A stretch of DNA of 64,000 bases from Paenibacillus tundrae. GTDB taxonomy: Bacteria; Bacillota; Bacilli; Paenibacillales; Paenibacillaceae. Location of the stretch: assembly GCF_036884255.1 (NCBI RefSeq), contig NZ_CP145605.1:1550001-1614000 (forward strand). The letters are read 5' to 3'. The notes below the pieces were generated by a model, which saw nothing but the letters and a program-made list of their open reading frames with translations, was not told the DNA's origin and did not search any database. Made by a program: the position numbers and the translations under genes. Positions 1-64,000 of the stretch are shown here, piece by piece (positions within the stretch are counted from its first letter, which is position 1; each line of letters begins with the position of its first letter).

Positions 1-236
1 TAGCTAACGTAGCGCGCAAAGCGGGTGTGAAGCTGGAGAATGTCGTTGTAACAAGTAATGTATCCATTGGTAAAGACCCTGCGGATGATGGATTCCAACT
101 GTCTGTGCGTCTCGATGTAAGTATGCCGGGAGTGGATCATAGTCAAGCAGAGGATCTCGCTCGCAAAGCTCATGATTTCTGCCCTTACTCCAAAGCGACT
201 CGTGGCAATATTGACGTTGTATTGAATGTAGTATAA
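1..236 (+). CDS. ohr: Ohr-type organic hydroperoxide resistance protein, C-terminal part (partial)
   Basis: The gene enters from the left edge. Its frame opens at base 3 and 77 residues are visible before TAA at 234-236. The visible part is the C-terminal half of an OsmC/Ohr fold: a strand ending SMPGVD, then the CPYS motif, then the closing strand GNIDVVLNVV. In Ohr proteins the CPYS cysteine is the second of two redox thiols that reduce organic peroxides in the cytoplasm. The first cysteine would lie outside the window, so activity cannot be judged. An intrinsic terminator follows at 303-330. Family assignment is firm; the choice of Ohr over a general OsmC protein rests on the CPYS and GNIDV pattern. 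Confidence 0.85.
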   Translation, partial: ANVARKAGVKLENVVVTSNVSIGKDPADDGFQLSVRLDVSMPGVDHSQAEDLARKAHDFCPYSKATRGNIDVVLNVV

Positions 237-302
237 CCACTACTTATTAGGAAAAGAATTGATTTATAGAGACAGATAACCTCGATATCTGTTGCATAAG
301 AC

Positions 303-330
303 AAGCCCTGCTGGTAATCGGCAGGGTTTT
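303..330 (+). terminator. Intrinsic terminator after ohr
   Basis: A CCCTGC / GCAGGG stem, extended by A-T pairs, is followed by TTTT. It lies about 65 bases after the ohr stop and before the next promoter region, so it ends the ohr transcript. Confidence 0.75.
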
Positions 331-470
331 CAATTTCAGAACCTTTCTGCACAATCTCTTTCATTAAATTAACGGATGGTGCAGGAGATTATAGGGTCAG
401 GAGCGTACTCTTTTACATAAATTATACTCTTAATTCATGTGAGCTATCCTAAAAAAGGGGGAACGCAAAA

Positions 471-716
471 ATGAGTATTGAAGAGATGATCGAACGTCGG
501 TTTGTATGTACAAAATGCCGAGGAACCGATTGTGATATTAAGGAAGTGTCGATGTCGGGAGCGGGTTTAAGCAAAGTATTTGATATTCAGCATAATCATT
601 ATTTGTTCATCACGTGTACTTCCTGTGGGTATGTAGAGGTGTTTAACCCGGATGTGCTCAAGGGAAAAAAACAAGGACAGGTAGGGACGATTCTGGATAT
701 TTTGTTTGGAGGTTAA
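471..716 (+). CDS. Small zinc-ribbon protein (predicted nucleic-acid binding, COG3478 type)
   Basis: An 81-residue protein with two CxxC knuckles, C13/C16 and C49/C52, spaced as in a zinc ribbon. An extra Cys at 21 sits between them. The pattern matches the small Firmicute family described as nucleic-acid-binding proteins with a Zn-ribbon domain; the precise role is unknown. The start is ATG with an AAAAGGGGG ribosome binding site about eight bases upstream. It appears to be a single-gene unit: a terminator lies upstream, and the downstream gene has its own promoter at 783-811. No signal peptide or membrane segment is present. Confidence 0.75.
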   Translation: MSIEEMIERRFVCTKCRGTDCDIKEVSMSGAGLSKVFDIQHNHYLFITCTSCGYVEVFNPDVLKGKKQGQVGTILDILFGG

Positions 717-782
717 GATCACAAAAAGGTTGATTGTAGGGAAGTGTTCCGGAATATTCCAGTTCAGGCGTAGCTACTTGAG

Positions 783-811
783 TTGACATGGGCCTAAAAT
801 TTCTTTAATAT
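783..811 (+). promoter_or_regulatory. Sigma-A promoter for the Cys-rich small protein gene
   Basis: A perfect TTGACA -35 box (783-788), a 17-base spacer and TAATAT as -10 (806-811) lie about 60 bases upstream of the ATG at 870. This is the closest match to a consensus vegetative promoter seen in the window. Confidence 0.8.
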
Positions 812-869
812 GACTTAGTACTGAGAAGTATCATTGCATGAACCAAATTTGAATTGACAGGTGATATCC

Positions 870-1160
870 ATGTCTTATAGACCGAAAATTGCACAATTGC
901 AAGTAGCTAGCCAAAACGAAAAAGACGGATTGTATGAGTTTACAGTAAAACTCGAAGATGGTACACATTGTCGTGTGTTCTACTCCCGTTCCCCAGAATG
1001 GAAGTTGACTCATATCAGTCGTCTGCAAAAAACACCTTGTCCAGTATGCCGCAAAGATTTCATTTGTAAATGTATGGATCAGTGGTCAGAAGATCTGCAT
1101 CACCAAATGATCGATGAGCAATGGGTGGACAAAGGACTTGCTGAAGTAACTCAAAACTAA
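870..1160 (+). CDS. Small Cys-rich protein of unknown function
   Basis: A 96-residue protein I do not recognise by family. It contains Cys at 34, 57, 60, 66 and 68; the cluster CPVC-x5-CKC could hold a metal ion. The N-terminal half reads like a short beta-sheet domain (alternating charged and hydrophobic residues) and the C-terminal 25 residues are helical and acidic. The start is placed at ATG 870 because ACAGGTGA at 856-863 gives a good ribosome binding site; a GTG at 861 lies inside that site. It has its own consensus promoter at 783-811 and a terminator at 1198-1228, so it is monocistronic. Confidence 0.65.
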   Translation: MSYRPKIAQLQVASQNEKDGLYEFTVKLEDGTHCRVFYSRSPEWKLTHISRLQKTPCPVCRKDFICKCMDQWSEDLHHQMIDEQWVDKGLAEVTQN

Positions 1161-1197
1161 TATCGTCTGATTTCGGGTGAATCACCCAGACAGATAC

Positions 1198-1228
1198 GAG
1201 CGTAGGCACCGAGCCTGCGCTCTTTTTC
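1198..1228 (+). terminator. Intrinsic terminator after the Cys-rich protein gene
   Basis: The stem GAGCGTAGGC / GCCTGCGCTC, with one G-U pair, is followed by TTTTT. A smaller hairpin (GTCTG...CAGAC around GGGTGA-A-TCACCC, 1165-1191) sits directly before it. Confidence 0.8.
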
Positions 1229-1366
1229 TATTGTTTTATTCCTTCATTGAAGGTGTTAGGTTTGAATTTGTGCGACTTAGTGTTGCTAGATTTAGGGTAC
1301 AGCCTAGTTGAACATAGTCTAAGATGGGTAAATTACTCTGACAATCAACTTGAGGAGGCCTCCATT

Positions 1367-1795
1367 ATGACAGCTAATGACATCGATCAGCATCAAGGAC
1401 ACCCTATTGTGCTCGTGGACGGCGTATGCCATTTCTGCCAGGGCATTACCAAATGGATTATTAAGCGTGATCCAGAAGGCAAATATCATTTTGCATCACT
1501 GCAGTCCGATATTGCAAAGGAATTACTGCGGAAGGGTAATCTTTCGCCAGATCAGATGGATACATTTGTACTTATTGAAGACGGCGTTTATTATACGCGC
1601 TCTACAGCAGCGCTTCGTTTAGCCAAAGGTCTCAAGTTCCCATACCCCTTGTTATACGGGTTAATCATTGTTCCCAAATTCATACGTAATGCTGTATATA
1701 ATCTGGTTGCTCGCAATCGTTATAAGTGGTTTGGTAAGGATGAGGCTTGTATGTTGCCGACACCAGAGATCAAAGAACGTTTTTTAGAAATGTAG
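1367..1795 (+). CDS. DCC-family (DUF393) thiol-disulfide oxidoreductase-like protein
   Basis: 142 residues. The N-terminus carries the family signature DGVCHFC with D18, C21 and C24, followed by a thioredoxin-like arrangement (ITKWIIKRD, then FASLQSD) and a C-terminal hydrophobic helix LLYGLIIVPKFIRN. DCC proteins are named for these conserved D and C residues and are predicted to be thiol-disulfide oxidoreductases; a physiological substrate is not known. An upstream extension of the frame to 1247 has no ribosome binding site, whereas GAGGAGG lies six bases before ATG 1367, which sets the start. The last base of the stop codon is the first base of repeat copy 1. Confidence 0.8.
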   Translation: MTANDIDQHQGHPIVLVDGVCHFCQGITKWIIKRDPEGKYHFASLQSDIAKELLRKGNLSPDQMDTFVLIEDGVYYTRSTAALRLAKGLKFPYPLLYGLIIVPKFIRNAVYNLVARNRYKWFGKDEACMLPTPEIKERFLEM

Positions 1796-1998
1796 TTTAA
1801 AAAATTGCTTTTGATTACGAATGATGCCTCTGGGCTTCATCAGCATCCAATATGGAATTCAGCCGAAATAAGCGGGGTGCTTACGAAGCTTGTTTCCTTC
1901 GGAAACATGTAGTTGCTCACGTAGCTCTATCTACGCTCCGCTACTCCATTTCTAGTTTCACCCCATCTTCTCGGTACTGAAAACCAATTTTTTTAAAC
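1795..1998 (+). repeat. Dispersed inverted-terminal element, copy 1
   Basis: A 204-base element related to those at 21562-21731 and 62586-62790. Its ends, GTTTAAAAAATTG and CAATTTTTTTAAAC, are complementary apart from one extra T. Inside are the shared blocks TTTTGATTACGA, ATTCAGCCGAAAT, a GTTTCC-TTC-GGAAAC hairpin, a CGTAG-ctctat-CTACG hairpin, CTCCGCTACTCCATTTCTA and TCTTCTCGGTACTGAAAAC. It contains no open reading frame of its own. It fills the gap between the DCC gene and the lipoprotein gene and may serve as the terminator of the former. Confidence 0.85.
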
Positions 1999-2079
1999 GG
2001 GGGTATTTATAATCTATGATTAATAACGGGAAAAACTGGGTAATAAATAAGGATTATATTTATTTGGGAGGAAATCAAC

Positions 2080-2958
2080 TTGAAGAAGTGGACTACATTA
2101 ATTATCGGGGCGTTATTATCAATCAGCTTGGCTGCATGCGGAAACGATACAGATAACAGTGCTGCAACGCCGCCAGCAAACAACGAATCAACCAATGAAG
2201 CAACGAACGAAGGTACAGCAACTGAACAACAGGAGACGGCAGCAATCCCTACGCTCGACGAATTAATTAACAAAACAAATGAAGCAACCAAAGCGATGAA
2301 GAGCTTCACAACGGATGCAAATATCGACCAAAATCTGAAGCTTGAGGCTGGTGACCAGTCCCAGGATCAAGAGGTTAAAACCTCGTTGAAGATGGATATC
2401 ATTAAAGATCCAATGATGATCTATCAAGAGATGAAGGTCGAAATGGCTGGACAGGAAGCACAGAATGTGAAGCAATATATTACTTCGGATAATATCTATT
2501 CACAAGTTGGCGATCAGTGGGTTACGATTCCTGAAGATCAAACCAAGGAACTGATCGAGCAGATGCAAGCTAGTATGAATCCGGAAGCGGAACTGGAGCA
2601 ATTCAAAAAAATCGCTGAAGATACGAAGATTACAGAAGAGGGCGACAATTATGTGATCAACGCAGACGTATCGGGCGATAATGTGAAAGAATTAGCCAAA
2701 TCCGTCATGGAACAAAATGGATCAGATGCTCAGACTCAAGCGATGCTGGAGCAAATGAACATTACGAGCATGAAGATGAAGTATATGGTTAACAAAGAGA
2801 CATATCTGCCTGCAGCTACCGATGTAACTATGGTAATGGAGATGGAGCAGAATGGACAAAAAGTAACCATGGATATGAAGATGAACTCAACCTTCTCCAA
2901 TCATGACCAAGTAGAAGAGATCAAGGTTCCACAAGAAGCATTAGATAGCGCGAAGTAA
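2080..2958 (+). CDS. DUF6612-like lipoprotein
   Basis: A 292-residue exported lipoprotein. Residues 1-20 form a signal peptide ending in the lipobox LAAC with lipidated Cys20. A low-complexity Asn/Thr/Glu/Ala-rich linker spans about residues 22-55. After that comes a beta-rich domain with repeated MDIIKDPMMIYQEMKV-type strands and many Met and Gln residues, like the lipoprotein families that share an LppX/LolA-type fold. Start is TTG at 2080 with GGGAGGAAA just upstream. No neighbouring genes suggest a partner; a long hairpin terminator at 3021-3087 ends the transcript. Function is unknown; binding of a lipid or hydrophobic compound is only an inference from the fold class. Confidence 0.75.
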   Translation: MKKWTTLIIGALLSISLAACGNDTDNSAATPPANNESTNEATNEGTATEQQETAAIPTLDELINKTNEATKAMKSFTTDANIDQNLKLEAGDQSQDQEVKTSLKMDIIKDPMMIYQEMKVEMAGQEAQNVKQYITSDNIYSQVGDQWVTIPEDQTKELIEQMQASMNPEAELEQFKKIAEDTKITEEGDNYVINADVSGDNVKELAKSVMEQNGSDAQTQAMLEQMNITSMKMKYMVNKETYLPAATDVTMVMEMEQNGQKVTMDMKMNSTFSNHDQVEEIKVPQEALDSAK

Positions 2959-3020
2959 GCTAGCTAGATGCGAATTGGTGAGTAACCGTTATCTCTGAAC
3001 TACACGGTTATACATCAAAG

Positions 3021-3087
3021 GCATGTCTTAACACAGTTCTGTGTGTAAACATTATGTTTGCACACGCTGTGTAAGGCATGTTTTTTT
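3021..3087 (+). terminator. Long-stem intrinsic terminator
   Basis: GCATGTCTTAACACAG pairs with CTGTGTAAGGCATG (one bulge), an inner GTGTGTAAACAT / GTTTGCACAC stem extends it, and seven T residues follow. It ends the lipoprotein transcript. Confidence 0.85.
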
Positions 3088-3194
3088 GTTTATGTCTATC
3101 TTTTCTAGTCATGGATCAGAGAAGTATAGTAGAATTTATGTAAACGTTTAACGTGAACTAGCCTGGACAGTATCTCAAGAGAGGGGATTCAGTA

Positions 3195-3578
3195 ATGATT
3201 CAATATGCACATTTACATCATGTCAGTCTGGCTGTACGTGATCTGGAGATTGCGAAGCAATTTTACTCCGGACTACTGCAGATGCAGGAGATTGAACGTC
3301 CGCCTTTTCGTTCTACAGGCATATGGTACGCCATTGGAAGTCAGCAGCTGCATTTGCTCCAGCATCCAGAAGGGCATACGCTGCGTGAAGCGGGGATTGA
3401 TACGACGGATGGGCATTTTGCCATCTGGGTTACAAGCTATCAGGAAACAATAGACTGGCTCACGAAGCAAGGCATTGAATACGAAGCGAGACCGGATAGT
3501 GTGGCTGGCTTTGCACAGATTTTTGTGCTTGATCCGGATCGTAACATTATTGAATTTGGCGCGTTATATAATTCCTAA
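3195..3578 (+). CDS. VOC-family (glyoxalase/bleomycin-resistance fold) protein
   Basis: 127 residues with the two beta-alpha-beta-beta-beta modules of the vicinal oxygen chelate fold. It opens with LHHVSLAVRDLEIAKQFY, the usual first module with its His metal ligand. It closes with IFVLDPDRNIIEFG, where the Glu is the usual last ligand. A middle His (HFAIWV) fits the third ligand. Members include glyoxalase I, dioxygenases and thiol transferases for antibiotic resistance; nothing here selects one. Start is ATG with AGAGAGGGGA upstream. The gene seems to stand alone. Confidence 0.8.
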   Translation: MIQYAHLHHVSLAVRDLEIAKQFYSGLLQMQEIERPPFRSTGIWYAIGSQQLHLLQHPEGHTLREAGIDTTDGHFAIWVTSYQETIDWLTKQGIEYEARPDSVAGFAQIFVLDPDRNIIEFGALYNS

Positions 3579-3658
3579 TATGGATCATCGGATAGATGTC
3601 TGCAACGAGTGCGTGAGGTTTAGGTGAATTAGGCCATAGGCTCATTTGTATAAATCTC

Positions 3659-3687
3659 TTGCTCCCCCAGAAATTGTATGATATATT
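3659..3687 (+). promoter_or_regulatory. Candidate promoter of the Tad operon
   Basis: TTGCTC (3659-3664), a 17-base spacer and TATATT (3682-3687). It lies upstream of the hairpin at 3715-3777. No room for a promoter exists between that hairpin and the ribosome binding site at about 3780. Confidence 0.45.
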
Positions 3688-3714
3688 ATCCATACATTCA
3701 TAGCACGTGACGGA

Positions 3715-3777
3715 AGCACCGTCCATATGCTGCATGCACATGCAGTCATTGGACGGTGCTTTTTTGTGCTTTTTTTG
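3715..3777 (+). terminator. Terminator-like hairpin in the leader of the Tad operon
   Basis: AGCACCGTCCA pairs perfectly with TGGACGGTGCT around an inner GCTGCATGCACATGCAG palindrome. Two T-runs follow (TTTTTT, then TTTTTTT). It ends only about 15 bases before the start codon region of the first tad gene, so the whole operon must be transcribed through it. Confidence 0.8.
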
Positions 3778-3793
3778 CGGGGAGGGGAGTACA

Positions 3794-5011
3794 TTGATTG
3801 TTCTGAAAGTAGTGCTTGCTTCAAAAGATCGAGAGTATATCAGCGCCTGGTTAGATTTTGCACAGGGGGGCTCAGCAGGCTCAGGTTTGCGATTTACGGC
3901 TTTTTCACAATGGGAGCCATTCAGGGAGCATATGCAACAGGGGGAGCGAGAGATACCCGATCTGGTCATTGCGGAGCCGGAGCTGCTGAACGCCTGGCTT
4001 AGTAGTGGTGGTGATACCTCGGGTATACCATGGTTAATGCTAAGTGAGGGGAATGATGAGGTGCAGGAGGATAAACAGTTGATGAAATATCAACCTCTGC
4101 CCTCTTTGCTAGATGCGGTAATGAACGCATGCCGTCAGCCACGTCGTAAGAAAGCGCATCGACCCGGTCAGGACACCCTTTCCATTGGAGTCATATCTGC
4201 TTCAGGTGGAAGTGGGAAGACAGCAGTTGCTCTGCATATGGCGAAGCAGTTAGGACTCGCTGGATATGCTGTGCTCTACCTTAATCTGGAGACATTAGAC
4301 AGTACGCAACCCTTCCTTGAGAAGGGTCTAACTCGAGGCCTACAGCGTCAGCCTGATGCCGAAACGGGGTTGTCTCGACTGTTATACGATCTGAAAGTGA
4401 GCCGGAAAGAAACAGGAAAAGCAGTACAATCCCCATCACCGTCCAAAGGTGTAGATCATTATGTGCTCCGTCATGAGGGATTGAAGTCCGATGTATTCTG
4501 GCCTCTATCCAATCGCAAAGAGTTGTTGCAAATGTCCAAGGACGACACAGCGAATCTCATTCAACACCTGATCCAATGTAGACAATACGACGTGATTATT
4601 CTAGATGGAGATTCAGGTTGGGATGGACGCAGTGAAGGGATCATCGAAACAGCAGATTCATTCGTATGGCTCATAGAGGATGAACTTGCTGCGATGCATC
4701 GCTGGGGGCAATGGATACAGTACGCTGAACGGGTGAAGCCGAACTGGATTGATAGTGTAATGGATCGTGCACGATTCGTGGTGAACAAGTATCGGGACAG
4801 TGTTGTGAATGCAACGCCCAGACCTGATCTGCATCTGGATGCCGTATTACCCTACATTCCATCCTGGAGGCAGATTAGTCAGGAAGAAGTACTGCTTAGC
4901 TCACCGATCTTTCAGCGAGAAGTGAAAAGGCTGTGCGCACTGCTGATGCAGAATGGGGACGAAGAACTAACGCAGACAGGTCGAATTCACCAGGGAATGG
5001 GAGGACGCTAA
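3794..5011 (+). CDS. TadZ/CpaE-like pilus assembly ATPase
   Basis: 405 residues. About the first 110 form a receiver-like domain without an obvious phosphorylation site, typical of the N-terminus of TadZ/CpaE. A MinD/ParA-type P-loop follows at about 136-143 (SASGGSGKT), and a Walker B-like ILDGDSGWDG near residue 270. The deviant Walker A lysine that ParA/MinD proteins carry before GG is replaced by Ser, so dimer-dependent hydrolysis may be altered. TadZ proteins place the Tad apparatus in the cell. The frame is open further upstream, but GGGGAGGGGAG sits before TTG 3794 and the terminator stem occupies the earlier part, so TTG is taken as start. The stop overlaps the next ATG (TAATG). Confidence 0.75.
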   Translation: MIVLKVVLASKDREYISAWLDFAQGGSAGSGLRFTAFSQWEPFREHMQQGEREIPDLVIAEPELLNAWLSSGGDTSGIPWLMLSEGNDEVQEDKQLMKYQPLPSLLDAVMNACRQPRRKKAHRPGQDTLSIGVISASGGSGKTAVALHMAKQLGLAGYAVLYLNLETLDSTQPFLEKGLTRGLQRQPDAETGLSRLLYDLKVSRKETGKAVQSPSPSKGVDHYVLRHEGLKSDVFWPLSNRKELLQMSKDDTANLIQHLIQCRQYDVIILDGDSGWDGRSEGIIETADSFVWLIEDELAAMHRWGQWIQYAERVKPNWIDSVMDRARFVVNKYRDSVVNATPRPDLHLDAVLPYIPSWRQISQEEVLLSSPIFQREVKRLCALLMQNGDEELTQTGRIHQGMGGR

Positions 5012-6327
5012 TGACAGACTCATCCCTCAATAATCTGAACCGGGAAGAATTGTTCCAGCATATGCGCCAGGAAGTAAGAGCTGGACTGGATCTGACCTCA
5101 TCTGCAGGAGACGAGGAGTTGTGGCAGGGTATTGAGCGGAAAGTGCTCTCTGATCCGAACCTGCATGACCTGACATCTGGAGAGCGACATACGTTGGTAC
5201 AACGGCTATATGACTCTTTCCGTGGGCTAGATATATTACAGCCGCTTGTGGATCATCCCGATATTACGGAAATTATGATTAATAGCCATAGGGAGATATT
5301 TGTAGAGCAAGCAGGTGAAGTTAGCCGAATTACACTTGAATTCGAATCCAAGGAACGGCTAGAGGATATTATTCAGATGATCGTGTCTGGGGTAAACCGA
5401 ATTGTTAACGAGTCTTCTCCAATCGTTGATGCCAGGCTTAAGGATGGTTCACGTGTCAATATCGTATTGCCGCCCATCGCATTGAAAGGGCCTACGATGA
5501 CGATTCGTAAATTTCCGAGTGAACCGCTGACGATGTTGGATCTAATTCAGAAGGGCGCCCTGCATGAAGAGGCGGCTGAATTGTTACAACAGTTGGTACG
5601 TAGTAAACACAATATTTTTATTGGGGGCGGTACGGGTTCAGGGAAAACGACGTTCCTTAATGCATTATCTCAGTTCATTCCGGCTGATGAGCGGATTATT
5701 ACGATTGAAGATTCGGCAGAGCTACAGATCGTGACTGTACCTAACCTTGTATCTATGGAGACACGTAATGCCAACACCGAAGGTAAGGGTGAAATATCGA
5801 TTCGGGATTTAATCAAGTCTTCGCTACGGATGAGACCTAATCGTATTGTCATTGGTGAGGTTCGGGGTGCAGAGGCTTTAGATATGTTGCAAGCCATGAA
5901 TACAGGACATGATGGTAGCTTGAGCACTGGGCATGCCAATAATATACGCGATATGATCAGCAGGCTGGAAACGATGGTTCTTAGTGGTGCAGATCTTCCG
6001 ATCGCTGTTGTGCGGCAGCAGATTAGCTCAGCAATTGATATCTTTGTACATCTGTCCAGGCTACGTGATCGATCACGTAGAGTAACTGAAATTAGTGAGG
6101 TTATAGGTATAGAGAACGGGGAAGTGTTGCTTAACCCTTTGTTTCGTTTCCAGGAGCAAGAAGAACGTGAAGGTAAGATCATCGGGGGACTGATACAGGT
6201 TGGCATGCTGAGTCGAATCGACAAAATTCAGATGGCTGGCTTGGGGGATTGGTTTGAAGAATACATAGAACGAACAAAGGAAAACCATTCGCTGAAAATT
6301 GAATTTGCGGATAACAACGTTAATTAG
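5011..6327 (+). CDS. tadA: TadA/CpaF-type secretion ATPase
   Basis: 438 residues, the usual length for CpaF/TadA. The N-terminal helical domain (to about 90) leads into the PilT/VirB11-like ATPase. Visible motifs are Walker A GGGTGSGKTTF at about 204-214, the Asp box EDSAEL near 233, Walker B RIVIGEVRG at about 280-288 and the His box TGHDGSLSTGHA near 300. The hexameric ATPase sits at the inner face of the membrane and powers assembly of Flp-type pili together with TadB and TadC. The start ATG overlaps the previous stop by one base with GGGAGGACG upstream, so translation is coupled. Confidence 0.9.
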   Translation: MTDSSLNNLNREELFQHMRQEVRAGLDLTSSAGDEELWQGIERKVLSDPNLHDLTSGERHTLVQRLYDSFRGLDILQPLVDHPDITEIMINSHREIFVEQAGEVSRITLEFESKERLEDIIQMIVSGVNRIVNESSPIVDARLKDGSRVNIVLPPIALKGPTMTIRKFPSEPLTMLDLIQKGALHEEAAELLQQLVRSKHNIFIGGGTGSGKTTFLNALSQFIPADERIITIEDSAELQIVTVPNLVSMETRNANTEGKGEISIRDLIKSSLRMRPNRIVIGEVRGAEALDMLQAMNTGHDGSLSTGHANNIRDMISRLETMVLSGADLPIAVVRQQISSAIDIFVHLSRLRDRSRRVTEISEVIGIENGEVLLNPLFRFQEQEEREGKIIGGLIQVGMLSRIDKIQMAGLGDWFEEYIERTKENHSLKIEFADNNVN

Positions 6328-6358
6328 ATATTCGATATTGTTTGGAAGGTGATTAGTT

Positions 6359-7120
6359 TTGGCGGAAGCTAGACAAGCATTGACTGATTACACCGTATTC
6401 ACGCTATCCCGGAGACAGCGATTTACCTGCATGTTGATCAGTGGATTGTTATTTTTCGGTATCGGGATTCTATTCTATCATCACTGGTTGGTTGGCGTCA
6501 TCTTAGCTACAGGGTGTATCTGGGTGCCTAAACATTGGACTAAGGTGTTGTTGGAACGAAGGAGAACAACGCTCAGTCTACATTTCAAACAGGCATTATA
6601 TGCATTGTCTTCTGCGCTGGCTGCCGGAAAATCGGTTGAGAATGGATTTAAGGAATCCGTTGAAGATTTACGTATGTTAAACCCTGAAGCAGATACGGAT
6701 CTTATTCGGGAATTTACTATTCTTCGGACACGGATGGAGTATGGACAGCCTATTGAGGAAGCGTTGCAGGATTTTTCTGATCGGGCGCAGGTTGAGGACA
6801 TTACTAATTTTGCCGACGTGTTTATTACTTGCAAACGTACAGGTGGTGACCTAGTCGAGGTTGTCCGGCGAACGTCTTCGGTAATCGGAGAAAAGCTAGA
6901 TATTCAGCAGGATATTATGGTTGCCATAGCACAGAAAAAGTTCGAATCCAAGGCGATGTTTGCCGCACCATTTATATTTCTTATTTTTCTTAATTTGACT
7001 GCAAAGGATTTTATGGAACCTCTATATAGCGGCATGGGATATCTAATCTCCACAGGTGCTTTAGCACTGCTTGCCTGCTGTTATCTATGGATTACACGAA
7101 TTATGGATATCAAAGTATAG
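6359..7120 (+). CDS. tadB: TadB-like inner membrane platform protein
   Basis: 253 residues of the type II secretion F family. Two hydrophobic segments lie near the N-terminus (about 22-60). The cytoplasmic T2SSF helical domain spans about 75-200, including ALSSALAAGKSVENGF and CKRTGGDLVEVVRR. Two more membrane helices follow at about 200-250. It forms the membrane platform with TadC, driven by TadA. Start is TTG at 6359, eight bases after GGAAGGTG. Typical TadB proteins are a little longer at the N-terminus; an earlier start is not supported here. Confidence 0.85.
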   Translation: MAEARQALTDYTVFTLSRRQRFTCMLISGLLFFGIGILFYHHWLVGVILATGCIWVPKHWTKVLLERRRTTLSLHFKQALYALSSALAAGKSVENGFKESVEDLRMLNPEADTDLIREFTILRTRMEYGQPIEEALQDFSDRAQVEDITNFADVFITCKRTGGDLVEVVRRTSSVIGEKLDIQQDIMVAIAQKKFESKAMFAAPFIFLIFLNLTAKDFMEPLYSGMGYLISTGALALLACCYLWITRIMDIKV

Positions 7121-7183
7121 GGGTTGAAACTTTTGATTACGAGGGCTGGCTGAACACGGACTACATGATAAGGAGTTGAAACG

Positions 7184-8053
7184 ATGCTACTTCCCGTCAT
7201 ATTCGGAGGAATGCTCGGGATTGGATGGCTGATACTGGATCGTACCCAAGGACAGACCTACCGCCATTTACGCAAGCTGGAGATGGAAGGATTACGATTC
7301 AAGAAACTGCACGCTCCATTCTTGTTTCTATTGGATAAGTTTGAGGTGGGACGTCGATTGCCTGTTGTGATGTTCCGTATGCAGCATGCCATTCAGAAGA
7401 TGTATGGCATACAGCACAGTGGAGAGAAAACGTTGCTCTATAGTGCTGAGATGCTGACGTATACCTGGCTGATGTTGTTGGTGGGGTGTTTGTTGTCCCT
7501 TGTTGGGGATATAGGCATTGGTGGATTGGCAGGCGGTATAGTACTCGGTGCTCTCCTACCATTTGCACTATATAAGGATCTCAGCAGTAAGGTGCAACGC
7601 AGAGATCAGGATATTTTGGTGGAATTACCGGAGCTACTGAATCGAATTGTTTTATTGGTTGGTGCTGGAGAGACGGTACAGCGTGCCATTATGCATTGTG
7701 TTGCCAGTCAGGGGGAACGAGATCATCCATTATATAACGAACTGCGGAAGACAGCCCACGACTTGCATAACGGTTATTCGTTTCAACAGTCGTTCGAGCA
7801 GTTCAGCCGGCGCTGTGGCGTACAGGAAGTAACGATTTTCACAACAACCGTGTTACTTAATTTCCGGCGTGGGGGAGGTGACTTTGTATTGGCGCTGCGG
7901 GATCTTTCGCATGTGTTGTGGGAGAAACGTAAGGCTGTTAGTCGGGCGAAGGGGGAACAGGCTTCTTCCAAACTTGTGTTTCCAATGGTACTGATCTTTT
8001 TTACGATCGTTGTGATGATTGGGGCACCTGCTTTTATGATGATGAATATGTAG
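7184..8053 (+). CDS. tadC: TadC-like inner membrane platform protein
   Basis: 289 residues, again a type II secretion F-family protein. An N-terminal membrane segment (LPVIFGGMLGIGWLIL), a pair around residues 90-130 and a C-terminal one (VFPMVLIFFTIVVMIGAPAF) bracket the T2SSF domain, which has ELPELLNRIVLLVGAGETV and NFRRGGGDFVLALRDL. It pairs with TadB. ATG at 7184 is preceded by AAGGAGTTGAAACG. It lies 63 bases after tadB and 11 bases before the pilin gene. Confidence 0.85.
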   Translation: MLLPVIFGGMLGIGWLILDRTQGQTYRHLRKLEMEGLRFKKLHAPFLFLLDKFEVGRRLPVVMFRMQHAIQKMYGIQHSGEKTLLYSAEMLTYTWLMLLVGCLLSLVGDIGIGGLAGGIVLGALLPFALYKDLSSKVQRRDQDILVELPELLNRIVLLVGAGETVQRAIMHCVASQGERDHPLYNELRKTAHDLHNGYSFQQSFEQFSRRCGVQEVTIFTTTVLLNFRRGGGDFVLALRDLSHVLWEKRKAVSRAKGEQASSKLVFPMVLIFFTIVVMIGAPAFMMMNM

Positions 8054-8064
8054 GAGGAATTGGG

Positions 8065-8256
8065 ATGCTGGAATTAATAAATAGCAAGGTTAATGGATTT
8101 TGGAAGGAAGAGGATGGGCTGGGTACGTTAGAACTCATCTTGATTATCGGCGTTATTATCATCATTGCATTGATATTCAAAGATAAAATATCTGAATTGG
8201 TCAAAGACCTTCTTGGCAAGGTGGATACCAAAAGTGATGAATTCTTCCCAGGATAA
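8065..8256 (+). CDS. Flp1-like type IVb pilin
   Basis: 63 residues. A short charged leader (to EEDG) precedes a single hydrophobic helix LGTLELILIIGVIIIIALI with Glu at the fifth position after the likely prepilin cleavage site at the G-L bond. This matches the Flp1-like pilin family of Firmicutes. It is the probable major pilus subunit, cleaved by the peptidase encoded at 12285. The C-terminal tail (DTKSDEFFPG) is short and polar, as in Flp pilins. GTAGGAGG lies before the ATG. The end of the gene overlaps the start of the following TadE-like gene by 20 bases. Confidence 0.85.
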   Translation: MLELINSKVNGFWKEEDGLGTLELILIIGVIIIIALIFKDKISELVKDLLGKVDTKSDEFFPG

Positions 8257-8914
8257 CCGGAGGAATAAGGAGGAGGGGAGCTTCACGATTGAAGCCTCCC
8301 TAGTCTTCCCAGTTGTGTTGTTTACGCTTGTTATCCTGCTTTTCTTCAGCATGTATATGTATCAAAAAACGTTCTTGAATCAGCATGCATATGCTGCATC
8401 CGAGCGAGCCGCTTACAGCTGGGATAATAGTCATAAGCAAGCGATGACCGGAGAGTTTGCAACGGGGGAGTACGACAACCTGTACTGGAGATTAAAGGAT
8501 GACCAATTGCTCGGTGCACTATTTGGGTGGGCAGGAGCTGACAATCAAGTTACGGTTTCGGTGCCGGCCGGTGAAGGTGGTAGCTTATCTGAACAAAAGT
8601 TATCTCAAGCAGTTCAAGGCATGCCCACGGCTATGAATGGAACGATTGAATACCAGAATACGCTGATCCAGCGTAAGGTAACGACCAAGCTTGAACAGAT
8701 GATATCTCTGCCGCTACCTTCTTTTTTGTTCGATTCAGGTAACAACGTGTTTACAACTGCATCATCTGAGGTGGTTGAGCCGGTAGAGTTCATTCGAACG
8801 GTAGATTTAATTCGTTATTATGGAGCCAAGTTCAAAGGCAAAGGTGGAACCGGAGATAGCAACGCTGCGGAAGCGGGTCAAGTCGTGCAATATTTTGGGA
8901 ACCGTAAAAAGTGA
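8237..8914 (+). CDS. TadE-like pseudopilin
   Basis: 225 residues. The N-terminus is the TadE signature: NKEEGSFTIEASLVFPVVL, a Gly-Ser cleavage-like site with Glu at +5 of the hydrophobic helix. It is followed by about 180 residues of extracellular domain with no recognised family. TadE-like proteins are processed by the same prepilin peptidase and are minor components of the pilus. The start is taken as ATG 8237, inside the end of the pilin gene, with AAGGTGG upstream; a TTG at 8213 is less likely. Expression is therefore coupled to the pilin. Confidence 0.8.
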   Translation: MNSSQDNRRNKEEGSFTIEASLVFPVVLFTLVILLFFSMYMYQKTFLNQHAYAASERAAYSWDNSHKQAMTGEFATGEYDNLYWRLKDDQLLGALFGWAGADNQVTVSVPAGEGGSLSEQKLSQAVQGMPTAMNGTIEYQNTLIQRKVTTKLEQMISLPLPSFLFDSGNNVFTTASSEVVEPVEFIRTVDLIRYYGAKFKGKGGTGDSNAAEAGQVVQYFGNRKK

Positions 8915-8933
8915 CAGAAGGAGGGGGGGGACG

Positions 8934-11123
8934 CTGTTTAGAAAAAAAGATGGTGAAGCGGGAGCCGTAACACTTTTTTTAATATTAATTTTGGCAGGCG
9001 TGTATATGTTTGTTGCTGTGTTCATTGATTATGCTCGCATAGCTGCTTTCAAAGTGCAGGCTGAACGTATGACACATGCTGCTCTAAGGTCTGTCATGTC
9101 GGCATATGACCCATCACTGCGCGAATATGGATTATTCGCTTATGGAGATAGTAGCAGCGAAGCAATTATGGCTAAGGTGCTGAATGACAGTGTGAAGCCA
9201 TCTGCGGTGAAGGATGGTTTTCCGATTCTTGATATCCAGTGGGATACAACATCTTTAAGTATGGATCGGGAATTAGGTAAATACGAGATATTCAACCGTC
9301 AGATTCAAGAAGATATGAAATATCGAGCACCTGTCGACTTTACCCTTGAAGTGGTCAATCGTTTCAAGCCAATGTCAGAGGACTTGAAGGAAGCAGCACA
9401 TACAGTGGATTTGCTCAAAAAATTGCAGAAGCTATATGACAAGCGAGAAAAATTGTTAGATGAAGCGATTGAGAATCAGACAGAATCGGCGGAAAAGCTG
9501 AAAAATCTTCCGGATCTGATCATGAAGCCGCCTTCGTCTGCCATATATGATGAGATGCTAAGAGAAGCACCAGAGACTGCTGCTGAAGCTGCAGCCCGTT
9601 ACGCTGATTATCTTAATAAAAAGCAAATCGACGAGGGTCTGCCCTTCACCCAGCAAATGTACATAGTAGAACTGGGTCGTTATCAAACAGGGGTCGGCAA
9701 GGTCGCGACAGGTATAAGCATGACTATTCAGCCTGCTTATCAGACGCATCAGACCAAACTGGAGGAAGCGCAGGCCAAGATCGAAGAGGCTCGCCAGATT
9801 AACGAAGAGATGAAGCGAGTTATAGCTGAGGGAGAGAATCGTTCACAGAATGCCAGCTACGATAACGTAGGTAATTCAACGCTGCCTGGCGCGAGCCCTT
9901 CATCTGCTGGACGAGGTGACGAGGCCAGAAGTACACGTTCCCTTGCTTCTGAACTTGTGAGAGCTGATTCTTTATTCGATCAATTGAATGCGCGAGTTCG
10001 TTCACAGACGTCAGATTTCAGTCACGTTCGAACGGATAGTATGGAACTCAATATGCAGCTTCATAGTGTCACGGCTGTAAACGGTGTGGCAATTAAACCC
10101 GCAGTTACACAAGCAAGTCGGACTACAGAGCAGTATATGAATACCTACGTACGCAGCGGCTCGTCAAACGTCATTATGCAAAGTAAAAAGCAGCTTGAAG
10201 AGGGTCGAGGCTCGGATGCTCAGCGTAAAGCGAACGACAAAGAATCGAAAGGCAAGCTAAAGGAAGTTAAACGTATGTTGTCACAGATTGAAAAGGGCAG
10301 TTCAGGATCGAAGGAAGCATTCAAGCAATTAGAGACGTACTACAACGCAAATATTGCTTTTAATGAGGCGAGTCGTGAAGAGGCTAAAAAAGCTGAAATT
10401 GATGGAGATCCTTACGATTCTGGCGGCAATGCCATGAACGGGATGGACAGTTTGTTTGGTGGGATGTCAGGACTACTGGACAGCCTCGGGGATGAGTTAT
10501 TCCAAAATGAGTATGCGCTGGCCTATTTCAATTCGGTGGATTTTGGACAACTGTTTAGTTGGACTGAGGGCAGTGGAGATGCAGGTGATGTCTTTAAGCT
10601 TGAGAATCAAGAGCTGGAGTATATCGTTTACGGTTTCCATAATCCTTCAGGTAACATTGCGGCTGCATATGCTGAGATCTTTGGAATGCGACTGGCAATT
10701 CGCACGGCGGAAGGTTTAGTGAAGAATAGCAAATTAGGCAACCCGCTTCTGGTACTCTCCGCAGCTATTTTATATGGAATTACACATGCGATTGCAGACA
10801 TGGTGGCTCTTGCCAAAGAGGGTAGCGTAGAATTGTCCGATTATATCAAAGTCAAATTGACATACCGCGATCATCTCAGGCTGTTTCTGCTAATGCATAG
10901 CAATAATGAACGGAAAATGTCCCGGATGCTTGCGCTGATCAGGATGAATACGGGTGTGAACCCAGACGAGAAGCAGACCTATGCGTCTAGCACGATACGA
11001 AGCAGCATCAAATTATGGTTCCTGCCTGGCGTCGCCAAAAGTATAGGTGCGGTATTAGGCAGTGCAGATGAGGTTGAGGATGGACGACTTTTCATTGATC
11101 GGAAGGCGGATTATTCCTACTGA
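8934..11123 (+). CDS. Large TadG-like pilus-assembly protein
   Basis: About 729 residues. The N-terminus (FRKKDGEAGAVTLFLILIL, then a membrane helix and FIDYARIAAFKVQAERM) resembles Tad pilus proteins with a single N-terminal anchor. Residues about 150-330 are rich in heptad-like helices (EKLLDEAIENQ, KLEEAQAKIEEARQ). A Ser/Gly-rich stretch follows, then more helices, and the C-terminal 200 residues include a hydrophobic segment LLVLSAAILYGITHAIADMV. Start choice: no ATG, GTG or TTG lies at a suitable distance from the strong AAGGAGGGGGGGG site at 8917-8930; CTG at 8934 does, and gives the expected N-terminus. A TTG at 8895 without a ribosome binding site is the alternative. Confidence 0.7.
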   Translation: MFRKKDGEAGAVTLFLILILAGVYMFVAVFIDYARIAAFKVQAERMTHAALRSVMSAYDPSLREYGLFAYGDSSSEAIMAKVLNDSVKPSAVKDGFPILDIQWDTTSLSMDRELGKYEIFNRQIQEDMKYRAPVDFTLEVVNRFKPMSEDLKEAAHTVDLLKKLQKLYDKREKLLDEAIENQTESAEKLKNLPDLIMKPPSSAIYDEMLREAPETAAEAAARYADYLNKKQIDEGLPFTQQMYIVELGRYQTGVGKVATGISMTIQPAYQTHQTKLEEAQAKIEEARQINEEMKRVIAEGENRSQNASYDNVGNSTLPGASPSSAGRGDEARSTRSLASELVRADSLFDQLNARVRSQTSDFSHVRTDSMELNMQLHSVTAVNGVAIKPAVTQASRTTEQYMNTYVRSGSSNVIMQSKKQLEEGRGSDAQRKANDKESKGKLKEVKRMLSQIEKGSSGSKEAFKQLETYYNANIAFNEASREEAKKAEIDGDPYDSGGNAMNGMDSLFGGMSGLLDSLGDELFQNEYALAYFNSVDFGQLFSWTEGSGDAGDVFKLENQELEYIVYGFHNPSGNIAAAYAEIFGMRLAIRTAEGLVKNSKLGNPLLVLSAAILYGITHAIADMVALAKEGSVELSDYIKVKLTYRDHLRLFLLMHSNNERKMSRMLALIRMNTGVNPDEKQTYASSTIRSSIKLWFLPGVAKSIGAVLGSADEVEDGRLFIDRKADYSY

Positions 11124-11152
11124 ATAATGAGGTTCGTTCTGGTGGAGGGAAT

Positions 11153-12220
11153 ATGGATAAGCACTATCAGCAGTATCAACAGCAGGCTCAGCAAGAGAGA
11201 ATGTTGGAACGATTGCAGGCACGCCTAACACAGATCAACAGACTAGAGCGTTTGAAAAATTTAAAATCGTTGAGAGAGCGTAGCCATTCTCTGAAAAAGG
11301 AACAGGGTAGCATCGTGCTGGAAGCTTCGTTAGTGTTACCTGTATTTTTGTTCTTTGTCATGTTTCTGATCTACATTGTGCAAATGACACTAATATCTAC
11401 TGCGCTACAAAGTACAGCAGGCGAAGCCGTGAAACAGCTCTCTACCAAGATCTATCCCGTATCTCTTGTATTTACCCCTTCTGATTCAGCTGGCAGCGGA
11501 AGCAGTGATTCCGGTACTGGTTGGAAAACACCTGAGTTATCCCTCACAGAGTGGGCAGAAGGGTATGCATCTTCGCTACCTGAGCCCCTTAGTGACTGGG
11601 TACGGGCAGCAGCAGCTCGAGGGGAGCAGCCTTTGCAGGAGATCAAAACATCTGTACTAGAAGCTGTACTTGACCCAGTTGTAAAGCCGCTGCTTAAACC
11701 CTTCATGAATACTTCTCTACTGGATTATGAACGAGTACATGTGAATGGGGTGTCTATCCCTAATCTTAAAAACAAGACCAATCCGTATTTCAGACTTGAG
11801 TTAAGTTATGATTTGCCTCTCAAGGTACCTTTTCTCGGCAAATCGCTACGCATTCAGGCTTCTGCCGCAGAACGATTATGGATTGGAGATACAGGAGAGG
11901 GCACTGACGGTAGTGGAAATGGCACAGATTCAACAGGTTCTGTTACGGTGTTGTCCAAGCCAGAGCCTGCATACATAGGCAATAATGCCATGATTAAGGT
12001 TAAGGTCGAGCCTGGAACCACGGCGAATCTGACGATCTTTTACAAGTCGGGGGAAAGTACAGCCAAGCACATTGGTTGGGCAACTGCAGATGAGAACGGC
12101 GAGATTCAGTGGGAATGGTTTGTTGGGACACGTACAACGGAAGGCACGTGGACGTTTGTTGTAGAGACAGCGGATGGTGTTGTGATGGAAACGGCGTTCG
12201 ATGTTGCCTCAAGAAAGTAA
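11153..12220 (+). CDS. TadE-like protein with C-terminal Ig-like domain
   Basis: 355 residues. The first 45 are a Gln/Arg-rich, likely coiled-coil cytoplasmic segment. A TadE-type anchor follows: KKEQGSIVLEASLVLPVFL and a membrane helix. Residues about 85-245 are an extracellular domain ending in a Gly/Thr/Ser linker. The last 100 residues (from SVTVLSKPEPAYIG) look like an Ig-like beta-sandwich with a WTF-V-V-ETADG end strand, of the kind found in surface adhesins. ATG follows GGTGGAGGG. It is the third TadE/TadG-type subunit of the operon and probably caps or decorates the pilus; that role is inference. Confidence 0.75.
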   Translation: MDKHYQQYQQQAQQERMLERLQARLTQINRLERLKNLKSLRERSHSLKKEQGSIVLEASLVLPVFLFFVMFLIYIVQMTLISTALQSTAGEAVKQLSTKIYPVSLVFTPSDSAGSGSSDSGTGWKTPELSLTEWAEGYASSLPEPLSDWVRAAAARGEQPLQEIKTSVLEAVLDPVVKPLLKPFMNTSLLDYERVHVNGVSIPNLKNKTNPYFRLELSYDLPLKVPFLGKSLRIQASAAERLWIGDTGEGTDGSGNGTDSTGSVTVLSKPEPAYIGNNAMIKVKVEPGTTANLTIFYKSGESTAKHIGWATADENGEIQWEWFVGTRTTEGTWTFVVETADGVVMETAFDVASRK

Positions 12221-12284
12221 AAGAAGTGAGTGTTCAAGAAATCGGTTTTCTTCAGTACCACTCTAGAAGGGAGGAGAGTCAGAA

Positions 12285-12794
12285 GTGACATGGTTCTCTA
12301 TGATATGTGGTATCTATGTACTCGCTGCTTTTGTTACAGACGTACGTTCAATGAAAATTCCTAATCGGCTGACGTTGCCTGTAACAGCAGCAGGGCTCTT
12401 AGCGCATACGATCTGGCAGGGATGGGAAGGGTTCATATTTTCAGTAACAGGCTTTGGTGTATGTTTTGGAATTATGTTTCTAATGTATGCACTTGGAGCT
12501 GTTGGTGCGGGAGATGTCAAGTTATTTGGCGGCATTGGAGCATGGACAGGGCTTATGTTTGGCATTCAAGTATTGGTCTATTCCATTTTGTATGCTGGCG
12601 CAATTGGATTGATCATCCTGTTGTTCCGCAGAGATTTTGCCAAACGAATTCGTGCCATGGCAAGTGGGCTTGCAGGCTTCTTCATGCTTGGTTCGCTCCA
12701 ACTGGTTAGTCAAGATAAGACATTAAAGTTTCCGTTTATGCTGGCTGTTTTACCTGGGTTTATCAGTGTCTATGTGTACATGAATGCAATATAA
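12285..12794 (+). CDS. Prepilin peptidase, A24 family (TadV/CpaA-like)
   Basis: 169 residues, the short form without the N-methylase domain, as is normal for Tad systems. The two catalytic aspartates are visible: D19 in TDVRSMKIPN and D77 in the GAGDVKLF motif. Six or so membrane helices cover the rest. It cleaves the leaders of the Flp1-like pilin and TadE-like proteins at the cytoplasmic face of the membrane. Start is GTG 12285, seven bases after GGGAGGAGA. It belongs to the tad operon, 64 bases after the preceding gene. Confidence 0.9.
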   Translation: MTWFSMICGIYVLAAFVTDVRSMKIPNRLTLPVTAAGLLAHTIWQGWEGFIFSVTGFGVCFGIMFLMYALGAVGAGDVKLFGGIGAWTGLMFGIQVLVYSILYAGAIGLIILLFRRDFAKRIRAMASGLAGFFMLGSLQLVSQDKTLKFPFMLAVLPGFISVYVYMNAI

Positions 12795-12835
12795 ATTGGA
12801 TTAAATTTATCTAGTATAGGAAAGAGAGGATCGGT

Positions 12836-14704
12836 ATGTATGGATTAACAAGGGATTTTATCCGCAACGGAGGAGCCTTTATGGTTCTGGAGAAACCGGG
12901 AGGCTTGAAAATGGAGAACCTGAGCCGAGTTCAGACGGGCATGCTCACTGCCAATTCGATTCCACGGTTACTACCAATCCACATTCGTGAAGTGGACAGC
13001 ACGGTGACGTTACAGTATGACATCTCAGGCTACAAAATGCTGTCCCAGGTGCTGAAGTCGAGCAAGATTGAGATGGTTGTACTATATGGTTTATTGTATC
13101 AGCTTGCGGACACCTTTACTGAATGTCGCCAATATATGCTAGAGTCACGTAAATTGATGCTGCAAGAAGAATATATTTTCGTAAATGGATCGCTTGATCA
13201 GGGTGAGCTTGGTTTAGTCTACGTACCTCTCATGGATACGCCAGAAGTGGATTCTACACCTCTACATTTTCGTGAACTGGTCATTCGACTAATGGCACAT
13301 ACGAAGGAATTACAAGGACAAGGGATTCAGCGTGTGTTGCAGTTATGCGATACGGAACAATGGGATATTCAGAAATTACGAGAGTTGTTGATAGAGCTGT
13401 ATGCAGATGAACAAAAAGGTTCAAATAACGCTAAGTTTCTATCTTCACGGTCAACTGGAGACGGGGGGGTCGTCGTTAAGGACACACAATTAACAGGTAA
13501 TCCAGCTTTAGAAGAGGTTCGAATAGGTCAGCCACAATTGAGTAGTCGGGAGTCATACTCGCCGCAGCACGTACCGTATGAATCGGAACCTCAGCTCCAT
13601 TGGCGTCAACAGTCTAAGACTCCTGAAGAAAAGGAGCTGGATATCGTGAACCGGGCAATGCCTAGCTCTTCAACTATACGTGCCCAACGAGATATACCAC
13701 CTCAGTCTCGATTCGGTAATGAGCAATCATTGGCACGTTCGAATAACGCGTCAGTACAAGGTGATATGTATGATGAACCATTGGACGATGAAGCCGAGAA
13801 GAAAGCTGCCTCTTCCAAAGTAACTTATATCCTGTTGGGCTGTATGGTGGGCATGGCATTGGTATGGAGATTCATCTACATGGAGCAGCCAGGTGAGACA
13901 CCAATGATCCTGTCTGCTGCATTGAGTGCTGTATTGCTTGCTATTGCGGCATGGGCATGGTTCAGCAAAGGAAAATTTAATACATCAAAACGCAACACGA
14001 AGCGCAACAATGCAGATCAGAAACAGAACTCATATTCTTTCTCGTCGGATTCCGATTCGAATGCTATGGAGACTTCGACCGATAAAAAATCTACCTTTTT
14101 TGGGTTAGGCAAGAAACGCCCTAAAGAAGAGGATGAGATGTTTCAGGAGAACTGGCGTTGGAACGCTCCAGCACCGGCAGTTGAACAAGCTTCCACTGCA
14201 CCTGGTTACGTAGGTCAAGGTATGAACACTCGTTTTCAAGATTTACATACGGAAACGCATAATAATCTGACTCCGCAGGCTACACCTATCGCTCCATCAA
14301 CTTCTGAATTAGCACGTTATCATGTGGCAACAGAGCCAACGGTTAATTTGCAGAATGTCGGAGGTGGGGAACAAGCACTAGCGGGCACAGCTACGCCTTC
14401 ATATTATCTGGAACGCCGTTCAGCGACGGGTGAGCGTAATGAACGAATGGATGTAAGCGGAGCTTCGTTTGTGATCGGTAGATCAGCAGAGATGGTGCAG
14501 TGGGTCGATACAGCAACCGGTGTGTCCCGTGCTCATGTGGAATTGAGCCGGAACAAAACGGGCTATGTGATCAAGGATTTGGGGTCTGTCAATGGCACGA
14601 TTCTTCAAGGCAATCCACTTGCCCCGTACAAAGAATACCCGTTGCAGGATGGAGATACGTTTACGTTAGCTGATTCAGCATATACCTATCGATCAGTCGG
14701 ATAA
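12836..14704 (+). CDS. DUF6382 and FHA domain protein of the Tad operon
   Basis: 622 residues in four parts. Residues 1-190 form a DUF6382-like domain (ISGYKMLSQVLKSS, VYVPLMD). A polar linker runs to about 320. Two membrane helices lie at about 328-380 (VTYILLGCMVGMALVW and LSAALSAVLLAIAAWAW). A second linker leads to a complete FHA domain at about 541-620, with the GR, SRAHVEL and GSVNGT signature residues that read phosphothreonine. Both termini should be cytoplasmic. It probably ties pilus assembly to Ser/Thr kinase signalling, an inference from the FHA domain and its place as last gene of the operon. Its end overlaps the end of the convergent gene by 12 bases. Confidence 0.85.
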   Translation: MYGLTRDFIRNGGAFMVLEKPGGLKMENLSRVQTGMLTANSIPRLLPIHIREVDSTVTLQYDISGYKMLSQVLKSSKIEMVVLYGLLYQLADTFTECRQYMLESRKLMLQEEYIFVNGSLDQGELGLVYVPLMDTPEVDSTPLHFRELVIRLMAHTKELQGQGIQRVLQLCDTEQWDIQKLRELLIELYADEQKGSNNAKFLSSRSTGDGGVVVKDTQLTGNPALEEVRIGQPQLSSRESYSPQHVPYESEPQLHWRQQSKTPEEKELDIVNRAMPSSSTIRAQRDIPPQSRFGNEQSLARSNNASVQGDMYDEPLDDEAEKKAASSKVTYILLGCMVGMALVWRFIYMEQPGETPMILSAALSAVLLAIAAWAWFSKGKFNTSKRNTKRNNADQKQNSYSFSSDSDSNAMETSTDKKSTFFGLGKKRPKEEDEMFQENWRWNAPAPAVEQASTAPGYVGQGMNTRFQDLHTETHNNLTPQATPIAPSTSELARYHVATEPTVNLQNVGGGEQALAGTATPSYYLERRSATGERNERMDVSGASFVIGRSAEMVQWVDTATGVSRAHVELSRNKTGYVIKDLGSVNGTILQGNPLAPYKEYPLQDGDTFTLADSAYTYRSVG

Positions 14705-15604
14705 GTCTCGATGCTTCAGGTCTTCTAACGCTTTAGTTAGTGTAGGGAATGTAAATTCGAACCCGTGATCTAGAGCTTTTTGAGGAATCACGCGCTGTCC
14801 TTGCAGCAGCACTACCGAGAGTTCACCTACCAAAGCCTTGATGAGGAACCCAGGTACGGGGAACCAATGCGGGCGATGGTACACCTTCCCGACAACGCGC
14901 CCAAACTCGTCATTTGTTACAGGGTTAGGCGATGACGCATTCACCGGCCCTGAGATGTCTTTGTTCTGGATCGTAAATTCAATAAGCCGCACGATATCCA
15001 TAATGTGGATCCAACTGGTCCACTGCTTGCCGCTGCCGATTCTACCTCCAACCCCTAACATGTATGGCAATTTCATGAGGGGGAAAGCTCCTCTTTTATG
15101 ACCGAGGACAAGACTTACCCGGATCTTCACAAGTCGTACATCTTGGATGGCATCGGCTGCTATTTCCCATTGTTCAGATACACGGGATGGAAAATTCATT
15201 GATTTTTGCGGACTGCTCTCATCAAAGGTCTCGGTTGGAGACGTTCCGTAGATCGCCATCGCAGATGCTTGAACGACGACTTCCGGTTTGTTCTCCAGGG
15301 ACTTTACGAGCTTGGCTACACGAGCAACGGTCGTTACTCTCGATTCCACAATTTCTAATTTCGCCTTGGTTGTCCAGCGCTGATTCAGTGTCTCTCCAGC
15401 AAGGTTCACCAAGGCATCCATTCCTTCTAACAAATGAGGCTGCTCCTCGGCTTGCTCCCAAGAAATGTATGTAAGATTCTCACTAGGGTTATGAAGGTCG
15501 GGCAGTTTGCGTGTAATGATTTTCACATGGTATCCGGCCTGCAACCAATAATCGACAAGGGCCCCTCCGACAAATCCGGTTCCTCCACAAATAGCAATTT
15601 TCAT
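14693..15604 (-). CDS. TIGR01777-family (YfcH-like) NAD-dependent epimerase-type protein
   Basis: 303 residues of the extended SDR type. The Rossmann motif GGTGFVGG is at 7-14, and the family-typical ALVNLAGETLNQRWT follows near 85-100. SAMAIYGTS holds the active-site region with the Tyr. A C-terminal DUF1731-type region (EFGRVVGKVYHRPHW...VPGFLIKALVGE and the end KALEDL) completes the family. The cell-division inhibitor SulA name sometimes given to this family is misleading; the substrate is unknown. ATG is preceded by GAGGAGGG. It converges on the FHA gene with a 12-base overlap and no terminator between. Confidence 0.85.
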   Translation of the reverse strand: MKIAICGGTGFVGGALVDYWLQAGYHVKIITRKLPDLHNPSENLTYISWEQAEEQPHLLEGMDALVNLAGETLNQRWTTKAKLEIVESRVTTVARVAKLVKSLENKPEVVVQASAMAIYGTSPTETFDESSPQKSMNFPSRVSEQWEIAADAIQDVRLVKIRVSLVLGHKRGAFPLMKLPYMLGVGGRIGSGKQWTSWIHIMDIVRLIEFTIQNKDISGPVNASSPNPVTNDEFGRVVGKVYHRPHWFPVPGFLIKALVGELSVVLLQGQRVIPQKALDHGFEFTFPTLTKALEDLKHRDLSD

Positions 15605-15813
15605 GCAAAATTACCCTCCTCTATATCATTATGCTGATAATTACCCTGACGAACGATCAACAAACAGCCCCGACTGGTAAGCAATGCCTCAAATGGGTCT
15701 TACCTGACGGAGCTTTGTGAAAATAAGATCCTAATTTAGTTAAGTGAAAATATCAATTAAGATTTGAAGTATAACGATATAATCAATACTCGTTTAATTT
15801 CTTATTTAATTAT

Positions 15814-16284
15814 TTATTTGTTTATTAGATGTTTATAAGGCATGTAATCAATTTTATTTTTCTCTAGGAATTTCACGAGGAACTTATTATCACGCTTCGG
15901 GGTGGCAATAATGTATCCTTTGATGCAATGATCTCTTGAAACTTCTGTAGCTTGATCTTCTACAGCGATTCTACCAATTTCAGCAGCGATGGAATGTTTG
16001 GCGATATCACGAAAAGGACCCGGAACAGGTTCCACCAGTTGATCCAAAAAAGCCTTGGCTTCGTCCGTCCATAAGTGACGACTTGTCTCGACCCAATGAT
16101 TCTGCCAATCTAGCTTGGACTTCCCGTCTGCCTTAGGGAGAACCTTTAGGAACTTGTGCATCATAAAAAATCCGCCAATGCACATACTGCCGAGCAAGAC
16201 AAATGTCCAGAACGCCATGGTGTTCATAAACCAATTGCTGGGTGAACTGCTGGCCAGCGTCAAAGCATAGGAATCGAAAATCAT
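15814..16284 (-). CDS. DUF2621 (YneK-like) membrane-anchored protein
   Basis: 156 residues. One N-terminal membrane helix (MAFWTFVLLGSMCIGGFFMM) is followed by a soluble domain with WVETSRHLWTDEAKAFLDQLVEPVPG, characteristic of DUF2621 proteins of spore-forming Bacilli such as B. subtilis YneK. The C-terminus is basic (RDNKFLVKFLEKNKI). Function is unknown. ATG 16284 is chosen over the earlier ATG 16305 because GAGGTGA lies six bases before it. The 200 bases between it and the next gene on the left are AT-rich without recognisable features. Confidence 0.75.
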   Translation of the reverse strand: MIFDSYALTLASSSPSNWFMNTMAFWTFVLLGSMCIGGFFMMHKFLKVLPKADGKSKLDWQNHWVETSRHLWTDEAKAFLDQLVEPVPGPFRDIAKHSIAAEIGRIAVEDQATEVSRDHCIKGYIIATPKRDNKFLVKFLEKNKIDYMPYKHLINK

Positions 16285-16451
16285 TGCGGAGTCACCTCGG
16301 TTCATTGATTTTCACGGATAGACGAAATCCGTCTGCCCATGTTCCAGATGTTAGCTGTAAAAAATAGCCTGTATCCCGAATTATAGCGCATTTCTAGATT
16401 TATTTCGATAATCGCGTTAGAATAAGGGATAATTCACATTAAGGGGGATCA

Positions 16452-17582
16452 ATGATGCTGAAAATCGGCTCCCACGTGTCCTTTTCGGACAAGGGATTAT
16501 TGAGTGCAACGAAGGAAGCGTCCTCGTACGGTTCTAGCTCGTTTATGATATATACAGGTGCACCGCAGAATACACGTCGTAAGCCTATCGAATCCATGTA
16601 TATTGAAGAAGGCAAACTTGCTATGCAAGCAGGTGGAATGGAAGATATCGTTGTCCATGCGCCTTACATTATTAACCTCGGTTCGTACAAAGAAAATACG
16701 TACGAGCTTGCAGTGAGCTTCCTTCAGGAAGAGATTCGTCGTACGCATGCCATTGGTGTCAAAAATATCGTATTGCACCCAGGTGCATTTACCGATAAAG
16801 ATGCACATTATGGTATTGAGCGCATTGCTCAAGGACTGAATGAAGTGCTGGACGGTGTGAGAGAGACAGATGTAAATATCGCCTTGGAAACGATGGCGGG
16901 TAAAGGGACTGAGATGGGCCGTAGTTTCGAAGAAATTGCCCAAATCATTGAAAAAGTGACGCACAATGAACGCCTTACTGTATGTATGGATACCTGTCAC
17001 ATTCATGATGCTGGATACGATATCGTGAATGATATTGATGGTGTTCTGAAACAGTTTGACGAAATCGTAGGTCTTGACCGCATTGCGGTTATGCATATTA
17101 ATGATAGTAAGAACCCTGCGGGCGCACGTAAAGACCGCCATACGCCGATTGGCTCTGGCTGGATTGGTTACGAAGCGATTCATCGTATCGTTCACCATGA
17201 AGCACTACAAGGCCGCCCATTCATTCTGGAGACGCCTTGGATCGGGAAAGAAGCCAAGACACAACGTCCAATGTATGAAGCGGAGATTGCTTTACTGCGT
17301 GGCGATATTGAAGGCCGATTTGGCGGAGAGTTCCTGACAGATGTGGAGCAATTGCATCACTTCTTCCAAGGGAAAGAGATTGAAGCCCGTTCTTATGTAC
17401 TCGATGTATGGACTTTGCTCAAGAACGATGCCAAAGCCAAAAAAGCAGATCCACGTGAACCGCTAGAGCGCCTATATGACTTGGTAGCCGAAGCAGCGCT
17501 GTTCCCACAGCTTAGTGAGGAACAACTGAATCAACGCTTGATTGCTTGGCTTGCAGGCAAGGAAGCACTGGTCACGGTTTAA
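16452..17582 (+). CDS. nfo: Endonuclease IV (AP endonuclease) with C-terminal extension
   Basis: 376 residues. The TIM-barrel metal site of endonuclease IV is complete: VVHAPY (His), VLHPGAF (His), LETMAGKG (Glu), [12 protein letters not shown] (Asp, His), MHINDSKNP (His), RHTPIGSG (Asp/His) and FILETPW (Glu). It cleaves DNA at abasic sites using three zinc ions. The core ends near residue 290, where most family members stop. About 85 further residues follow (from [15 protein letters not shown]) forming a helical extension with no motif I recognise. ATG is preceded by AAGGGGGATC; a second ATG follows at once. purU lies 23 bases downstream and is probably cotranscribed. Confidence 0.9.
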
Positions 17583-17605
17583 TTTGAAGGAGGAAGAATA
17601 ACCCG

Positions 17606-18499
17606 ATGGAGATTCATGCTAAACAAGTACGTCCTGATGCTAAAAACCGCGCCGATCGGGCGCGGATGCTTATTTCCTGCCCTGATGGGCCGGGAATTGT
17701 AGCAGCTGTTTCACATTTCTTGCACCAGCATGGTGCAAACATTGTTCAGTCCGACCAGTACACAATGGATCCGGCTGGCGGCATGTTCTTCATGCGTATT
17801 GAGTTTGACCTTCCACAGCTCGAAGCGAGTCTTCCTAAGCTGGAAGATGATTTTGCTGAAGTAGCGACTCGTTTCAACATGGAGTGGACTTTATCGGCTG
17901 TAAGCCGTAAGAAGAAGCTTGCCATTTTTGTATCCAAAGAAGATCACTGCCTCGTTGAATTGTTGTGGCAATGGCAGGCTGGCGACTTGGATGCAGACAT
18001 TGCACTGGTTGTTAGTAATCATCTGGATATGAAAGATTATGTGGAGTCCTTTGGTATTCCGTATCATCATATTCCGGTTACAGCAGATACGAAGAAGGAA
18101 GCAGAGCAACGTCAGCTTGACATCATTGGTGACGATATTGACGTCATTATCCTGGCGCGTTATATGCAGATCATCTCACCGATGTTCATCGAACATTATC
18201 GTAATCGCATTATTAATATCCATCACTCATTTCTTCCAGCCTTTGTTGGCGGTAAGCCTTATGCTCAAGCATATAACCGTGGTGTTAAAATCATTGGTGC
18301 TACGGCTCACTACGTTACAGAAGAACTGGATGGCGGACCGATCATTGAGCAGGACGTACAGCGTGTAAGCCACGGGGATGACGTAACGGAATTGAAACGA
18401 ATCGGACGTACGATCGAACGTGTTGTTCTAGCGCGTGCTGTGAAATGGCATGTAGAAGACCGTATCTTGGTTCACGAAAATAAAACCGTTGTATTTTAA
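17606..18499 (+). CDS. purU: Formyltetrahydrofolate deformylase
   Basis: 297 residues, standard length. An N-terminal ACT domain (MLISCPDGPGIVAAVSHFL, about 25-95) is followed by a formyltransferase-type domain. The catalytic Asn-His-Asp set is visible in INIHHSFLP and GATAHYVTEELDGGPII. It hydrolyses 10-formyl-THF to formate and THF, adjusting one-carbon pools for purine synthesis. The ribosome binding site AAGGAGGAAG is strong. A bidirectional terminator follows at 18555-18601. Confidence 0.92.
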   Translation: MEIHAKQVRPDAKNRADRARMLISCPDGPGIVAAVSHFLHQHGANIVQSDQYTMDPAGGMFFMRIEFDLPQLEASLPKLEDDFAEVATRFNMEWTLSAVSRKKKLAIFVSKEDHCLVELLWQWQAGDLDADIALVVSNHLDMKDYVESFGIPYHHIPVTADTKKEAEQRQLDIIGDDIDVIILARYMQIISPMFIEHYRNRIINIHHSFLPAFVGGKPYAQAYNRGVKIIGATAHYVTEELDGGPIIEQDVQRVSHGDDVTELKRIGRTIERVVLARAVKWHVEDRILVHENKTVVF

Positions 18500-18554
18500 G
18501 CTTGTGCTTTAATACTGTGCAAGGTTGATTCGGAGCCACATAAACTGGCAAAAG

Positions 18555-18601
18555 AAAAAGGCGATTCCTATCTATGTACTTCATAGGGGATCGCCTTTTT
18601 T
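18555..18601. terminator. Bidirectional terminator between purU and the YqhR-like gene
   Basis: AAAAAGGCGAT pairs with ATCGCCTTTTTT around a partly paired loop (TCCTAT / ATAGGGG). It has a T-run on both strands. The right half overlaps the last six codons and stop of the minus-strand gene. Confidence 0.85.
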
Positions 18602-19063
18602 GAGCTTAGTAAAGCCTTTTGCACACAAACCAAGAATTACTCCATAGATCAGATGGGCTGTGACCCAGTACAAAATGGCTTGCGTGTTATTCAAATCAGG
18701 AACACGTGTAGACAGTTGGGATAGCGGAATATAGAGAAGAGAGGAAACTGCGCCAATTAGAATACCCTTGAGCATGGCATGCTGAGGCCGAATCTGTACC
18801 CACCATATGTAGAACATGCCGATGCAGATGGAAACCACGAGGTGTAGGGCAAATTCTACGAATTCTGGCAAAATTGGTGGAAGCCCTGGCACGAAATCAA
18901 TGTTTAGGAGCAAGGTGTAGACCGCAATACCGGTAAATGACTGAATCGCTTTTAGCAAAAAACCAAGTACGATGCCCGAAAGGACGCCTGTCCATATGCC
19001 TCTGAACCATGGAAAGGTGCGACGGGGTAAATCGGAACGTTTAACAACAGGGTCAGAAGACAT
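18581..19063 (-). CDS. YqhR-like membrane protein
   Basis: 160 residues with four predicted membrane helices (IWTGVLSGIVLGFLL, a pair near 55-100, and LYWVTAHLIYGVILGLC) and charged ends (RSDLPRRTFPWFRG, KGFTKLKKGDPL). Length and the conserved GIWTGVLSG...G opening resemble YqhR of B. subtilis and relatives, an uncharacterised membrane protein. ATG follows GGAGG at seven bases. The last codons are embedded in the terminator stem shared with purU. Confidence 0.55.
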   Translation of the reverse strand: MSSDPVVKRSDLPRRTFPWFRGIWTGVLSGIVLGFLLKAIQSFTGIAVYTLLLNIDFVPGLPPILPEFVEFALHLVVSICIGMFYIWWVQIRPQHAMLKGILIGAVSSLLYIPLSQLSTRVPDLNNTQAILYWVTAHLIYGVILGLCAKGFTKLKKGDPL

Positions 19064-19511
19064 AGCGAGACCTCCAATCCATGAAATTTACTTCGCTTCC
19101 TGAAGTATACTACGTTTTGATTTCCCAATCAGGATTACAAGAGCAAGTTCATATTGATAAAAGCTAAAATGAAAATCGACATGCCAAAAAGAGTATGGTT
19201 TTCTGGTTAAAGGTTATACTTCTTCCGATGGATGGACGAGGCTCGTCCTGACGAAAGATGGGCTGCAATGTTTTTTTACACAATTTTTTGGCGCTGTGAA
19301 CCCATCTCTCGTAGCAAATCACCGAATTTTCCCGAACTTCTAAAAGAAGGTTATGGAAAAGCTTCACGCCAAGTGATACAATACAAAAGTGAATAAGTCA
19401 AAATGAAACACTCAAGCGGATTCACTTATTGTTATATACGGTTTGCTTGGTATTGATGAGAGGGATTCGCTTGCGCACCCGACTTATCTAAAGACATGAG
19501 GAGGACAAACC
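19064..19511 (+). promoter_or_regulatory. Intergenic region upstream of transketolase with an extended -10 promoter
   Basis: 448 bases without a credible gene. The best promoter signal is TG-A-TACAAT at 19374-19382, an extended -10 without a clear -35 box, which would start transcription about 120 bases before tkt. A short minus-strand frame at 19164-19367 lacks a ribosome binding site and family features and is not called. Confidence 0.4.
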
Positions 19512-21554
19512 ATGACTGACAAGAACGAAGCGATTCAAAAGGACGAGAACACTACAATCGACAATCTGTCGATTACAACCGTACGTACTTTGGCGATTGA
19601 TGCAATTGAGAAGGCAAATTCCGGACACCCGGGAATGCCGATGGGCTCCGCTCCAATGGGGTACCAACTTTTTGCAAAAACGATGACTCATAACCCGAAC
19701 CACCCAACTTGGGTTAACCGGGACCGTTTTGTCCTGTCCGCAGGACATGGCTCCATGTTGCTGTACAGCTTGCTGCACTTGAGCGGCTACGACTTGCCAA
19801 TGGAAGAACTGAAACAGTTCCGCCAATGGGGAAGCAAAACACCGGGTCACCCGGAATTCGGACATACTGCTGGTGTTGACGCAACTACAGGCCCACTGGG
19901 TCAAGGTATTGCAATGGCAGTTGGTATGGCAATGGCTGAAGCACAATTGGGTGCAACATATAACAAAGAACAATTTAACGTTGTGGATCACTACACATAC
20001 GCAATCTGCGGTGATGGTGACTTGATGGAAGGCGTATCTCATGAATCAGCTTCCCTGGCTGGACGTTTGCACCTAGGTAAACTGATCATGTTGTTCGACT
20101 CCAACGACATCACTTTGGATGGTAAATTGGATCTGTCTTCTTCCGAAAGCATTGCGAAGCGTTTTGAAGCTTATGGCTGGCAAGTGCTGCGCGTTGAAGA
20201 TGGTAACGATCTGCCTGCAATCGAGAAAGCAATTCAAGAAGGTCAAGCAGACACACTGCGTCCTACATTGATTGAAGTGAAAACTGTTATTGGTTATGGT
20301 AGCCCGAACAAACAAGGTAAAGGCGGCCACGGCGGTACTCACGGATCTCCACTAGGTGCAGAAGAAGCTAAATTGACTAAAGAATATTATAAATGGGTTT
20401 ACGAAGAAAACTTCCACGTACCAGCTGAAGTTCGCGATCACTTTGCACAAGTGAAAGAGCGCGGTATCGCTGCAAACCAAGCATGGGATGAGAAGTTTGC
20501 TGAGTACAAAAAAGCATTCCCAGAGCTTGCTGCTCAATTCGAAACAGCGATCAACGGTGACCTTCCAGAAGGATGGGATCGTGATCTTCCTAAATATGCA
20601 GCAACAGACAAAGCGCTCTCCACTCGTGTAGCATCTGGTAACGCGCTGAACGGTCTGGCGCACAACGTGCCACAACTGACAGGCGGATCTGCTGACTTGG
20701 AAAGCTCCACGATGACTCACTTGAACAACCTGACTAACTTCACTCCTGAAGATTATGCAGGTCGCAACATTTACTTCGGTATCCGTGAATTCGGTATGGC
20801 TGGAGCAATGAACGGTATGGCTCTGCACAGCGGCGTAAAAGTATTCGGTGGTACGTTCTTCGTATTTACAGATTACCTTCGTCCAGCAGTTCGTCTGGCA
20901 GCACTGATGAACTTGCCAGTAACGTATGTCCTGACTCACGACAGTATCGCTGTTGGTGAAGATGGTCCTACGCACGAACCAATCGAGCAATTGGCTTCCC
21001 TGCGTATCATTCCTAACTTGACGGTAATCCGTCCAGCTGATGGTAATGAAACTTCTGCTGCATGGGCTTATGCGCTTGAGAATAAGAGCAACCCGGTTGC
21101 CCTTGTACTTACTCGTCAAAACTTGCCAATCTTGGAAGGAACAGTTGAAGGCTCACGTGAGAACGTTAAGCGCGGTGCTTATGTTGTTTCTGATGCAAAA
21201 GACGGTAAAGCAGTAGCACAAATCATCGCTACAGGTTCTGAAGTACAACTGGCTGTTAAAGCTCAAGCTGCACTTGCAGAGCAAGGCATCCAAGTTCGTG
21301 TAATCAGCATGCCAAGCTGGGATCTGTTCGAGAAACAGGACAAAGCTTACAAAGAATCCGTCCTGCTTCCAGACGTTAAAGCTCGTCTTGCAATCGAGAT
21401 GGCTCATCCAATGGGTTGGGAGAAATATGTTGGCGATCAAGGCGACATTCTCGGAATCAACACATTTGGTGCATCCGCGCCTGGCGACCGTGTTATCCAA
21501 GAGTATGGCTTCACCGTGGACAACGTTGTTAGCCGCGTAAAAGCATTGCTGTAA
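19512..21554 (+). CDS. tkt: Transketolase
   Basis: 680 residues, full length. The N-terminal thiamine diphosphate half has GHPGMPMG (written [12 protein letters not shown]), the [12 protein letters not shown] cofactor motif at about 166-178 with the metal-binding NDITLDG, and the [10 protein letters not shown] loop. The middle domain has [15 protein letters not shown] with the catalytic Glu, and [16 protein letters not shown]. The C-terminal domain closes the fold. It transfers two-carbon units in the pentose phosphate pathway. AGGAGG precedes the ATG. Codon use is strongly biased, as expected for a highly expressed gene. Repeat copy 2 starts seven bases after the stop. Confidence 0.95.
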
Positions 21555-21561
21555 TAGAGGT

Positions 21562-21731
21562 TGTTCAAAAAGTCTGCTTTTGATTACGAAGGATGCCTCA
21601 CGGCATCATCAGCGTCGAATATGGGATTCAGCCGAAATGTCCGTTGCTCACGTAGTTTTCTCCTACGCTCCGCTACTCCATTTCTAGCTTCATCCCATCT
21701 TCTCGGTACTGAAAACCTGACTTTTTGAACA
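21562..21731 (+). repeat. Dispersed inverted-terminal element, copy 2 (short form)
   Basis: 170 bases bounded by perfect inverted repeats TGTTCAAAAAGTC / GACTTTTTGAACA. Inside, GATGCC-tcac-GGCATC and CGTAG-ttttctc-CTACG hairpins and the ATGGGAT / ATCCCAT helix are intact. Relative to copies 1 and 3 it lacks about 35 bases, including the GTTTCC / GGAAAC hairpin. It starts seven bases after the tkt stop codon and ends in T-rich sequence, so it could terminate tkt transcription. Confidence 0.88.
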
Positions 21732-21888
21732 GGCATTTATAGCTTCATAAACGCTGCAATGGAGGGGATGAGCTCACCTGTGAGTTTTGTCCTGTCCGAG
21801 CAGCTAGTGATTTCCGCAGAGAAGGGTGGGTAACCACCCTGAACTGTTTTGCCTTTTGTTTTCATTAACTTCAGGGGAGCGGGTACGC

Positions 21889-22206
21889 ATGTCACAGTTT
21901 GATCAAGTGAGTGTAGTTAAAGAGGCCAACATTTATTATGAGGGTCAGGTAACCAGCAGAACGGTTATTTTGGGAGATGGCAGCAAAGTGACATTGGGCA
22001 TTATGCTTCCAGGCAGTTACGAATTCGGTACAGATTCTCGTGAGATTATGGAGATTCTGTCCGGAGATCTGAAAGTATTACTTCCCGGTGAAGAAGATTG
22101 GCAAGAGATTCAAGGTCAAGCTACGTTCCACGTGCCTGCCAATTCCAAATTTAAACTGGAGATACGCAGCGTTACCGACTACGTCTGCTCGTACCCGGCG
22201 GAATAA
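21889..22206 (+). CDS. ppnP: Pyrimidine/purine nucleoside phosphorylase (DUF1255)
   Basis: 105 residues, a single small cupin barrel. The sequence from VVKEANIYYEG through VTLGIMLPGSYEFGT and the ending FKLEIRSVTDYVCSY is the conserved PpnP/YaiE pattern. Enzymes of this family split nucleosides with phosphate and have broad base specificity. The frame is open back to 21826, but the region upstream holds a hairpin, and AGGGGAGCGGG lies before ATG 21889, which fixes the start. A terminator follows directly at 22210-22256. Confidence 0.85.
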   Translation: MSQFDQVSVVKEANIYYEGQVTSRTVILGDGSKVTLGIMLPGSYEFGTDSREIMEILSGDLKVLLPGEEDWQEIQGQATFHVPANSKFKLEIRSVTDYVCSYPAE

Positions 22207-22209
22207 CAT

Positions 22210-22256
22210 AAGAAGGGTAAGCGGAACCTCGTTAGCGAGTTCGGTTTACCCTTCTT
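22210..22256 (+). terminator. Intrinsic terminator after ppnP
   Basis: AAGAAGGGTAA pairs with TTACCCTTCTT, with an inner GAACTCG-like helix around GTTAGC. The T-run is weak on this strand (CTTCTTGCTATTT). Confidence 0.65.
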
Positions 22257-22388
22257 GCTATTTATAACTTAACGACAAAGTTCGCGTTGCAAGCTTGTCA
22301 GTAAGGTGGATTTGAAGTATCCTTAGGCTAAGTTGTTTGTATGGAAAACGGAAAATTACTTAACGATTATTAGGAGGTTTTTTAGATC

Positions 22389-23744
22389 ATGGCTAAAAAA
22401 GTGACTTTTGACTATAGCACTGCATTACAATTCGTCAATCAACATGAAGTAGACTATTTCGCTGAACCAATTCGTTTGGCTCACGAGCAGCTTCATAACG
22501 GAACGGGAACCGGATCAGATTACCTTGGTTGGATTGACCTTCCAACGGCATATGACAAAGAAGAATTCGCTCGTATTCAAAAAGCGGCTGCTAAAATCCA
22601 AAGCGATTCAGAAGTTCTGATCGTCATCGGTATCGGTGGTTCTTACCTGGGTGCTCGCGCAGCGATCGAAATGCTGACACACTCTTTCTACAACAACCTG
22701 TCAAAAGATAAACGCAAAACGCCTGAGATCTACTTTGCAGGAAACAACATCAGTTCCACGTATGTTACACATTTGCTGGATCTGGTCGAAGGCAAAGACT
22801 TCTCTGTAAATGTAATCTCCAAATCGGGTACAACGACAGAACCAGCGATTGCATTCCGTATCTTCCGTGCAGCTCTTGAGAAAAAGTACGGTAAAGAAGA
22901 AGCTCGCAAACGCATCTACGCTACAACAGATAAAGAGCGCGGCGCTCTCAAAAAACTGGCGAACGAAGAAGGCTACGAGTCCTTCATTATCCCAGACGAT
23001 GTAGGCGGACGTTACTCTGTTCTGACAGCTGTAGGCTTGCTGCCAATCGCTACTGCTGGAATCAACATCGAAGAAATGATGCAAGGTGCTGCTGACGCAT
23101 CGAAGGAATATAGCAACCCTAATGTAGCTGAGAATGAAGCATATCAATATGCAGCTGTTCGTAACGCGCTATATCGCAAAGGTAAAGGAACGGAAATCCT
23201 CGTAAACTACGAGCCTTCCCTGCACTTTGTATCTGAATGGTGGAAACAATTGTTTGGAGAGAGCGAAGGTAAAGATTTCAAAGGAATCTATCCAGCATCG
23301 GTTGACTTCTCAACAGACTTGCACTCCATGGGTCAATTCATTCAAGAAGGAAGCCGTAACATCTTCGAAACGGTAATCCAAGTGACTGAAGTTTCCGAGC
23401 ACATCTCAATTGAAGCAGATGCAGACGATCTGGATGGTCTGAACTTCCTCGAAGGTAAAACGATGGACTTCGTAAACAAAAAAGCATTCCAAGGAACGTT
23501 GCTTGCACATACAGATGGTCAAGTACCTAACCTGATTGTGAACATTCCAGATATGACTCCATATTCTTTCGGATATCTGGTATACTTCTTTGAAAAAGCA
23601 TGCGGCATTAGCGGATACTTGCTGGGCGTCAATCCATTTGACCAACCAGGGGTAGAAGCTTACAAGAAAAACATGTTTGCATTGCTGGGCAAACCAGGCT
23701 TTGAAGAAGAGAAAGCCGCGCTGGAAGCGAGACTTTCGGAATAA
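22389..23744 (+). CDS. pgi: Glucose-6-phosphate isomerase
   Basis: 451 residues, typical for the shorter Bacillus-type enzyme. The first SIS domain carries [14 protein letters not shown], and [15 protein letters not shown] binds the sugar phosphate. The Glu in [15 protein letters not shown], His in the second half and the C-terminal signature [18 protein letters not shown] with the catalytic Lys are present. It converts glucose-6-phosphate and fructose-6-phosphate in the cytoplasm. TTAGGAGG precedes the ATG. Codon bias is strong, as in tkt. A hairpin terminator lies at 23851-23890. Confidence 0.95.
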
Positions 23745-23850
23745 TTCATCGCTCTGCTCATATGATGATATCATGTAAGTGTTAAGTCGATTGGGGAACC
23801 AAGGATCATCATTATGATGGATTCAGGTGCCATCCCAAATGTCTAAAACA

Positions 23851-23890
23851 AGGCAGTTCGTCCGCGTTCTCACGCGGGGAACTGCTTTCT
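23851..23890 (+). terminator. Hairpin terminator after pgi
   Basis: GCAGTTC..CCGCG pairs with CGCGG..GAACTGC and is followed by a short T-rich tail (TTTCTTG). It separates pgi from the YigZ-family gene. Confidence 0.65.
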
Positions 23891-23924
23891 TGTAAAATGG
23901 ATCAATTTAGAAAGTTGGATTGGA

Positions 23925-24557
23925 ATGATTGAACGCTATCGCACGGTTCGAGAATCGGGCAATCTAGAGATTGTCATTAAAAAGTCCCGATTTATTGGAC
24001 ATATTATGCCAGTAACGACAGAAGAAGAAGCCATAGCTTTTATCGATGACATTAAGAAAAAACATTGGAATGCAACGCATAACTGTTCCGCTTATATGAT
24101 TGGTGAGCGGGATGAAATTCAGAAGCAATCCGATGATGGGGAACCGAGTGGTACTGCTGGTAAACCGATTCTAGAAGTCATCAAAAATCAACAATTGAAA
24201 AATGTAGCTATTGTGGTTACACGGTATTTTGGGGGAATCATGCTTGGCGCAGGTGGGTTAATTCGTGCTTACACAGATGGTGCTGTTGCGGCCATTGAAG
24301 CCGGAGAGGCGATCACCAAAGTGCTGCATCGTGAAATATTTGTGGAGCTTGACTACACTTGGCTGGGAAAAGTGGAAAATGAATTAAGGAGCCGGGAAGT
24401 CCGTACAGGTGAAACTGGATTCACCGATAAAGTTACGTTGACTTGTCTTCCGCCGGATAGTGAATCTGAGGCATTTGTGGCTTGGATCACGGATTTGACG
24501 CAAGGGCAGTCCCGGATCACGGAAGGACAGCGGCTTTATTTTATTGAAGGGGAATAA
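23925..24557 (+). CDS. YigZ/IMPACT-family protein
   Basis: 210 residues. The N-terminal IMPACT domain is clear: KKSRFIGHIMPV, THNCSAYMIG, SDDGEPSGTAGKPILEVI and VVTRYFGGIMLGAGGLIRAY. A smaller ferredoxin-like C-terminal domain follows from about residue 135. The family is conserved from bacteria to man; in bacteria its role is not firmly known, with links proposed to translation control and to proline peptidase activity. It ends six bases before the TetR-family gene, so the two are likely cotranscribed. Confidence 0.88.
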   Translation: MIERYRTVRESGNLEIVIKKSRFIGHIMPVTTEEEAIAFIDDIKKKHWNATHNCSAYMIGERDEIQKQSDDGEPSGTAGKPILEVIKNQQLKNVAIVVTRYFGGIMLGAGGLIRAYTDGAVAAIEAGEAITKVLHREIFVELDYTWLGKVENELRSREVRTGETGFTDKVTLTCLPPDSESEAFVAWITDLTQGQSRITEGQRLYFIEGE

Positions 24558-24562
24558 AATAT

Positions 24563-25165
24563 ATGGCTAGAAGAGCAGTCGAACAGGAATTGTCGAGGGA
24601 GCGGATACTGGAGGCGGCGAGGCATCTTTTTATTACCAAAGGATACCGCGCCATATCGATGCGAAGCATCGGCCAGCATCTAGGCTATAGTCATGGGTCG
24701 CTGTATTATCATTTTAAGGAAAAGGCAGAGTTGTTTTATGCCATTGTGGTGGAAGACTTCAACCATCTGGGACATTTGCTGATGCAAGCTATGGTCAGGC
24801 CAGTACGAGATGGCGTGAGCAAAGCCGAGCATATCATGATGGAGTTTATTCGCTTTGGATTGGATAATCCGTACCAGTACGAGATCATGTTCATGCTGCG
24901 GGACGAGGAATTGTTGTCTTATTGTCGTGCCGAACAGGGGCGTTGCTTTGATTTGTTTGCATCTATCATTAGGCAATACATGAAAGAGGAAGGCTGTTCA
25001 GAAGAGGATATCGAATGTGTACCACGTACACTGTTTTTATCTATGCACGGATTCATATCTTATTTTAATCAGGATCGTGTAACCTTTGCTGAGATTGAGC
25101 CATCTGCACTGTCTCATGTTAAGGTACTCTGTCGCAATCTCCACCACCAGCCTGGCGTCCAATAA
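24563..25165 (+). CDS. TetR/AcrR-family transcriptional regulator
   Basis: 200 residues. The N-terminal HTH (RILEAARHLFITKGYRAISM, then GYSHGSLYYHFKEKAELFYAI) is a textbook TetR DNA-binding domain at about 12-58. The ligand-binding part includes VRDGVSKAEHIMMEFIRFGLDNPYQYEIMF, similar to TetR_C_33-like domains. The ligand and targets are unknown; no divergent transporter lies nearby. It is directly downstream of the YigZ-family gene with a GGGGAATAAAATAT leader. A terminator shared with the convergent gene lies at 25263-25312. Confidence 0.85.
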   Translation: MARRAVEQELSRERILEAARHLFITKGYRAISMRSIGQHLGYSHGSLYYHFKEKAELFYAIVVEDFNHLGHLLMQAMVRPVRDGVSKAEHIMMEFIRFGLDNPYQYEIMFMLRDEELLSYCRAEQGRCFDLFASIIRQYMKEEGCSEEDIECVPRTLFLSMHGFISYFNQDRVTFAEIEPSALSHVKVLCRNLHHQPGVQ

Positions 25166-25262
25166 TGACGCTTTTGTTGCACTCATACACTTCAGGGCGG
25201 TGAATTGTCATAACATTAATTCTTTATAACGTTGTCTCGCGAAAGCTTTTATATGCAAAACA

Positions 25263-25312
25263 ACAAGTCAGGCGGTTCATAACCCGGGAATGGGTGGGAA
25301 TCGCCTGTTTGT
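25263..25312. terminator. Bidirectional hairpin between convergent genes
   Basis: ACAAGTCAGGCGGTTC pairs with GAATCGCCTGTTTGT (one bulge, one G-U), with an inner CCCGGGAATGGG segment. It separates the TetR gene and the YjbQ-family gene. Confidence 0.7.
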
Positions 25313-25350
25313 GTTGCGTCTTTGTATCGTTGTTGAGAATGCAGTGAGCA

Positions 25351-25740
25351 TTATCCTTCCATGATTTTGAGGAAATATTGGCGTTTACGCGGGCCATCGA
25401 ACTCACAGAAGTAAATTCCCTGCCACTGACCGAGCAGAAGTCTGCCTTCATGGATAATGACCGTTTGCGAAGGGCCAGTTGTAATCGACTTCAGGTGAGA
25501 GGCAGTATTGCCTTCAGCATGACGATATTCAGGGTGCTCCCAAGGATACACTTCATCCAAACGTAGCAGAACATCATGCTTCACGTCTGGGTCTGCATTT
25601 TCGTTAATGGCAATACCAGCGGTGGTATGAGGACAGTAGATTAGCACAGTGCCCTCTTGCACTCCACTATTTCGGACAATGACTTCCACGTCCCTCGTAA
25701 TATCTCTCATTTCATCTCGAAAACTCTCGGTATATAACAC
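25351..25740 (-). CDS. YjbQ/UPF0047-family protein
   Basis: 129 residues. The family signature CPHTTAGIAINENADPDVK is near residues 37-55, with the conserved Glu/Asp and His set continuing in HPEYRHAEGNTASHLK and GQWQGIYFCEFDGPR. YjbQ proteins form a compact trimer and some have weak thiamine-phosphate synthase activity; the true role is unsettled. The frame is open far upstream (to 25899), but AAAGGAG precedes GTG 25740 by eight bases and family length fits only this start. Confidence 0.85.
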   Translation of the reverse strand: MLYTESFRDEMRDITRDVEVIVRNSGVQEGTVLIYCPHTTAGIAINENADPDVKHDVLLRLDEVYPWEHPEYRHAEGNTASHLKSITTGPSQTVIIHEGRLLLGQWQGIYFCEFDGPRKRQYFLKIMEG

Positions 25741-25898
25741 GTACACCGCTCCTTTTTCACTTCTAATTGTGTCTCCTAAATTGTACCTTACCCACCACAG
25801 GCTAAACAAACCCTCCTCATGATTTATCCCACCTCTGGAGACTGATTCTTTGCCATTAATACATCTCAGATCTGGCTCTAATATATTCAATAAAAGCA

Positions 25899-25928
25899 TT
25901 GACGGTTAGTACTGTAAACTGGTAAAGT
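25899..25928 (+). promoter_or_regulatory. Candidate promoter of the sulfate importer operon
   Basis: TTGACG (25899-25904), an 18-base spacer and TAAAGT (25923-25928). A CymR-like half site (AATGGGAATAAT, 25957-25968) lies just downstream of the expected transcription start, a position suited to repression. Confidence 0.45.
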
Positions 25929-26064
25929 ATCAGATAAGCAAAAAACCAAGTAGACTAATGGGAATAATATTAAAGTAATAATACCCATATTAGGGAAAGT
26001 GTTGTGCCATAACAGGAAGACTGCCGACCGGGCAAAGAACCGGAGGCTGGGAGGGAATACGGCA

Positions 26065-26880
26065 ATGAATACCGTTCTTCGTCACAAGGGATGGACTTGG
26101 GGATTTCGCAGTACTGTATTGTTATATTTCATCGTACTTATTGTGCTTCCAATTATCGGGGTGTACGTCAATTCGTTCTCTGAAGGTTGGAGTACCTTTG
26201 CCGAGAGTATTATGGATCCAATCGCCTGGAAAGCCGTATTGCTTACCGTTCGATTGGCTGTGATAGCCACATTGATCAACGTTGTTTTAGGTACGATGAT
26301 CGCCTGGGTACTCACACGTTATCGGTTCTTTGGAAGATCGTTTCTGAACAGTCTCGTAGACCTGCCTTTTGCATTACCAACAGCCGTTGGTGGATTGATG
26401 ATTATGTTACTCTTAGGACCAGTTAGTGCCATTGGCAAGCTGGCAGAGTCCATGGGTTTCGAAATCGTGTTTCATCAACCTGCAATTGTCATTGCGATGA
26501 CTTTTGTTACGTTTCCTTTTGTCATTCGTGCTGTACAGCCGCTACTGGAAGAGATTGATCCTTCCGAAGAAGAGGCATCGTACACGATGGGTGCATCGAA
26601 GGCTCGTACTTTCAGACAGGTTATCTTGCCATCGATGGCGCCAGGCATGATCAGTGGAGGGATGCTGGCATTCTCCAGGGCATTGGCTGAATTCGGTGCG
26701 GTTGTATTGGTAGCAGGTAATATTCCAGGGAGAACGTTAACGGCATCCGTATTTATATACGGTGAGATTGAGAGCGATAACCCCACCGGGGCAGCTGCTG
26801 TATCTGTTCTGTTATTGACCCTATCCTTCGTCATCCTCTGGATGATTAATCTAGTGCAGATGCGGGGGAGAAGACGATGA
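26065..26880 (+). CDS. cysT: Sulfate ABC transporter permease CysT
   Basis: 271 residues with six membrane helices. The binding-protein-dependent transport motif EEASYTMGASKARTFRQVILPSM marks the loop that contacts the ATPase. VDLPFALPTAVGGLMIMLLLG and AFSRALAEFGAVVLVAGNIPG are characteristic of the CysT/CysW pair. It imports sulfate or thiosulfate with CysW, CysA and the lipoprotein. ATG 26065 follows GGGAGGGAATACGGCA; the open frame upstream to 25999 has no ribosome binding site. The stop overlaps the cysW start (ATGA). Confidence 0.92.
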   Translation: MNTVLRHKGWTWGFRSTVLLYFIVLIVLPIIGVYVNSFSEGWSTFAESIMDPIAWKAVLLTVRLAVIATLINVVLGTMIAWVLTRYRFFGRSFLNSLVDLPFALPTAVGGLMIMLLLGPVSAIGKLAESMGFEIVFHQPAIVIAMTFVTFPFVIRAVQPLLEEIDPSEEEASYTMGASKARTFRQVILPSMAPGMISGGMLAFSRALAEFGAVVLVAGNIPGRTLTASVFIYGEIESDNPTGAAAVSVLLLTLSFVILWMINLVQMRGRRR

Positions 26881-27674
26881 GACGGCTGTTAATCGGACTG
26901 ACGTATGCGGTATTTGTAATCTTGCTGATTATTCCACTTGGACGGATTGTTATTGGTGCTTTTGAAGACGGAGCAGGAGGATTCCTGGCTGGACTGATGC
27001 GTCCTGAGGCGCTACATGCTCTCATGATGACAGGACTGGTTGTTCTTGTTGTCACTCTGTTAAATACATTGTTCGGTATTATGATGGCGATTTATTTGGT
27101 TCGTGCTAGCTGGTTGAGTGAACGAATCAAAGGATTACTTAACAGCATCGTGGATCTGCCTTATGCGGTATCACCTGTAATTGGTGGATTAATGATTGTG
27201 TTATTACTCGGCCCAAGCAGCATTATGGGTGGTTTCTTTGAAGGTATTGGGTTCAATGTTGTTTATGCATTCCCAGGCATGGTCATTGCAACACTGTTTG
27301 TCACATTCCCGCTCATGGTTAGAGAAGTTATGCCTGTCTTGCAAGAGCTTGGTTCTCAGCAAGAAGAGGCGGCATCCACGCTCGGGGCGTATGGTTGGAG
27401 AACGTTCTGGAGTGTAACGTGGCCTTCCATTCGTTGGGCTGTTGTTTACGGTCTTGTGTTGACTGTGGCGCGATCATTGGGTGAGTTCGGAGCTGTACTG
27501 GTCGTATCAGGCAATATTATGAACAGAACACAGACTGCGACGACGCTCGTGTATCAGGATGTAGAGAATTTTAATGTGTCTGCTGCAAATGGTGTGGCAT
27601 TGGTGCTGGTGACGTTTTCCGTATGTCTATTGCTCATGATGGAATGGGCCAAGAAGCGAAAGGAAGTGCATTAA
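26877..27674 (+). CDS. cysW: Sulfate ABC transporter permease CysW
   Basis: 265 residues, six membrane helices. It has the partner version of the same motifs: DLPYAVSPVIGGLMIVLLLG, QEEAASTLGAYGWRTFWSVTWPS and ARSLGEFGAVLVVSGNI. It overlaps cysT by four bases (ATGA) and leads directly into cysA with one base between stop and start, so translation of the three is coupled. Confidence 0.92.
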   Translation: MRRLLIGLTYAVFVILLIIPLGRIVIGAFEDGAGGFLAGLMRPEALHALMMTGLVVLVVTLLNTLFGIMMAIYLVRASWLSERIKGLLNSIVDLPYAVSPVIGGLMIVLLLGPSSIMGGFFEGIGFNVVYAFPGMVIATLFVTFPLMVREVMPVLQELGSQQEEAASTLGAYGWRTFWSVTWPSIRWAVVYGLVLTVARSLGEFGAVLVVSGNIMNRTQTATTLVYQDVENFNVSAANGVALVLVTFSVCLLLMMEWAKKRKEVH

Positions 27675-27675
27675 G

Positions 27676-28740
27676 ATGCATGTAGAAGTCCGTGATCTGA
27701 ACAAACATTTTGGTCAATTTCATGCCGTAAAAGATGTTTCATTCGATATTGCCAAAGGCCATCTTATTGGTCTGCTCGGTCCTAGTGGTGGCGGGAAAAC
27801 TTCAATTCTACGTATGCTTGCTGGTCTGGAAAGTCCAGGTTCAGGAGAGATTCGCTTTCATGGAAAAGTAGTAAACCATTTGCCACCGCAAGAGCGGGGC
27901 ATCGGATTTGTCTTTCAGAACTATGCATTGTTCAAACATATGACGGTATTTGATAACATCGCTTTTGGACTTAAGGTCAAGAAGACACCAAAATCCCAGA
28001 TTCGTGATCGAGTGATGGAATTGGTGGAGCTGACTGGGCTGAAAGGGTTTGAGCAGCGTTATCCACATCAATTGTCTGGTGGACAGCGGCAGCGTGTAGC
28101 TTTTGCAAGAGCATTGGCACCTGAGCCTCAGTTATTGTTATTGGATGAGCCGTTTGCCGCGATTGATGCGAAGATTCGTCAGGAGCTTCGTTCATGGTTA
28201 AGGGAATTGATTGAGCGTGTCGGCATTACTTCGATCTTCGTCACGCATGACCAGGATGAAGCCATTGAAGTCGCAGACGAAATTATGATTATTAGCCAGG
28301 GACGCTTGGAGCAGAAGGGTACCCCGTGGGATATTTATAAAAACCCAGAGACACCTTTTGTAGCTACCTTTATCGGTGAATCCACAGTCGTGGAGGATGC
28401 TTCTGAGCTGAAAGGATTTGAACATGCGGTTGAAGGTGAGAATACGCGTGCTCTGATCCGTCCGGAATATATTGAAATTGGTCTCAAAAACGAATTCAGC
28501 ATGTTGTCAGCAACCGAAAAGGGTACGGTGAAGCACCTTCATTTCCGCGGAAGTGAATGGATGGTTGAAGTCGAGGTACGAGGTCATAAGCTGATCACGT
28601 ATCGATCCCTGGAGAAAACAACACTGGAAATCGGTCAACAGATTCGGGTGCTTGTGCACCGGGCATATCTATTCAATGATTCCCATAGTTGGGTTGTCGA
28701 GAATCGACTTAAGGAAGATCCAATGCCTGTCATGATCTAA
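27676..28740 (+). CDS. cysA: Sulfate ABC transporter ATP-binding protein CysA
   Basis: 354 residues. Walker A GPSGGGKTSIL begins near residue 35. Signature LSGGQRQRVAFARAL is near 133, Walker B LLLLDEPFAAID near 155, and the switch His in IFVTHDQDEA near 193. The C-terminal 120 residues are the TOBE-type regulatory domain (ALIRPEYIEIG). It energises sulfate import through CysT and CysW at the cytoplasmic face. The following binding protein lies 55 bases downstream. Confidence 0.92.
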   Translation: MHVEVRDLNKHFGQFHAVKDVSFDIAKGHLIGLLGPSGGGKTSILRMLAGLESPGSGEIRFHGKVVNHLPPQERGIGFVFQNYALFKHMTVFDNIAFGLKVKKTPKSQIRDRVMELVELTGLKGFEQRYPHQLSGGQRQRVAFARALAPEPQLLLLDEPFAAIDAKIRQELRSWLRELIERVGITSIFVTHDQDEAIEVADEIMIISQGRLEQKGTPWDIYKNPETPFVATFIGESTVVEDASELKGFEHAVEGENTRALIRPEYIEIGLKNEFSMLSATEKGTVKHLHFRGSEWMVEVEVRGHKLITYRSLEKTTLEIGQQIRVLVHRAYLFNDSHSWVVENRLKEDPMPVMI

Positions 28741-28795
28741 CGAATCAAACCAAGTGGGAATTCACCCAGAACGTTTAGAGAGGAAGACGTTGCCG

Positions 28796-29857
28796 ATGCA
28801 GACGAGGAAGAAAAACACATTACCTTTCGTTGCTGTTCTCATGTTTCTGCTCGTCTGCATGACGGTTGGGTGCAGTAAGCAAGAAGCTGCAAACGAACCC
28901 GGCGATGCTGCTGGAACGGATCAATCCAACACGCTGGTCATTGGAGCTTATAGCGTTGTAAAAGACGCGATGGCAGAGCTGTTGCCTATTTTCAAGGCAG
29001 AATGGGAAGCCAAGACGGGACAGTCGATTAATTTTCAGGAGTCTTATGAAGCTTCGGGTACACAAGCAAGAGCCATTGCAGGTGGTTTCGAGGCGGATGT
29101 AGCTCTGCTCGCGATGGAAAATGATATTGATAAACTGGTTAAGGCAGACCTGGTCAACCCTGACTGGAAGCAAGCACCTAATGACGGCATGATTACGAGA
29201 TCTATTGTTGTGTTAGGTACGAGAGAAGGCAATCCACTGGGCATCCAAGATTTTGACGATTTAACCAAACCGGGTGTGAAGGTGCTGTATCCTAATCCGA
29301 AGACCTCAGGCGGTGCACAATGGGATATTAACGCAATCTATGGTGCTGGCCTGAAACTGTCGGAAGAGCAGGGGAAGAAAGATCCTGCGGTAGCCAAGGC
29401 TTTTCTGGAAAAGGTACATCAGAATGTTGAATCACTTGATAAAAGTGGCAGATCTTCGATGGCGGCCTTTGAATATGGCGTCGGTGATGTCATCGTAACG
29501 TATGAGAATGAGTTGCTCGCCCGAATCGCTAAAGGAGTCAAGTATGATATCGTTGTTCCGAAGAACACGATTCTGATCGAAAACCCGGCAACCGTGGTGG
29601 ATAAATACGTGGATAAACACGGAAATCGTGAACTCGCGGAAGCTTTTGTGGCGTATTTGAGTACACCTGAAGCTCAGCGTATTTTTGCAAAGCATGGTTT
29701 TCGCTCTGTAGATCCGGAAGTATTTGCGGAGACAGAGTCTACTTTTCCAACACCACCAGGGCTATTCGATATCAATTACTTGGGTGGCTGGGCTGAAGTT
29801 CGAACCACACTATATTCCAAGCGCGGGGTATGGTATCAGGTATTAGCGGGCTTGTAG
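28796..29857 (+). CDS. Sulfate-binding lipoprotein
   Basis: 353 residues. A lipoprotein signal peptide ends at VGC with Cys26. The mature part is a sulfate/thiosulfate-binding protein of the Sbp/CysP type, with VIGAYSVVKDAMAELLPIF, QESYEASGTQARAIAGG, NPKTSGGAQWDINAIYGA (anion-binding loop) and the ending LFDINYLGGWAEVRTTLYS. It delivers the anion to CysT/CysW outside the membrane. It is last in the operon rather than first. The start could be ATG 28796 or TTG 28790; GAGAGGAAG lies just upstream. A terminator follows at 29875-29918. Confidence 0.9.
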   Translation: MQTRKKNTLPFVAVLMFLLVCMTVGCSKQEAANEPGDAAGTDQSNTLVIGAYSVVKDAMAELLPIFKAEWEAKTGQSINFQESYEASGTQARAIAGGFEADVALLAMENDIDKLVKADLVNPDWKQAPNDGMITRSIVVLGTREGNPLGIQDFDDLTKPGVKVLYPNPKTSGGAQWDINAIYGAGLKLSEEQGKKDPAVAKAFLEKVHQNVESLDKSGRSSMAAFEYGVGDVIVTYENELLARIAKGVKYDIVVPKNTILIENPATVVDKYVDKHGNRELAEAFVAYLSTPEAQRIFAKHGFRSVDPEVFAETESTFPTPPGLFDINYLGGWAEVRTTLYSKRGVWYQVLAGL

Positions 29858-29874
29858 CTGTCTTGTAAGAACTG

Positions 29875-29918
29875 AAACCTTTGGTTTGCCTTGTCCGGCA
29901 GACTGGAGGTTTTTTTTT
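29875..29918 (+). terminator. Terminator of the sulfate importer operon
   Basis: AAACCT..TGCC pairs with GGCA..AGGTTT and is followed by eight T residues. The middle of the stem is imperfect. Confidence 0.75.
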
Positions 29919-30013
29919 GAAGTATCTCGGAGTACTTTATTATTGAGAATCGGACAGGCTATAATGAGATAGGTTGAATATGGGTATGGATTTTATAGGA
30001 AGGTGTGAATGAG

Positions 30014-30460
30014 ATGAGTACAGAGGTTAAATTGTCCCAAAGTACAGCAATCCGGCTGGAACAGGCGCGCACAAAAGGCATGTCTGATGCAGATATACTG
30101 AAAGCCATTCAGGCGAATGATGTTGCGGCTTTTGATGCTGTGTCCGAGGAGGATTACAGATATGATGAGTTCCTTTCCTATGCGGCGGATCATGGAGAGA
30201 ACCTAGAAGTAGCGGTTCAAGATGGCTACCGTATCACGTTTAATACACGTGGTGGATTAGGCATATACTTGGAGAAAGCATTCGGTGTAGTAGCAGAGAA
30301 GGATTTTGCAGTTGGTGAAGGCATTATAACAGGGCTAAAGCTTAAGCCAGAACAGGCAGAAGTGTTAGCAGAGCGACTTGCATCCAACTGGGTCATTACG
30401 GAATCGAAGGATGTACCTGCGGGGAAAGAATTGACGCTGAAGCTGCGGGCATTGGTGTAA
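30014..30460 (+). CDS. Conserved protein of unknown function
   Basis: 148 residues, no family recognised. The first 60 residues are helical (TEVKLSQSTAIRLEQARTKG, then DADILKAIQANDVAAFDAVS). The middle reads as a beta-hairpin (VQDGYRITFNTRGGLGIYLEKAFG). The last part, LKPEQAEVLAERLASNWVI then ELTLKLRALV, again mixes helix and strand. No signal peptide, membrane segment or metal motif is present. ATG 30014 is chosen because AGGAAGGTG lies seven bases before it; GTG 30005 overlaps that site. It has its own terminator (30497-30546), so it is probably monocistronic. Confidence 0.7.
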   Translation: MSTEVKLSQSTAIRLEQARTKGMSDADILKAIQANDVAAFDAVSEEDYRYDEFLSYAADHGENLEVAVQDGYRITFNTRGGLGIYLEKAFGVVAEKDFAVGEGIITGLKLKPEQAEVLAERLASNWVITESKDVPAGKELTLKLRALV

Positions 30461-30496
30461 CAACAAGCGAGAGCTAACATTGATAGATTAGACATA

Positions 30497-30546
30497 AGGC
30501 TGTCCTGCATTGCGTAATCAATCGCAGCGGGAGAGTCTTTTTTTTT
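30497..30546 (+). terminator. Intrinsic terminator
   Basis: AGGCTGTCCTGC..TTGCG pairs imperfectly with CGCAGCGGGAGAGTCT and is followed by nine T residues. Confidence 0.65.
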
Positions 30547-30608
30547 GCCAAATCAGAGGTTGGAGAATACAATTTAGATAATAGTGAGCTTGAGAGGGGA
30601 TAACGATC

Positions 30609-31388
30609 TTGAATCAACTAACATTTCTTGGAACAGGCGATGCGATGGGCGTTCCGCGTGTATATTGTGACTGTAGCACTTGCACAGAGGCTCGGCTTAT
30701 CGGCATTAATCAACGTAGACGTTCTTCTGTTCTAATCCATAGTGAGGGTGCGAATGAACCCTTTATGATTGATTGCGGACCTGACTGGAGAACACAGATG
30801 GAAGCGCAGAATCTTAGAATGGTACAGACGATGCTGATCACACATGCACACTTTGACCACATTGGTGGATTGCCTGAGTGGGCAGATGCATGCCGATGGT
30901 TGGGGGTAAAGGGCAACTTGTATGCACCACGTGAAGTGATCGCCACGATCCAAGGGCAATTTCCATGGTTAGATCGTCATATGAATTATATGGAGACAGA
31001 TGATGATATTGAAGTGCACGGGTGGCACATTCACTCATGGAAAGTTTGCCATGGGAAGAACGGATATTCCTACGCCTATCGTCTGGAACGAGACGGATTC
31101 CACTGGGCATACTGCTCAGATGCGATTGATCTAAAGGAGGAGGAAAAGGATCCGTTGCACGGTTTGGATCTGCTTATTCTGGGAACCAGCTTTGTGCATG
31201 AACTGGCAGAATTCTCAACACGCTCTGTATACGATATGAAGGAAGCACAGGAGCTTTTGCAGGAATTAGAGCCTAAGCACACATATTTTACACACATGTC
31301 TCATGATGTGGATGTACGGCAGGATTATCATTTAGGTCAAGGCATTACACTTGCTCTCACAGGCATGAAGGTGTCTCTTGAAAAATAA
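30609..31388 (+). CDS. MBL-fold metallo-hydrolase (PhnP-like)
   Basis: 259 residues. The opening FLGTGDAMGVPRVYCDCSTC, with a Cys trio, resembles PhnP-type and related phosphodiesterases, which carry a structural zinc there. The dimetal motif THAHFDHIGG is at about 78-87, and later ligands are HGKNGYSYAYR, YCSDAID and the closing HMSHDVD. PhnP cleaves cyclic ribose phosphates in phosphonate use, but no phn genes are nearby, so the substrate is open. Start is TTG 30609 preceded by GAGAGGGGA. Confidence 0.8.
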   Translation: MNQLTFLGTGDAMGVPRVYCDCSTCTEARLIGINQRRRSSVLIHSEGANEPFMIDCGPDWRTQMEAQNLRMVQTMLITHAHFDHIGGLPEWADACRWLGVKGNLYAPREVIATIQGQFPWLDRHMNYMETDDDIEVHGWHIHSWKVCHGKNGYSYAYRLERDGFHWAYCSDAIDLKEEEKDPLHGLDLLILGTSFVHELAEFSTRSVYDMKEAQELLQELEPKHTYFTHMSHDVDVRQDYHLGQGITLALTGMKVSLEK

Positions 31389-31516
31389 ATACAGAAGAGC
31401 GTATCCTTTGCAGGAGGTTCTTCGTTTACATAGTGTAAGTCGATTACAGCAAGAGCACAGCCAGTATGTAAAAGGAAAGCAAGACCAATCAGGAATCAAC
31501 AAAGGGGGGCCCCGTC

Positions 31517-32380
31517 ATGGCCTTTGTGAAATCCGTGGATTGTCGAATCAACAGATCACACAACCATGTTAATCAATCGCATAATCCATATACACCACCA
31601 CACATGAATGCTGAAGATTCACTTCAAGCGGACGATCTCCATGCTGTATTACTTGATGTACAGCGTTCGTTGTATGCGTATTGTTTGTCCATGACAGGTT
31701 CTAGAGAAGATGCTGAGGATCTAGTGCAGGAGACGTTTGCCAAAATATTATCTTCTTCCTCGGTTCATAAGTCGGGTGCAGAGAGAGACATCAATTGGGA
31801 AGCTTATCTCATTCGTATTGCCCGTAATGCGTGGATGGACGTTCTTCGCAAACGCCAACGTTTACATTGTAAAATGGATGGTTTGAAGCCGCTTATTGAA
31901 GAAATGGCGGAAGATGAGCCACTAGAAGAGCTTGATACCGCAGTTGAGATTTTAATTAAAGAGTTGCCGTCATGGCAAAGAGTGATATATATGTTGCGAG
32001 AGTTGTTAGGATACACGGCGGCAGAGGCTGCTGAGATGTTAGATACAACAGAAGGCGCAGTAAAGTCGGCGTTACGTCGTGCCCGGATGACCATAGCTGA
32101 AATTAGGGATCAACTCAATGATCTAGGTGCCGACGAGGCGAGAGAAGTTAGCGAGGAACGAATCCATATCGAAGAGTTACGCGGTTATCTGCTGGCATTA
32201 CGCCGCGGTGATACGGCTCGCCTAATTGATCTATGTCTGAATCAAACGGATGATCCAATGGCTGTGGCAAGTACGATTTTGCAGCAGGCTCTGCCGTCTT
32301 CAACGATGCAACCGATGATGAACAGTTATGCCATCTCAGGTTCCCATGGAGGAGGCTACACGGTCAGCATGGTTGCATAA
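31517..32380 (+). CDS. ECF-type sigma-70 family RNA polymerase sigma factor
   Basis: 287 residues, long for an ECF factor. Residues 1-45 are a polar leader. Region 2 (YCLSMTGSREDAEDLVQETFAKIL, RIARNAWMDVLRKRQR) spans about 52-118. Region 4 (LPSWQRVIYMLRELLGYTAAEAAEMLDTTEGAVKSALRRARM) spans about 152-195. A C-terminal extension of some 85 residues follows, with a charged helix and the segment LRGYLLALRRGDTARLIDLC; its family is not known to me. No anti-sigma gene is adjacent. ATG 31517 follows AAAGGGGGGCCCC. ClpP starts 17 bases after the stop, so the two form an apparent operon. Confidence 0.8.
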   Translation: MAFVKSVDCRINRSHNHVNQSHNPYTPPHMNAEDSLQADDLHAVLLDVQRSLYAYCLSMTGSREDAEDLVQETFAKILSSSSVHKSGAERDINWEAYLIRIARNAWMDVLRKRQRLHCKMDGLKPLIEEMAEDEPLEELDTAVEILIKELPSWQRVIYMLRELLGYTAAEAAEMLDTTEGAVKSALRRARMTIAEIRDQLNDLGADEAREVSEERIHIEELRGYLLALRRGDTARLIDLCLNQTDDPMAVASTILQQALPSSTMQPMMNSYAISGSHGGGYTVSMVA

Positions 32381-32397
32381 TCTGAGGAGGGATATGC

Positions 32398-32979
32398 ATG
32401 AATGTAGTACCTTATGTTGTTGAACAGACGGCTCGCGGAGAACGGAGCTACGACATATATTCTCGTTTGCTGAAAGACCGAATTATTATGGTGTCTGGTG
32501 AAATTGAAGATCAGATGGCGAATGCGATCGTAGCACAGCTATTGTTTCTAACCGCAGAAGATCCGGATAAGGATATCCAAATGTACATTAACAGCCCAGG
32601 GGGTTCGGTGACCGCGGGATTCTCGATCTATGATACGATGCAGTTTGTGAAACCGGATATTTCCACCATCTGTACAGGTATGGCGGCCAGTTTCGGTACG
32701 ATTCTGCTCGTTGGCGGCACAAAGGGTAAAAGGCTGGCGCTACCCAACAGCGAAATTATGATTCATCAGCCACTTGGTGGGATGCGCGGGCAGGCATCGG
32801 ATATGCTTATTCACGCCAACCGAATTATTCAGCATAGACAACGTCTGAACCAGTTGCTTGCAGACCACACCGGTCAGCCGCTGGAACGAATTGAAGAAGA
32901 TACAGATCGTGATTATTTCCTTACCGCTGCTGAAGCTGTGGATTATGGCATCGTTGATAAGGTGATATCTAGCACCTAG
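32398..32979 (+). CDS. clpP: ClpP-type ATP-dependent protease proteolytic subunit (paralogue)
   Basis: 193 residues. The catalytic triad sits exactly where it does in ClpP: Ser98 in GMAASFGT, His123 in MIHQPLGG and Asp172 in EDTDRDYF. The usual GMAASMGA is GMAASFGT and the N-terminus is [20 protein letters not shown], a mild departure from the main ClpP, which suggests a second copy. It forms a tetradecameric chamber fed by Clp ATPases. It follows the sigma factor gene after 17 bases with GAGGAGGG as ribosome binding site. A dyad terminator lies at 33140-33175. Confidence 0.88.
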
Positions 32980-33139
32980 GCAAGTTAGCACAAGAACGCA
33001 TTTAGGACAGCAAAAGACACGAATAGTGTATCTCCAGAGTAATCAACCTTTATAAGGTAAATAAGCCAGATGTAAATCACAGTGCTGAACGCACGGTTGG
33101 AAGAGCCGTAAATTATATCAGGCGGAGTATTCACAAAGA

Positions 33140-33175
33140 CAAAGCCCAGATGGTCTAATGACCTTCTGGGCTTTG
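33140..33175. terminator. Hairpin after clpP
   Basis: CAAAGCCCAGA pairs with TCTGGGCTTTG apart from one base, and an inner GGTC / GACC helix extends it. The T-run is short on the plus strand. It is the only clear structure in the first 300 bases after clpP. Confidence 0.6.
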
Positions 33176-33361
33176 TTGCGAGTAAAAGCTTGTTAAACTC
33201 GATTACATTACATATGCTCAGTAGCACGCTTTGGCAGAGGGACTGCAAAATGTTCTACAGAAGGCCGTTCAGTGACATGGGATAACGTCTAGAGGGTATC
33301 TGATAGGTACATCATTTCAATGAGACAGGCTTGATTATTTTGGAAATATTTAAATTAATCA

Positions 33362-33410
33362 TTGACCTCAATCGTATATAGTGTATATATTAGATATATA
33401 CACTATATAC
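33362..33410 (+). promoter_or_regulatory. Promoter and 37-base palindromic operator of the GntR/ABC operon
   Basis: TTGACC (33362-33367) is followed at 18 bases by TATATT (33386-33391). A perfect inverted repeat covers 33374-33410: GTATATAGTGTATATAT, TAG, then its exact complement. The palindrome overlaps the -10 box, so binding by the encoded GntR protein would block transcription. Confidence 0.75.
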
Positions 33411-33445
33411 ATGAAACAATGAGAACACCAATGAGGTGAGAGCAT

Positions 33446-33829
33446 ATTAAGATTTTATTGTCCAACGCATCCAGCGACCCAATCTATATCCAGATCTTAA
33501 CCCAGATCAGACAGAGCATCTTGAGTGGTGAATTGGTCGAAGGAGATAGTCTTCCTTCCATCCGGCAGCTGGCCAAGGATTTACAGGTGAGCGTGATTAC
33601 AACAAAACGTGTCTATGAAGAACTGGAGAAGGAGAATCTAATCGATTCCGTAGTAGGTAAAGGTAGTTTTGTCTCGGGAACCAATCAGGACTTTATTCGA
33701 GAGCAGCGAATGAGAAGATTGGAAGAGAAGATGCTTGAAATTATTCGTGAGAGTAAAGAGATCGGCATGAGTTCACAGGAGTTAATTCAACATCTCACTT
33801 TGTTGTCAGAGGAGGAACATACAGAATGA
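33446..33829 (+). CDS. GntR-family (YtrA-type) transcriptional repressor
   Basis: 127 residues if read from ATT 33446, 123 from TTG 33458. The winged-helix domain (SDPIYIQILTQIRQSILSGE, LPSIRQLAKDLQVSVITTKR, KGSFVSG) fills residues 5-80. The remainder is a short helical dimerisation tail, as in the YtrA subfamily that controls adjacent ABC transporters. ATT is preferred because GAGGTGAG ends five bases before it and it restores the usual KILLSNASSD opening; TTG has no ribosome binding site at proper distance. The gene overlaps the ABC ATPase start (ATGA) and is preceded by a palindromic operator. Confidence 0.82.
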   Translation: MKILLSNASSDPIYIQILTQIRQSILSGELVEGDSLPSIRQLAKDLQVSVITTKRVYEELEKENLIDSVVGKGSFVSGTNQDFIREQRMRRLEEKMLEIIRESKEIGMSSQELIQHLTLLSEEEHTE

Positions 33830-34692
33830 ACGCCATTGAAATTCGCAACCTTTCCAAAACGTATCCTTTATTTAAAGTAGAAAATGTATCTTTGGATGTG
33901 AAGCAAGGTTATATTACGGGGCTTATCGGTCCGAATGGGGCAGGGAAGAGCACGTTAATTAAATTGATTACCGGCTTAATCCAGCCTGATTCTGGGAGTA
34001 TTCATACATTGGGCAGAAAGATGCCTGAGCAGGAAGTTCACATTAAGCAGCGTCTCGGTATTGTATCAGACGAATGTTTCTATTATGAGCATCTAACCAT
34101 CTATGAGATGGGTCGGATGATTGCTCCGTTTTATAAGCGATGGAATGATCAAACATTTAGAGGTTATCTGGATCAATTCGAGTTGTCGCCGAAGAAGAAG
34201 ATCGAAGATTTATCCAAAGGAATGAAGATTAAGTTCTCCTTGGCAGTTGCTTTATCACATGAAGCGGAGTTGCTGATCATGGATGAGCCAACTTCCGGTC
34301 TTGACCCTGTATTTAGACGCGAATTGCTGGATCTGCTTGCAGACACGATACAAGATGAGACAAGATCCATTATATTCTCCACACATATTACAACCGATCT
34401 GGAGCGGATCGCAGACTATATTACGTTTATCCATCGCGGACAAATTGTATTTAATGAAGCCAAAGATGATGTACTCGAAAGGTACACGATTGTGAAGGGA
34501 GACATGGAGCTGCTGGATGCAGACACCCGGGCTCATTTGGTGGGAATCCGTGAAACGGCGGTGGGCTTTGAAGGATTGTCTGATAACAAGGTAGAAGCGG
34601 AGCAGCTGTTTGGCAGTTATGCGTTGTTACACAGACCCTCCCTTGAAGACCTTATTTACTTTACAGCAAAGGGGGTACGGAAACATGGTTAA
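33826..34692 (+). CDS. ABC transporter ATP-binding protein (YtrB-like)
   Basis: 288 residues. Walker A GPNGAGKSTLI, a signature of LSKGMKIKFSLAVAL (the Gly-Gly of LSGGQ is changed to Lys-Gly, common in this subfamily), Walker B LLIMDEPTSGLD and the switch His in IFSTHITTDLE are present. About 90 C-terminal residues form a regulatory extension. With the adjacent permease it makes an ABC-2 type exporter; YtrA-linked systems respond to cell-wall antibiotics or acetoin, and nothing here decides between them. It overlaps the regulator gene by four bases and the permease gene by eight. Confidence 0.85.
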   Translation: MNAIEIRNLSKTYPLFKVENVSLDVKQGYITGLIGPNGAGKSTLIKLITGLIQPDSGSIHTLGRKMPEQEVHIKQRLGIVSDECFYYEHLTIYEMGRMIAPFYKRWNDQTFRGYLDQFELSPKKKIEDLSKGMKIKFSLAVALSHEAELLIMDEPTSGLDPVFRRELLDLLADTIQDETRSIIFSTHITTDLERIADYITFIHRGQIVFNEAKDDVLERYTIVKGDMELLDADTRAHLVGIRETAVGFEGLSDNKVEAEQLFGSYALLHRPSLEDLIYFTAKGVRKHG

Positions 34693-35311
34693 CCTGCTTC
34701 GCAAAGACTTTATTGCACTGAAAAGTTGCCTGTGGGTCATTCCCTTTTACCTGGCTGTGTTCAGTCTCGCCTTTATTCCCAAAAGTGAGATGTCGATGTA
34801 TCTTGTAGGCATATACACCGCATTTGGTTCCATCATGCTTGCGACCATGATTGATGTCAAAAACCATAATCATAATTTCCTAGTCACACTCCCGATTAGT
34901 CGGAAAAACGTAGTGCAAGCGAAGTATCTATCGACCATATTCTATACGCTTTTTGGCGTTCTCGCATCGTTCGGAATTCATTCTCTCGTTAATATGAACT
35001 TCCCTGGACTCGATAAGCCAGATTTCTCAGTATTGGATATTCTGGTTTCGATCGCTATGGTACTTGGCTTAACTTCAATCTATTTGCCTCTCTTTTACGC
35101 ACTGAGCAAAAAGGGCGCAGGGATCATCAATGTTGTATTCTTAGTTGCGCTCGTTATACTCGCCCAGCCTTTTGCATTACTCATGAACTTGGCGAGCGAG
35201 GAAGGCATGGTGACTGGACAGGTAATTAGTATGGTTACCATCGGTATTCTGCTGTTATTCGTAGGTTCTTATCTTCTCACGGTTCGGTTGTTCGCCAAAA
35301 AAGATCTGTAA
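34685..35311 (+). CDS. ABC-2 type transporter permease
   Basis: 208 residues with six membrane helices (for example CLWVIPFYLAVFSLAFI, LVSIAMVLGLTSIYLPLFYA, IINVVFLVALVILAQPFALL). It matches the small ABC2_membrane_5-type permeases found behind GntR/ATPase pairs. The interhelix segment THVLVTLPISRK-like region (here NFLVTLPISRKNVVQAKY) is the family hallmark. ATG 34685 follows AAAGGGGGTACGG; the frame upstream belongs to the ATPase gene. Tandem hairpins follow at 35394-35447. Confidence 0.82.
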   Translation: MVNLLRKDFIALKSCLWVIPFYLAVFSLAFIPKSEMSMYLVGIYTAFGSIMLATMIDVKNHNHNFLVTLPISRKNVVQAKYLSTIFYTLFGVLASFGIHSLVNMNFPGLDKPDFSVLDILVSIAMVLGLTSIYLPLFYALSKKGAGIINVVFLVALVILAQPFALLMNLASEEGMVTGQVISMVTIGILLLFVGSYLLTVRLFAKKDL

Positions 35312-35393
35312 ATTTTGAACGTACTATACACTTTGAGTGTCTGCAAAATAAAATCAATCATCCGAGCATAAACTTGCTCGTCTGAAATAGCAG

Positions 35394-35447
35394 AATGAGC
35401 GAGAGGATCGCTCCCATTCAGAAGTCGCCTATATGGCGACTTTTTTT
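35394..35447 (+). terminator. Tandem hairpins and terminator of the GntR/ABC operon
   Basis: First hairpin: GAGCGA-gagga-TCGCTC flanked by GAATG / CATTC. Second: AGTCGCC-tatat-GGCGACT followed by seven T residues (35422-35447), a standard terminator. Confidence 0.85.
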
Positions 35448-35544
35448 ATGAGAAGTCTTTCACTCTGAACACCCACCAACCGATTCTCCATATATCCGTC
35501 AATCAACTCTTGTGAACACACTCCTTATAGATAATGGAATGCAT

Positions 35545-36969
35545 TTAAACCTTTTTGTGCGCCAGCTCGATCAGTCTGTTCATACCTTCGTAAATCTGCT
35601 GTTCATGTGCATATGAGTAGGATAAACGCAATTTACGAGTTGCCCCAGGATCCGAAGGATCAAACACCGTACCTGGTACAAAAGCAACCGAATGTTCCAT
35701 ACATCGATGCAGCAGTCTGCCCGTATCCATACCTTCCGGAAGCTCTACCCAGATGTTTAGACCACCTTGGGGTGTAGTCCAACGCCAATCCGTCTCTTTT
35801 AAGCATTTCTCCATCACTTCCATCCGTAATTGGATTGCGGTACATAGCTTGGATATATGCTGATACATACGCGGAGATTGGAAGTAGCGCAGAAACAGCT
35901 TCTGATTCAGCAGCGGAGATCCGTTATCCGCAAGAGTCTTAATTGCCTGTAACCCAGGCATGAATCGTGGACGGCACATAATAGCAGCGATTCGAAGACC
36001 AGGAACGACATATTTGCTATAGCTGCGAATGTAGAGCGTGTGTCCTGTTGTGTCATAGGTAAAAATCGGCGCCGGAGGTTTTTCTTTAAAATAAATATCA
36101 TACGTACTGTCATCCTCCACAAGGAAACATCCATATTGCTCTGCCAATTCTGGTAACTGTTTGCGTTGTTCAACCGGAATGTTAATCCCCGTAGGGTTTT
36201 GGAAAGTTGGTGTCATGTAGAAGAGTTTGGGCTTTTCTTGCTTCATTAGAAGCTCAATCTGATCCAGATTGTACCCCTCTGAGGTGATATCGGTAAACAC
36301 GAGCTTCGCACCTTGCTTGCGGAATATTTCCATAGCCGGTCCATAGGTAGGTCGCTCCACAAGAACACGGTCACCCGGTTTAACTAAACTGCGTGCAATG
36401 AGGTCAATGGCTTGTTGCGCACCCGAAGTAATCAGGACTTCATCGGCTGAGATATAGAAACGTTCCCGTGAGGTCAGATGGCTAGCCAGTTCACTTCTAA
36501 GCTCCAGATCCCCCTGATTCGTAGAATAAGTTCCGAGCAGACGAGGGTAATGGTTGAGCAGATCCCGCATCAGCTCTCCCCAATATCGGTTAGGCAAGAG
36601 AGCAGGGTCAATTAACGATTTGGAAAACTGGAACTCCGCCTCCAATGATTGCACACGGTCAAGAGAATCCCAATGCAGCCAAGCCGAGACAGCGGGATCA
36701 TCCGCCTGATCCATAATAGGGGCTGGGTCGGCAGGACTCACATAATAACCGGATTTGTCTTTGACATAGACTTTCCCATGTTCTTTTAACTCCTGATAGG
36801 CTTTGAAAACGGTCAGGCGATGTACACCGAGTAGCTCGGATAGGCTGCGTACAGAAGGCAACTTCTCATGTTCCGTCCATTCTCCTGCTTCAATACGAAC
36901 AACAAGATAATGAACGACTTGCTCATATAGTTTAAGGCTGTTATCTGTCATCATGATGGATTTGCCCAC
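35545..36969 (-). CDS. MocR-type GntR/aminotransferase fusion regulator
   Basis: About 474 residues. The N-terminal GntR winged helix (LYEQVVHYLVVRIEAGEW, LPSVRSLSELLGVHRLTVFKAYQEL) spans about 12-80. A fold-type I aminotransferase domain follows, with VLITSGAQQAIDLIARSL, PTFQNPTGINIPV, LVEDDSTYDIYF and the PLP lysine in YIRSYSKYVVPGLRIA. MocR regulators use PLP as effector and commonly activate a divergent gene. Start is uncertain: GTG 36969 has AAGGAG ten bases upstream; GTG 36978 is too close to it and two ATG codons lie further in. The divergent EamA gene is the likely target. Confidence 0.88.
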   Translation of the reverse strand: MGKSIMMTDNSLKLYEQVVHYLVVRIEAGEWTEHEKLPSVRSLSELLGVHRLTVFKAYQELKEHGKVYVKDKSGYYVSPADPAPIMDQADDPAVSAWLHWDSLDRVQSLEAEFQFSKSLIDPALLPNRYWGELMRDLLNHYPRLLGTYSTNQGDLELRSELASHLTSRERFYISADEVLITSGAQQAIDLIARSLVKPGDRVLVERPTYGPAMEIFRKQGAKLVFTDITSEGYNLDQIELLMKQEKPKLFYMTPTFQNPTGINIPVEQRKQLPELAEQYGCFLVEDDSTYDIYFKEKPPAPIFTYDTTGHTLYIRSYSKYVVPGLRIAAIMCRPRFMPGLQAIKTLADNGSPLLNQKLFLRYFQSPRMYQHISKLCTAIQLRMEVMEKCLKETDWRWTTPQGGLNIWVELPEGMDTGRLLHRCMEHSVAFVPGTVFDPSDPGATRKLRLSYSYAHEQQIYEGMNRLIELAHKKV

Positions 36970-37017
36970 CCGGCTCACGCTCCTTTTGAACTCTATTGTA
37001 ACAGCATACGGGTCTAA

Positions 37018-37071
37018 CTGTTCTGTTTTCTCCGCTCTGTTCTGTAGACAGTGCTATATGATGGAGAACAG
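37018..37071 (+). promoter_or_regulatory. Direct repeats and promoter upstream of the EamA gene
   Basis: Two copies of CTGTTCTGT start at 37018 and 37037, 19 bases apart, and an inverted AGAACAG lies at 37065-37071. TATGAT at 37057-37062 is a good -10 without a recognisable -35. Direct repeats at that distance fit activation by a MocR dimer. Confidence 0.55.
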
Positions 37072-37088
37072 ATGAAGGAGGGGCTAGC

Positions 37089-38012
37089 ATGATTGGAGCA
37101 GCATTTGCAATAATGTGTCTTGTATTTGGTACGACGTTTCTAGCGATTAAAATTGGTGTTGAGGCAGGCCTGCCGCCATTTATGTCCGCGGGTATACGCT
37201 TTATGATTGCAGGTGCTTTGATGTTTGCCTGGATGCTGATGAAAGGACGGGTCAAGATGTCCTTGTTGTGGCGCAAAGAAATGCTGCTCACCGGCGCAGG
37301 ACTCACGTTTGGTACGTTTGCGGCTTTATACTGGGCTGAACAATATGTAAGTTCGGGTGTGGGTGCAATTTTATCAGCGACGGGTCCGATTATGATTATG
37401 GTGATGCAAACGGTTTTGTTAAGACAGAAGACGTCTGCTCGCATAATTACAGGCTGTCTGATCGGCTTTGTCGGCGTTATATTTGTTGTTATGCCTGGTG
37501 TCACGATTGGGGGCAGTCCACTGTGGTTATGGGGCTGTATCGTCATTCTGATTGGGGAAGTGTGTTATTCCGCAGGAGCGTTATATTCCAAAAAGGTAAT
37601 TAACCAGTTCAAGGAAAGTGACCCAGTGGCGATTAATGCCGTTCAAATGATGTATGGCGGACTATTACTCTTAATACTGTCAGCCTTCACAGAGTCATGG
37701 AACATATCGGTTATCGACTGGACATCTGCCATTATCTCATTGATCTATCTGACAGTTATTGGCTCGATGGTAGGACATAGTCTGTTCTATTGGATCATGT
37801 CACGAACCAATCCGTTGTTCCCAGCAACCTGGCTGTACATCTCACCACCAATTGCGGTTGTTCTTGGCGCCATTGTCTATAATGAGCATGTAAGCTGGAT
37901 GACTTGGATTGGTGTAGTACTTATTGTGTCTGGATTATTATTCATGAATGACAAAGTTACGGGTTGGTTCAAAAGTAGGAGAAACAGCAATACGTTAGCC
38001 GAAAATCCATAA
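37089..38012 (+). CDS. EamA/DMT-family transporter
   Basis: 307 residues with ten membrane helices in two EamA repeats (about 1-135 and 150-290). Recognisable blocks are GTTFLAIKIGVEAGLPPF, YWAEQYVSSGVGAILSATGPI and ATWLYISPPIAVVLGAIVYNE. Members export amino acids or other metabolites; the substrate is unknown. ATG follows AAGGAGGGG. It lies divergent to the MocR gene and shares its intergenic region, the usual regulator-target arrangement. Confidence 0.88.
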   Translation: MIGAAFAIMCLVFGTTFLAIKIGVEAGLPPFMSAGIRFMIAGALMFAWMLMKGRVKMSLLWRKEMLLTGAGLTFGTFAALYWAEQYVSSGVGAILSATGPIMIMVMQTVLLRQKTSARIITGCLIGFVGVIFVVMPGVTIGGSPLWLWGCIVILIGEVCYSAGALYSKKVINQFKESDPVAINAVQMMYGGLLLLILSAFTESWNISVIDWTSAIISLIYLTVIGSMVGHSLFYWIMSRTNPLFPATWLYISPPIAVVLGAIVYNEHVSWMTWIGVVLIVSGLLFMNDKVTGWFKSRRNSNTLAENP

Positions 38013-38065
38013 ATTGGTGTACAATGATAGGAGTGGATTTTTAGTAGCAAACGAGGTGAGAGGAT

Positions 38066-38371
38066 TTGAACAGGCAGGGAATAGGTGTAGCGTTGGTATT
38101 TGCAGGCATCATTTTATATGGGATCGTGCATATCACAACGTTGATGTACCTCCCATCTGTAATGACCTATTCAACGCAGTGGGGGAAGTATCTACAAGCG
38201 ATGTATGATAGCGGAGGCTTGATCGCTTTTATCGTATCGATCGTCTTGTTTTTGATCGGGGTATTTTTGCTCTTGCCCAAATCGATCTTCTCTGTGAAGG
38301 GTGTCATGAGTGAAATCCGTGAGCGAGACCGTGAATTTAATGAGCAATATGGAACCCGGAAAACACAATAA
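38066..38371 (+). CDS. Small membrane protein, two helices
   Basis: 101 residues, no family recognised. Helix one is VALVFAGIILYGIVHITTLMYL, interrupted, and helix two is LIAFIVSIVLFLIGVFLLL. The C-terminal 30 residues are charged (EIRERDREFNEQYGTRK). Start is TTG 38066 with GAGGTGAGAGG upstream. It follows the EamA gene by 53 bases and may be cotranscribed. A purine-only stretch rich in AGAAAG lies just after the stop. Confidence 0.65.
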   Translation: MNRQGIGVALVFAGIILYGIVHITTLMYLPSVMTYSTQWGKYLQAMYDSGGLIAFIVSIVLFLIGVFLLLPKSIFSVKGVMSEIRERDREFNEQYGTRKTQ

Positions 38372-38473
38372 TCGAAAATAAGAGTAAGAAAGAGAAAGAG
38401 AAAGTAAGAGTATGTTTCTCTTAATTACGTTGGAGTTTTCTTGGGGCAATATAGTTGCTAACTCTCATTATAG

Positions 38474-38523
38474 GAGGTTGTAGATTACGAACGTCTACGA
38501 CTTCCCGTGATGGGAGTTTTTTA
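38474..38523 (+). terminator. Two overlapping hairpins ending in a T-run
   Basis: GAGGTTGTAGA can pair with TCTACGACTTC (38474-38503), and CTTCCC with GGGAG followed by TTTTTT (38500-38522). They share CTTC, so they exclude each other. The rest of the 299-base gap between genes shows only the AGAAAG-rich stretch at 38376-38412. Confidence 0.5.
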
Positions 38524-38670
38524 TGTTTAGCATAGACGATGATGGAGAAAAGAAAGCTGGAAAAATTATATCAGTATACCTATATTTTCTGATTATGCGG
38601 TGGTAACATATTGTAGTTAATCGTAGTTATTGGTCGTTATGAGAATATATTATTGGAAGGAATGAATGTG

Positions 38671-39522
38671 ATGAATACCCAGCTAGATGTATTGCCTACT
38701 GCCAAACTAAGAATTGCGTTAGCACAATGTTCTGCGGTTGATGGGAATATAGAGGAAAACGTTAATCGAGCTTATGAGATGATTGAAGAAGCTGGGGAAA
38801 AGCGTGCAGATCTTATTATGTTTCCAGAAAAATTTCTAACGGGATATGTCCCGGAAATCGTACAATCCAATCTCTCTGACAATACGCTGTGTATAAATGA
38901 CGTAAGGATTGAAAAGCTGCGTCAAGCATGCAAAACGTATGGGATATGGGCGATCATTGGGACACCTGTGAGAAGAGGAGAACAACTATATATATCCTCG
39001 ATCATTATAGATTCACATGGAAACGAAGTAGGCGTTTATGATAAGTCGCATTTATTCCAAACGGAGAAGAGCATGTTTTCCACCAATAATGACCAGGTCA
39101 TCATTCATCTCAAAGGCTGGAATATTGGCATGGCCATTTGTTATGATGCTGGCTTCCCTGAACATTCGCGTCGTTTAGCACAGCAGGGCTGTCATTTATA
39201 TATGGGTAGCTCTCTCTTTAGCAAAGGGATGGGATACAAGGAGTCACGCGTATGGTTTCCTGCCCGAGCACTAGATAACACCATATTTACTGCGATGTGT
39301 ACTCATGTTGGCAGAACCGGAGTGTGGGATACGTGCGGACATAGCGGCGTCTGGAATCCATTAGGGGATAACATCGTTGAAGGCTCGCCAGACCAAGCTG
39401 AATTGTTGATTGCTGATTTAGATCCTGCACTTCTTAAACAAGCCAGAGATGGTGAGATGATGCTTGCAGATTCATTTGAGTTAGATCAACAACCATATTC
39501 GATCCAAACGATTAAGGGCTAA
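38671..39522 (+). CDS. Nitrilase-superfamily carbon-nitrogen hydrolase
   Basis: 283 residues. The catalytic triad is complete: Glu53 in FPEKFLTGY, Lys125 in YDKSHLFQ and Cys157 in AICYDAGFPE. The order and spacing are those of the CN hydrolase fold. Members hydrolyse amides, nitriles or carbamoyl groups; the particular subfamily is not clear, though the general pattern resembles omega-amidase and carbamoylputrescine-type enzymes. ATG 38671 follows GGAAGGA at nine bases. The gene converges with the DUF3139-like gene, overlapping it by 11 bases. Confidence 0.85.
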   Translation: MNTQLDVLPTAKLRIALAQCSAVDGNIEENVNRAYEMIEEAGEKRADLIMFPEKFLTGYVPEIVQSNLSDNTLCINDVRIEKLRQACKTYGIWAIIGTPVRRGEQLYISSIIIDSHGNEVGVYDKSHLFQTEKSMFSTNNDQVIIHLKGWNIGMAICYDAGFPEHSRRLAQQGCHLYMGSSLFSKGMGYKESRVWFPARALDNTIFTAMCTHVGRTGVWDTCGHSGVWNPLGDNIVEGSPDQAELLIADLDPALLKQARDGEMMLADSFELDQQPYSIQTIKG

Positions 39523-39847
39523 TCGGGTCGAGATGCCGATACGTGAAATTCGGGTCTACGCCTTTTACAGGTGCGCTGCTATATTGATAGATTTGTCCGT
39601 TCTCCTCTTTGTAGAAGTAACGAGCAAGAGGCTCATCCTTAAAAATAACTTCTGTGCTGACGAGTGGTGCTTTACCAAAATGGGTATCGATTTGTTCAAT
39701 ATCTTCGTGACTATATTCTTTGGACGAGAGTAAATACGCTTCAACTTTAAGTTCCATCGTTCGTTGGAAATTCCAAAGGTACAGAGAGACAAGCACTACT
39801 AACGTGATAAGTAGGGACAGAACGAGTTTCGGTTTGCTAATCTTCAT
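39512..39847 (-). CDS. DUF3139-like membrane-anchored small protein
   Basis: 111 residues. One N-terminal membrane helix (LVLSLLITLVVLVSLYLW) is followed by an external domain with VEAYLLSSKEYSHEDI, a pattern seen in DUF3139 proteins of Bacilli. The domain ends in PNFTYRHLDP. Function is unknown. ATG 39847 is chosen because AAGGAGATGAG lies just before it; ten upstream codons are open but lack a ribosome binding site. Its end overlaps the end of the convergent hydrolase gene. Confidence 0.65.
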   Translation of the reverse strand: MKISKPKLVLSLLITLVVLVSLYLWNFQRTMELKVEAYLLSSKEYSHEDIEQIDTHFGKAPLVSTEVIFKDEPLARYFYKEENGQIYQYSSAPVKGVDPNFTYRHLDPISP

Positions 39848-39910
39848 CGACTCATCTCCTTCGGGTCCATCATACATGATAACGAACTAATGCTACATAG
39901 TAGAAAATAA

Positions 39911-39962
39911 GCAAGAAAGAGCCCAATGCGCACATTTTAGGTGCAATCTGGACTCTTTCTTG
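39911..39962 (-). terminator. Terminator of the HAD phosphatase gene
   Basis: GCAAGAAAGAG.CCCA pairs with TGG.CTCTTTCTTG around a loop containing TGCGCA. On the minus strand it is followed by T-rich sequence and lies directly after the HAD gene stop. Confidence 0.75.
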
Positions 39963-40012
39963 ATGTGACAATCAAATTCTAGAATAGCTTCGGTTGGACA
40001 GTAGCGTGTCCA

Positions 40013-40816
40013 TTACTCCGCATTCAGTACAAATTTCTCAATGACCTGCTTCACACCATCTTCGTTATTGCTAAGTGTGATGTAATCTGCGATCTCTTTC
40101 AATGCTGGGATGGCATTACCCATCGCAACACCAAGACCGGCAGCTTCAAGCATCTCATGGTCATTCCAGGAATCACCGATGGCGATGCACTCAGACAACT
40201 CAACGCCGAAATGATCAGCTAGGAAGGTAAGGGCATGTCCTTTTGTTCCTTCGCGGTGCATAATTTCAAGGAAGTAAGGCTTCGATTTCGTAATATGCAC
40301 TTCAGGCCCCAGCAGCTCGCGCAGGTCAACAGCTACCTTATCCAGATAATCTGGCTCGTCGATGATCAGCAGTTTTGGTGTTTGCTGCTCAATCACTTTA
40401 ATGAAGTCCGATTCAATATAGTATTGTGTGCCGTTCAATTTCGCGTAATCGCGCAATTTATCATTCTCTTCACGGGCATACAATTTATCATCAATATACG
40501 TTTGAAGGTGAAGATTGTGCTCCAAGCAGTAGTCATACAATTTGCGAGAAGCTTCCTGTGGCACATAGCGCTCGTAGAGAACGTTCTCGTCCAGCAAGTT
40601 TTTCACCAAAGCTCCTTGGTATGTAATGATTGGCACGTTCAGCTTCGTTTGGCGAGCAAGTGCTTGTGCGGAAGCGTAAGCGCGTCCAGTTGCCAGTGTT
40701 ACCACTGCACCGTGTGCAACGGCTTGCTCCAGAGCCGTTTGGGTTGCAGGTGTTACTTCTTTGTTGTCGTTAATGAGTGTGTCATCAATGTCGATGGCGA
40801 TTAGTTTGTAAGTCAT
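40013..40816 (-). CDS. Cof-type HAD-IIB phosphatase
   Basis: 267 residues. Motif I is IDIDDTLI with nucleophile Asp9 and Asp11. Motif II is VTLATGR, the type IIB cap lies at about 85-190, motif III contains the Lys in GTKGHALTFLADHFG, and motif IV is IAIGDSWNDHEML. Family members dephosphorylate sugar phosphates, flavin mononucleotide or similar small phosphates. GGAGAGAAACGAC precedes the ATG. The 279 bases upstream, to the lipoate ligase gene, hold only one hairpin, AGCTTTC-ttgca-GAAAGCT at 40976-40994. Confidence 0.88.
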   Translation of the reverse strand: MTYKLIAIDIDDTLINDNKEVTPATQTALEQAVAHGAVVTLATGRAYASAQALARQTKLNVPIITYQGALVKNLLDENVLYERYVPQEASRKLYDYCLEHNLHLQTYIDDKLYAREENDKLRDYAKLNGTQYYIESDFIKVIEQQTPKLLIIDEPDYLDKVAVDLRELLGPEVHITKSKPYFLEIMHREGTKGHALTFLADHFGVELSECIAIGDSWNDHEMLEAAGLGVAMGNAIPALKEIADYITLSNNEDGVKQVIEKFVLNAE

Positions 40817-41095
40817 GTCGTTTCTCTCCTTTATTTATCTGTATCTATTTCATTGAACAAAATAATCTCACACGAACACTTCGATGACAGAATAACCTTT
40901 CAATCACTGTTATCCCCAGATTTTTTTGAATTCCCTGTTAAAGTGAAATCCGGGGATAGCGTATGCTTCCGATGCAGCTTTCTTGCAGAAAGCTTTCAGG
41001 CGAGCGCTCCGCTTCTTCACGTTATTTCTGTCCTCTACGTTATCGTATAAAAAGTTTAGTTGAACTTATGTGTATCGTGTAGCAAGAACGAAAGC

Positions 41096-42097
41096 CTATT
41101 CTTCCAGGAAAATGAGGCCAATAAAGTCCTCCAGCTCCAGGTTGCCGAAGTAATGTTTCACATCCAAGTCTTGCAGTGCTGTGCGCACCTCGGATTCTTC
41201 GTAACGTTTGCCACGCAGCATATCCTCGATATCGGCTACATCACCCACACCGAAGAAATCACCGAAGATTTTCAGATCTTCAATCCGTCCATCTTTAATG
41301 TTCATCCGCAGATCGATGATGCCGACAGGGAATTTACGTGTGTGCTTCACATTGCTTTCTGGAGACAACCCGTAGTTCCAATCCCAATTGCTGTAACGCT
41401 CAGCAGAGATTTCTTTGATCTTGTCCCAATCTTTCTCGGTGAGTTCGTATTGAGGCACATCTTGGGGCTCCATACGGAAGATATGACGGAGCAATTCGTC
41501 GCGGAATTGTTCAATGGTCATGTTGCTGTCAATCAACTCACGAATGTTAGCAACCCGGCTGCGCACAGACTTGGTGCTCTTGGATTTGAATTTCTCAGGA
41601 TTAACGTTCAGTGATGCTTGTACATGATCCAGGTTCAGATCAAACATCAATGTACCATGGCTGAACATGCGACCACGTGTGGAAAACTGGGCATTACCCG
41701 AAATTTTCTTTTCTCCTACTTGCAGATCGTTCCGCCCAGTCAATTCGGCATTGACTCCCAGCTCTTGCAGAGCCTCAACTACGGGTTGAGTGAACTTGCG
41801 GAAGTTGTGGAAGGACTGACCGTCATCTTTCGTAATGAAGCTGAAATTGAGGTTGCCCAGATCGTGGTAGACTGCGCCACCTCCGGATAAACGGCGTACG
41901 ACCTGAACTCCATTATCCTGAACATACTCGATATTAATCTCCTCAATGGTGTTCTGGTGCTTACCAATAATAATGGATGGGCGGTTGATGTAGAACAGCA
42001 GGTAGCTGTCCTCCATCGGCAGATGCTTCAGAATGTATTCCTCAATGGCGAGGTTTACGGAAGGATCTGTGATGCCCTGGTTATCAACAAACAACAT
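41096..42097 (-). CDS. lplJ: Lipoate-protein ligase
   Basis: 333 residues. The catalytic domain has SIIIGKHQNTIEEIN, RRLSGGGAVYHDLGNLNFSF and the lipoyl-AMP lysine in GEKKISGNAQF. A C-terminal accessory domain (about 245-333) is present, so it should both activate free lipoate and transfer it to lipoyl domains of 2-oxoacid dehydrogenases. Within the overlapping upstream frame, ATG 42097 has GGAGG at seven bases and is used; another ATG six bases earlier sits too near the site. It is transcribed away from the cobamide genes. Confidence 0.9.
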   Translation of the reverse strand: MLFVDNQGITDPSVNLAIEEYILKHLPMEDSYLLFYINRPSIIIGKHQNTIEEINIEYVQDNGVQVVRRLSGGGAVYHDLGNLNFSFITKDDGQSFHNFRKFTQPVVEALQELGVNAELTGRNDLQVGEKKISGNAQFSTRGRMFSHGTLMFDLNLDHVQASLNVNPEKFKSKSTKSVRSRVANIRELIDSNMTIEQFRDELLRHIFRMEPQDVPQYELTEKDWDKIKEISAERYSNWDWNYGLSPESNVKHTRKFPVGIIDLRMNIKDGRIEDLKIFGDFFGVGDVADIEDMLRGKRYEESEVRTALQDLDVKHYFGNLELEDFIGLIFLEE

Positions 42098-42284
42098 GGT
42101 CATTCCTCCATTAATGTATGTGAGGGATAGTAATCCCTTATGTAGTGTTTGATTCGTAGAAATTAGATTCACCGAACTGACGTTCATGAAACTGAAATTC
42201 CTTCTCTATTGTAAACGAATTGCCCTAATGACACAAAGAAATTAGACAAGTCCACGAATTCAGCCAGGCATAGACAAAACAAGA

Positions 42285-42314
42285 TTGACCCCAACCTGTG
42301 ATCGACTCCATAAT
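42285..42314 (+). promoter_or_regulatory. Candidate promoter of the cobD-cbiZ-cbiB-cobC operon
   Basis: TTGACC (42285-42290), an 18-base spacer and CATAAT (42309-42314), 33 bases before the cobD start. No riboswitch sequence is present between the lipoate ligase gene and this point. Confidence 0.5.
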
Positions 42315-42346
42315 AAAATGGACATGCAGAAAGGATGACGGACACA

Positions 42347-43540
42347 ATGACCGGTATGATAGAAGTATTCGGACATGGTGGTGATGTGGAGACAGCGGCC
42401 TCCCGTTTCGGGGGCAATCCGGCTAATTTTCTTGATTTTAGCGCAAACATCAACCCGATGGGGCCACCTCAGAACGTATTACATGCATTGGAACAGGGAT
42501 TACAAACCATTTTGCGCTATCCTGATCCAGGACACAGATCGTTTAAAGCAAGACTTAGCGAGTATCTTGGTGTACAGCCTGATCAGATCTCTGTTGGAAA
42601 TGGCGCTGCGGAGAGCATGGCATTGATCCTACTGGGTCTTGCGCCAAGAACTGTAGGTACGGTGGAGCCTGGCTTTTCGGAGTATAGTGCGTTAGCTAGA
42701 CAATTTGGAGCTGAGGTTCTTCATGTATATGGACGTGAAGAAATGGACTGGCGAGCAGAGGTAGCGGATATTGAGAGGCTGATGGATCAAGTGGATCTAT
42801 TGTTTCTAGGGCAGCCCAACAATCCCAACGGGGTTCAATATTCGGTAGAGGTGCTTCATCGCCTGGCTCGCTCAGCAGAGAAAACGAACACGATTTTAGT
42901 GATTGATGAAGCATTCATGGACTTTATCCCTGAAGCTCGGAGGCAGTCACTTGCACCTCGATTAAATGAGTACCCCCAGGTCATGATCATACGTTCGATG
43001 ACGAAGTTTTACGCGATTCCGGGACTGCGTCTAGGTTATGCACTGGCACGATCTGAATTAATACAAGCCATGACTGCGAAGCAAGTCACTTGGAGTGTCA
43101 ATGGGCTGGCGCTGATTGCTGGGGAAGCCTGTCTCCGCGATGGGGAGGGCTTCGAACAGGAAACGCTTGCTTATGTTTCTCGTGAACGGAACCTATTGAC
43201 TGAGGGGCTGGAGGCTTGTGGTTGTCAGGTTACGCGCGGAGAAGCTAACTTCATATTGGCTCGTCTGCCGGAACCGTGGTCAGCGACCGCAATGCAGGCA
43301 GCACTGGGAGAGCGTGGTATTCTCATTCGCAGCTGTGCAATGTATCCTGGGCTTGGCGAACGACATGTTCGGTTTGCGGTGAAGGATGCGGATGCCAATG
43401 GGCGTTTACTGAGCGCAATGCAAAGTGTAATTGCTCAGACTAATTCACAGCATATTTCTGAGCATATCTCTCAGACCTTTTCTCAGGAAACTCCTCACGT
43501 AAAGGAAGGTGGCTCGAACGATGACCTTACCGTTTCTTGA
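42347..43540 (+). CDS. cobD: L-threonine-O-3-phosphate decarboxylase-type aminotransferase
   Basis: 397 residues of a fold-type I PLP enzyme. The opening HGGDVETAASRFG and DFSANINPMGPP are diagnostic of the CobD/CobC branch of histidinol-phosphate aminotransferase-like proteins. FLGQPNNPNG, VIDEAFMDF and the PLP lysine in RSMTKFYAIPGLRLGY are all intact. The enzyme decarboxylates L-threonine phosphate to (R)-1-aminopropan-2-ol phosphate, the linker of the cobamide nucleotide loop. ATG 42347 is preceded by AAAGGATG; an ATG at 42335 sits in that site. The C-terminal 25 residues repeat QHISEHISQTFSQ, a polar tail that overlaps the next gene. Confidence 0.88.
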   Translation: MTGMIEVFGHGGDVETAASRFGGNPANFLDFSANINPMGPPQNVLHALEQGLQTILRYPDPGHRSFKARLSEYLGVQPDQISVGNGAAESMALILLGLAPRTVGTVEPGFSEYSALARQFGAEVLHVYGREEMDWRAEVADIERLMDQVDLLFLGQPNNPNGVQYSVEVLHRLARSAEKTNTILVIDEAFMDFIPEARRQSLAPRLNEYPQVMIIRSMTKFYAIPGLRLGYALARSELIQAMTAKQVTWSVNGLALIAGEACLRDGEGFEQETLAYVSRERNLLTEGLEACGCQVTRGEANFILARLPEPWSATAMQAALGERGILIRSCAMYPGLGERHVRFAVKDADANGRLLSAMQSVIAQTNSQHISEHISQTFSQETPHVKEGGSNDDLTVS

Positions 43541-44321
43541 TGAAGAGTCGAAGGGGAGACAAGTCTATCGTTATCCCGGTGAATATGCTTCTTCTGTATG
43601 GCCAGGATTGACTATTAACGCTCAAGAACGTCATGTTAAAGCGTCCGTTCCCTCTGTAGCTACTGCGATCTCCAGTGCAGTCTATGGCGGAGGCATGGTT
43701 GAACTGGATCGGATATTTAACATTTATGTAGATAAGCATTATCGCTGTGACGATCCTCCGCACGATATACAGTGTCTACTCCGTGAATGGAAGGAACGAG
43801 AGGATGCGTGTACCGGTCTGCTGACAGCCGTCCGTCTGGAACATACTTCAATTCAAGAGTATGCGAACTCTGACTTTGGGCTCTTATGCTGTACAACGGC
43901 AGGCGTATCGAATGCTGCACGCGCCGGTTCACCAAGAATGGTATTCGATGCGATGGGGAACCGAACTGATGCTGTCCAGCAGCTGGATGGAGCGTACATA
44001 CCTGGCACCATTAATATGATGTTGTGGTTGAACGGTCGTTTGACGAATGGAGCCATGGTGAATGCGATTCAGACTGCGGTAGAAGCGAAGGCTGCTGCTC
44101 TGGCTGATGCTGGAGTGAGAGATTCCGAGAATGGCCTAACCGCTACTGGAACCACCACCGATGCAATTGTGCTTGCGGTGAGTCAGGATCAGCATAATCC
44201 GATTTTGACTTATGCGGGAACAGCCACCGTTCTAGGTTCAGTGATTGGCAGACTTGTCTATGATACGATTACGGAAAGTTTGCAGGCCGGACGGCAATGG
44301 AGCGGGAGGAACAACAAATAA
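43521..44321 (+). CDS. cbiZ: Adenosylcobinamide amidohydrolase
   Basis: 266 residues. Family blocks are LTINAQERHVKASVPSVATA, FGLLCCTTAGVSNAARAG, YIPGTINMMLWLNGRLTNGA and NGLTATGTTTDAIVLAVSQ. CbiZ cuts the bond between the corrin ring and aminopropanol in cobinamide or pseudocobalamin, giving cobyric acid. It thus lets the cell rebuild imported corrinoids with its own lower ligand. The start overlaps the end of cobD by 20 bases; ATG 43521 has AAGGAAGG upstream. The next gene starts within its stop codon (TAATG). Confidence 0.9.
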   Translation: MTLPFLDEESKGRQVYRYPGEYASSVWPGLTINAQERHVKASVPSVATAISSAVYGGGMVELDRIFNIYVDKHYRCDDPPHDIQCLLREWKEREDACTGLLTAVRLEHTSIQEYANSDFGLLCCTTAGVSNAARAGSPRMVFDAMGNRTDAVQQLDGAYIPGTINMMLWLNGRLTNGAMVNAIQTAVEAKAAALADAGVRDSENGLTATGTTTDAIVLAVSQDQHNPILTYAGTATVLGSVIGRLVYDTITESLQAGRQWSGRNNK

Positions 44322-45346
44322 TGATACTAGAATTGAATCAATGGTTCTCTTCGTCATATTGGATCGGGATGACAGGAGCTTGGATCATTGTCGCAGCATA
44401 CATATTAGATCGTTGTATCGGAGATCCGAGGTGGATTCCTCATCCAGTCATCGGTATGGGAAAAGCCATCTCCGCACTGGAGCGGGTTATACGATCTCGT
44501 GTCACTTCCAATCAAGGACTCAAAAAAGCGGGAATCTGGTTTCCGATCTTGATTGCAGGTGGTTCTTTTGCCGTGACTTGGGGACTGATCTATCTCCTTG
44601 CACATATTCATCCGATGGTTGCAGTGGTAGCTGAGGTCATATTGATTGCGACAACGATTGCTTCCAAAGGATTAAAGGATGCAGGGATGGACGTATATCG
44701 TCATCTCATCCAGGGAGATCTTCCTGCGGCGAGGCGCGCTCTTGGTATGATTGTAGGACGTGATACGGCGCATCTAGATGAACCTGAGATCGTAAGGGGA
44801 ACGGTGGAGACGGTAGCTGAGAATATTGTGGATGCAATCGTGTCTCCTTTGTTCTACGCCCTTATTGGCGGCGCGCCGCTTGCCATGGCATATCGAGCCG
44901 TCAATACACTAGATTCCATGGTTGGTTACAAAAACGATAAATATCTGCATCTCGGCTGGGCATCCGCTCGTCTGGATGATTGGGCTAACTGGATTCCAGC
45001 TCGAATCACGGCTGTATTATTGATTAGTGGAGCATGGGTCATGAAGCTAGATGCAAGAAGGGCAGCACAGATGGTATCCCGGGATGCAAGACTGCATCCG
45101 AGCCCGAATAGCGGCTTTCCCGAGTCTGCCGTTGCAGGTGCACTGGGGATCAGACTGGGTGGGCATAACGTGTATCATGGTGTCTCGTCTTTTCGTGCAT
45201 ATATGGGAGAACCGACTCGCTTAATGGGTGCAGAGGATATCGTGCGAACGACCCGCCTCATGTTCTGGTCGGCAGGTTCCTTTGTCATCCTGTGTGTACT
45301 TGTTTCCCTCGTCATCTGGCTCGCTGGAGGTACATTACTGTGGTGA
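44321..45346 (+). CDS. cbiB: Adenosylcobinamide-phosphate synthase
   Basis: 341 residues, a membrane protein. DRCIGDPRWIPHPVIGMG, GMIVGRDTAHLDEPEIVRG, ETVAENIVDAIVSPLFYA and NTLDSMVGYKNDKYLHLGW are the conserved family blocks. It joins cobyric acid to aminopropanol phosphate (from CobD). The upstream frame extends 24 bases further, but ATG 44321 lies at TAATG of cbiZ with GGGAGGAAC before it. It follows that CbiZ and CbiB act on the same product in opposite directions in a salvage cycle. Confidence 0.92.
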   Translation: MILELNQWFSSSYWIGMTGAWIIVAAYILDRCIGDPRWIPHPVIGMGKAISALERVIRSRVTSNQGLKKAGIWFPILIAGGSFAVTWGLIYLLAHIHPMVAVVAEVILIATTIASKGLKDAGMDVYRHLIQGDLPAARRALGMIVGRDTAHLDEPEIVRGTVETVAENIVDAIVSPLFYALIGGAPLAMAYRAVNTLDSMVGYKNDKYLHLGWASARLDDWANWIPARITAVLLISGAWVMKLDARRAAQMVSRDARLHPSPNSGFPESAVAGALGIRLGGHNVYHGVSSFRAYMGEPTRLMGAEDIVRTTRLMFWSAGSFVILCVLVSLVIWLAGGTLLW

Positions 45347-45984
45347 TACCTAATAAAAAAAACATAATGCATTCGCGTGATCTCATTTTTATCCGTCATG
45401 GGACAACGTTATGGAATCAGGAAAAAAGATATCTGGGGCATACGGATATCGGCCTCCTGCCTGAAGCGAAGCAAGAGCTTGCTCCGCTCCGGGAGCAGCT
45501 TCAGAGCCTCTGTTGGAGCAAGCTGTACTCCAGTGATTTACTTCGCTGTCAGCAGACCCTCGCAAGCATCGCTCCCTTGCAGCGAGAACAGGCACATCTA
45601 GATGCACGCCTCAGAGAGATTGATTTTGGGGAGTGGGAGGGGAAGACGTATGATCAACTCCAACACATTCAGCAATATCGAGACTGGATTGATGATCCAC
45701 AGAATGTGACACCACCGAAGGGGGAGTCATGGCAGGCATTTACTGCAAGGATTGATTCTTTTCTGAATACCTGCTTGTTGCACGATGCATTGTCCGAACC
45801 AGTAACGGTTGATGTACCTCAGATGGGTATCGTGACACATGGCGGTGTGATCCGATATGCTATATCTCGCCTAATCCCTGATCTGAACTTCTGGGATACG
45901 CAGGTTATTCCAGGCCAAGCCATTAAGGTCAGACTGGATTACGGGGCGAGCGGATGGGTAGGAAGCCAGGTTGCATTTCCTTGA
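45340..45984 (+). CDS. cobC: Alpha-ribazole phosphatase-type histidine phosphatase
   Basis: 214 residues. The phosphohistidine motif RHGTTLWN, the second His region THGGVIRY, and DFGEWEGKTYDQL with the acid are all present, as in the histidine phosphatase family. In cob operons the enzyme removes the phosphate of alpha-ribazole phosphate or of the finished cobalamin phosphate. GTG 45340 has GGAGG nine bases upstream and overlaps cbiB; an ATG at 45367 is an alternative but lacks one. It is the last gene before the riboswitch-led operon. Confidence 0.8.
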   Translation: MVIPNKKNIMHSRDLIFIRHGTTLWNQEKRYLGHTDIGLLPEAKQELAPLREQLQSLCWSKLYSSDLLRCQQTLASIAPLQREQAHLDARLREIDFGEWEGKTYDQLQHIQQYRDWIDDPQNVTPPKGESWQAFTARIDSFLNTCLLHDALSEPVTVDVPQMGIVTHGGVIRYAISRLIPDLNFWDTQVIPGQAIKVRLDYGASGWVGSQVAFP

Positions 45985-45990
45985 ATCGGC

Positions 45991-46019
45991 TTGTAAGGTT
46001 GTACAATATAACCTATAAT
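45991..46019 (+). promoter_or_regulatory. Promoter upstream of the cobalamin riboswitch
   Basis: TTGTAA (45991-45996), 17-base spacer, and consensus TATAAT (46014-46019). It starts transcription of the riboswitch leader. Confidence 0.75.
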
Positions 46020-46129
46020 CACAACAGACGTGTGACGATGCGTAGGGGCCTGATGGGTCTAATCAAGGATTAGATGCTCAACCATACGTATACAACTAAT
46101 ATGCTCAATTGAATGTTTAGATCATAAGC

Positions 46130-46425
46130 GACCAAGGGTTCCGTATGCATTGGAGTTGCATGGTTATGTGTATTCATACCATGTACGCAAACGGATGAAA
46201 TAGGGAAGCTGGTGTAAATCCGGCACGGTCCCGCCACTGTGAATCAGGAATAATCCTGTAAGTCAGGTTACCTGCCCTGGACGTATAGACCGGTGTTCCT
46301 TCGAGGAAAGGACAGCGTTTCGGGCAGTGTTCTGTGTATGAACAGCGCAGGTGATTCATCATGCGTAGAGCACGCCATATGCGAGACGTTATCCCTGATC
46401 CTGTTGTAAGGATTGGGGATTTTTA
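46130..46425 (+). promoter_or_regulatory. Cobalamin riboswitch with terminator expression platform
   Basis: The conserved core is clear: GGGAAGCTGGTGTAAATCC at 46203-46221, CGCCACTGTGA at about 46232-46242, and the B12 box AGTCAGGTTACCTGCC at 46261-46276. P3-P6 arms surround them. Downstream, ATCCC.GATCC pairs with GGAT.GGGGAT followed by TTTT (46391-46424), a terminator that should form when adenosylcobalamin binds. The operon that follows encodes B12 uptake and assembly, so ligand excess shuts it off. Confidence 0.93.
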
Positions 46426-46568
46426 TTGTTCCAATATGAGTTCTTCACTCTCCGATAACGTGTAAATGTTGTAGTTCAACCTTATACAGGAACATCAAGA
46501 CATGGGCATTTAGTTTTGAGCACGACACAGGATTAATAGAACAGATAGAGAAGGGGAGAATGAACACA

Positions 46569-47567
46569 ATGAGTATCAAGAATTGGAAAAGCGTAGCGTC
46601 TCTGCTTAGTGCAGCGGCTCTGGCACTGGCTTTGGCTGGATGTGGCAATGCAACAACGAATGAGGGGTCAGGAGCATCACAGCAACCTGCACAGGAACAG
46701 AGTCAAGAACAGACAACAACGGATCTCAAGACACAATATCCAATTACCGTTACAGATGCAACGGGTGAGACATTCACGTTTGAAAAAGCACCAGCCAAAA
46801 TTGTATCTGTATCTCCAGCGGAGACAGAGTCGTTGTTCGCCCTTGGATTGGACGAGCAGATCGTAGGTGTATCTGATTTTGATGATTACCCTGAAGCAGC
46901 TACAACGAAGCCCAAAATGGGCGGTGTTTCTAAACCGAATGAAGAGTCCATCATTGCAGCGGATGCAGACATTGTATTCACAGGTATTTCTATGAATGAA
47001 GAAGCGGTAAAGAAATTCCGTGACCTGGGGATTGTTATTTTCAAGACTGATCCAAAATCAGTAGATGATGTAGCGAACAACATTGAGACATTTGGTCAAA
47101 TTACAGATACGCAGGAAAAAGCACAAGAGATCATCGCGAAGATGAAGCAAGATGTAACAGATGTTACTGAAGCGGTGAAGGCAGTTAAACCGGAAGAGAA
47201 GAAGAACGTATATGTTGAATTTTCCCCTGGCTGGACAGTGGGTAAAGGTGAGTTCATGGATGAGCTGATCACACTTGCTGGAGGAAACAACGTTGCTTCT
47301 GATTTGCAAGGCTGGAACGAAATTAATGAAGAAAATATCATTGCTGCGAACCCAGATGTAATTCTGTATGCCAATGATGTTATCGATGAGAATTCCAAAA
47401 CACTGGATCAAATTATCAAAGCTCGTAGCGGCTGGGATCAGATTACCGCGGTAAAAGACGATGCGGTTATCGGTCTAGATGCCAACCTACTTAGTCGTCC
47501 AGGACCACGGGTAACCGAAGGTCTGAAAGCCGTAGCTAAAGCGATCTACCCTGATCTGTTCCAATGA
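46569..47567 (+). CDS. btuF: Cobalamin/corrinoid-binding lipoprotein (BtuF-like)
   Basis: 332 residues. The signal peptide ends with the lipobox LAGC and Cys25; a Gln/Glu/Ser-rich linker follows to about 55. The mature part is a class III substrate-binding protein with two lobes and a long helix: KIVSVSPAETESLFALGLDEQIVGV, then VYVEFSPGWTVGKGEFMDELI and the closing IYPDLFQ. Class III proteins bind iron chelates, haem or corrinoids; the riboswitch and the downstream cob genes support corrinoids. ATG 46569 is chosen over ATG 46560 because AAGGGGAG is too close to the latter. Its stop overlaps the start of btuC. Confidence 0.85.
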   Translation: MSIKNWKSVASLLSAAALALALAGCGNATTNEGSGASQQPAQEQSQEQTTTDLKTQYPITVTDATGETFTFEKAPAKIVSVSPAETESLFALGLDEQIVGVSDFDDYPEAATTKPKMGGVSKPNEESIIAADADIVFTGISMNEEAVKKFRDLGIVIFKTDPKSVDDVANNIETFGQITDTQEKAQEIIAKMKQDVTDVTEAVKAVKPEEKKNVYVEFSPGWTVGKGEFMDELITLAGGNNVASDLQGWNEINEENIIAANPDVILYANDVIDENSKTLDQIIKARSGWDQITAVKDDAVIGLDANLLSRPGPRVTEGLKAVAKAIYPDLFQ

Positions 47568-48610
47568 GTAAAAAGCTAGCGGTGTACGGGACGGCTGGGA
47601 TAGGACTACTTGTGTTGACGGTGCTGATCTGCACGGGCATTGGTTCAGTATCCTTGCCTGTCCGTGACATTGCAGGTATTCTGCTGCATCACATTCCGTG
47701 GATTGGGGATTGGATTACTCCCGATTGGAGCACAGCAGCAGAACAGATTATATGGAAGGTGCGATTCCCGCGGGTACTGCTTGCCGTGCTCGTGGGTGCC
47801 TCTCTAGCAATAGCGGGTGCTGGCTTCCAAGGGGTGCTTCGTAACCCTCTCGCAGATCCGTTTACGTTAGGCGTATCATCTGGTGCATCGGTGGGTGCAG
47901 CGTTTCTGATTTTCTTCGGATTACAATATGCATTAATCGGAATCTGGACCTTGCCTTTGGTTGCGTTCTTAACCGGCGTGTTGACGCTATGGTTCGTGCT
48001 GGCACTGGCTCGTGAGGGTCGAAAAATACCAACACATAGTCTGATTCTGGCGGGCGTGGTCATGCAAAGTTTCCTAGGGGCAGTTGTCTCCTTCCTATCG
48101 ACCATGTCGAAACAGACGATTAATGAAATTATATACTGGACGATGGGAAGTCTGGCACTGCGTGGGTGGTCGTATACGGCCATCCTTTTCCCATATTTTC
48201 TGCTTGGTCTGATCTTCCTCTGGAGTCGTGCACGTTCGTTGAATGTGCTTGCTCTGGGAGAGCGTCAGGCGGCTCACATTGGAGTGCAGGTGGATGGATT
48301 GAAGCTATCGGTGCTGGCGGTTGGCACGCTGCTTACGGCAGGAGCCGTATCAGTGTCGGGCGTCATCGGATTTGTAGGACTTGTCATTCCGCATATTCTT
48401 CGACTGATCGTAGGGCCTGATTATCGTCTGCTGGTGCCACTATCTGCAATAGGCGGAGCCATATTCATGGTGTGGGCAGATACGATCGCTCGTACGGTAT
48501 TGGCGCCAACTGAAATTCCGCTAGGCGTTGTTACCGCATTTGTCGGTGCACCGTTCTTCGCCTATCTTTTGCACAGAAATAAGAAGCTTCGTAAAGGGAT
48601 GATGCCATGA
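47564..48610 (+). CDS. btuC: Corrinoid ABC transporter permease (FecCD/BtuC family)
   Basis: 348 residues with ten membrane helices. Typical blocks are VRFPRVLLAVLVGASLAIAGAGFQG, NPLADPFTLGVSSGASVGAA and AVSVSGVIGFVGLVIPHILR, the latter contacting the ATPase. It forms the channel for corrinoid import together with BtuD. It overlaps btuF and btuD by four bases on either side (ATGA in both), so translation is coupled. Confidence 0.88.
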   Translation: MSKKLAVYGTAGIGLLVLTVLICTGIGSVSLPVRDIAGILLHHIPWIGDWITPDWSTAAEQIIWKVRFPRVLLAVLVGASLAIAGAGFQGVLRNPLADPFTLGVSSGASVGAAFLIFFGLQYALIGIWTLPLVAFLTGVLTLWFVLALAREGRKIPTHSLILAGVVMQSFLGAVVSFLSTMSKQTINEIIYWTMGSLALRGWSYTAILFPYFLLGLIFLWSRARSLNVLALGERQAAHIGVQVDGLKLSVLAVGTLLTAGAVSVSGVIGFVGLVIPHILRLIVGPDYRLLVPLSAIGGAIFMVWADTIARTVLAPTEIPLGVVTAFVGAPFFAYLLHRNKKLRKGMMP

Positions 48611-49506
48611 GTAAAGACACGAACCAAATGGTGCATGCCAATCGGAATGAACTTAAGTTTATGGGGAAACAGGCAGATCCGAGCTTCAATGTTCAGCGCG
48701 ACATCAGTAAACCTTTGATGGAAGTAGACGGGGCAGGTAAACGGTATGGTGAGCATCAGGCGTTAAATGGTGTGAGCTGGCAGATCGCAGAAGGCGATTG
48801 GTGGGGTGTTGTAGGTCCCAACGGAAGTGGCAAATCAACCTTGCTTCAACTATTGGCTGGCACGGAGTCGGTTAGTGAGGGCAGTATTCGACTGAATGGC
48901 AGGAATATCACTTCGTATAGCCGGAAGGATCTGTCTCGTATGATTGCTGTTCTGCAGCAGGATGGACTGCCTGCAATCTCATATCCCGTAAGGGATGTCG
49001 TGGAGATGGGGCGTTATCCTTACCAGAACTGGCTTGGCCGTGATTCTGGAGAAGGCGAGAAGATCGTTGATCGTGTGCTGGAGGAATTAGGTCTATCCGA
49101 GCTTGCGGATCGTCCTCTGGATGCACTCAGTGGAGGACAACGACAGCGAGTAGCCCTTGCTAAAGTGATGGCACAGGAACCAAGTATTCTTTTGTTAGAT
49201 GAGCCTACAACGTTTCTGGATATTCGTTATCAGTTGCAATTTATGGAGTTATTATCGACATGGCGTCAAAGAAATCGAATTACGATTGTGGCAGTGCTGC
49301 ATGATCTGAACCTAGCTGCGCAATTTTGTGATCATATTCTGGCTTTAAAAGAAGGCGAAAGTGCTGGCTCTGGAACCCCTCATGCACTGATGACCGAGGA
49401 ACATATTCGAGAGATTTTCCAGGTAAACCCTGCGATGGTGAAGCATCCAGATCATGGCATTCCCCAGTTACTGCTGCGCCGGGAGCATGGAGAGCCGAAG
49501 AATTGA
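48607..49506 (+). CDS. btuD: Corrinoid ABC transporter ATP-binding protein (BtuD-like)
   Basis: 299 residues. Walker A GPNGSGKSTLL, signature ALSGGQRQRVALAKVMA, Walker B ILLLDEPTTFLD and the switch His in VAVLHDLNLAA are all intact. About 35 residues precede the first strand (MSKDTNQMVHANRNELKF then SFNVQRDISKP) and are not usual for this family, which starts near the LMEVDG segment. The four-base overlap with btuC nevertheless supports the upstream ATG. It powers corrinoid import. Confidence 0.88.
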   Translation: MSKDTNQMVHANRNELKFMGKQADPSFNVQRDISKPLMEVDGAGKRYGEHQALNGVSWQIAEGDWWGVVGPNGSGKSTLLQLLAGTESVSEGSIRLNGRNITSYSRKDLSRMIAVLQQDGLPAISYPVRDVVEMGRYPYQNWLGRDSGEGEKIVDRVLEELGLSELADRPLDALSGGQRQRVALAKVMAQEPSILLLDEPTTFLDIRYQLQFMELLSTWRQRNRITIVAVLHDLNLAAQFCDHILALKEGESAGSGTPHALMTEEHIREIFQVNPAMVKHPDHGIPQLLLRREHGEPKN

Positions 49507-49548
49507 TCGGGGTATTACCCACATATTGATGAAGGAAGTGCTAGTTGT

Positions 49549-50631
49549 ATGCGTAATGAACAGGTGTTGGAGCAATTAATATGTCGAATCACTGGTCCTC
49601 ATGAGCAGGTCGCGTCAGAAGCTGCAGCTCATGTGGATATCCTTACGAAGCCGCCAGGCAGTCTTGGCAAACTGGAGGAACTCGTTATTCGTCTAGCAGG
49701 CATTACGGGACAGAGTCGTCCTTGCTTGGAACGTCGAGCGGTGATCGTGATGGCAGCAGACCATGGTGTAGTTGCCGAAGGTGTCAGTGCATTCCCTGCT
49801 GAGGTAACACCACAGATGGTTCTTAATTTTCTGGCGGGCGGAGCGGCCGTTAACGTGCTTGCCCGGCATGCTGGGGCAGATGTGCTCTGTGTAGATATTG
49901 GAGTAAATGCTGATCTAGAACACCCTGAGCTCATCTCCCGCAAAGTCCGCAAAGGCACAGCTAATATGGCGAAAGGTCCGGCGATGACTCGGGACGAAGC
50001 AATCCAAGCAATCCTGGTTGGCGCCGAAGTGGTCGCGTCAGAAGTGGACAGAGGAACGCAGATATTTGTAACTGGAGAGATGGGGATTGGCAATACAACG
50101 GCAAGTGCTGCTGTAATGTGTGCTCTAACGGGAATATCACCGGCTTCGGCTGTTGGACGCGGAACGGGGATTGATGATGTTGGGTTACAGCGCAAGGCAA
50201 CGGTGGTAAGCCAGGCTCTAAGTCTGAATGCACCCCATGCGGAGGATGCGCTGGATGTGCTCAGTAAGGTTGGCGGATTAGAAATTGCCGGACTAACAGG
50301 TGTAATTCTTGCTGCTGCGGCGAATGGATGCCCTGTTGTGGTCGATGGCTTTATCTCAACAGCTGCAGCATTGATCGCAAGACAGCTTGCACCAGTAAGT
50401 ACGGCTTATATGATTGCTTCCCATACATCCGATGAAAGTGGACATGCAGCATTGCTTCGTGAGATGGATCTGAAGCCAATGCTTGATCTGAATATGCGGC
50501 TGGGTGAAGGGACAGGAGGCGTTCTCAGTCTTCATCTCATTGATGCGGCTTGCCGTATCCTTAATGAGATGGCGACCTTTGCCAGTGCAGGTGTATCCGA
50601 TGGCTCGCCTCAAGGAGAGGTTTCTTCATGA
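49549..50631 (+). CDS. cobT: Nicotinate-nucleotide-dimethylbenzimidazole phosphoribosyltransferase
   Basis: 360 residues, standard length. Key blocks: DILTKPPGSLGKLEELVIRLAGI, VIVMAADHGVVAEGVSAFP, GEMGIGNTTASAAV and the catalytic Glu in RLGEGTGGVLSL near residue 320. It makes alpha-ribazole phosphate from a lower-ligand base and nicotinate mononucleotide. GAAGGAAG precedes the ATG after a 42-base gap from btuD. Its stop overlaps the cobU start. Confidence 0.93.
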   Translation: MRNEQVLEQLICRITGPHEQVASEAAAHVDILTKPPGSLGKLEELVIRLAGITGQSRPCLERRAVIVMAADHGVVAEGVSAFPAEVTPQMVLNFLAGGAAVNVLARHAGADVLCVDIGVNADLEHPELISRKVRKGTANMAKGPAMTRDEAIQAILVGAEVVASEVDRGTQIFVTGEMGIGNTTASAAVMCALTGISPASAVGRGTGIDDVGLQRKATVVSQALSLNAPHAEDALDVLSKVGGLEIAGLTGVILAAAANGCPVVVDGFISTAAALIARQLAPVSTAYMIASHTSDESGHAALLREMDLKPMLDLNMRLGEGTGGVLSLHLIDAACRILNEMATFASAGVSDGSPQGEVSS

Positions 50632-51188
50632 GTGTGCTTGTAACCGGAGGGGCGCGAAGTGGCAAAAGCTCGTTTGCTGAGCGTCTATGCATGCAACGCT
50701 CCTCAGAGGCTTGGTATGTCGCTACAGCTCAAGCCTATGATGACGAGATGCGTGAGCGAATTCGTATGCATCAACAGGGACGTGAAGAAGCGGGATACCT
50801 GTGGCATACGGTAGAGGAACCATTGGCGTTGCCTGAATGGATCACACGTATGGGAGCTTCTCATACTGGGATGTCAGCTCCTACCGTATTGGTGGATTGT
50901 CTGACATTATGGCTGACCAATATTTTACTTGCCCATGAACATGATCCTGCGCATGTCTTACAGGGCCATATGGATGCGCTCGTATCGGCTGTAGAGTCAT
51001 ATCCGGGGCTACTTGTGCTTGTAACCAATGAAGTAGGGGATGGCATCGTTCCTGAATATGCTCTTGGACGAAGATACCGTGATCTTGCAGGCATATTGAA
51101 TCAGCGGATTGCGGCGATTTGCGGGGAAGTATTTCTAGTTACGGTGGGGATTGCGATTGAATTAAAGAGCAAGGAGTACCGTTTATGA
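50628..51188 (+). CDS. cobU: Adenosylcobinamide kinase / adenosylcobinamide-phosphate guanylyltransferase
   Basis: 186 residues. The P-loop GGARSGKSSFAE starts near residue 6. WYVATAQAYDDEMRERIRMHQ carries the His that is guanylylated, and VDCLTLWLTNIL and VTNEVGDGIVPEY follow as in the family. It phosphorylates cobinamide and adds GMP to give adenosylcobinamide-GDP, the substrate of CobS. It overlaps cobT and cobS by four bases each. Confidence 0.93.
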   Translation: MSVLVTGGARSGKSSFAERLCMQRSSEAWYVATAQAYDDEMRERIRMHQQGREEAGYLWHTVEEPLALPEWITRMGASHTGMSAPTVLVDCLTLWLTNILLAHEHDPAHVLQGHMDALVSAVESYPGLLVLVTNEVGDGIVPEYALGRRYRDLAGILNQRIAAICGEVFLVTVGIAIELKSKEYRL

Positions 51189-52078
51189 GTGATCGTAAGC
51201 ACGATGGGAGAAAACAGCCAGCGGCGGCAGCCTTTCAATTTTTATCTCGCTTCCCGGTTAAAATGCAGATTGATTTTGTCCCACCTTTGCTACGTGAAAG
51301 CGTGGTTTATTATCCCCTAGTAGGTGCCGTAATAGGGTTAGCTGTCTGGCTTGGAGCGGCTGTTTCGGGTGTACTCCTACCCTCGTTTCCAGCAGCGGTA
51401 TTAACGCTGACCCTATGGGTCTGGTTGACCGGAGGGTTGCATCTGGATGGTTGGATGGATACAGCAGATGGTCTGCTCAGTTATCGCTCTCGTGAGCGAA
51501 TGTTAGAGATCATGAAGGATAGCCGCGTGGGCGCCATGGGAGTGATTGCTTGTGTTCTCCTGTTAATGATGAAGGCGGCTCTCATTGCAGATTTCATCGC
51601 ACGTGCTAACTGGATGTATGGAGCACTACTGATCTTACCGATGATCTGGAGCCGATGGTTCATGGTCTATGCCATCTCGGCATGGCCCAATGCGCGAGGG
51701 GATGACGGATTAGCTGTTTTGTTTAAAGGATTGGGTGAGCGGCGAGAAGTTCAGCGGGCACGGAGCAATGCCATTGGACTTACTGTTCTAGTAGGTGTAA
51801 TCACTCTAGCAGTGGGAATGCTTTTCCAGCCCGAGATGTCAGTCGTAGAGGGATTACATATCGGGAACAGTCTAATGACTCTGCCGTGGTGGCTATACCC
51901 TGTGATTGCTGTAATTGTAGTTCCGCTCGCTTGTTACGTCATAGGGAAATGGATTGCTGGACGTATAAGTGAACGACTAGGCGGATTAACAGGAGATACC
52001 TATGGTGCAATGAATGAACTACTGGAAGCTGCCTTGCTTACAGTGCTTAGTATCCTGCAAGGATTCTTTTGGATATAA
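51185..52078 (+). CDS. cobS: Adenosylcobinamide-GDP ribazoletransferase (cobalamin synthase)
   Basis: 297 residues, a polytopic membrane protein. The family block GGLHLDGWMDTADGLLSYRSRERMLEIMKDSRVGAMG (here in pieces: GGLHLDGWMDTADGLL, then KDSRVGAMG) carries the conserved Asp residues for catalysis. FQFLSRFPVKM and the closing DTYGAMNELLEA fit. It joins AdoCbi-GDP and alpha-ribazole phosphate in the final assembly step. It overlaps cobU by four bases. Confidence 0.93.
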   Translation: MSDRKHDGRKQPAAAAFQFLSRFPVKMQIDFVPPLLRESVVYYPLVGAVIGLAVWLGAAVSGVLLPSFPAAVLTLTLWVWLTGGLHLDGWMDTADGLLSYRSRERMLEIMKDSRVGAMGVIACVLLLMMKAALIADFIARANWMYGALLILPMIWSRWFMVYAISAWPNARGDDGLAVLFKGLGERREVQRARSNAIGLTVLVGVITLAVGMLFQPEMSVVEGLHIGNSLMTLPWWLYPVIAVIVVPLACYVIGKWIAGRISERLGGLTGDTYGAMNELLEAALLTVLSILQGFFWI

Positions 52079-52106
52079 AATATAATCGGTGACTGGGGGA
52101 TGGATC

Positions 52107-53708
52107 GTGGACAGTGCGTCTGTACAGAAAACAGCGGCAGTCTTAATGCTGCAAGGAACCGCATCGGATGTAGGGAAAAGTGTAATAACGACAGCTCTAT
52201 GCCGGATATTCAAACAGGACGGCTTCAGACCTGCGCCGTTCAAATCCCAGAATATGGCGCTGAATTCCTACGTCACAGAGGACGGTAAGGAAATTGGTAG
52301 AGCGCAGGGAGCACAGGCAGAAGCTTGTGGTATTGAGGCGACGACAGACATGAATCCAATTCTCATTAAGCCTGTTCGCGATATGCACTCCCAGATTGTT
52401 GTGCACGGCGTACCCTTTGCTCAGATGAGCGCTTCAGACTATCGGCAGCATTTTCTGCCAGAGGCGAAGCAGACCGTGATGGAAGCATTGGATCGTCTAC
52501 GGTCGACTTATGATGTCGTACTAATGGAAGGTGCAGGCAGCCCTGCAGAGATTAATCTAAAGGATCGGGATATCGTTAATATGAACCTGGCCGGATGGGC
52601 AGATGCACCGGTTATTCTGATCTCTGATATTGATCGTGGCGGCGTATTTGCCTCCATTGTAGGTACGCTAGAGTTGTTGGAGCCACATGAGGTACAGCGT
52701 GTAAAAGGCTTCATTATTAACAAATTTCGGGGCGATCTGTCCCTATTACAGCCAGGACTGGATTGGTTGGAAGAACGGACAGGAATTCCAGTACTCGGCG
52801 TGTTACCTTACATAAGAGATATACAGATTGAAGCTGAAGACTCAGTCGTTTTGGATTCCCTGCGTCATGGTAAGTCGGGTCAACAGGAATTAGATCTTGC
52901 TGTGATTCGGTATCCGCGAATTTCGAACTTTACCGACTTCGATGCATTGTCTCGTGAACCTGACGTCAATATTAGGTATGTTACTTCACCAGAGGAGCTT
53001 GGTTCACCAGATGCAATCCTGTTGCCAGGAACCAAGGACACCATTGGTGATCTGGAATTCTTGCGTGAATCAGGCTTGGAGCAAGCGATAGTCCGTCATA
53101 TCGAGCGTGAGCATGTGCAACTCGTAGGGATCTGCGGAGGCTATCAGATGCTTGGTCAGCATCTTAAAGATCCTTTTGCCGTTGAGGCGAATCAGGTTCA
53201 GGAGGCAAGAGGCATGGGCATGCTGCCGCTATCCACGACCTTCCTACAGAACAAACAGACCGTTAGAGCTTCGGGTTGGGTACAGGTGGAACATCCAATT
53301 CGTATACACAAGGAAGTAGATGGAGCCCATTCGGCTGGTCAATCAGCTTCTTCGCTACCCATTGAAGGTTATGAGATTCATATGGGAGTTACGGAATGCC
53401 ATGAACCGGAGCGTGTGTCGGCTTTATTTGAAATACGTCATCCAGGGGGACAGTCGTTTAATGAAGGTTGGGGAACCCAGGATGGCAAGGTGTGGGGAAC
53501 GTATCTACATGGATTGTTTGAAAGCGACCAGTTTCGGCGTTCATGGCTTAACGGTTTGCGGGAAAGTAAAGGGCTTGCTCCTCTCTTTGAAACGTACAGT
53601 GCGCGTGAGCGTAAGGAAATGGAATTTGATCGCGTAGCGGAATCCTTGCGTTCTGCACTGGATCTGGAGCGGATATATGAAATTATGGGTCTGCAAACTC
53701 CACAGTAG
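52107..53708 (+). CDS. cobQ: Cobyric acid synthase
   Basis: 533 residues. The N-terminal ATPase domain has LQGTASDVGKSVITTALCRI and KSQNMALNSYV, then MNPILIKP. The C-terminal class I glutamine amidotransferase domain has the catalytic Cys in VGICGGYQMLG near residue 347 and the His in GTYLHGLFESD near 470. It amidates cobyrinic diamide at four side chains. As ring synthesis genes are not in the window, its substrate may come from outside or from genes elsewhere. The start is not certain: GTG 52107 has GGGGGATGG before it, while GTG 52089 does not. A terminator follows at 53748-53812. Confidence 0.92.
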   Translation: MDSASVQKTAAVLMLQGTASDVGKSVITTALCRIFKQDGFRPAPFKSQNMALNSYVTEDGKEIGRAQGAQAEACGIEATTDMNPILIKPVRDMHSQIVVHGVPFAQMSASDYRQHFLPEAKQTVMEALDRLRSTYDVVLMEGAGSPAEINLKDRDIVNMNLAGWADAPVILISDIDRGGVFASIVGTLELLEPHEVQRVKGFIINKFRGDLSLLQPGLDWLEERTGIPVLGVLPYIRDIQIEAEDSVVLDSLRHGKSGQQELDLAVIRYPRISNFTDFDALSREPDVNIRYVTSPEELGSPDAILLPGTKDTIGDLEFLRESGLEQAIVRHIEREHVQLVGICGGYQMLGQHLKDPFAVEANQVQEARGMGMLPLSTTFLQNKQTVRASGWVQVEHPIRIHKEVDGAHSAGQSASSLPIEGYEIHMGVTECHEPERVSALFEIRHPGGQSFNEGWGTQDGKVWGTYLHGLFESDQFRRSWLNGLRESKGLAPLFETYSARERKEMEFDRVAESLRSALDLERIYEIMGLQTPQ

Positions 53709-53747
53709 GCTGTGACTTAATAATACGGTGAATATAATAGTATTCAA

Positions 53748-53812
53748 AAAAAGTCCCCCATAACGGCATTGATCCTTCATCAAAGGAACCTTGCCGTGTA
53801 TGGGGGACTTTC
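53748..53812. terminator. Bidirectional terminator of the cobamide operon
   Basis: AAAGTCCCCCATA.CGGCA pairs with TGCCG.TATGGGGGACTTT. T-runs flank both sides, so it ends cobQ and the convergent chemoreceptor gene. Confidence 0.88.
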
Positions 53813-53916
53813 CTATTCAGTTGCGAACTCAAGTTCAGCAATTTAAAGATCGTGAGCATTTCCTTACGTTCAGTATTGATTCAAACAGTAGAACGATGGG
53901 TTAATGCTACAATTGA

Positions 53917-55617
53917 TTAGTTAATTTTGAATTTCTTCATGGCCGCCTGTAACTCTACCGCTTGTTCATGCAAGTGACGAACCGTTCCAGAGTGGGAATC
54001 CATTTCGCTCAGTTGCAGATCTGCGGTGGAAGCAATCTCCTGCATGCTCTGACGGGACTTGGACGTAATCTGCGCCGTCTCTTCAACAGAGGCACTGACT
54101 TGTTCTGCCCCGGCAGATACCTGCTGCGTGGAAGCTGATACCGTCTGGATGGTCAGGTTTACGTTCTGAATTAATTCGTTCAATTGCTGGAAAGCTGAGC
54201 CTGCTTGTTGAACAACATGAGTACCTGAGCCAATCTCTTGCGTTACCCGGTTCATGGCATCAACAGAACGCTCGGCATCCTCGCGAATCGTGTTTAGATA
54301 GTCCGAGATTTCCTCGGTTGCCGTCTTGGATTGCTCCGCAAGCTTACGAACTTCCCCAGCAACGACAGCGAATCCGCGACCATGCTCGCCAGCACGTGCA
54401 GCTTCGATGGAAGCATTGAGCGACAACATATTGATCTGTTTCGTAATTTCAAAGATGGAAGTGACGATGGTACCGATGGCGATGGAGCGTTCATTCATCG
54501 TTTCGACATAACGTAAGGATTCACTAGCGGTCTGACCTACACGTTCCATCTGCTCTACAGCATTCTGTGCCAGGCGATTACCGTTCACAGCTTCACTAGC
54601 AGCCTCACCAATCTGCTCTGACACTTCGGCAGAAGAAGAAGCGATATGCATGATTCCCTGGGTGATTTCCTCCATAGCTCTAGCGTTCTCAGCAGCACTC
54701 GTGGCAATGCTTACACTGCCTTTCTCGGCTTCTTCGGCAGATTGACTGGAGTTCTTAACCATACTGGACATGGATTCAACCCGATTCAGCAGATCATTCG
54801 AGCCTTCAACCACTTCGTCCGAGGTGGAGAGAACGCGACTAATCATTTCTTTGAGATTATGAGTCATCGTCTGGAAGCTAGTCGCGAGTTGAGCAATTTC
54901 GTCTTGACCTTTAATCTGAAGCTGGGTTGTTAGATCACCCTGTGAAATTTGTTTACTATGTTGAACGAGTGTAATAATCGGACGGGTAACTCTTTTAATC
55001 ATAGTCGTTGAAATCAGCCATCCAAGTACAAAGGTCAGTGCGGTGATACCTAGGCACAACCAGAAAATTTGCGCAATCTTGGACTGGATGAATTGTGCAT
55101 CCATGCTTACCGCCATGAGCATATTGCTACCTGCTACAGGTATAAATGCAGCTTTATGTACGCCAAACGAGTCGGAATAAACTTCACTAATAGCTAATGC
55201 TTTGGTCTCAATTGCTGTATTCATTGCAGATTCAACCGCAATTTCTTCTCCAGCCTTCATACCCGAGGCGTTGTTGGCAATTACGATCTTGGCCGTTCCG
55301 TCTTGAAGAGAAACAACGTACGCTGCATCCAAGCTATGTTCCTTCGCTTTTTCAGCCAAATAGGATTCAACCGTTAGAGCAGCACCATCGGAACCGGCTC
55401 CGCCACTTTCGACTTGTGAAATTTTGGACGAAGAAATATTTTTGTATATATCCTGAATAGACGTGTTTAAGACCTTGTCGAATTGCGGGAGTACATAACT
55501 TTGCATAATATTCATCGATACTGCATAAAAACTGATACTAAACAACAGGGATGCAACTAGCAATACGAGGAACAACATTCCTCTTATTTTGCCAGCAACC
55601 GTGCGATTACGAAACAT
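53917..55617 (-). CDS. Methyl-accepting chemotaxis protein
   Basis: 566 residues. Membrane helix one is at about 12-32 and helix two at about 181-203. Between them lies an extracellular cache-type sensor of about 150 residues. HAMP follows (about 204-257, [19 protein letters not shown]), then the long coiled-coil signalling domain with the conserved hairpin tip [20 protein letters not shown] near 410. Sites for adaptational methylation would lie in the flanking helices. It signals to CheA/CheW; the ligand is unknown. AAAGGATG precedes the ATG. Confidence 0.92.
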
Positions 55618-55864
55618 AAAATCATCCTTTCACGTCATGTTCATTAACATAGTCGCTTTTCCGTACTCATCAGTCCTATCTATCAACGAAGAAAGACCTA
55701 ATTTTCACATTGAGAAAACTTGGGAATAAGCGGATATACCTATATTACATAATTAACCTGAGGTTGAATACAACAAATTTCATAAAACGATCAGTTTTTT
55801 TCAGAAATGCGCAATTAGATTACATACATATTACACAAAATAAATTAATGCCTACCGGAATAGT

Positions 55865-55897
55865 TTGTTATGTGTTATATTGTTCAATACAATATAA
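55865..55897 (+). promoter_or_regulatory. Promoter with inverted repeat upstream of the cystine transporter
   Basis: TTGTTA (55865-55870), 17-base spacer, TACAAT (55888-55893). A perfect inverted repeat TTATATTGT-tcaat-ACAATATAA (55875-55897) covers the spacer and -10, a likely operator. Nothing else stands out in the 335 bases between the chemoreceptor and transporter genes. Confidence 0.65.
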
Positions 55898-55952
55898 GTA
55901 AATAGAAAGCCGGAGGTTTCGGCAAGCACATTTAAGAGGAGGATTTACAGTA

Positions 55953-57350
55953 GTGGATACATTTTTAATCATTTTGAACGTCGTGGTTATGCTCATTCTT
56001 CTGGGTGTCCTGTTCTGGATGCAGAAGAAACACATTTCATTCACGAAGCGTGTATTTACAGGTTTGGGCATCGGGGTAGTATACGGCGTTATACTTCAAC
56101 TGATCTATTCCTCAGGTTCTGATATTATTACCAAGTCAGTCGATTGGTTTAACCTTGCCGGTTCAGGCTATGTTCGTTTGTTGCAAATGGTCGTTATTCC
56201 TTTGATCATGGTGTCGATCATTTCGGCAATCATGAATCTGAAGGGTAAGCAAAATCTAGGTAAGATGAGTCTATCCATCATTGCCATTCTTCTTATTACA
56301 ACTGCAATCGCTGCAAGTGTAAGTATCGTAACAAGCTTGAGCTTTAACCTGACTTCCATTGAGATTGAGGGAGGAGATCGGGAGCTAGCACAAGGTCAAC
56401 GGATGGAGGAACGTCTCGTCGATGTGAAAGATCAGACGATTCCGCAGCAGGTATTGGAATTTATTCCATCTAACCCATTCGCAGATATGACAGGTGAACG
56501 TCGTACATCAACACTCGCGGTTGTTATTTTCTCTGCATTTATCGGAGTAGCGGTACTTGGCTTGGATCACAAAAAACCACAGCAGGCTGAAACGTTCCGT
56601 GGAATGGTGAACGCGGTGTATGCCGTAGTTATGCGGATTGTTACGCTGGTGCTACGGTTGACGCCGTACGGTATTTTGGCGTTGATCACGAAGGTCACAG
56701 CGACAACCAATCCAGATGAGATATTGAAGCTCATTAAGTTTGTTATCGCGTCCTACGTTGCGTTGTTCGTCATGTTCATTATTCATCTGATTATTATTGC
56801 TTTGTTTGGCTTCAACCCGATCACTTATGTGAAGAAGGTTCTGCCAACACTGGTATTTGCCTTTACTTCCCGTTCCAGTGCAGCGGCTATCCCGCTTAAC
56901 GTAGAGACACAGACGAAGAAACTGGGCGTCTCGGATGGTATTGCGAATCTATCGGCAAGCTTCGGGGCTACGATTGGTCAAAACGGCTGCGCCGGGATAT
57001 ATCCGGCCATGCTCGCGGTTATGATTGCTCCTACGGTCGGCATCGATCCGCTTAGCTGGGACTTCATTATTACCCTGATCCTTGTGGTTATGATCAGTTC
57101 ATTCGGCGTAGCCGGTGTAGGTGGCGGGGCAACCTTCGCTTCCCTGATCGTGTTGTCCACGATGAATCTGCCTGTTGCTCTGGCAGGATTGTTGATCTCC
57201 GTTGAACCGCTTATCGACATGGGTCGTACGGCGCTTAACGTTAATGGTTCAATGACTTCAGGTCTCGTTTCCAGTAAATTGTTGAAAGAGAACGATCAGG
57301 ATACCTTCAGCAACCCAACACCTGATCTGGATGGTGCCGCTCAGGCATAA
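55953..57350 (+). CDS. tcyP: L-cystine transporter (TcyP-like, dicarboxylate/cation symporter fold)
   Basis: 465 residues of the DAACS fold. Markers are LLQMVVIPLIMVSIISAIM, the Ser-rich FTSRSSAAAIPLNVE hairpin, NLSASFGATIGQNGCAGIYPAM and the ending segment DMGRTALNVNGSMTSG. The 60-residue segment around TSIEIEGGDRELAQGQRMEE between helices is usual for TcyP. It takes up cystine with sodium or protons. Start is GTG 55953, ten bases after AGAGGAGG. A palindromic operator overlaps its promoter. Confidence 0.88.
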   Translation: MDTFLIILNVVVMLILLGVLFWMQKKHISFTKRVFTGLGIGVVYGVILQLIYSSGSDIITKSVDWFNLAGSGYVRLLQMVVIPLIMVSIISAIMNLKGKQNLGKMSLSIIAILLITTAIAASVSIVTSLSFNLTSIEIEGGDRELAQGQRMEERLVDVKDQTIPQQVLEFIPSNPFADMTGERRTSTLAVVIFSAFIGVAVLGLDHKKPQQAETFRGMVNAVYAVVMRIVTLVLRLTPYGILALITKVTATTNPDEILKLIKFVIASYVALFVMFIIHLIIIALFGFNPITYVKKVLPTLVFAFTSRSSAAAIPLNVETQTKKLGVSDGIANLSASFGATIGQNGCAGIYPAMLAVMIAPTVGIDPLSWDFIITLILVVMISSFGVAGVGGGATFASLIVLSTMNLPVALAGLLISVEPLIDMGRTALNVNGSMTSGLVSSKLLKENDQDTFSNPTPDLDGAAQA

Positions 57351-57414
57351 GCTGAATTTTCACTGAAGTAATGGCTTAAGCAGCCATCTATTGCATCACG
57401 ACGATAGCATTACG

Positions 57415-57452
57415 AAAACCGTCCTTCGGATAACCCGAAGGGCGGTTTTTTG
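57415..57452 (+). terminator. Terminator after the cystine transporter gene
   Basis: AAAACCG.CCTTCGG pairs with CCGAAGG.CGGTTTT and is followed by further T residues. Confidence 0.88.
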
Positions 57453-57586
57453 TGTCTATGTGAGATACATTGGACCAGAAGGTACATCAACGGTTCATTT
57501 TTAGCTTAGTAGTCATGGTGTAATTTAGTGCTGTTCAATAGGCAGGAAATATGATAGAGTAATCATGTTTTGGCTCTGTGCCAGAC

Positions 57587-57626
57587 CGCGGTTCGTAACC
57601 ATCCCGCGTAATCAAAACTAGGAAGG
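57587..57626 (+). promoter_or_regulatory. preQ1-I riboswitch
   Basis: P1 is CGCGG (57587-57591) with CCGCG (57604-57608). The loop TTCGTAACCATC has 12 bases, as in B. subtilis queC-type aptamers. The A-rich tail TAATCAAAACTAGG (57609-57622) runs straight into the ribosome binding site AGGAAGG. Ligand binding would draw the tail into the pseudoknot and hide that site, so control is at translation. The gene it precedes belongs to the queuosine-precursor transporter family, which supports the call. Confidence 0.85.
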
Positions 57627-57628
57627 CA

Positions 57629-58324
57629 GTGTATGTATTTATGTTTAATTTAGGGTGGGGAGCGTTATTCGTTCTCATCACTTATGGTTTCTTTTTGTTA
57701 TGTTATCGCTTGTTCGGTAAAAAAGGTCTCTATGCCTGGATTGGTGTGGCAACGGTTATTGCCAACATTCAGGTGACCAAAACGATAGATATTATGGGGA
57801 TTGTGTTGACACTAGGCAACACGATGTATGTAAGTCTATACCTTACCAGTGACTTGCTTAACGAGAAGTACGGTTCAGGAGAGGCGCGCAAAGCTGTATG
57901 GTTCGGTTTCTTTACGTTAATTATGACCACGGTACTCATGCAGATGGTGTTGTACTTTGATCCAGCGTCTACAGACTTTGCCCAGAAGCCGATGGAAGCT
58001 TTATTCGGGCTATTGCCACGTCTTGCACTGGGAAGCCTGTCAGCGTACTTTATTAGTCAATTCCTGGATGTGCGCTTGTACTCTTGGTTACGAAAAATCA
58101 CACCTGGTCGTAATCAATTGTGGATTCGTACGAACGGAAGCTCGATTATCAGTTCATTTGTGGATACGTTAGTGTTCACTGCGATTGCGTTTGCATTCAT
58201 TTATCCATGGGATGTGTGGATTGAGATTTTCCTAACGACTTATGTGATCAAATTTGTACTGACTGCAGTGGGAACACCATTCCTATATGCTGCCCGTAAC
58301 TTTAAGTTTAAGGATGAGTCTTAA
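57629..58324 (+). CDS. Queuosine precursor transporter (YhhQ family)
   Basis: 231 residues with six membrane helices. The conserved family blocks are ANIQVTKTIDIMGIVLTLGN, TSDLLNEKYG, GSGEARKAVW and the pattern RTNGSSIISSFVDTLVFTAIAF. YhhQ-type proteins take up preQ0 or preQ1 for queuosine in tRNA. Start is GTG 57629, five bases after AGGA of the riboswitch tail; ATG 57641 further in is an alternative but more distant. A terminator lies at 58395-58442. Confidence 0.88.
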   Translation: MYVFMFNLGWGALFVLITYGFFLLCYRLFGKKGLYAWIGVATVIANIQVTKTIDIMGIVLTLGNTMYVSLYLTSDLLNEKYGSGEARKAVWFGFFTLIMTTVLMQMVLYFDPASTDFAQKPMEALFGLLPRLALGSLSAYFISQFLDVRLYSWLRKITPGRNQLWIRTNGSSIISSFVDTLVFTAIAFAFIYPWDVWIEIFLTTYVIKFVLTAVGTPFLYAARNFKFKDES

Positions 58325-58394
58325 ATTCGAAGGCAATCTACGTGCAGATGGTTACCAGAAGTAGATGAATGAGTGAATGTTCATAGACGAAACT

Positions 58395-58442
58395 AAAAAT
58401 GTCCCGCAGAGCCATGTCATCATGGACTTGCGGGACATTTTG
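58395..58442. terminator. Bidirectional terminator
   Basis: AAAAATGTCCCGCA pairs with TGCGGGACATTTT around a GCCATG..CATGG inner helix. It separates the transporter gene from the convergent peptidase gene. Confidence 0.88.
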
Positions 58443-58599
58443 CATTATAGGTGGCGATACAACCAGCACGAAGGTTCCTATATGATAAAGTAACTTAGAG
58501 TGTGCGATAGCACCGCCAAGCTTCTAATAAGATGGAGAATCGTCATGTGCGATACAAATATAACAGTTTCTCTAAGATGTTTTGATTGAATAAGAAGTA

Positions 58600-59694
58600 T
58601 TAGTCTGTCAAAATTTGCAGTTCTTTAGGATAAGAAGTCAGTACTTCTACCCCCGTTTCTGTTACGAGGACATCATCCTCAATACGCACGCCGCCAGCTC
58701 CGGTTACATAAATACCCGGTTCGATGGTGAAGACGGTTCCTTCTTGCAAGAGATCGGTATTCTGACCATGCAATGACGGATATTCATGAACATCAATGCC
58801 GAGGCCGTGACCGACGCGGTGCATGAAGCGTTCCCCGTAGCCAGCATCTTCTGTAACTTGGCGTGCAGCTCGGTCAATCTCTGCACAGGTCACGCCAGGC
58901 TTGACTGCTCGAATAGCAGCTTCATTGGCTGCCAGTACCGTATTATAGATCGTACGCAGCTCAGGAGAGATGTCTCCAAATGCAAACGTACGTGTAATAT
59001 CGGAAGCATATCCACCAGCATATACGCCCATATCAAACATCAACAGATCACCATGTTGAAGCTTACGTTCGCCCGGTGTACCGTGTGGCAATCCCGTTTG
59101 TGGCCCAGTGAGCACCATCGTGTCGAAGGAAGGACCGTCTGCCCCCAGCTTCTTCATCTGATATTCCATCTCGGCAACGAGTTCAATCTCGGTTACACCT
59201 GTACGAACGTGGGAAAGCCCCTGGCGTAGAACTTCCTCAATTAGATGAATAGCATGACGGATTCGAGCGATTTCATCTGGTGTTTTCTTCACGCGTAGGG
59301 AACGCAGCAGTGGACCAACATCTTCGTATTGGGTGCCGCCCAACGCAGCGGTTAATTGCTCATAACGTGCAACGGTAACGTATTCCTTTTCCAAACCAAT
59401 TCGTCCAAGACGTCCCTGGTAACGCTCAAATAGCGCGTATGGATTGTCTGTATCGGTATGTGTTGCGATGTTGGAAACGGAGGAAGCAGCAGCTGCGGCA
59501 TCGGCATCTAGCGCAGGTACAATCAGAAGAGGTTCTTCGCCGCGTGCGAGCACGAGTCCAAGGAAACGTTCATGCGGATTACTTGCGAATCCTGTTAAGT
59601 AGTAGATATGTTTAGGATCTGTGATCAGTGTGGCATCCAGTCCTTGCACAGAGAGGCTAGCTTCTAAGCGGGATAATGGTGTTTGGTTCGTCAT
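58600..59694 (-). CDS. Xaa-Pro peptidase (M24B family)
   Basis: 364 residues. An N-terminal creatinase-like domain (to about 125; DPKHIYYLTGFASNPHERFL) precedes the pita-bread catalytic domain. Metal ligands are visible: Asp in MFDMGVYAGGYASD, Asp in SDITRTF, His in HRVGHGLGIDVHE, Glu in FTIEPGIYV and Glu in RIEDDVLV. It removes proline from the second position of peptides or cleaves X-Pro dipeptides. ATG 59694 follows AAAGGTGGACG; a GTG within that site at 59706 is rejected. It is probably monocistronic. Confidence 0.9.
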   Translation of the reverse strand: MTNQTPLSRLEASLSVQGLDATLITDPKHIYYLTGFASNPHERFLGLVLARGEEPLLIVPALDADAAAAASSVSNIATHTDTDNPYALFERYQGRLGRIGLEKEYVTVARYEQLTAALGGTQYEDVGPLLRSLRVKKTPDEIARIRHAIHLIEEVLRQGLSHVRTGVTEIELVAEMEYQMKKLGADGPSFDTMVLTGPQTGLPHGTPGERKLQHGDLLMFDMGVYAGGYASDITRTFAFGDISPELRTIYNTVLAANEAAIRAVKPGVTCAEIDRAARQVTEDAGYGERFMHRVGHGLGIDVHEYPSLHGQNTDLLQEGTVFTIEPGIYVTGAGGVRIEDDVLVTETGVEVLTSYPKELQILTD

Positions 59695-60001
59695 AGGTAC
59701 GTCCACCTTTCAATTGTCTATATCATCTAATCTATTATAAATTAAATCTTCCCAATTCCATAGGCGCGCGTATATGAGAACATTTATATAGAAGAAAGTA
59801 AGGAAATCTGGCTATCTCTAAATAATGCGGATTAGGACGGATTTTTCGTTTGAGTACATAGTGGGGCGGGTAACGGGTAATACAGGGCGAAACCTTGTTA
59901 TGTCTGACGTCGTAGAGTTAACGGTCATGATTGTGTTATATCCGTAACTCATTAAATATGAACTCATATCCATTCATTCCAATTCGAAGGGAGAGGTATA
60001 C
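59695..60001. other. Intergenic region between divergent genes
   Basis: 307 bases between the peptidase gene (minus) and the PQQ-type dehydrogenase gene (plus). On the minus strand TATAAT at 59734-59739 could be a -10 for the peptidase gene. For the plus strand no convincing promoter was found. No repeats or hairpins of note. Confidence 0.4.
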
Positions 60002-61216
60002 ATGAATAATCGATTAAGCGTTCCTCTATATGCTTCGCTATTAAGCGTTGCGTTATTGACTGCGTGTGCTTCGGGTGATGGCTCCGCAGGATCGCAACCT
60101 ATGTCTCAGGGCGCAGGTGGAGGTCAGGGACAGACAGCTAACGGCGGTTCTTCTACTAACGTAGAGAGCAGTGAAAATGAGGCACAGGAGAATGCAGTTG
60201 TTCCTTATGAGACTTCAGTTCTGGTAGAAGGGCTTAATGCTCCATGGGAATTGGTTGAAGTGTCCGATGGTCGTATGTTCGTAACCGAGCGTCCGGGTAC
60301 AATACGGGTCATTGAGGATGGCAAGTTGTTGTCTGAGCCATTGATTGAATTTACTGAACCATTTAATGAGGAAGGCGAGGGCGGATTATTAGGGCTTGCT
60401 GCTGACCCGGAGTTTGAGGATAACGGCTATTTGTATGCCTATCATTCGTACGTTGAAGGCGATAACATTGCGAATCGTGTATTACGATTGAAGGTGAGTG
60501 ATGGGACAGCAGTCATTGATAAGGAGTTACTTGGTGATATCCCTGGCGGTGTGAATCATAACGGTGGGCGCATCAAGATCGGGCCGGACAATCTGCTCTA
60601 TATCACAACAGGTGAGCGGTATGAACCAGAACTAGCACAGGATCAGGACAATCTAGGCGGCAAAATATTACGAATTGGTCTCGATGGCTCGATCCCTGCG
60701 GACAACCCTTGGAATTCTCCTGTATATAGTATGGGACACCGTAATGCACAGGGACTAACTTGGAATCCGGACAATGGATATCTCTATGCGACCGAGCATG
60801 GTCAGCGGAATCTGGATGAGATTAACCGAATTGAAGCCGGGGCTAACTATGGTTGGCCTGAGGTAGAGGGTGACGACCATAACAATAGCGAGTATCAGGC
60901 TCCGCTTGCACATAGTGGCGATGATACCTGGGCTCCTTCGGGTATTGCTTATATTGAGGAAGGACCTTGGGCGGGTTCCTTAATTGCGGCCAATCTGCGC
61001 GGAGAACAACTGTTGAAGATCACGCTATCCGAGGACGGAACGCAAGTCGATCAGGTTGAACCTATTTTTGAAGATGAATGGGGACGCATTCGGAATGTAA
61101 CGACTGGAGCAGATGGGCAAATCTATGTACTAACAAACAATCGGGATGGTCGTGGCTCCCCACGTGATGGTGATGATAAGCTCATCGTGCTTACCCCGCA
61201 GGATCAAGCGAAGTAA
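60002..61216 (+). CDS. PQQ-dependent sugar dehydrogenase lipoprotein
   Basis: 404 residues. The signal peptide ends in the lipobox LLTAC with Cys22, and a Gly/Ser/Gln-rich linker runs to about 60. The rest is the six-bladed beta-propeller of soluble PQQ glucose dehydrogenase-like proteins: LNAPWELVEVSDGRMFVTER, GGLLGLAADPEF, NHNGGRIKIGPDNLLYITTG, GHRNAQGLTW and GANYGWPEV. Such proteins oxidise aldoses outside the membrane with PQQ; many Gram-positive relatives have no proven activity. GGGAGAGG precedes the ATG. Terminator at 61567-61612. Confidence 0.85.
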   Translation: MNNRLSVPLYASLLSVALLTACASGDGSAGSQPMSQGAGGGQGQTANGGSSTNVESSENEAQENAVVPYETSVLVEGLNAPWELVEVSDGRMFVTERPGTIRVIEDGKLLSEPLIEFTEPFNEEGEGGLLGLAADPEFEDNGYLYAYHSYVEGDNIANRVLRLKVSDGTAVIDKELLGDIPGGVNHNGGRIKIGPDNLLYITTGERYEPELAQDQDNLGGKILRIGLDGSIPADNPWNSPVYSMGHRNAQGLTWNPDNGYLYATEHGQRNLDEINRIEAGANYGWPEVEGDDHNNSEYQAPLAHSGDDTWAPSGIAYIEEGPWAGSLIAANLRGEQLLKITLSEDGTQVDQVEPIFEDEWGRIRNVTTGADGQIYVLTNNRDGRGSPRDGDDKLIVLTPQDQAK

Positions 61217-61404
61217 CCTGATATGGTATTGGCTTTCTAGGCCGGCTTCTTGCTAGGTCTCAAACTTAAGCTACTACTGCCCAGAGATTCCATAAGTAAT
61301 TTACGCAAAAAAAGGGGCTACCTTATACAAGAGGTTCCTCTTCGCTCCAAGCGCTAACGAACCTACCGCATCTTAATAGGTGGATTATTTGCATATGCAA
61401 GATT

Positions 61405-61549
61405 TAACGAACCTCAGTAACGCTATTTCGCCTTAAGACGGTATCAAACCCTGAAAAATCGACTGAATCGACGAAATAACGTCTCTGTGATTCATTAGAT
61501 TTCGGATCTGGGGAAATGGGAACAAATAGCGTGTTTCAGATTCATTACA
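61405..61549. repeat. Three imperfect intergenic repeats of about 26 bases
   Basis: In the 486-base gap after the dehydrogenase gene, a unit reading ACGAAATAACGT-n5-GATTCATTAGA appears at 61471-61499. A second, AACAAATAGCGT-n5-GATTCATTACA, lies at 61521-61549. An inverted copy TTAACGAACCT-n4-ACGCTATTTCG lies at 61405-61430. A fourth, weaker inverted copy may begin near 61350. Confidence 0.6.
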
Positions 61550-61566
61550 TCGTTAAAATAAAGCTA

Positions 61567-61612
61567 AAGGGGCTGTCCCCCGTCATATTCATGACTTATG
61601 GGACAGCCCCTT
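61567..61612. terminator. Bidirectional terminator
   Basis: AAGGGGCTGTCCC pairs perfectly with GGGACAGCCCCTT around GTCAT..ATGAC. It lies between the convergent dehydrogenase and metallo-hydrolase genes. Confidence 0.85.
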
Positions 61613-61702
61613 CATTCATTATGGCATCTCGATAGAGATGCCATTACAGGTAATAAGTCACCGTCTGCATGACGATGTACTGTCTGTATCCGATCCGTTA
61701 AC

Positions 61703-62434
61703 TTATTCACCAAGCTCAGCGAGTTCAGCCACTCGTTCACTTGCGGCTTGGGTGTATTCACCCCCGTGGTAACACAGGACGGTATCGATGTTCAAGCCGA
61801 TTAATCGTTTCAGGCTGCGCAGTGCCTCGGGCATGTCCGGGGTTGCTGGAGGAGCAGGGCCTACCAATTCGTCATCAACTACACGAAGCTCATCGGCTGC
61901 GAGTAGAAACTGCTTCTCACGGAAGTACAAGCAAATATGTCCAGGAGTATGACCTGGTGTATGAATGACTTGTATGCCTCCTTGTAAGGGCAGCATGTCC
62001 CCATCTTCCAGAATGCGAGCGATGGGGAGCGTAGGAAGCTCGGAGAGCAGTTGCTCAGCTAGCTCCAATGTAGGTGGGGCTAGCATGGCTCTACGTTCAG
62101 GGGTAAACTTAATCAGTGGAAGCTTCCCTTGAAGATAGGGGATTTCATCGGCATGTGCCCAGATTTCGACGTCAGGTACAGCTTCGACCAGCGCACCGAG
62201 ATTACCGATATGGTCAATATCCTGATGTGTGATAATAATGCGCTTAAGCTCATGAAGCTTTGCACCCGCATCTTCGAGTGCAGATTGCAATTCAGCAAAC
62301 TGTCCAATCATGCCTGTATCCACCAATGTAATTCCATCTTCATCACGCAGCATCACGGGATAAATCGGACTGTTACCAGTGGGTGTAGGAATGTTGAGAT
62401 GAAGAATGGTGATATCAATAGGTTGTATATTCAT
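61703..62434 (-). CDS. MBL-fold metallo-hydrolase
   Basis: 243 residues. The dimetal motif is THQDIDHIGN, so the usual HxHxDH reads HxDxDH, a variant common in one branch of the family. Further ligands are VIHTPGHTPGH, the Asp in LAADELRV and the His in LCYHGG. The opening GITLVDTGMIGQ is typical. Members include lactonases and glyoxalase II-like hydrolases; the substrate is unknown. The ATG has GGAGG-type sequence (AGGTGCTCC on the plus strand is its relic) some 15 bases upstream. No operon partner. Confidence 0.85.
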   Translation of the reverse strand: MNIQPIDITILHLNIPTPTGNSPIYPVMLRDEDGITLVDTGMIGQFAELQSALEDAGAKLHELKRIIITHQDIDHIGNLGALVEAVPDVEIWAHADEIPYLQGKLPLIKFTPERRAMLAPPTLELAEQLLSELPTLPIARILEDGDMLPLQGGIQVIHTPGHTPGHICLYFREKQFLLAADELRVVDDELVGPAPPATPDMPEALRSLKRLIGLNIDTVLCYHGGEYTQAASERVAELAELGE

Positions 62435-62585
62435 ATTCGTTACCGGATTCGTTCCGGAGCACCTCCCTAAATAGTATGTAGCTTATATTCAGTACCGAAA
62501 ATGTACACAGTCGGAATGTCATGTAGGTAGTGAGTTCATCCCGTCTTCGCATTACTAAGAACGAGGATTTCGTACTTTGAGAGGT

Positions 62586-62790
62586 TGTTCAAAAAGTCCA
62601 CTTTTGATTACGAGGGATGCCTGACGGCATCTCAGCGTCGAATATGGAATTCAGCTGAAATAAGTTGATGCTTACGAAGGTTGTTTCCCTAGGAAACAAT
62701 GTAGTTGCTCACGTAGTTTGCCTACGCTCCGCTACTCCATTTCTATCTTCATTCCATCTTCTCGGTACTGAAAACCGTCCTTTTAGAACA
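62586..62790 (+). repeat. Dispersed inverted-terminal element, copy 3
   Basis: 205 bases. The left end is TGTTCAAAAAGTC as in copy 2; the right end CTTTTAGAACA has one mismatch to it. It holds GATGCC-tgac-GGCATC, GTTTCC-cta-GGAAAC and CGTAG-tttgc-CTACG hairpins, and the ATGGAAT / ATTCCAT helix. Its right end overlaps the last codons and stop of the minus-strand gene at 62783. It fills most of the 348-base gap between two minus-strand genes. Confidence 0.85.
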
Positions 62791-63319
62791 CGTACTTTAA
62801 GTGTTTTCTGTATTGTTTAATGGTATTCAAAATCCACTCTAGCGTTTGTTCCGCATTGCTATCCTGCCCAACGATTGAGGCGAAGGAGAAGTTGGAATGA
62901 ATTAGTTTGTTTCTTGCTTTGAATACCTTGGTTAGTTCGTCATCGTCATTCTCTGCCCCGGGTTTCACAGCAATGTGTTGGCTTCTTAATTCTGCTTGAA
63001 GAATCTCGATATTTGATAAAGAGCGGTATGCAGGAGTTTTCATAAGTTGAACCGAATTGAATGTTTTTTGATAGGTTTGTTCATAGAGGCGAAGTAACCA
63101 TTGTTCAATGATGGAGCATAGTTCAATCGTCCATGAAGCATACTTTCGATCCTTACGATCATAAGTCAATCGATGGATCTCTTCCTCGTCCCATAGGTCA
63201 TGTTTCTTAAGCTGGCTTGAAATTCCCTTTTGCTGGAGCTGTTCATACTCCTGTTCAATCCATTTGATCTCATGCTTAGCTTCTTTTTTCAGTTTTTTGA
63301 AGTCTTGTTTGGTTAGCAT
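62783..63319 (-). CDS. HEPN-like protein of unknown function
   Basis: 178 residues, mostly helical, no family recognised with confidence. RNKLIH at 136-141 is an Rx4H motif of the kind that marks HEPN ribonucleases, placed at the end of a helix and preceded by KVFKA. The N-terminus is a charged coiled-coil-like helix (FKKLKKEAKHEIKWIEQEYE). A second helix pair WTIELCSIIEQWLLRLYEQTY fits the HEPN helical bundle. The stop codon and last two residues lie in the right arm of repeat copy 3, so the original C-terminus may have been changed. ATG follows GGGAGGC. No antitoxin-like gene is adjacent. Confidence 0.6.
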   Translation of the reverse strand: MLTKQDFKKLKKEAKHEIKWIEQEYEQLQQKGISSQLKKHDLWDEEEIHRLTYDRKDRKYASWTIELCSIIEQWLLRLYEQTYQKTFNSVQLMKTPAYRSLSNIEILQAELRSQHIAVKPGAENDDDELTKVFKARNKLIHSNFSFASIVGQDSNAEQTLEWILNTIKQYRKHLKYVF

Positions 63320-63453
63320 AAGTCATAGCCTCCCTATAGGATCAGATGTGAATAAATTCTATTATCTCACATTGTCTTCTTTGGCTCAAAAAGTCAATCC
63401 GTACTCATTTAAGTCCATACTCATTCAAGCCGCAGTTTAAGAAGGGAAGTGTT

Positions 63454-64000
63454 ATGATGTCCAACATAATCTCCAATACCATATCCACGCCAGTGACCGA
63501 TTCAACGTCCAAAACAATGCTCAATCCCAATGCCGATCATAGGAAGAATCCAATCGCGATTGTAACGGGAGCGAACTCCGGCATGGGGCTGGCGACCACG
63601 ATAGAGCTTGCGCGAAAAGGTTATCATGTGATCATGGCATGTCGCAGTGAGCAGCGTGGACAGGCGGCGCTTCAGGAAGCACTCCGTCAGTCAGGCTCCG
63701 CTACCATTGAACTGATGCTGTGTGATCTCGGTTCATTGGACAGCATTCGTCAATTTGCCCATTCGTTTAATGAACGCTATGACACGCTGGATGTGTTAAT
63801 GAATAATGCCGGCGTAGTGATGGTGAAGCGCAAGGAGACCTCAGATGGGTTTGAGCAGAGCATAGGGATTAACCATTTGGGTCATTTCCTATTGACACTT
63901 CTGCTGATCCCGCCTTTGCGGCGTGCGCAGCAGGGACGGATTGTAAATGTATCATCCGGTGCATACAAAGCAGGCAAGATTCACTTTGAAGACCCACATT
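63454..64000 (+). CDS. Short-chain dehydrogenase/reductase, N-terminal part (partial)
   Basis: 182 residues are visible before the right edge. A polar 30-residue leader precedes the NAD(P)-binding motif TGANSGMGL, and MACRSEQRG, CDLGSLDSI, NNAG and IGINHLGHFLLT follow as in retinol dehydrogenase-like SDRs. RIVNVSSGAYKAGK includes the catalytic Ser; the YxxxK pair lies beyond the window. Substrate unknown. GAAGGGAAG precedes ATG 63454, with a second ATG directly after. No ORF-length conclusion can be drawn, since the gene is cut. Confidence 0.85.
   Translation, partial: MMSNIISNTISTPVTDSTSKTMLNPNADHRKNPIAIVTGANSGMGLATTIELARKGYHVIMACRSEQRGQAALQEALRQSGSATIELMLCDLGSLDSIRQFAHSFNERYDTLDVLMNNAGVVMVKRKETSDGFEQSIGINHLGHFLLTLLLIPPLRRAQQGRIVNVSSGAYKAGKIHFEDPH

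Follow-up and report, generated by a model that had tools for sequence, protein, structure and literature searches.

The repeat present in three places in the window (the whole stretch of 64,000 nucleotides of Paenibacillus tundrae DNA that was analysed) is, judging by its sequence organization, a non-autonomous terminal-inverted-repeat element (MITE), since its copies have terminal inverted repeats (TIRs), AT-rich target duplications of 5 bp and empty orthologous sites. The interior of the element contains a covarying structure, and the folded strand is likely RNA. With moderate confidence, the feature is interpreted as a MITE with a 5-bp duplication, likely dependent on a transposase supplied in trans, that carries an opposite-strand covarying structure likely working as RNA. 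The first-pass annotation of this DNA had rejected random repeat DNA in favour of either a structured RNA or a mobile element of the hairpin type; both halves of this proposal appear to hold together and are not alternatives, the RNA half being likely.

All three copies were found where they had been noted (nhmmer matches at 1792-1998, 21556-21735, and 62580-62792), with the covarying fold on the minus strand in each case. Copy 1 (1792-2006, the right end being placed by eye) is a decayed long form that matches the covariance model R1 at 1804-1984 on the minus strand (E 3.9e-22). Its target duplication is not recognisable, and a DCC1-like ORF (1247-1795; Pfam) terminates in the left end of the copy, which provides the TAG stop codon (1793-1795). 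Copy 2 (21557-21736) is a short form (R1 match at 21573-21716, minus strand, E 1.3e-37) bordered by the duplications TAATA (21552-21556) and TTATA (21737-21741), which agree in four of five positions. Copy 3 (62581-62795), a long form (R1 match at 62597-62775, minus strand, E 1.7e-26), stands between TTTGA (62576-62580) and TTTAA (62796-62800). The sequence details reported for the copies were verified, namely, the terminal arms GTTTAAAAAATTG/CAATTTTTTTAAAC of copy 1 and TGTTCAAAAAGTC/GACTTTTTGAACA of copy 2, the inner helix ATGGGAT/ATCCCAT vs ATGGAAT/ATTCCAT, the shared blocks, and the CGTAG/CTACG stem, which is fixed and has a variable loop. Elsewhere in the window, the sequence CTTTTGATTACGAGGGCTGGCTGAACACGGACT at 7121-7170, between two ORFs, resembles both element ends joined together and is perhaps a short remnant; a cobalamin riboswitch is located at 46144-46293 on the plus strand.

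The designation "three-copy element" described real copies and gave too low a count. In the examined stretches of the window's genome, 75 distinct nhmmer matches were detected, of which 56 are nearly full-length and the remaining 19 partial; nine of the 75 share more than 40 nt with a simple ORF call. A BLASTN search with copy 2 yielded 49 matches in the same genome (6,534,616 bases), partial ones counted, some of them arranged in tandem approximately 183 bp apart. When up to two mismatches were allowed, the TIR word GTTGTTCAAAAAGTC was counted 153 times vs 25 times for its reversed control. Decayed forms were recognised by eye: in L207, L209, L211, L212, L214, and L216 of this genome the interior is mostly lost and both ends are kept, and L203, L208, and L218 are left-end fragments. 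Head-to-tail arrays with a spacing of approximately 145-185 bp were observed at loci L010, L018, L339, L347, L491, and L316; most of their units are separated by a duplication-like spacer, and the units of L316 (genome G398) have no TIRs. Paenibacillus xylanexedens, P. amylolyticus, P. taichungensis, P. tundrae, and P. pabuli are among the copy-bearing relatives in the matches listed. Seven loci listed by an 18-base pattern search for relatives belonged to unrelated organisms and were taken as chance matches.

The ends of the element were analyzed in 78 non-redundant full copies, retained after duplicate removal from 95 full-length nhmmer hits in the window's genome and its relatives. These copies start with GAGGTTGTTCAAAAAGTC (GAGGTTGTTCAAAAAG) and finish with CTTTTTGAACACGCAC, mismatches being present; their length is about 175 or 215 bp, and no transposase gene is found inside. 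The flanking 5-mers agree on average in 4.09 of five positions, compared with 2.88 for shuffled partners and a maximum of 3.24 in 2000 shuffles. Agreement extends to all five positions in 37 copies, to four in 23, and to fewer in 18, a few rows with a mis-set right end (e.g., L092 and L084) being retained in this count. The target duplication is thus 5 bp long and AT-rich, with the consensus TWWWA; TTATA, TTTAA, and TAATA are the most frequent left-side versions. Comparison of flanks among loci additionally revealed element-free sites, in which the gap is approximately minus five bases. From 28 pairs, six loci were judged clean by reading: L134/L116/L123/L153/L154; L078/L166/L044 vs L137; L109; L022; L112; and window copy 3. 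Comparisons with L054 and L196, as well as those of L153:1785 with L134/L123, were set aside as unclean. For copy 3, the empty site of P. tundrae locus L102 reads TTTCGTACTTTAAGTGTTTTC, with TTTAA at the site, and in the window TTTGA and TTTAA flank the element. As for the earlier term "hairpin-type mobile element", its mobile part is borne out by the duplications and empty sites. Hairpin-type elements of the IS200/HUH kind have neither TIRs nor a target duplication; since ordinary TIRs and a 5-bp duplication are both there, such an identity is ruled out.

The inner part of the element was analyzed for RNA structure. The consensus of 46 short copies folds with -69.3 kcal/mol on the minus strand vs -48.7 on the plus strand, and that of 28 long copies with -76.1 vs -59.7 kcal/mol (L161, L164, L174, and L175 excluded). 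For window copies 1, 2, and 3 the respective minus and plus strand values are -65.8/-50.8, -71.3/-58.9, and -66.5/-57.9 kcal/mol. Selection on pairing, as suggested by the first-pass annotation, is supported by covariation beyond the controls, but the fold sits on the strand opposite to the one used there. Neither of the outcomes that the annotation would have taken as a refutation arose: further copies are numerous, and covariation surpasses that of the controls, which leave the phylogeny unmodelled. Alignment A1 (35 copies, eight of them from more distant genomes, after L025 was dropped from 36 chosen rows) gives a 27-pair structure with 97.6% paired cells and double changes in 15 of 27 pairs (63 cells); slid controls were paired in 26.9-41.7%. 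None of 500 shuffles, which keep the relatedness of the copies, reached the structure on any of five measures, and chance is therefore excluded. In alignment A2 (40 matches, 38 of them distinct, fitted to the covariance model and hence biased towards it), double changes occur in 22 of 27 pairs, in 163 cells vs 49.4 after shuffling. Alignment A3 (31 sequences, to which matches from the phylum sample had been added) shows double changes in 12 of 16 pairs; the observed value was reached by 0/500 shuffles on four measures and by 5/500 on the number of pair types. The ratio of G-U to A-C at paired columns is 75:5 in A1 (20:5 with two mostly-G-U pairs omitted), 68:14 in A2, and 42:5 in A3. The covariation and G-U numbers are inflated, because the shuffles retain relatedness and the strand was picked by RNA energy before the G-U count. 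The internal loops are near-invariant across orders and are located between helices of highly different sequence.

The two lengths of the element result from one segment, located between ATTCAGCCGAAAT and GTTGCTCACGTAG, which is 4 nt long in 121 copies (GTCC in 106 of them) and 40-48 nt long in 64; intermediate lengths were not found, and for 10 of 195 copies this division failed. According to structure modelling, on the minus strand one side of an internal loop would be replaced by two hairpins, giving a putative four-way junction. Both forms occur at orthologous sites: 16 of 41 clusters of filled sites contain both, 19 only the short, and 6 only the long form. Since five clusters hold identical flanks only, 36 are informative, including all 16 mixed ones. 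The site of copy 2 is an example, being short in the window, L095, and L151 and long in L098 and L051. The 4-nt loop and the two-hairpin module of approximately 42 nt alternate with flanks unchanged, which points to gene conversion. Outside the module, the identity of 32 short/long orthologue pairs has a median of 0.971 (lowest 0.901), and that of 400 random short/long paralogue pairs a median of 0.897 (95th percentile 0.942). Origin of the short form by simple deletion was rejected, as GTCC is not a subset of the long module, and it is also disfavoured by the GTCC or TTCC short forms existing in distant relatives; the short loop is the form in most of the distant relatives read. Re-insertion was likewise rejected as the source of the difference, the flanks and locus-specific arms being common to both forms. 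Gene conversion between dispersed copies would fit these data best, and the exchange at orthologous sites may serve as a natural record of dispersed-repeat recombination. A long module is also found in a different subfamily (L178 of genome G019). In the distant copies L178:1287-1536 and L165:1428-1639 a second hairpin module was observed at another junction, and that of L178 has the potential to pair with the first module (GCTTCCGAAG with CTTCGGAAGC).

The distribution of the element extends beyond the genus. BLASTN with copy 2 matched 16 of 39 genomes, the own one included, three of which (G031, G035, and G038) belong to other families. A covariance model search of related genomes, the check proposed originally, gave R1 matches in 162 of 392 genomes of the order (19 of 49 genera). 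R1 also found matches in all 18 chosen carriers (at least 150 in G371, 66 in G147, and 49 in G258) and, in a sample of the phylum, in 10 of 398 genomes, of which four belong to the window's family and six do not. The model R2 matched 28 places in G516 and none in the three other genomes of the class of G516. In the window's class it matched 68 of 398 genomes and 31 of 145 genera, the E-values being rough; 24 of these genomes are of the window's family and 44 outside it. Among the latter, loci of genus g331 alone were inspected, and TIRs are visible in them (up to four of the loci had several core matches, of which the first was used). Copies of the clostridial genomes G516 and G737 have the ends GAGGWTGTTCGAAAAGTC...TTTTCGAACACTCAC and TTTAA-like flanks, and the element occurs there as an end-only form of approximately 41 bp, a core form of approximately 155 bp, and forms with large inserted hairpins. 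A palindrome, GGTGCC[AG]GGTGTTGAAAGTTG..CAACTTTCAACACC[TC]GGCACC, recurs within the clostridial copies L376, L386, L370, L392, and L398 (G737), as though another small repeat had inserted into the element. Loci L359, L361, L365, and L350 contain a related element type with the same core and ends such as GAAGCGCTTTCAGAAAC.

The conserved core, AGCGGAGYGUA..UACRUGAGCA, occurs both in distant Bacillota and in MITEs of Pseudomonas. A search of IMG/VR for AGCGGAGYGTA-N(4-14)-TACRTGAGCA, run as two patterns, found 21 and 5 contigs. One of these loci (L477) is of the Paenibacillus type. Another (L479, to which L478 and L480 are similar) has partial matches in 19 plasmid records, 18 of Pseudomonas and one of Halomonas; in two of the records the ends are GGTCTGTACG or GCTTTGTACG and the flanks CTAG/CTAG and CTAG/CTAA. 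Compared by motif and by eye, the Pseudomonas and Halomonas copies are different from the TWWWA element of Bacillota in their ends and in their duplication (CTAR). In 18 non-redundant copies from the other contigs, long helices of highly different sequence surround the same core. These formed alignment A4 (18 of 22 stretches, with L477, L478, L479, and L481 omitted), in which double changes affect 18 of the 23 pairs lying beyond the search motif and 0/500 shuffles reach the observed values, the structure being derived from the same alignment. In a model scan of 25 of the 26 viral loci (L473 omitted), matching over model positions 41-77 is in part circular, since the contigs were picked by that motif. 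The flanking proteins suggest, in our reading, mostly proteobacterial hosts for the A4 contigs. The cores of the two phyla may be either homologous or convergent. In the viral contigs L459, L467, L471, and L476 the core is located just beyond the 3' end of a conserved gene, on the opposite strand; the protein encoded by this gene ends like KPYVLFYTTKRVGGG..DYDAIKLLKF.

An RNA with a bound partner is preferred here because the element has near-invariant loops between helices that vary freely, a pattern that usually indicates recognition by shape and loop sequence. A DDE transposase supplied in trans would act on the TIRs, and read-through from neighbouring genes would transcribe the element copies. 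The folded transcript may bind a conserved partner, aiding spread of the element or its tolerance, and the structure would be kept in the family because of this benefit. A broader reading is tentative and rather doubtful: one structured RNA core, preserved in two phyla through compensating mutations and carried inside MITEs with different ends and duplications, would be required for their spread, with the peripheral helices exchanged like cassettes. What is kept across orders, and occurs with other ends in another phylum, is the internal fold with its near-invariant loops.

An unlikely explanation is that the structure acts as single-stranded DNA, folded in replication or transfer and recognised by its shape by a recombinase or transposase, in the manner of integron attC sites, in which a folded single strand is recognised by shape. 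The strand bias and loop conservation fit it equally well, and the hairpins adjoin the TIRs. Moreover, DNA parameters also favour the minus strand (-38.7 vs -34.5 for copy 2) and it was RNA energy that chose the strand, so these values do not separate RNA from single-stranded DNA. However, the ends and 5-bp duplications resemble double-strand transposition, and the same core lies within elements of unrelated ends, and thus is not tied to one end-recognition system.

It is improbable that the host retains every copy for a function in untranslated regions, e.g., in mRNA stability or termination. Copies are indeed located near genes, the median distances, from crude ORF calls, being 17 nt to the 3' end (67 sides) and 90 nt to the neighbouring 5' end (81 sides); copy 2, downstream of a transketolase ORF (end 21554), is of this 17 nt class of position. 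In locus L340 of genome G506, a T-box leader match (1360-1783, E 4.9e-22) spans a copy on the same strand, which therefore appears to sit within the leader. But the copies lie in nearly balanced orientations with respect to genes (32 vs 23 for co-directional neighbours), which does not point to a one-strand host function; empty sites are common in relatives, and truncations or internal deletions affect many copies.

Maintenance of pairing by mutation alone, in which palindrome arms correct each other via template switching without selection, is very improbable. This process should leave A-C and G-U mispairs equally, in contrast to the 42:5 ratio of A3, and would not hold unpaired internal loops near-invariant across orders. 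Signs that agree with it are the GTTTCC/GGAAAC tip loops, which exist in inverse-complement versions (TTC 36/GAA 1; TTT 7/AAA 1; GTA 2/TAC 2), and the terminal arms of copy 1, which are altered on both sides.

For the preferred MITE with a structured RNA, a transposase source was sought. Copies carrying a transposase, which the first-pass annotation had advised looking for, were not found in the loci examined. Derivation from Tn3, as a miniature element (TIME) mobilized by a Tn3-family transposase, is scarcely credible, even with a 5-bp AT-rich duplication and inner similarity over approximately 35-38 bp of the ends, as PF01526 has no matches in the window's genome (G000) and is present in 19 of 75 genomes of the genus, and in 30 Tn3 loci, many of which have GGGGT..TAAG ends instead, similarity to either TIR reached 0.61 at most. 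PF01609 had no matches in G000, G061, G371, G258, and G094. A partner of the IS4/IS5 type was also rejected, since 30 loci from five PF01609 carriers contained no TIR pair; one PF01609 locus (L402) has a single element end, its partner end being absent. Among 30 clostridial loci selected through their left TIR, the right end lies at most 351 nt away, with five exceptions (L373, L379, L383, L392, and the first copy of L366). By eye, L379 and L383 have a divergent right end, and the other three look truncated. In the extended stretches of L373, L383, and L392 (11.5-11.8 kb), no transposase was found in the ten ORFs scanned of 32. An exact right end 7 kb distant in L398 is part of another short element. 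Queries with 40-nt ends against plasmids found no autonomous partner with the same ends. The phage collection gave no matches for the Paenibacillus element and for L457, and one partial match for L479.

Among known systems, the element can be compared with RNAs of the Rfam type, to which it is similar as a structured RNA detectable by a covariance model. In Rfam 15 no match at the gathering score was found on any window copy, and in nine other copy-bearing loci nothing was found over the copies at E up to 5 or 1, with the exception of the T-box in L340. If the folded strand is RNA, it would represent a widespread family missing from these Rfam 15 scans, and it would be testable whether some MITEs need an RNA for movement or tolerance. 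Bacterial MITEs are mostly viewed as passive leftovers of insertion sequences. If the core is required for spread, such MITEs would be RNA-dependent mobile elements and not mere cut-down insertion sequences.

No description of the Paenibacillus element family was found in the literature searched. The BOX element of Streptococcus pneumoniae, as described in PMC3049150, is MITE-like, with TIRs, target duplications, more than 100 copies, a predicted structured transcript, and an internal module, boxB, of variable presence; it is almost limited to S. pneumoniae, S. mitis, and S. suis (PMC3049150). TIRs, duplications, a variable internal module, and a predicted fold are common to BOX and the Paenibacillus element. 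Unlike BOX in that description, the latter has a fold found across an order and a class, covariation, and an invariant core. bcr1 and related repeats are described as short, intergenic, present in tens of copies, TTTAT-linked, and partly located within mRNAs, and as limited to the Bacillus cereus group (PMC3446304, PMC6542083). They are short many-copy repeats like the Paenibacillus element, which is set apart from them by the bcr host range as reported in these sources. As a MITE, the element belongs to a known kind; its covarying interior core, shared across orders and combined with other ends in another phylum, makes it, to our knowledge, a new variant of that kind.
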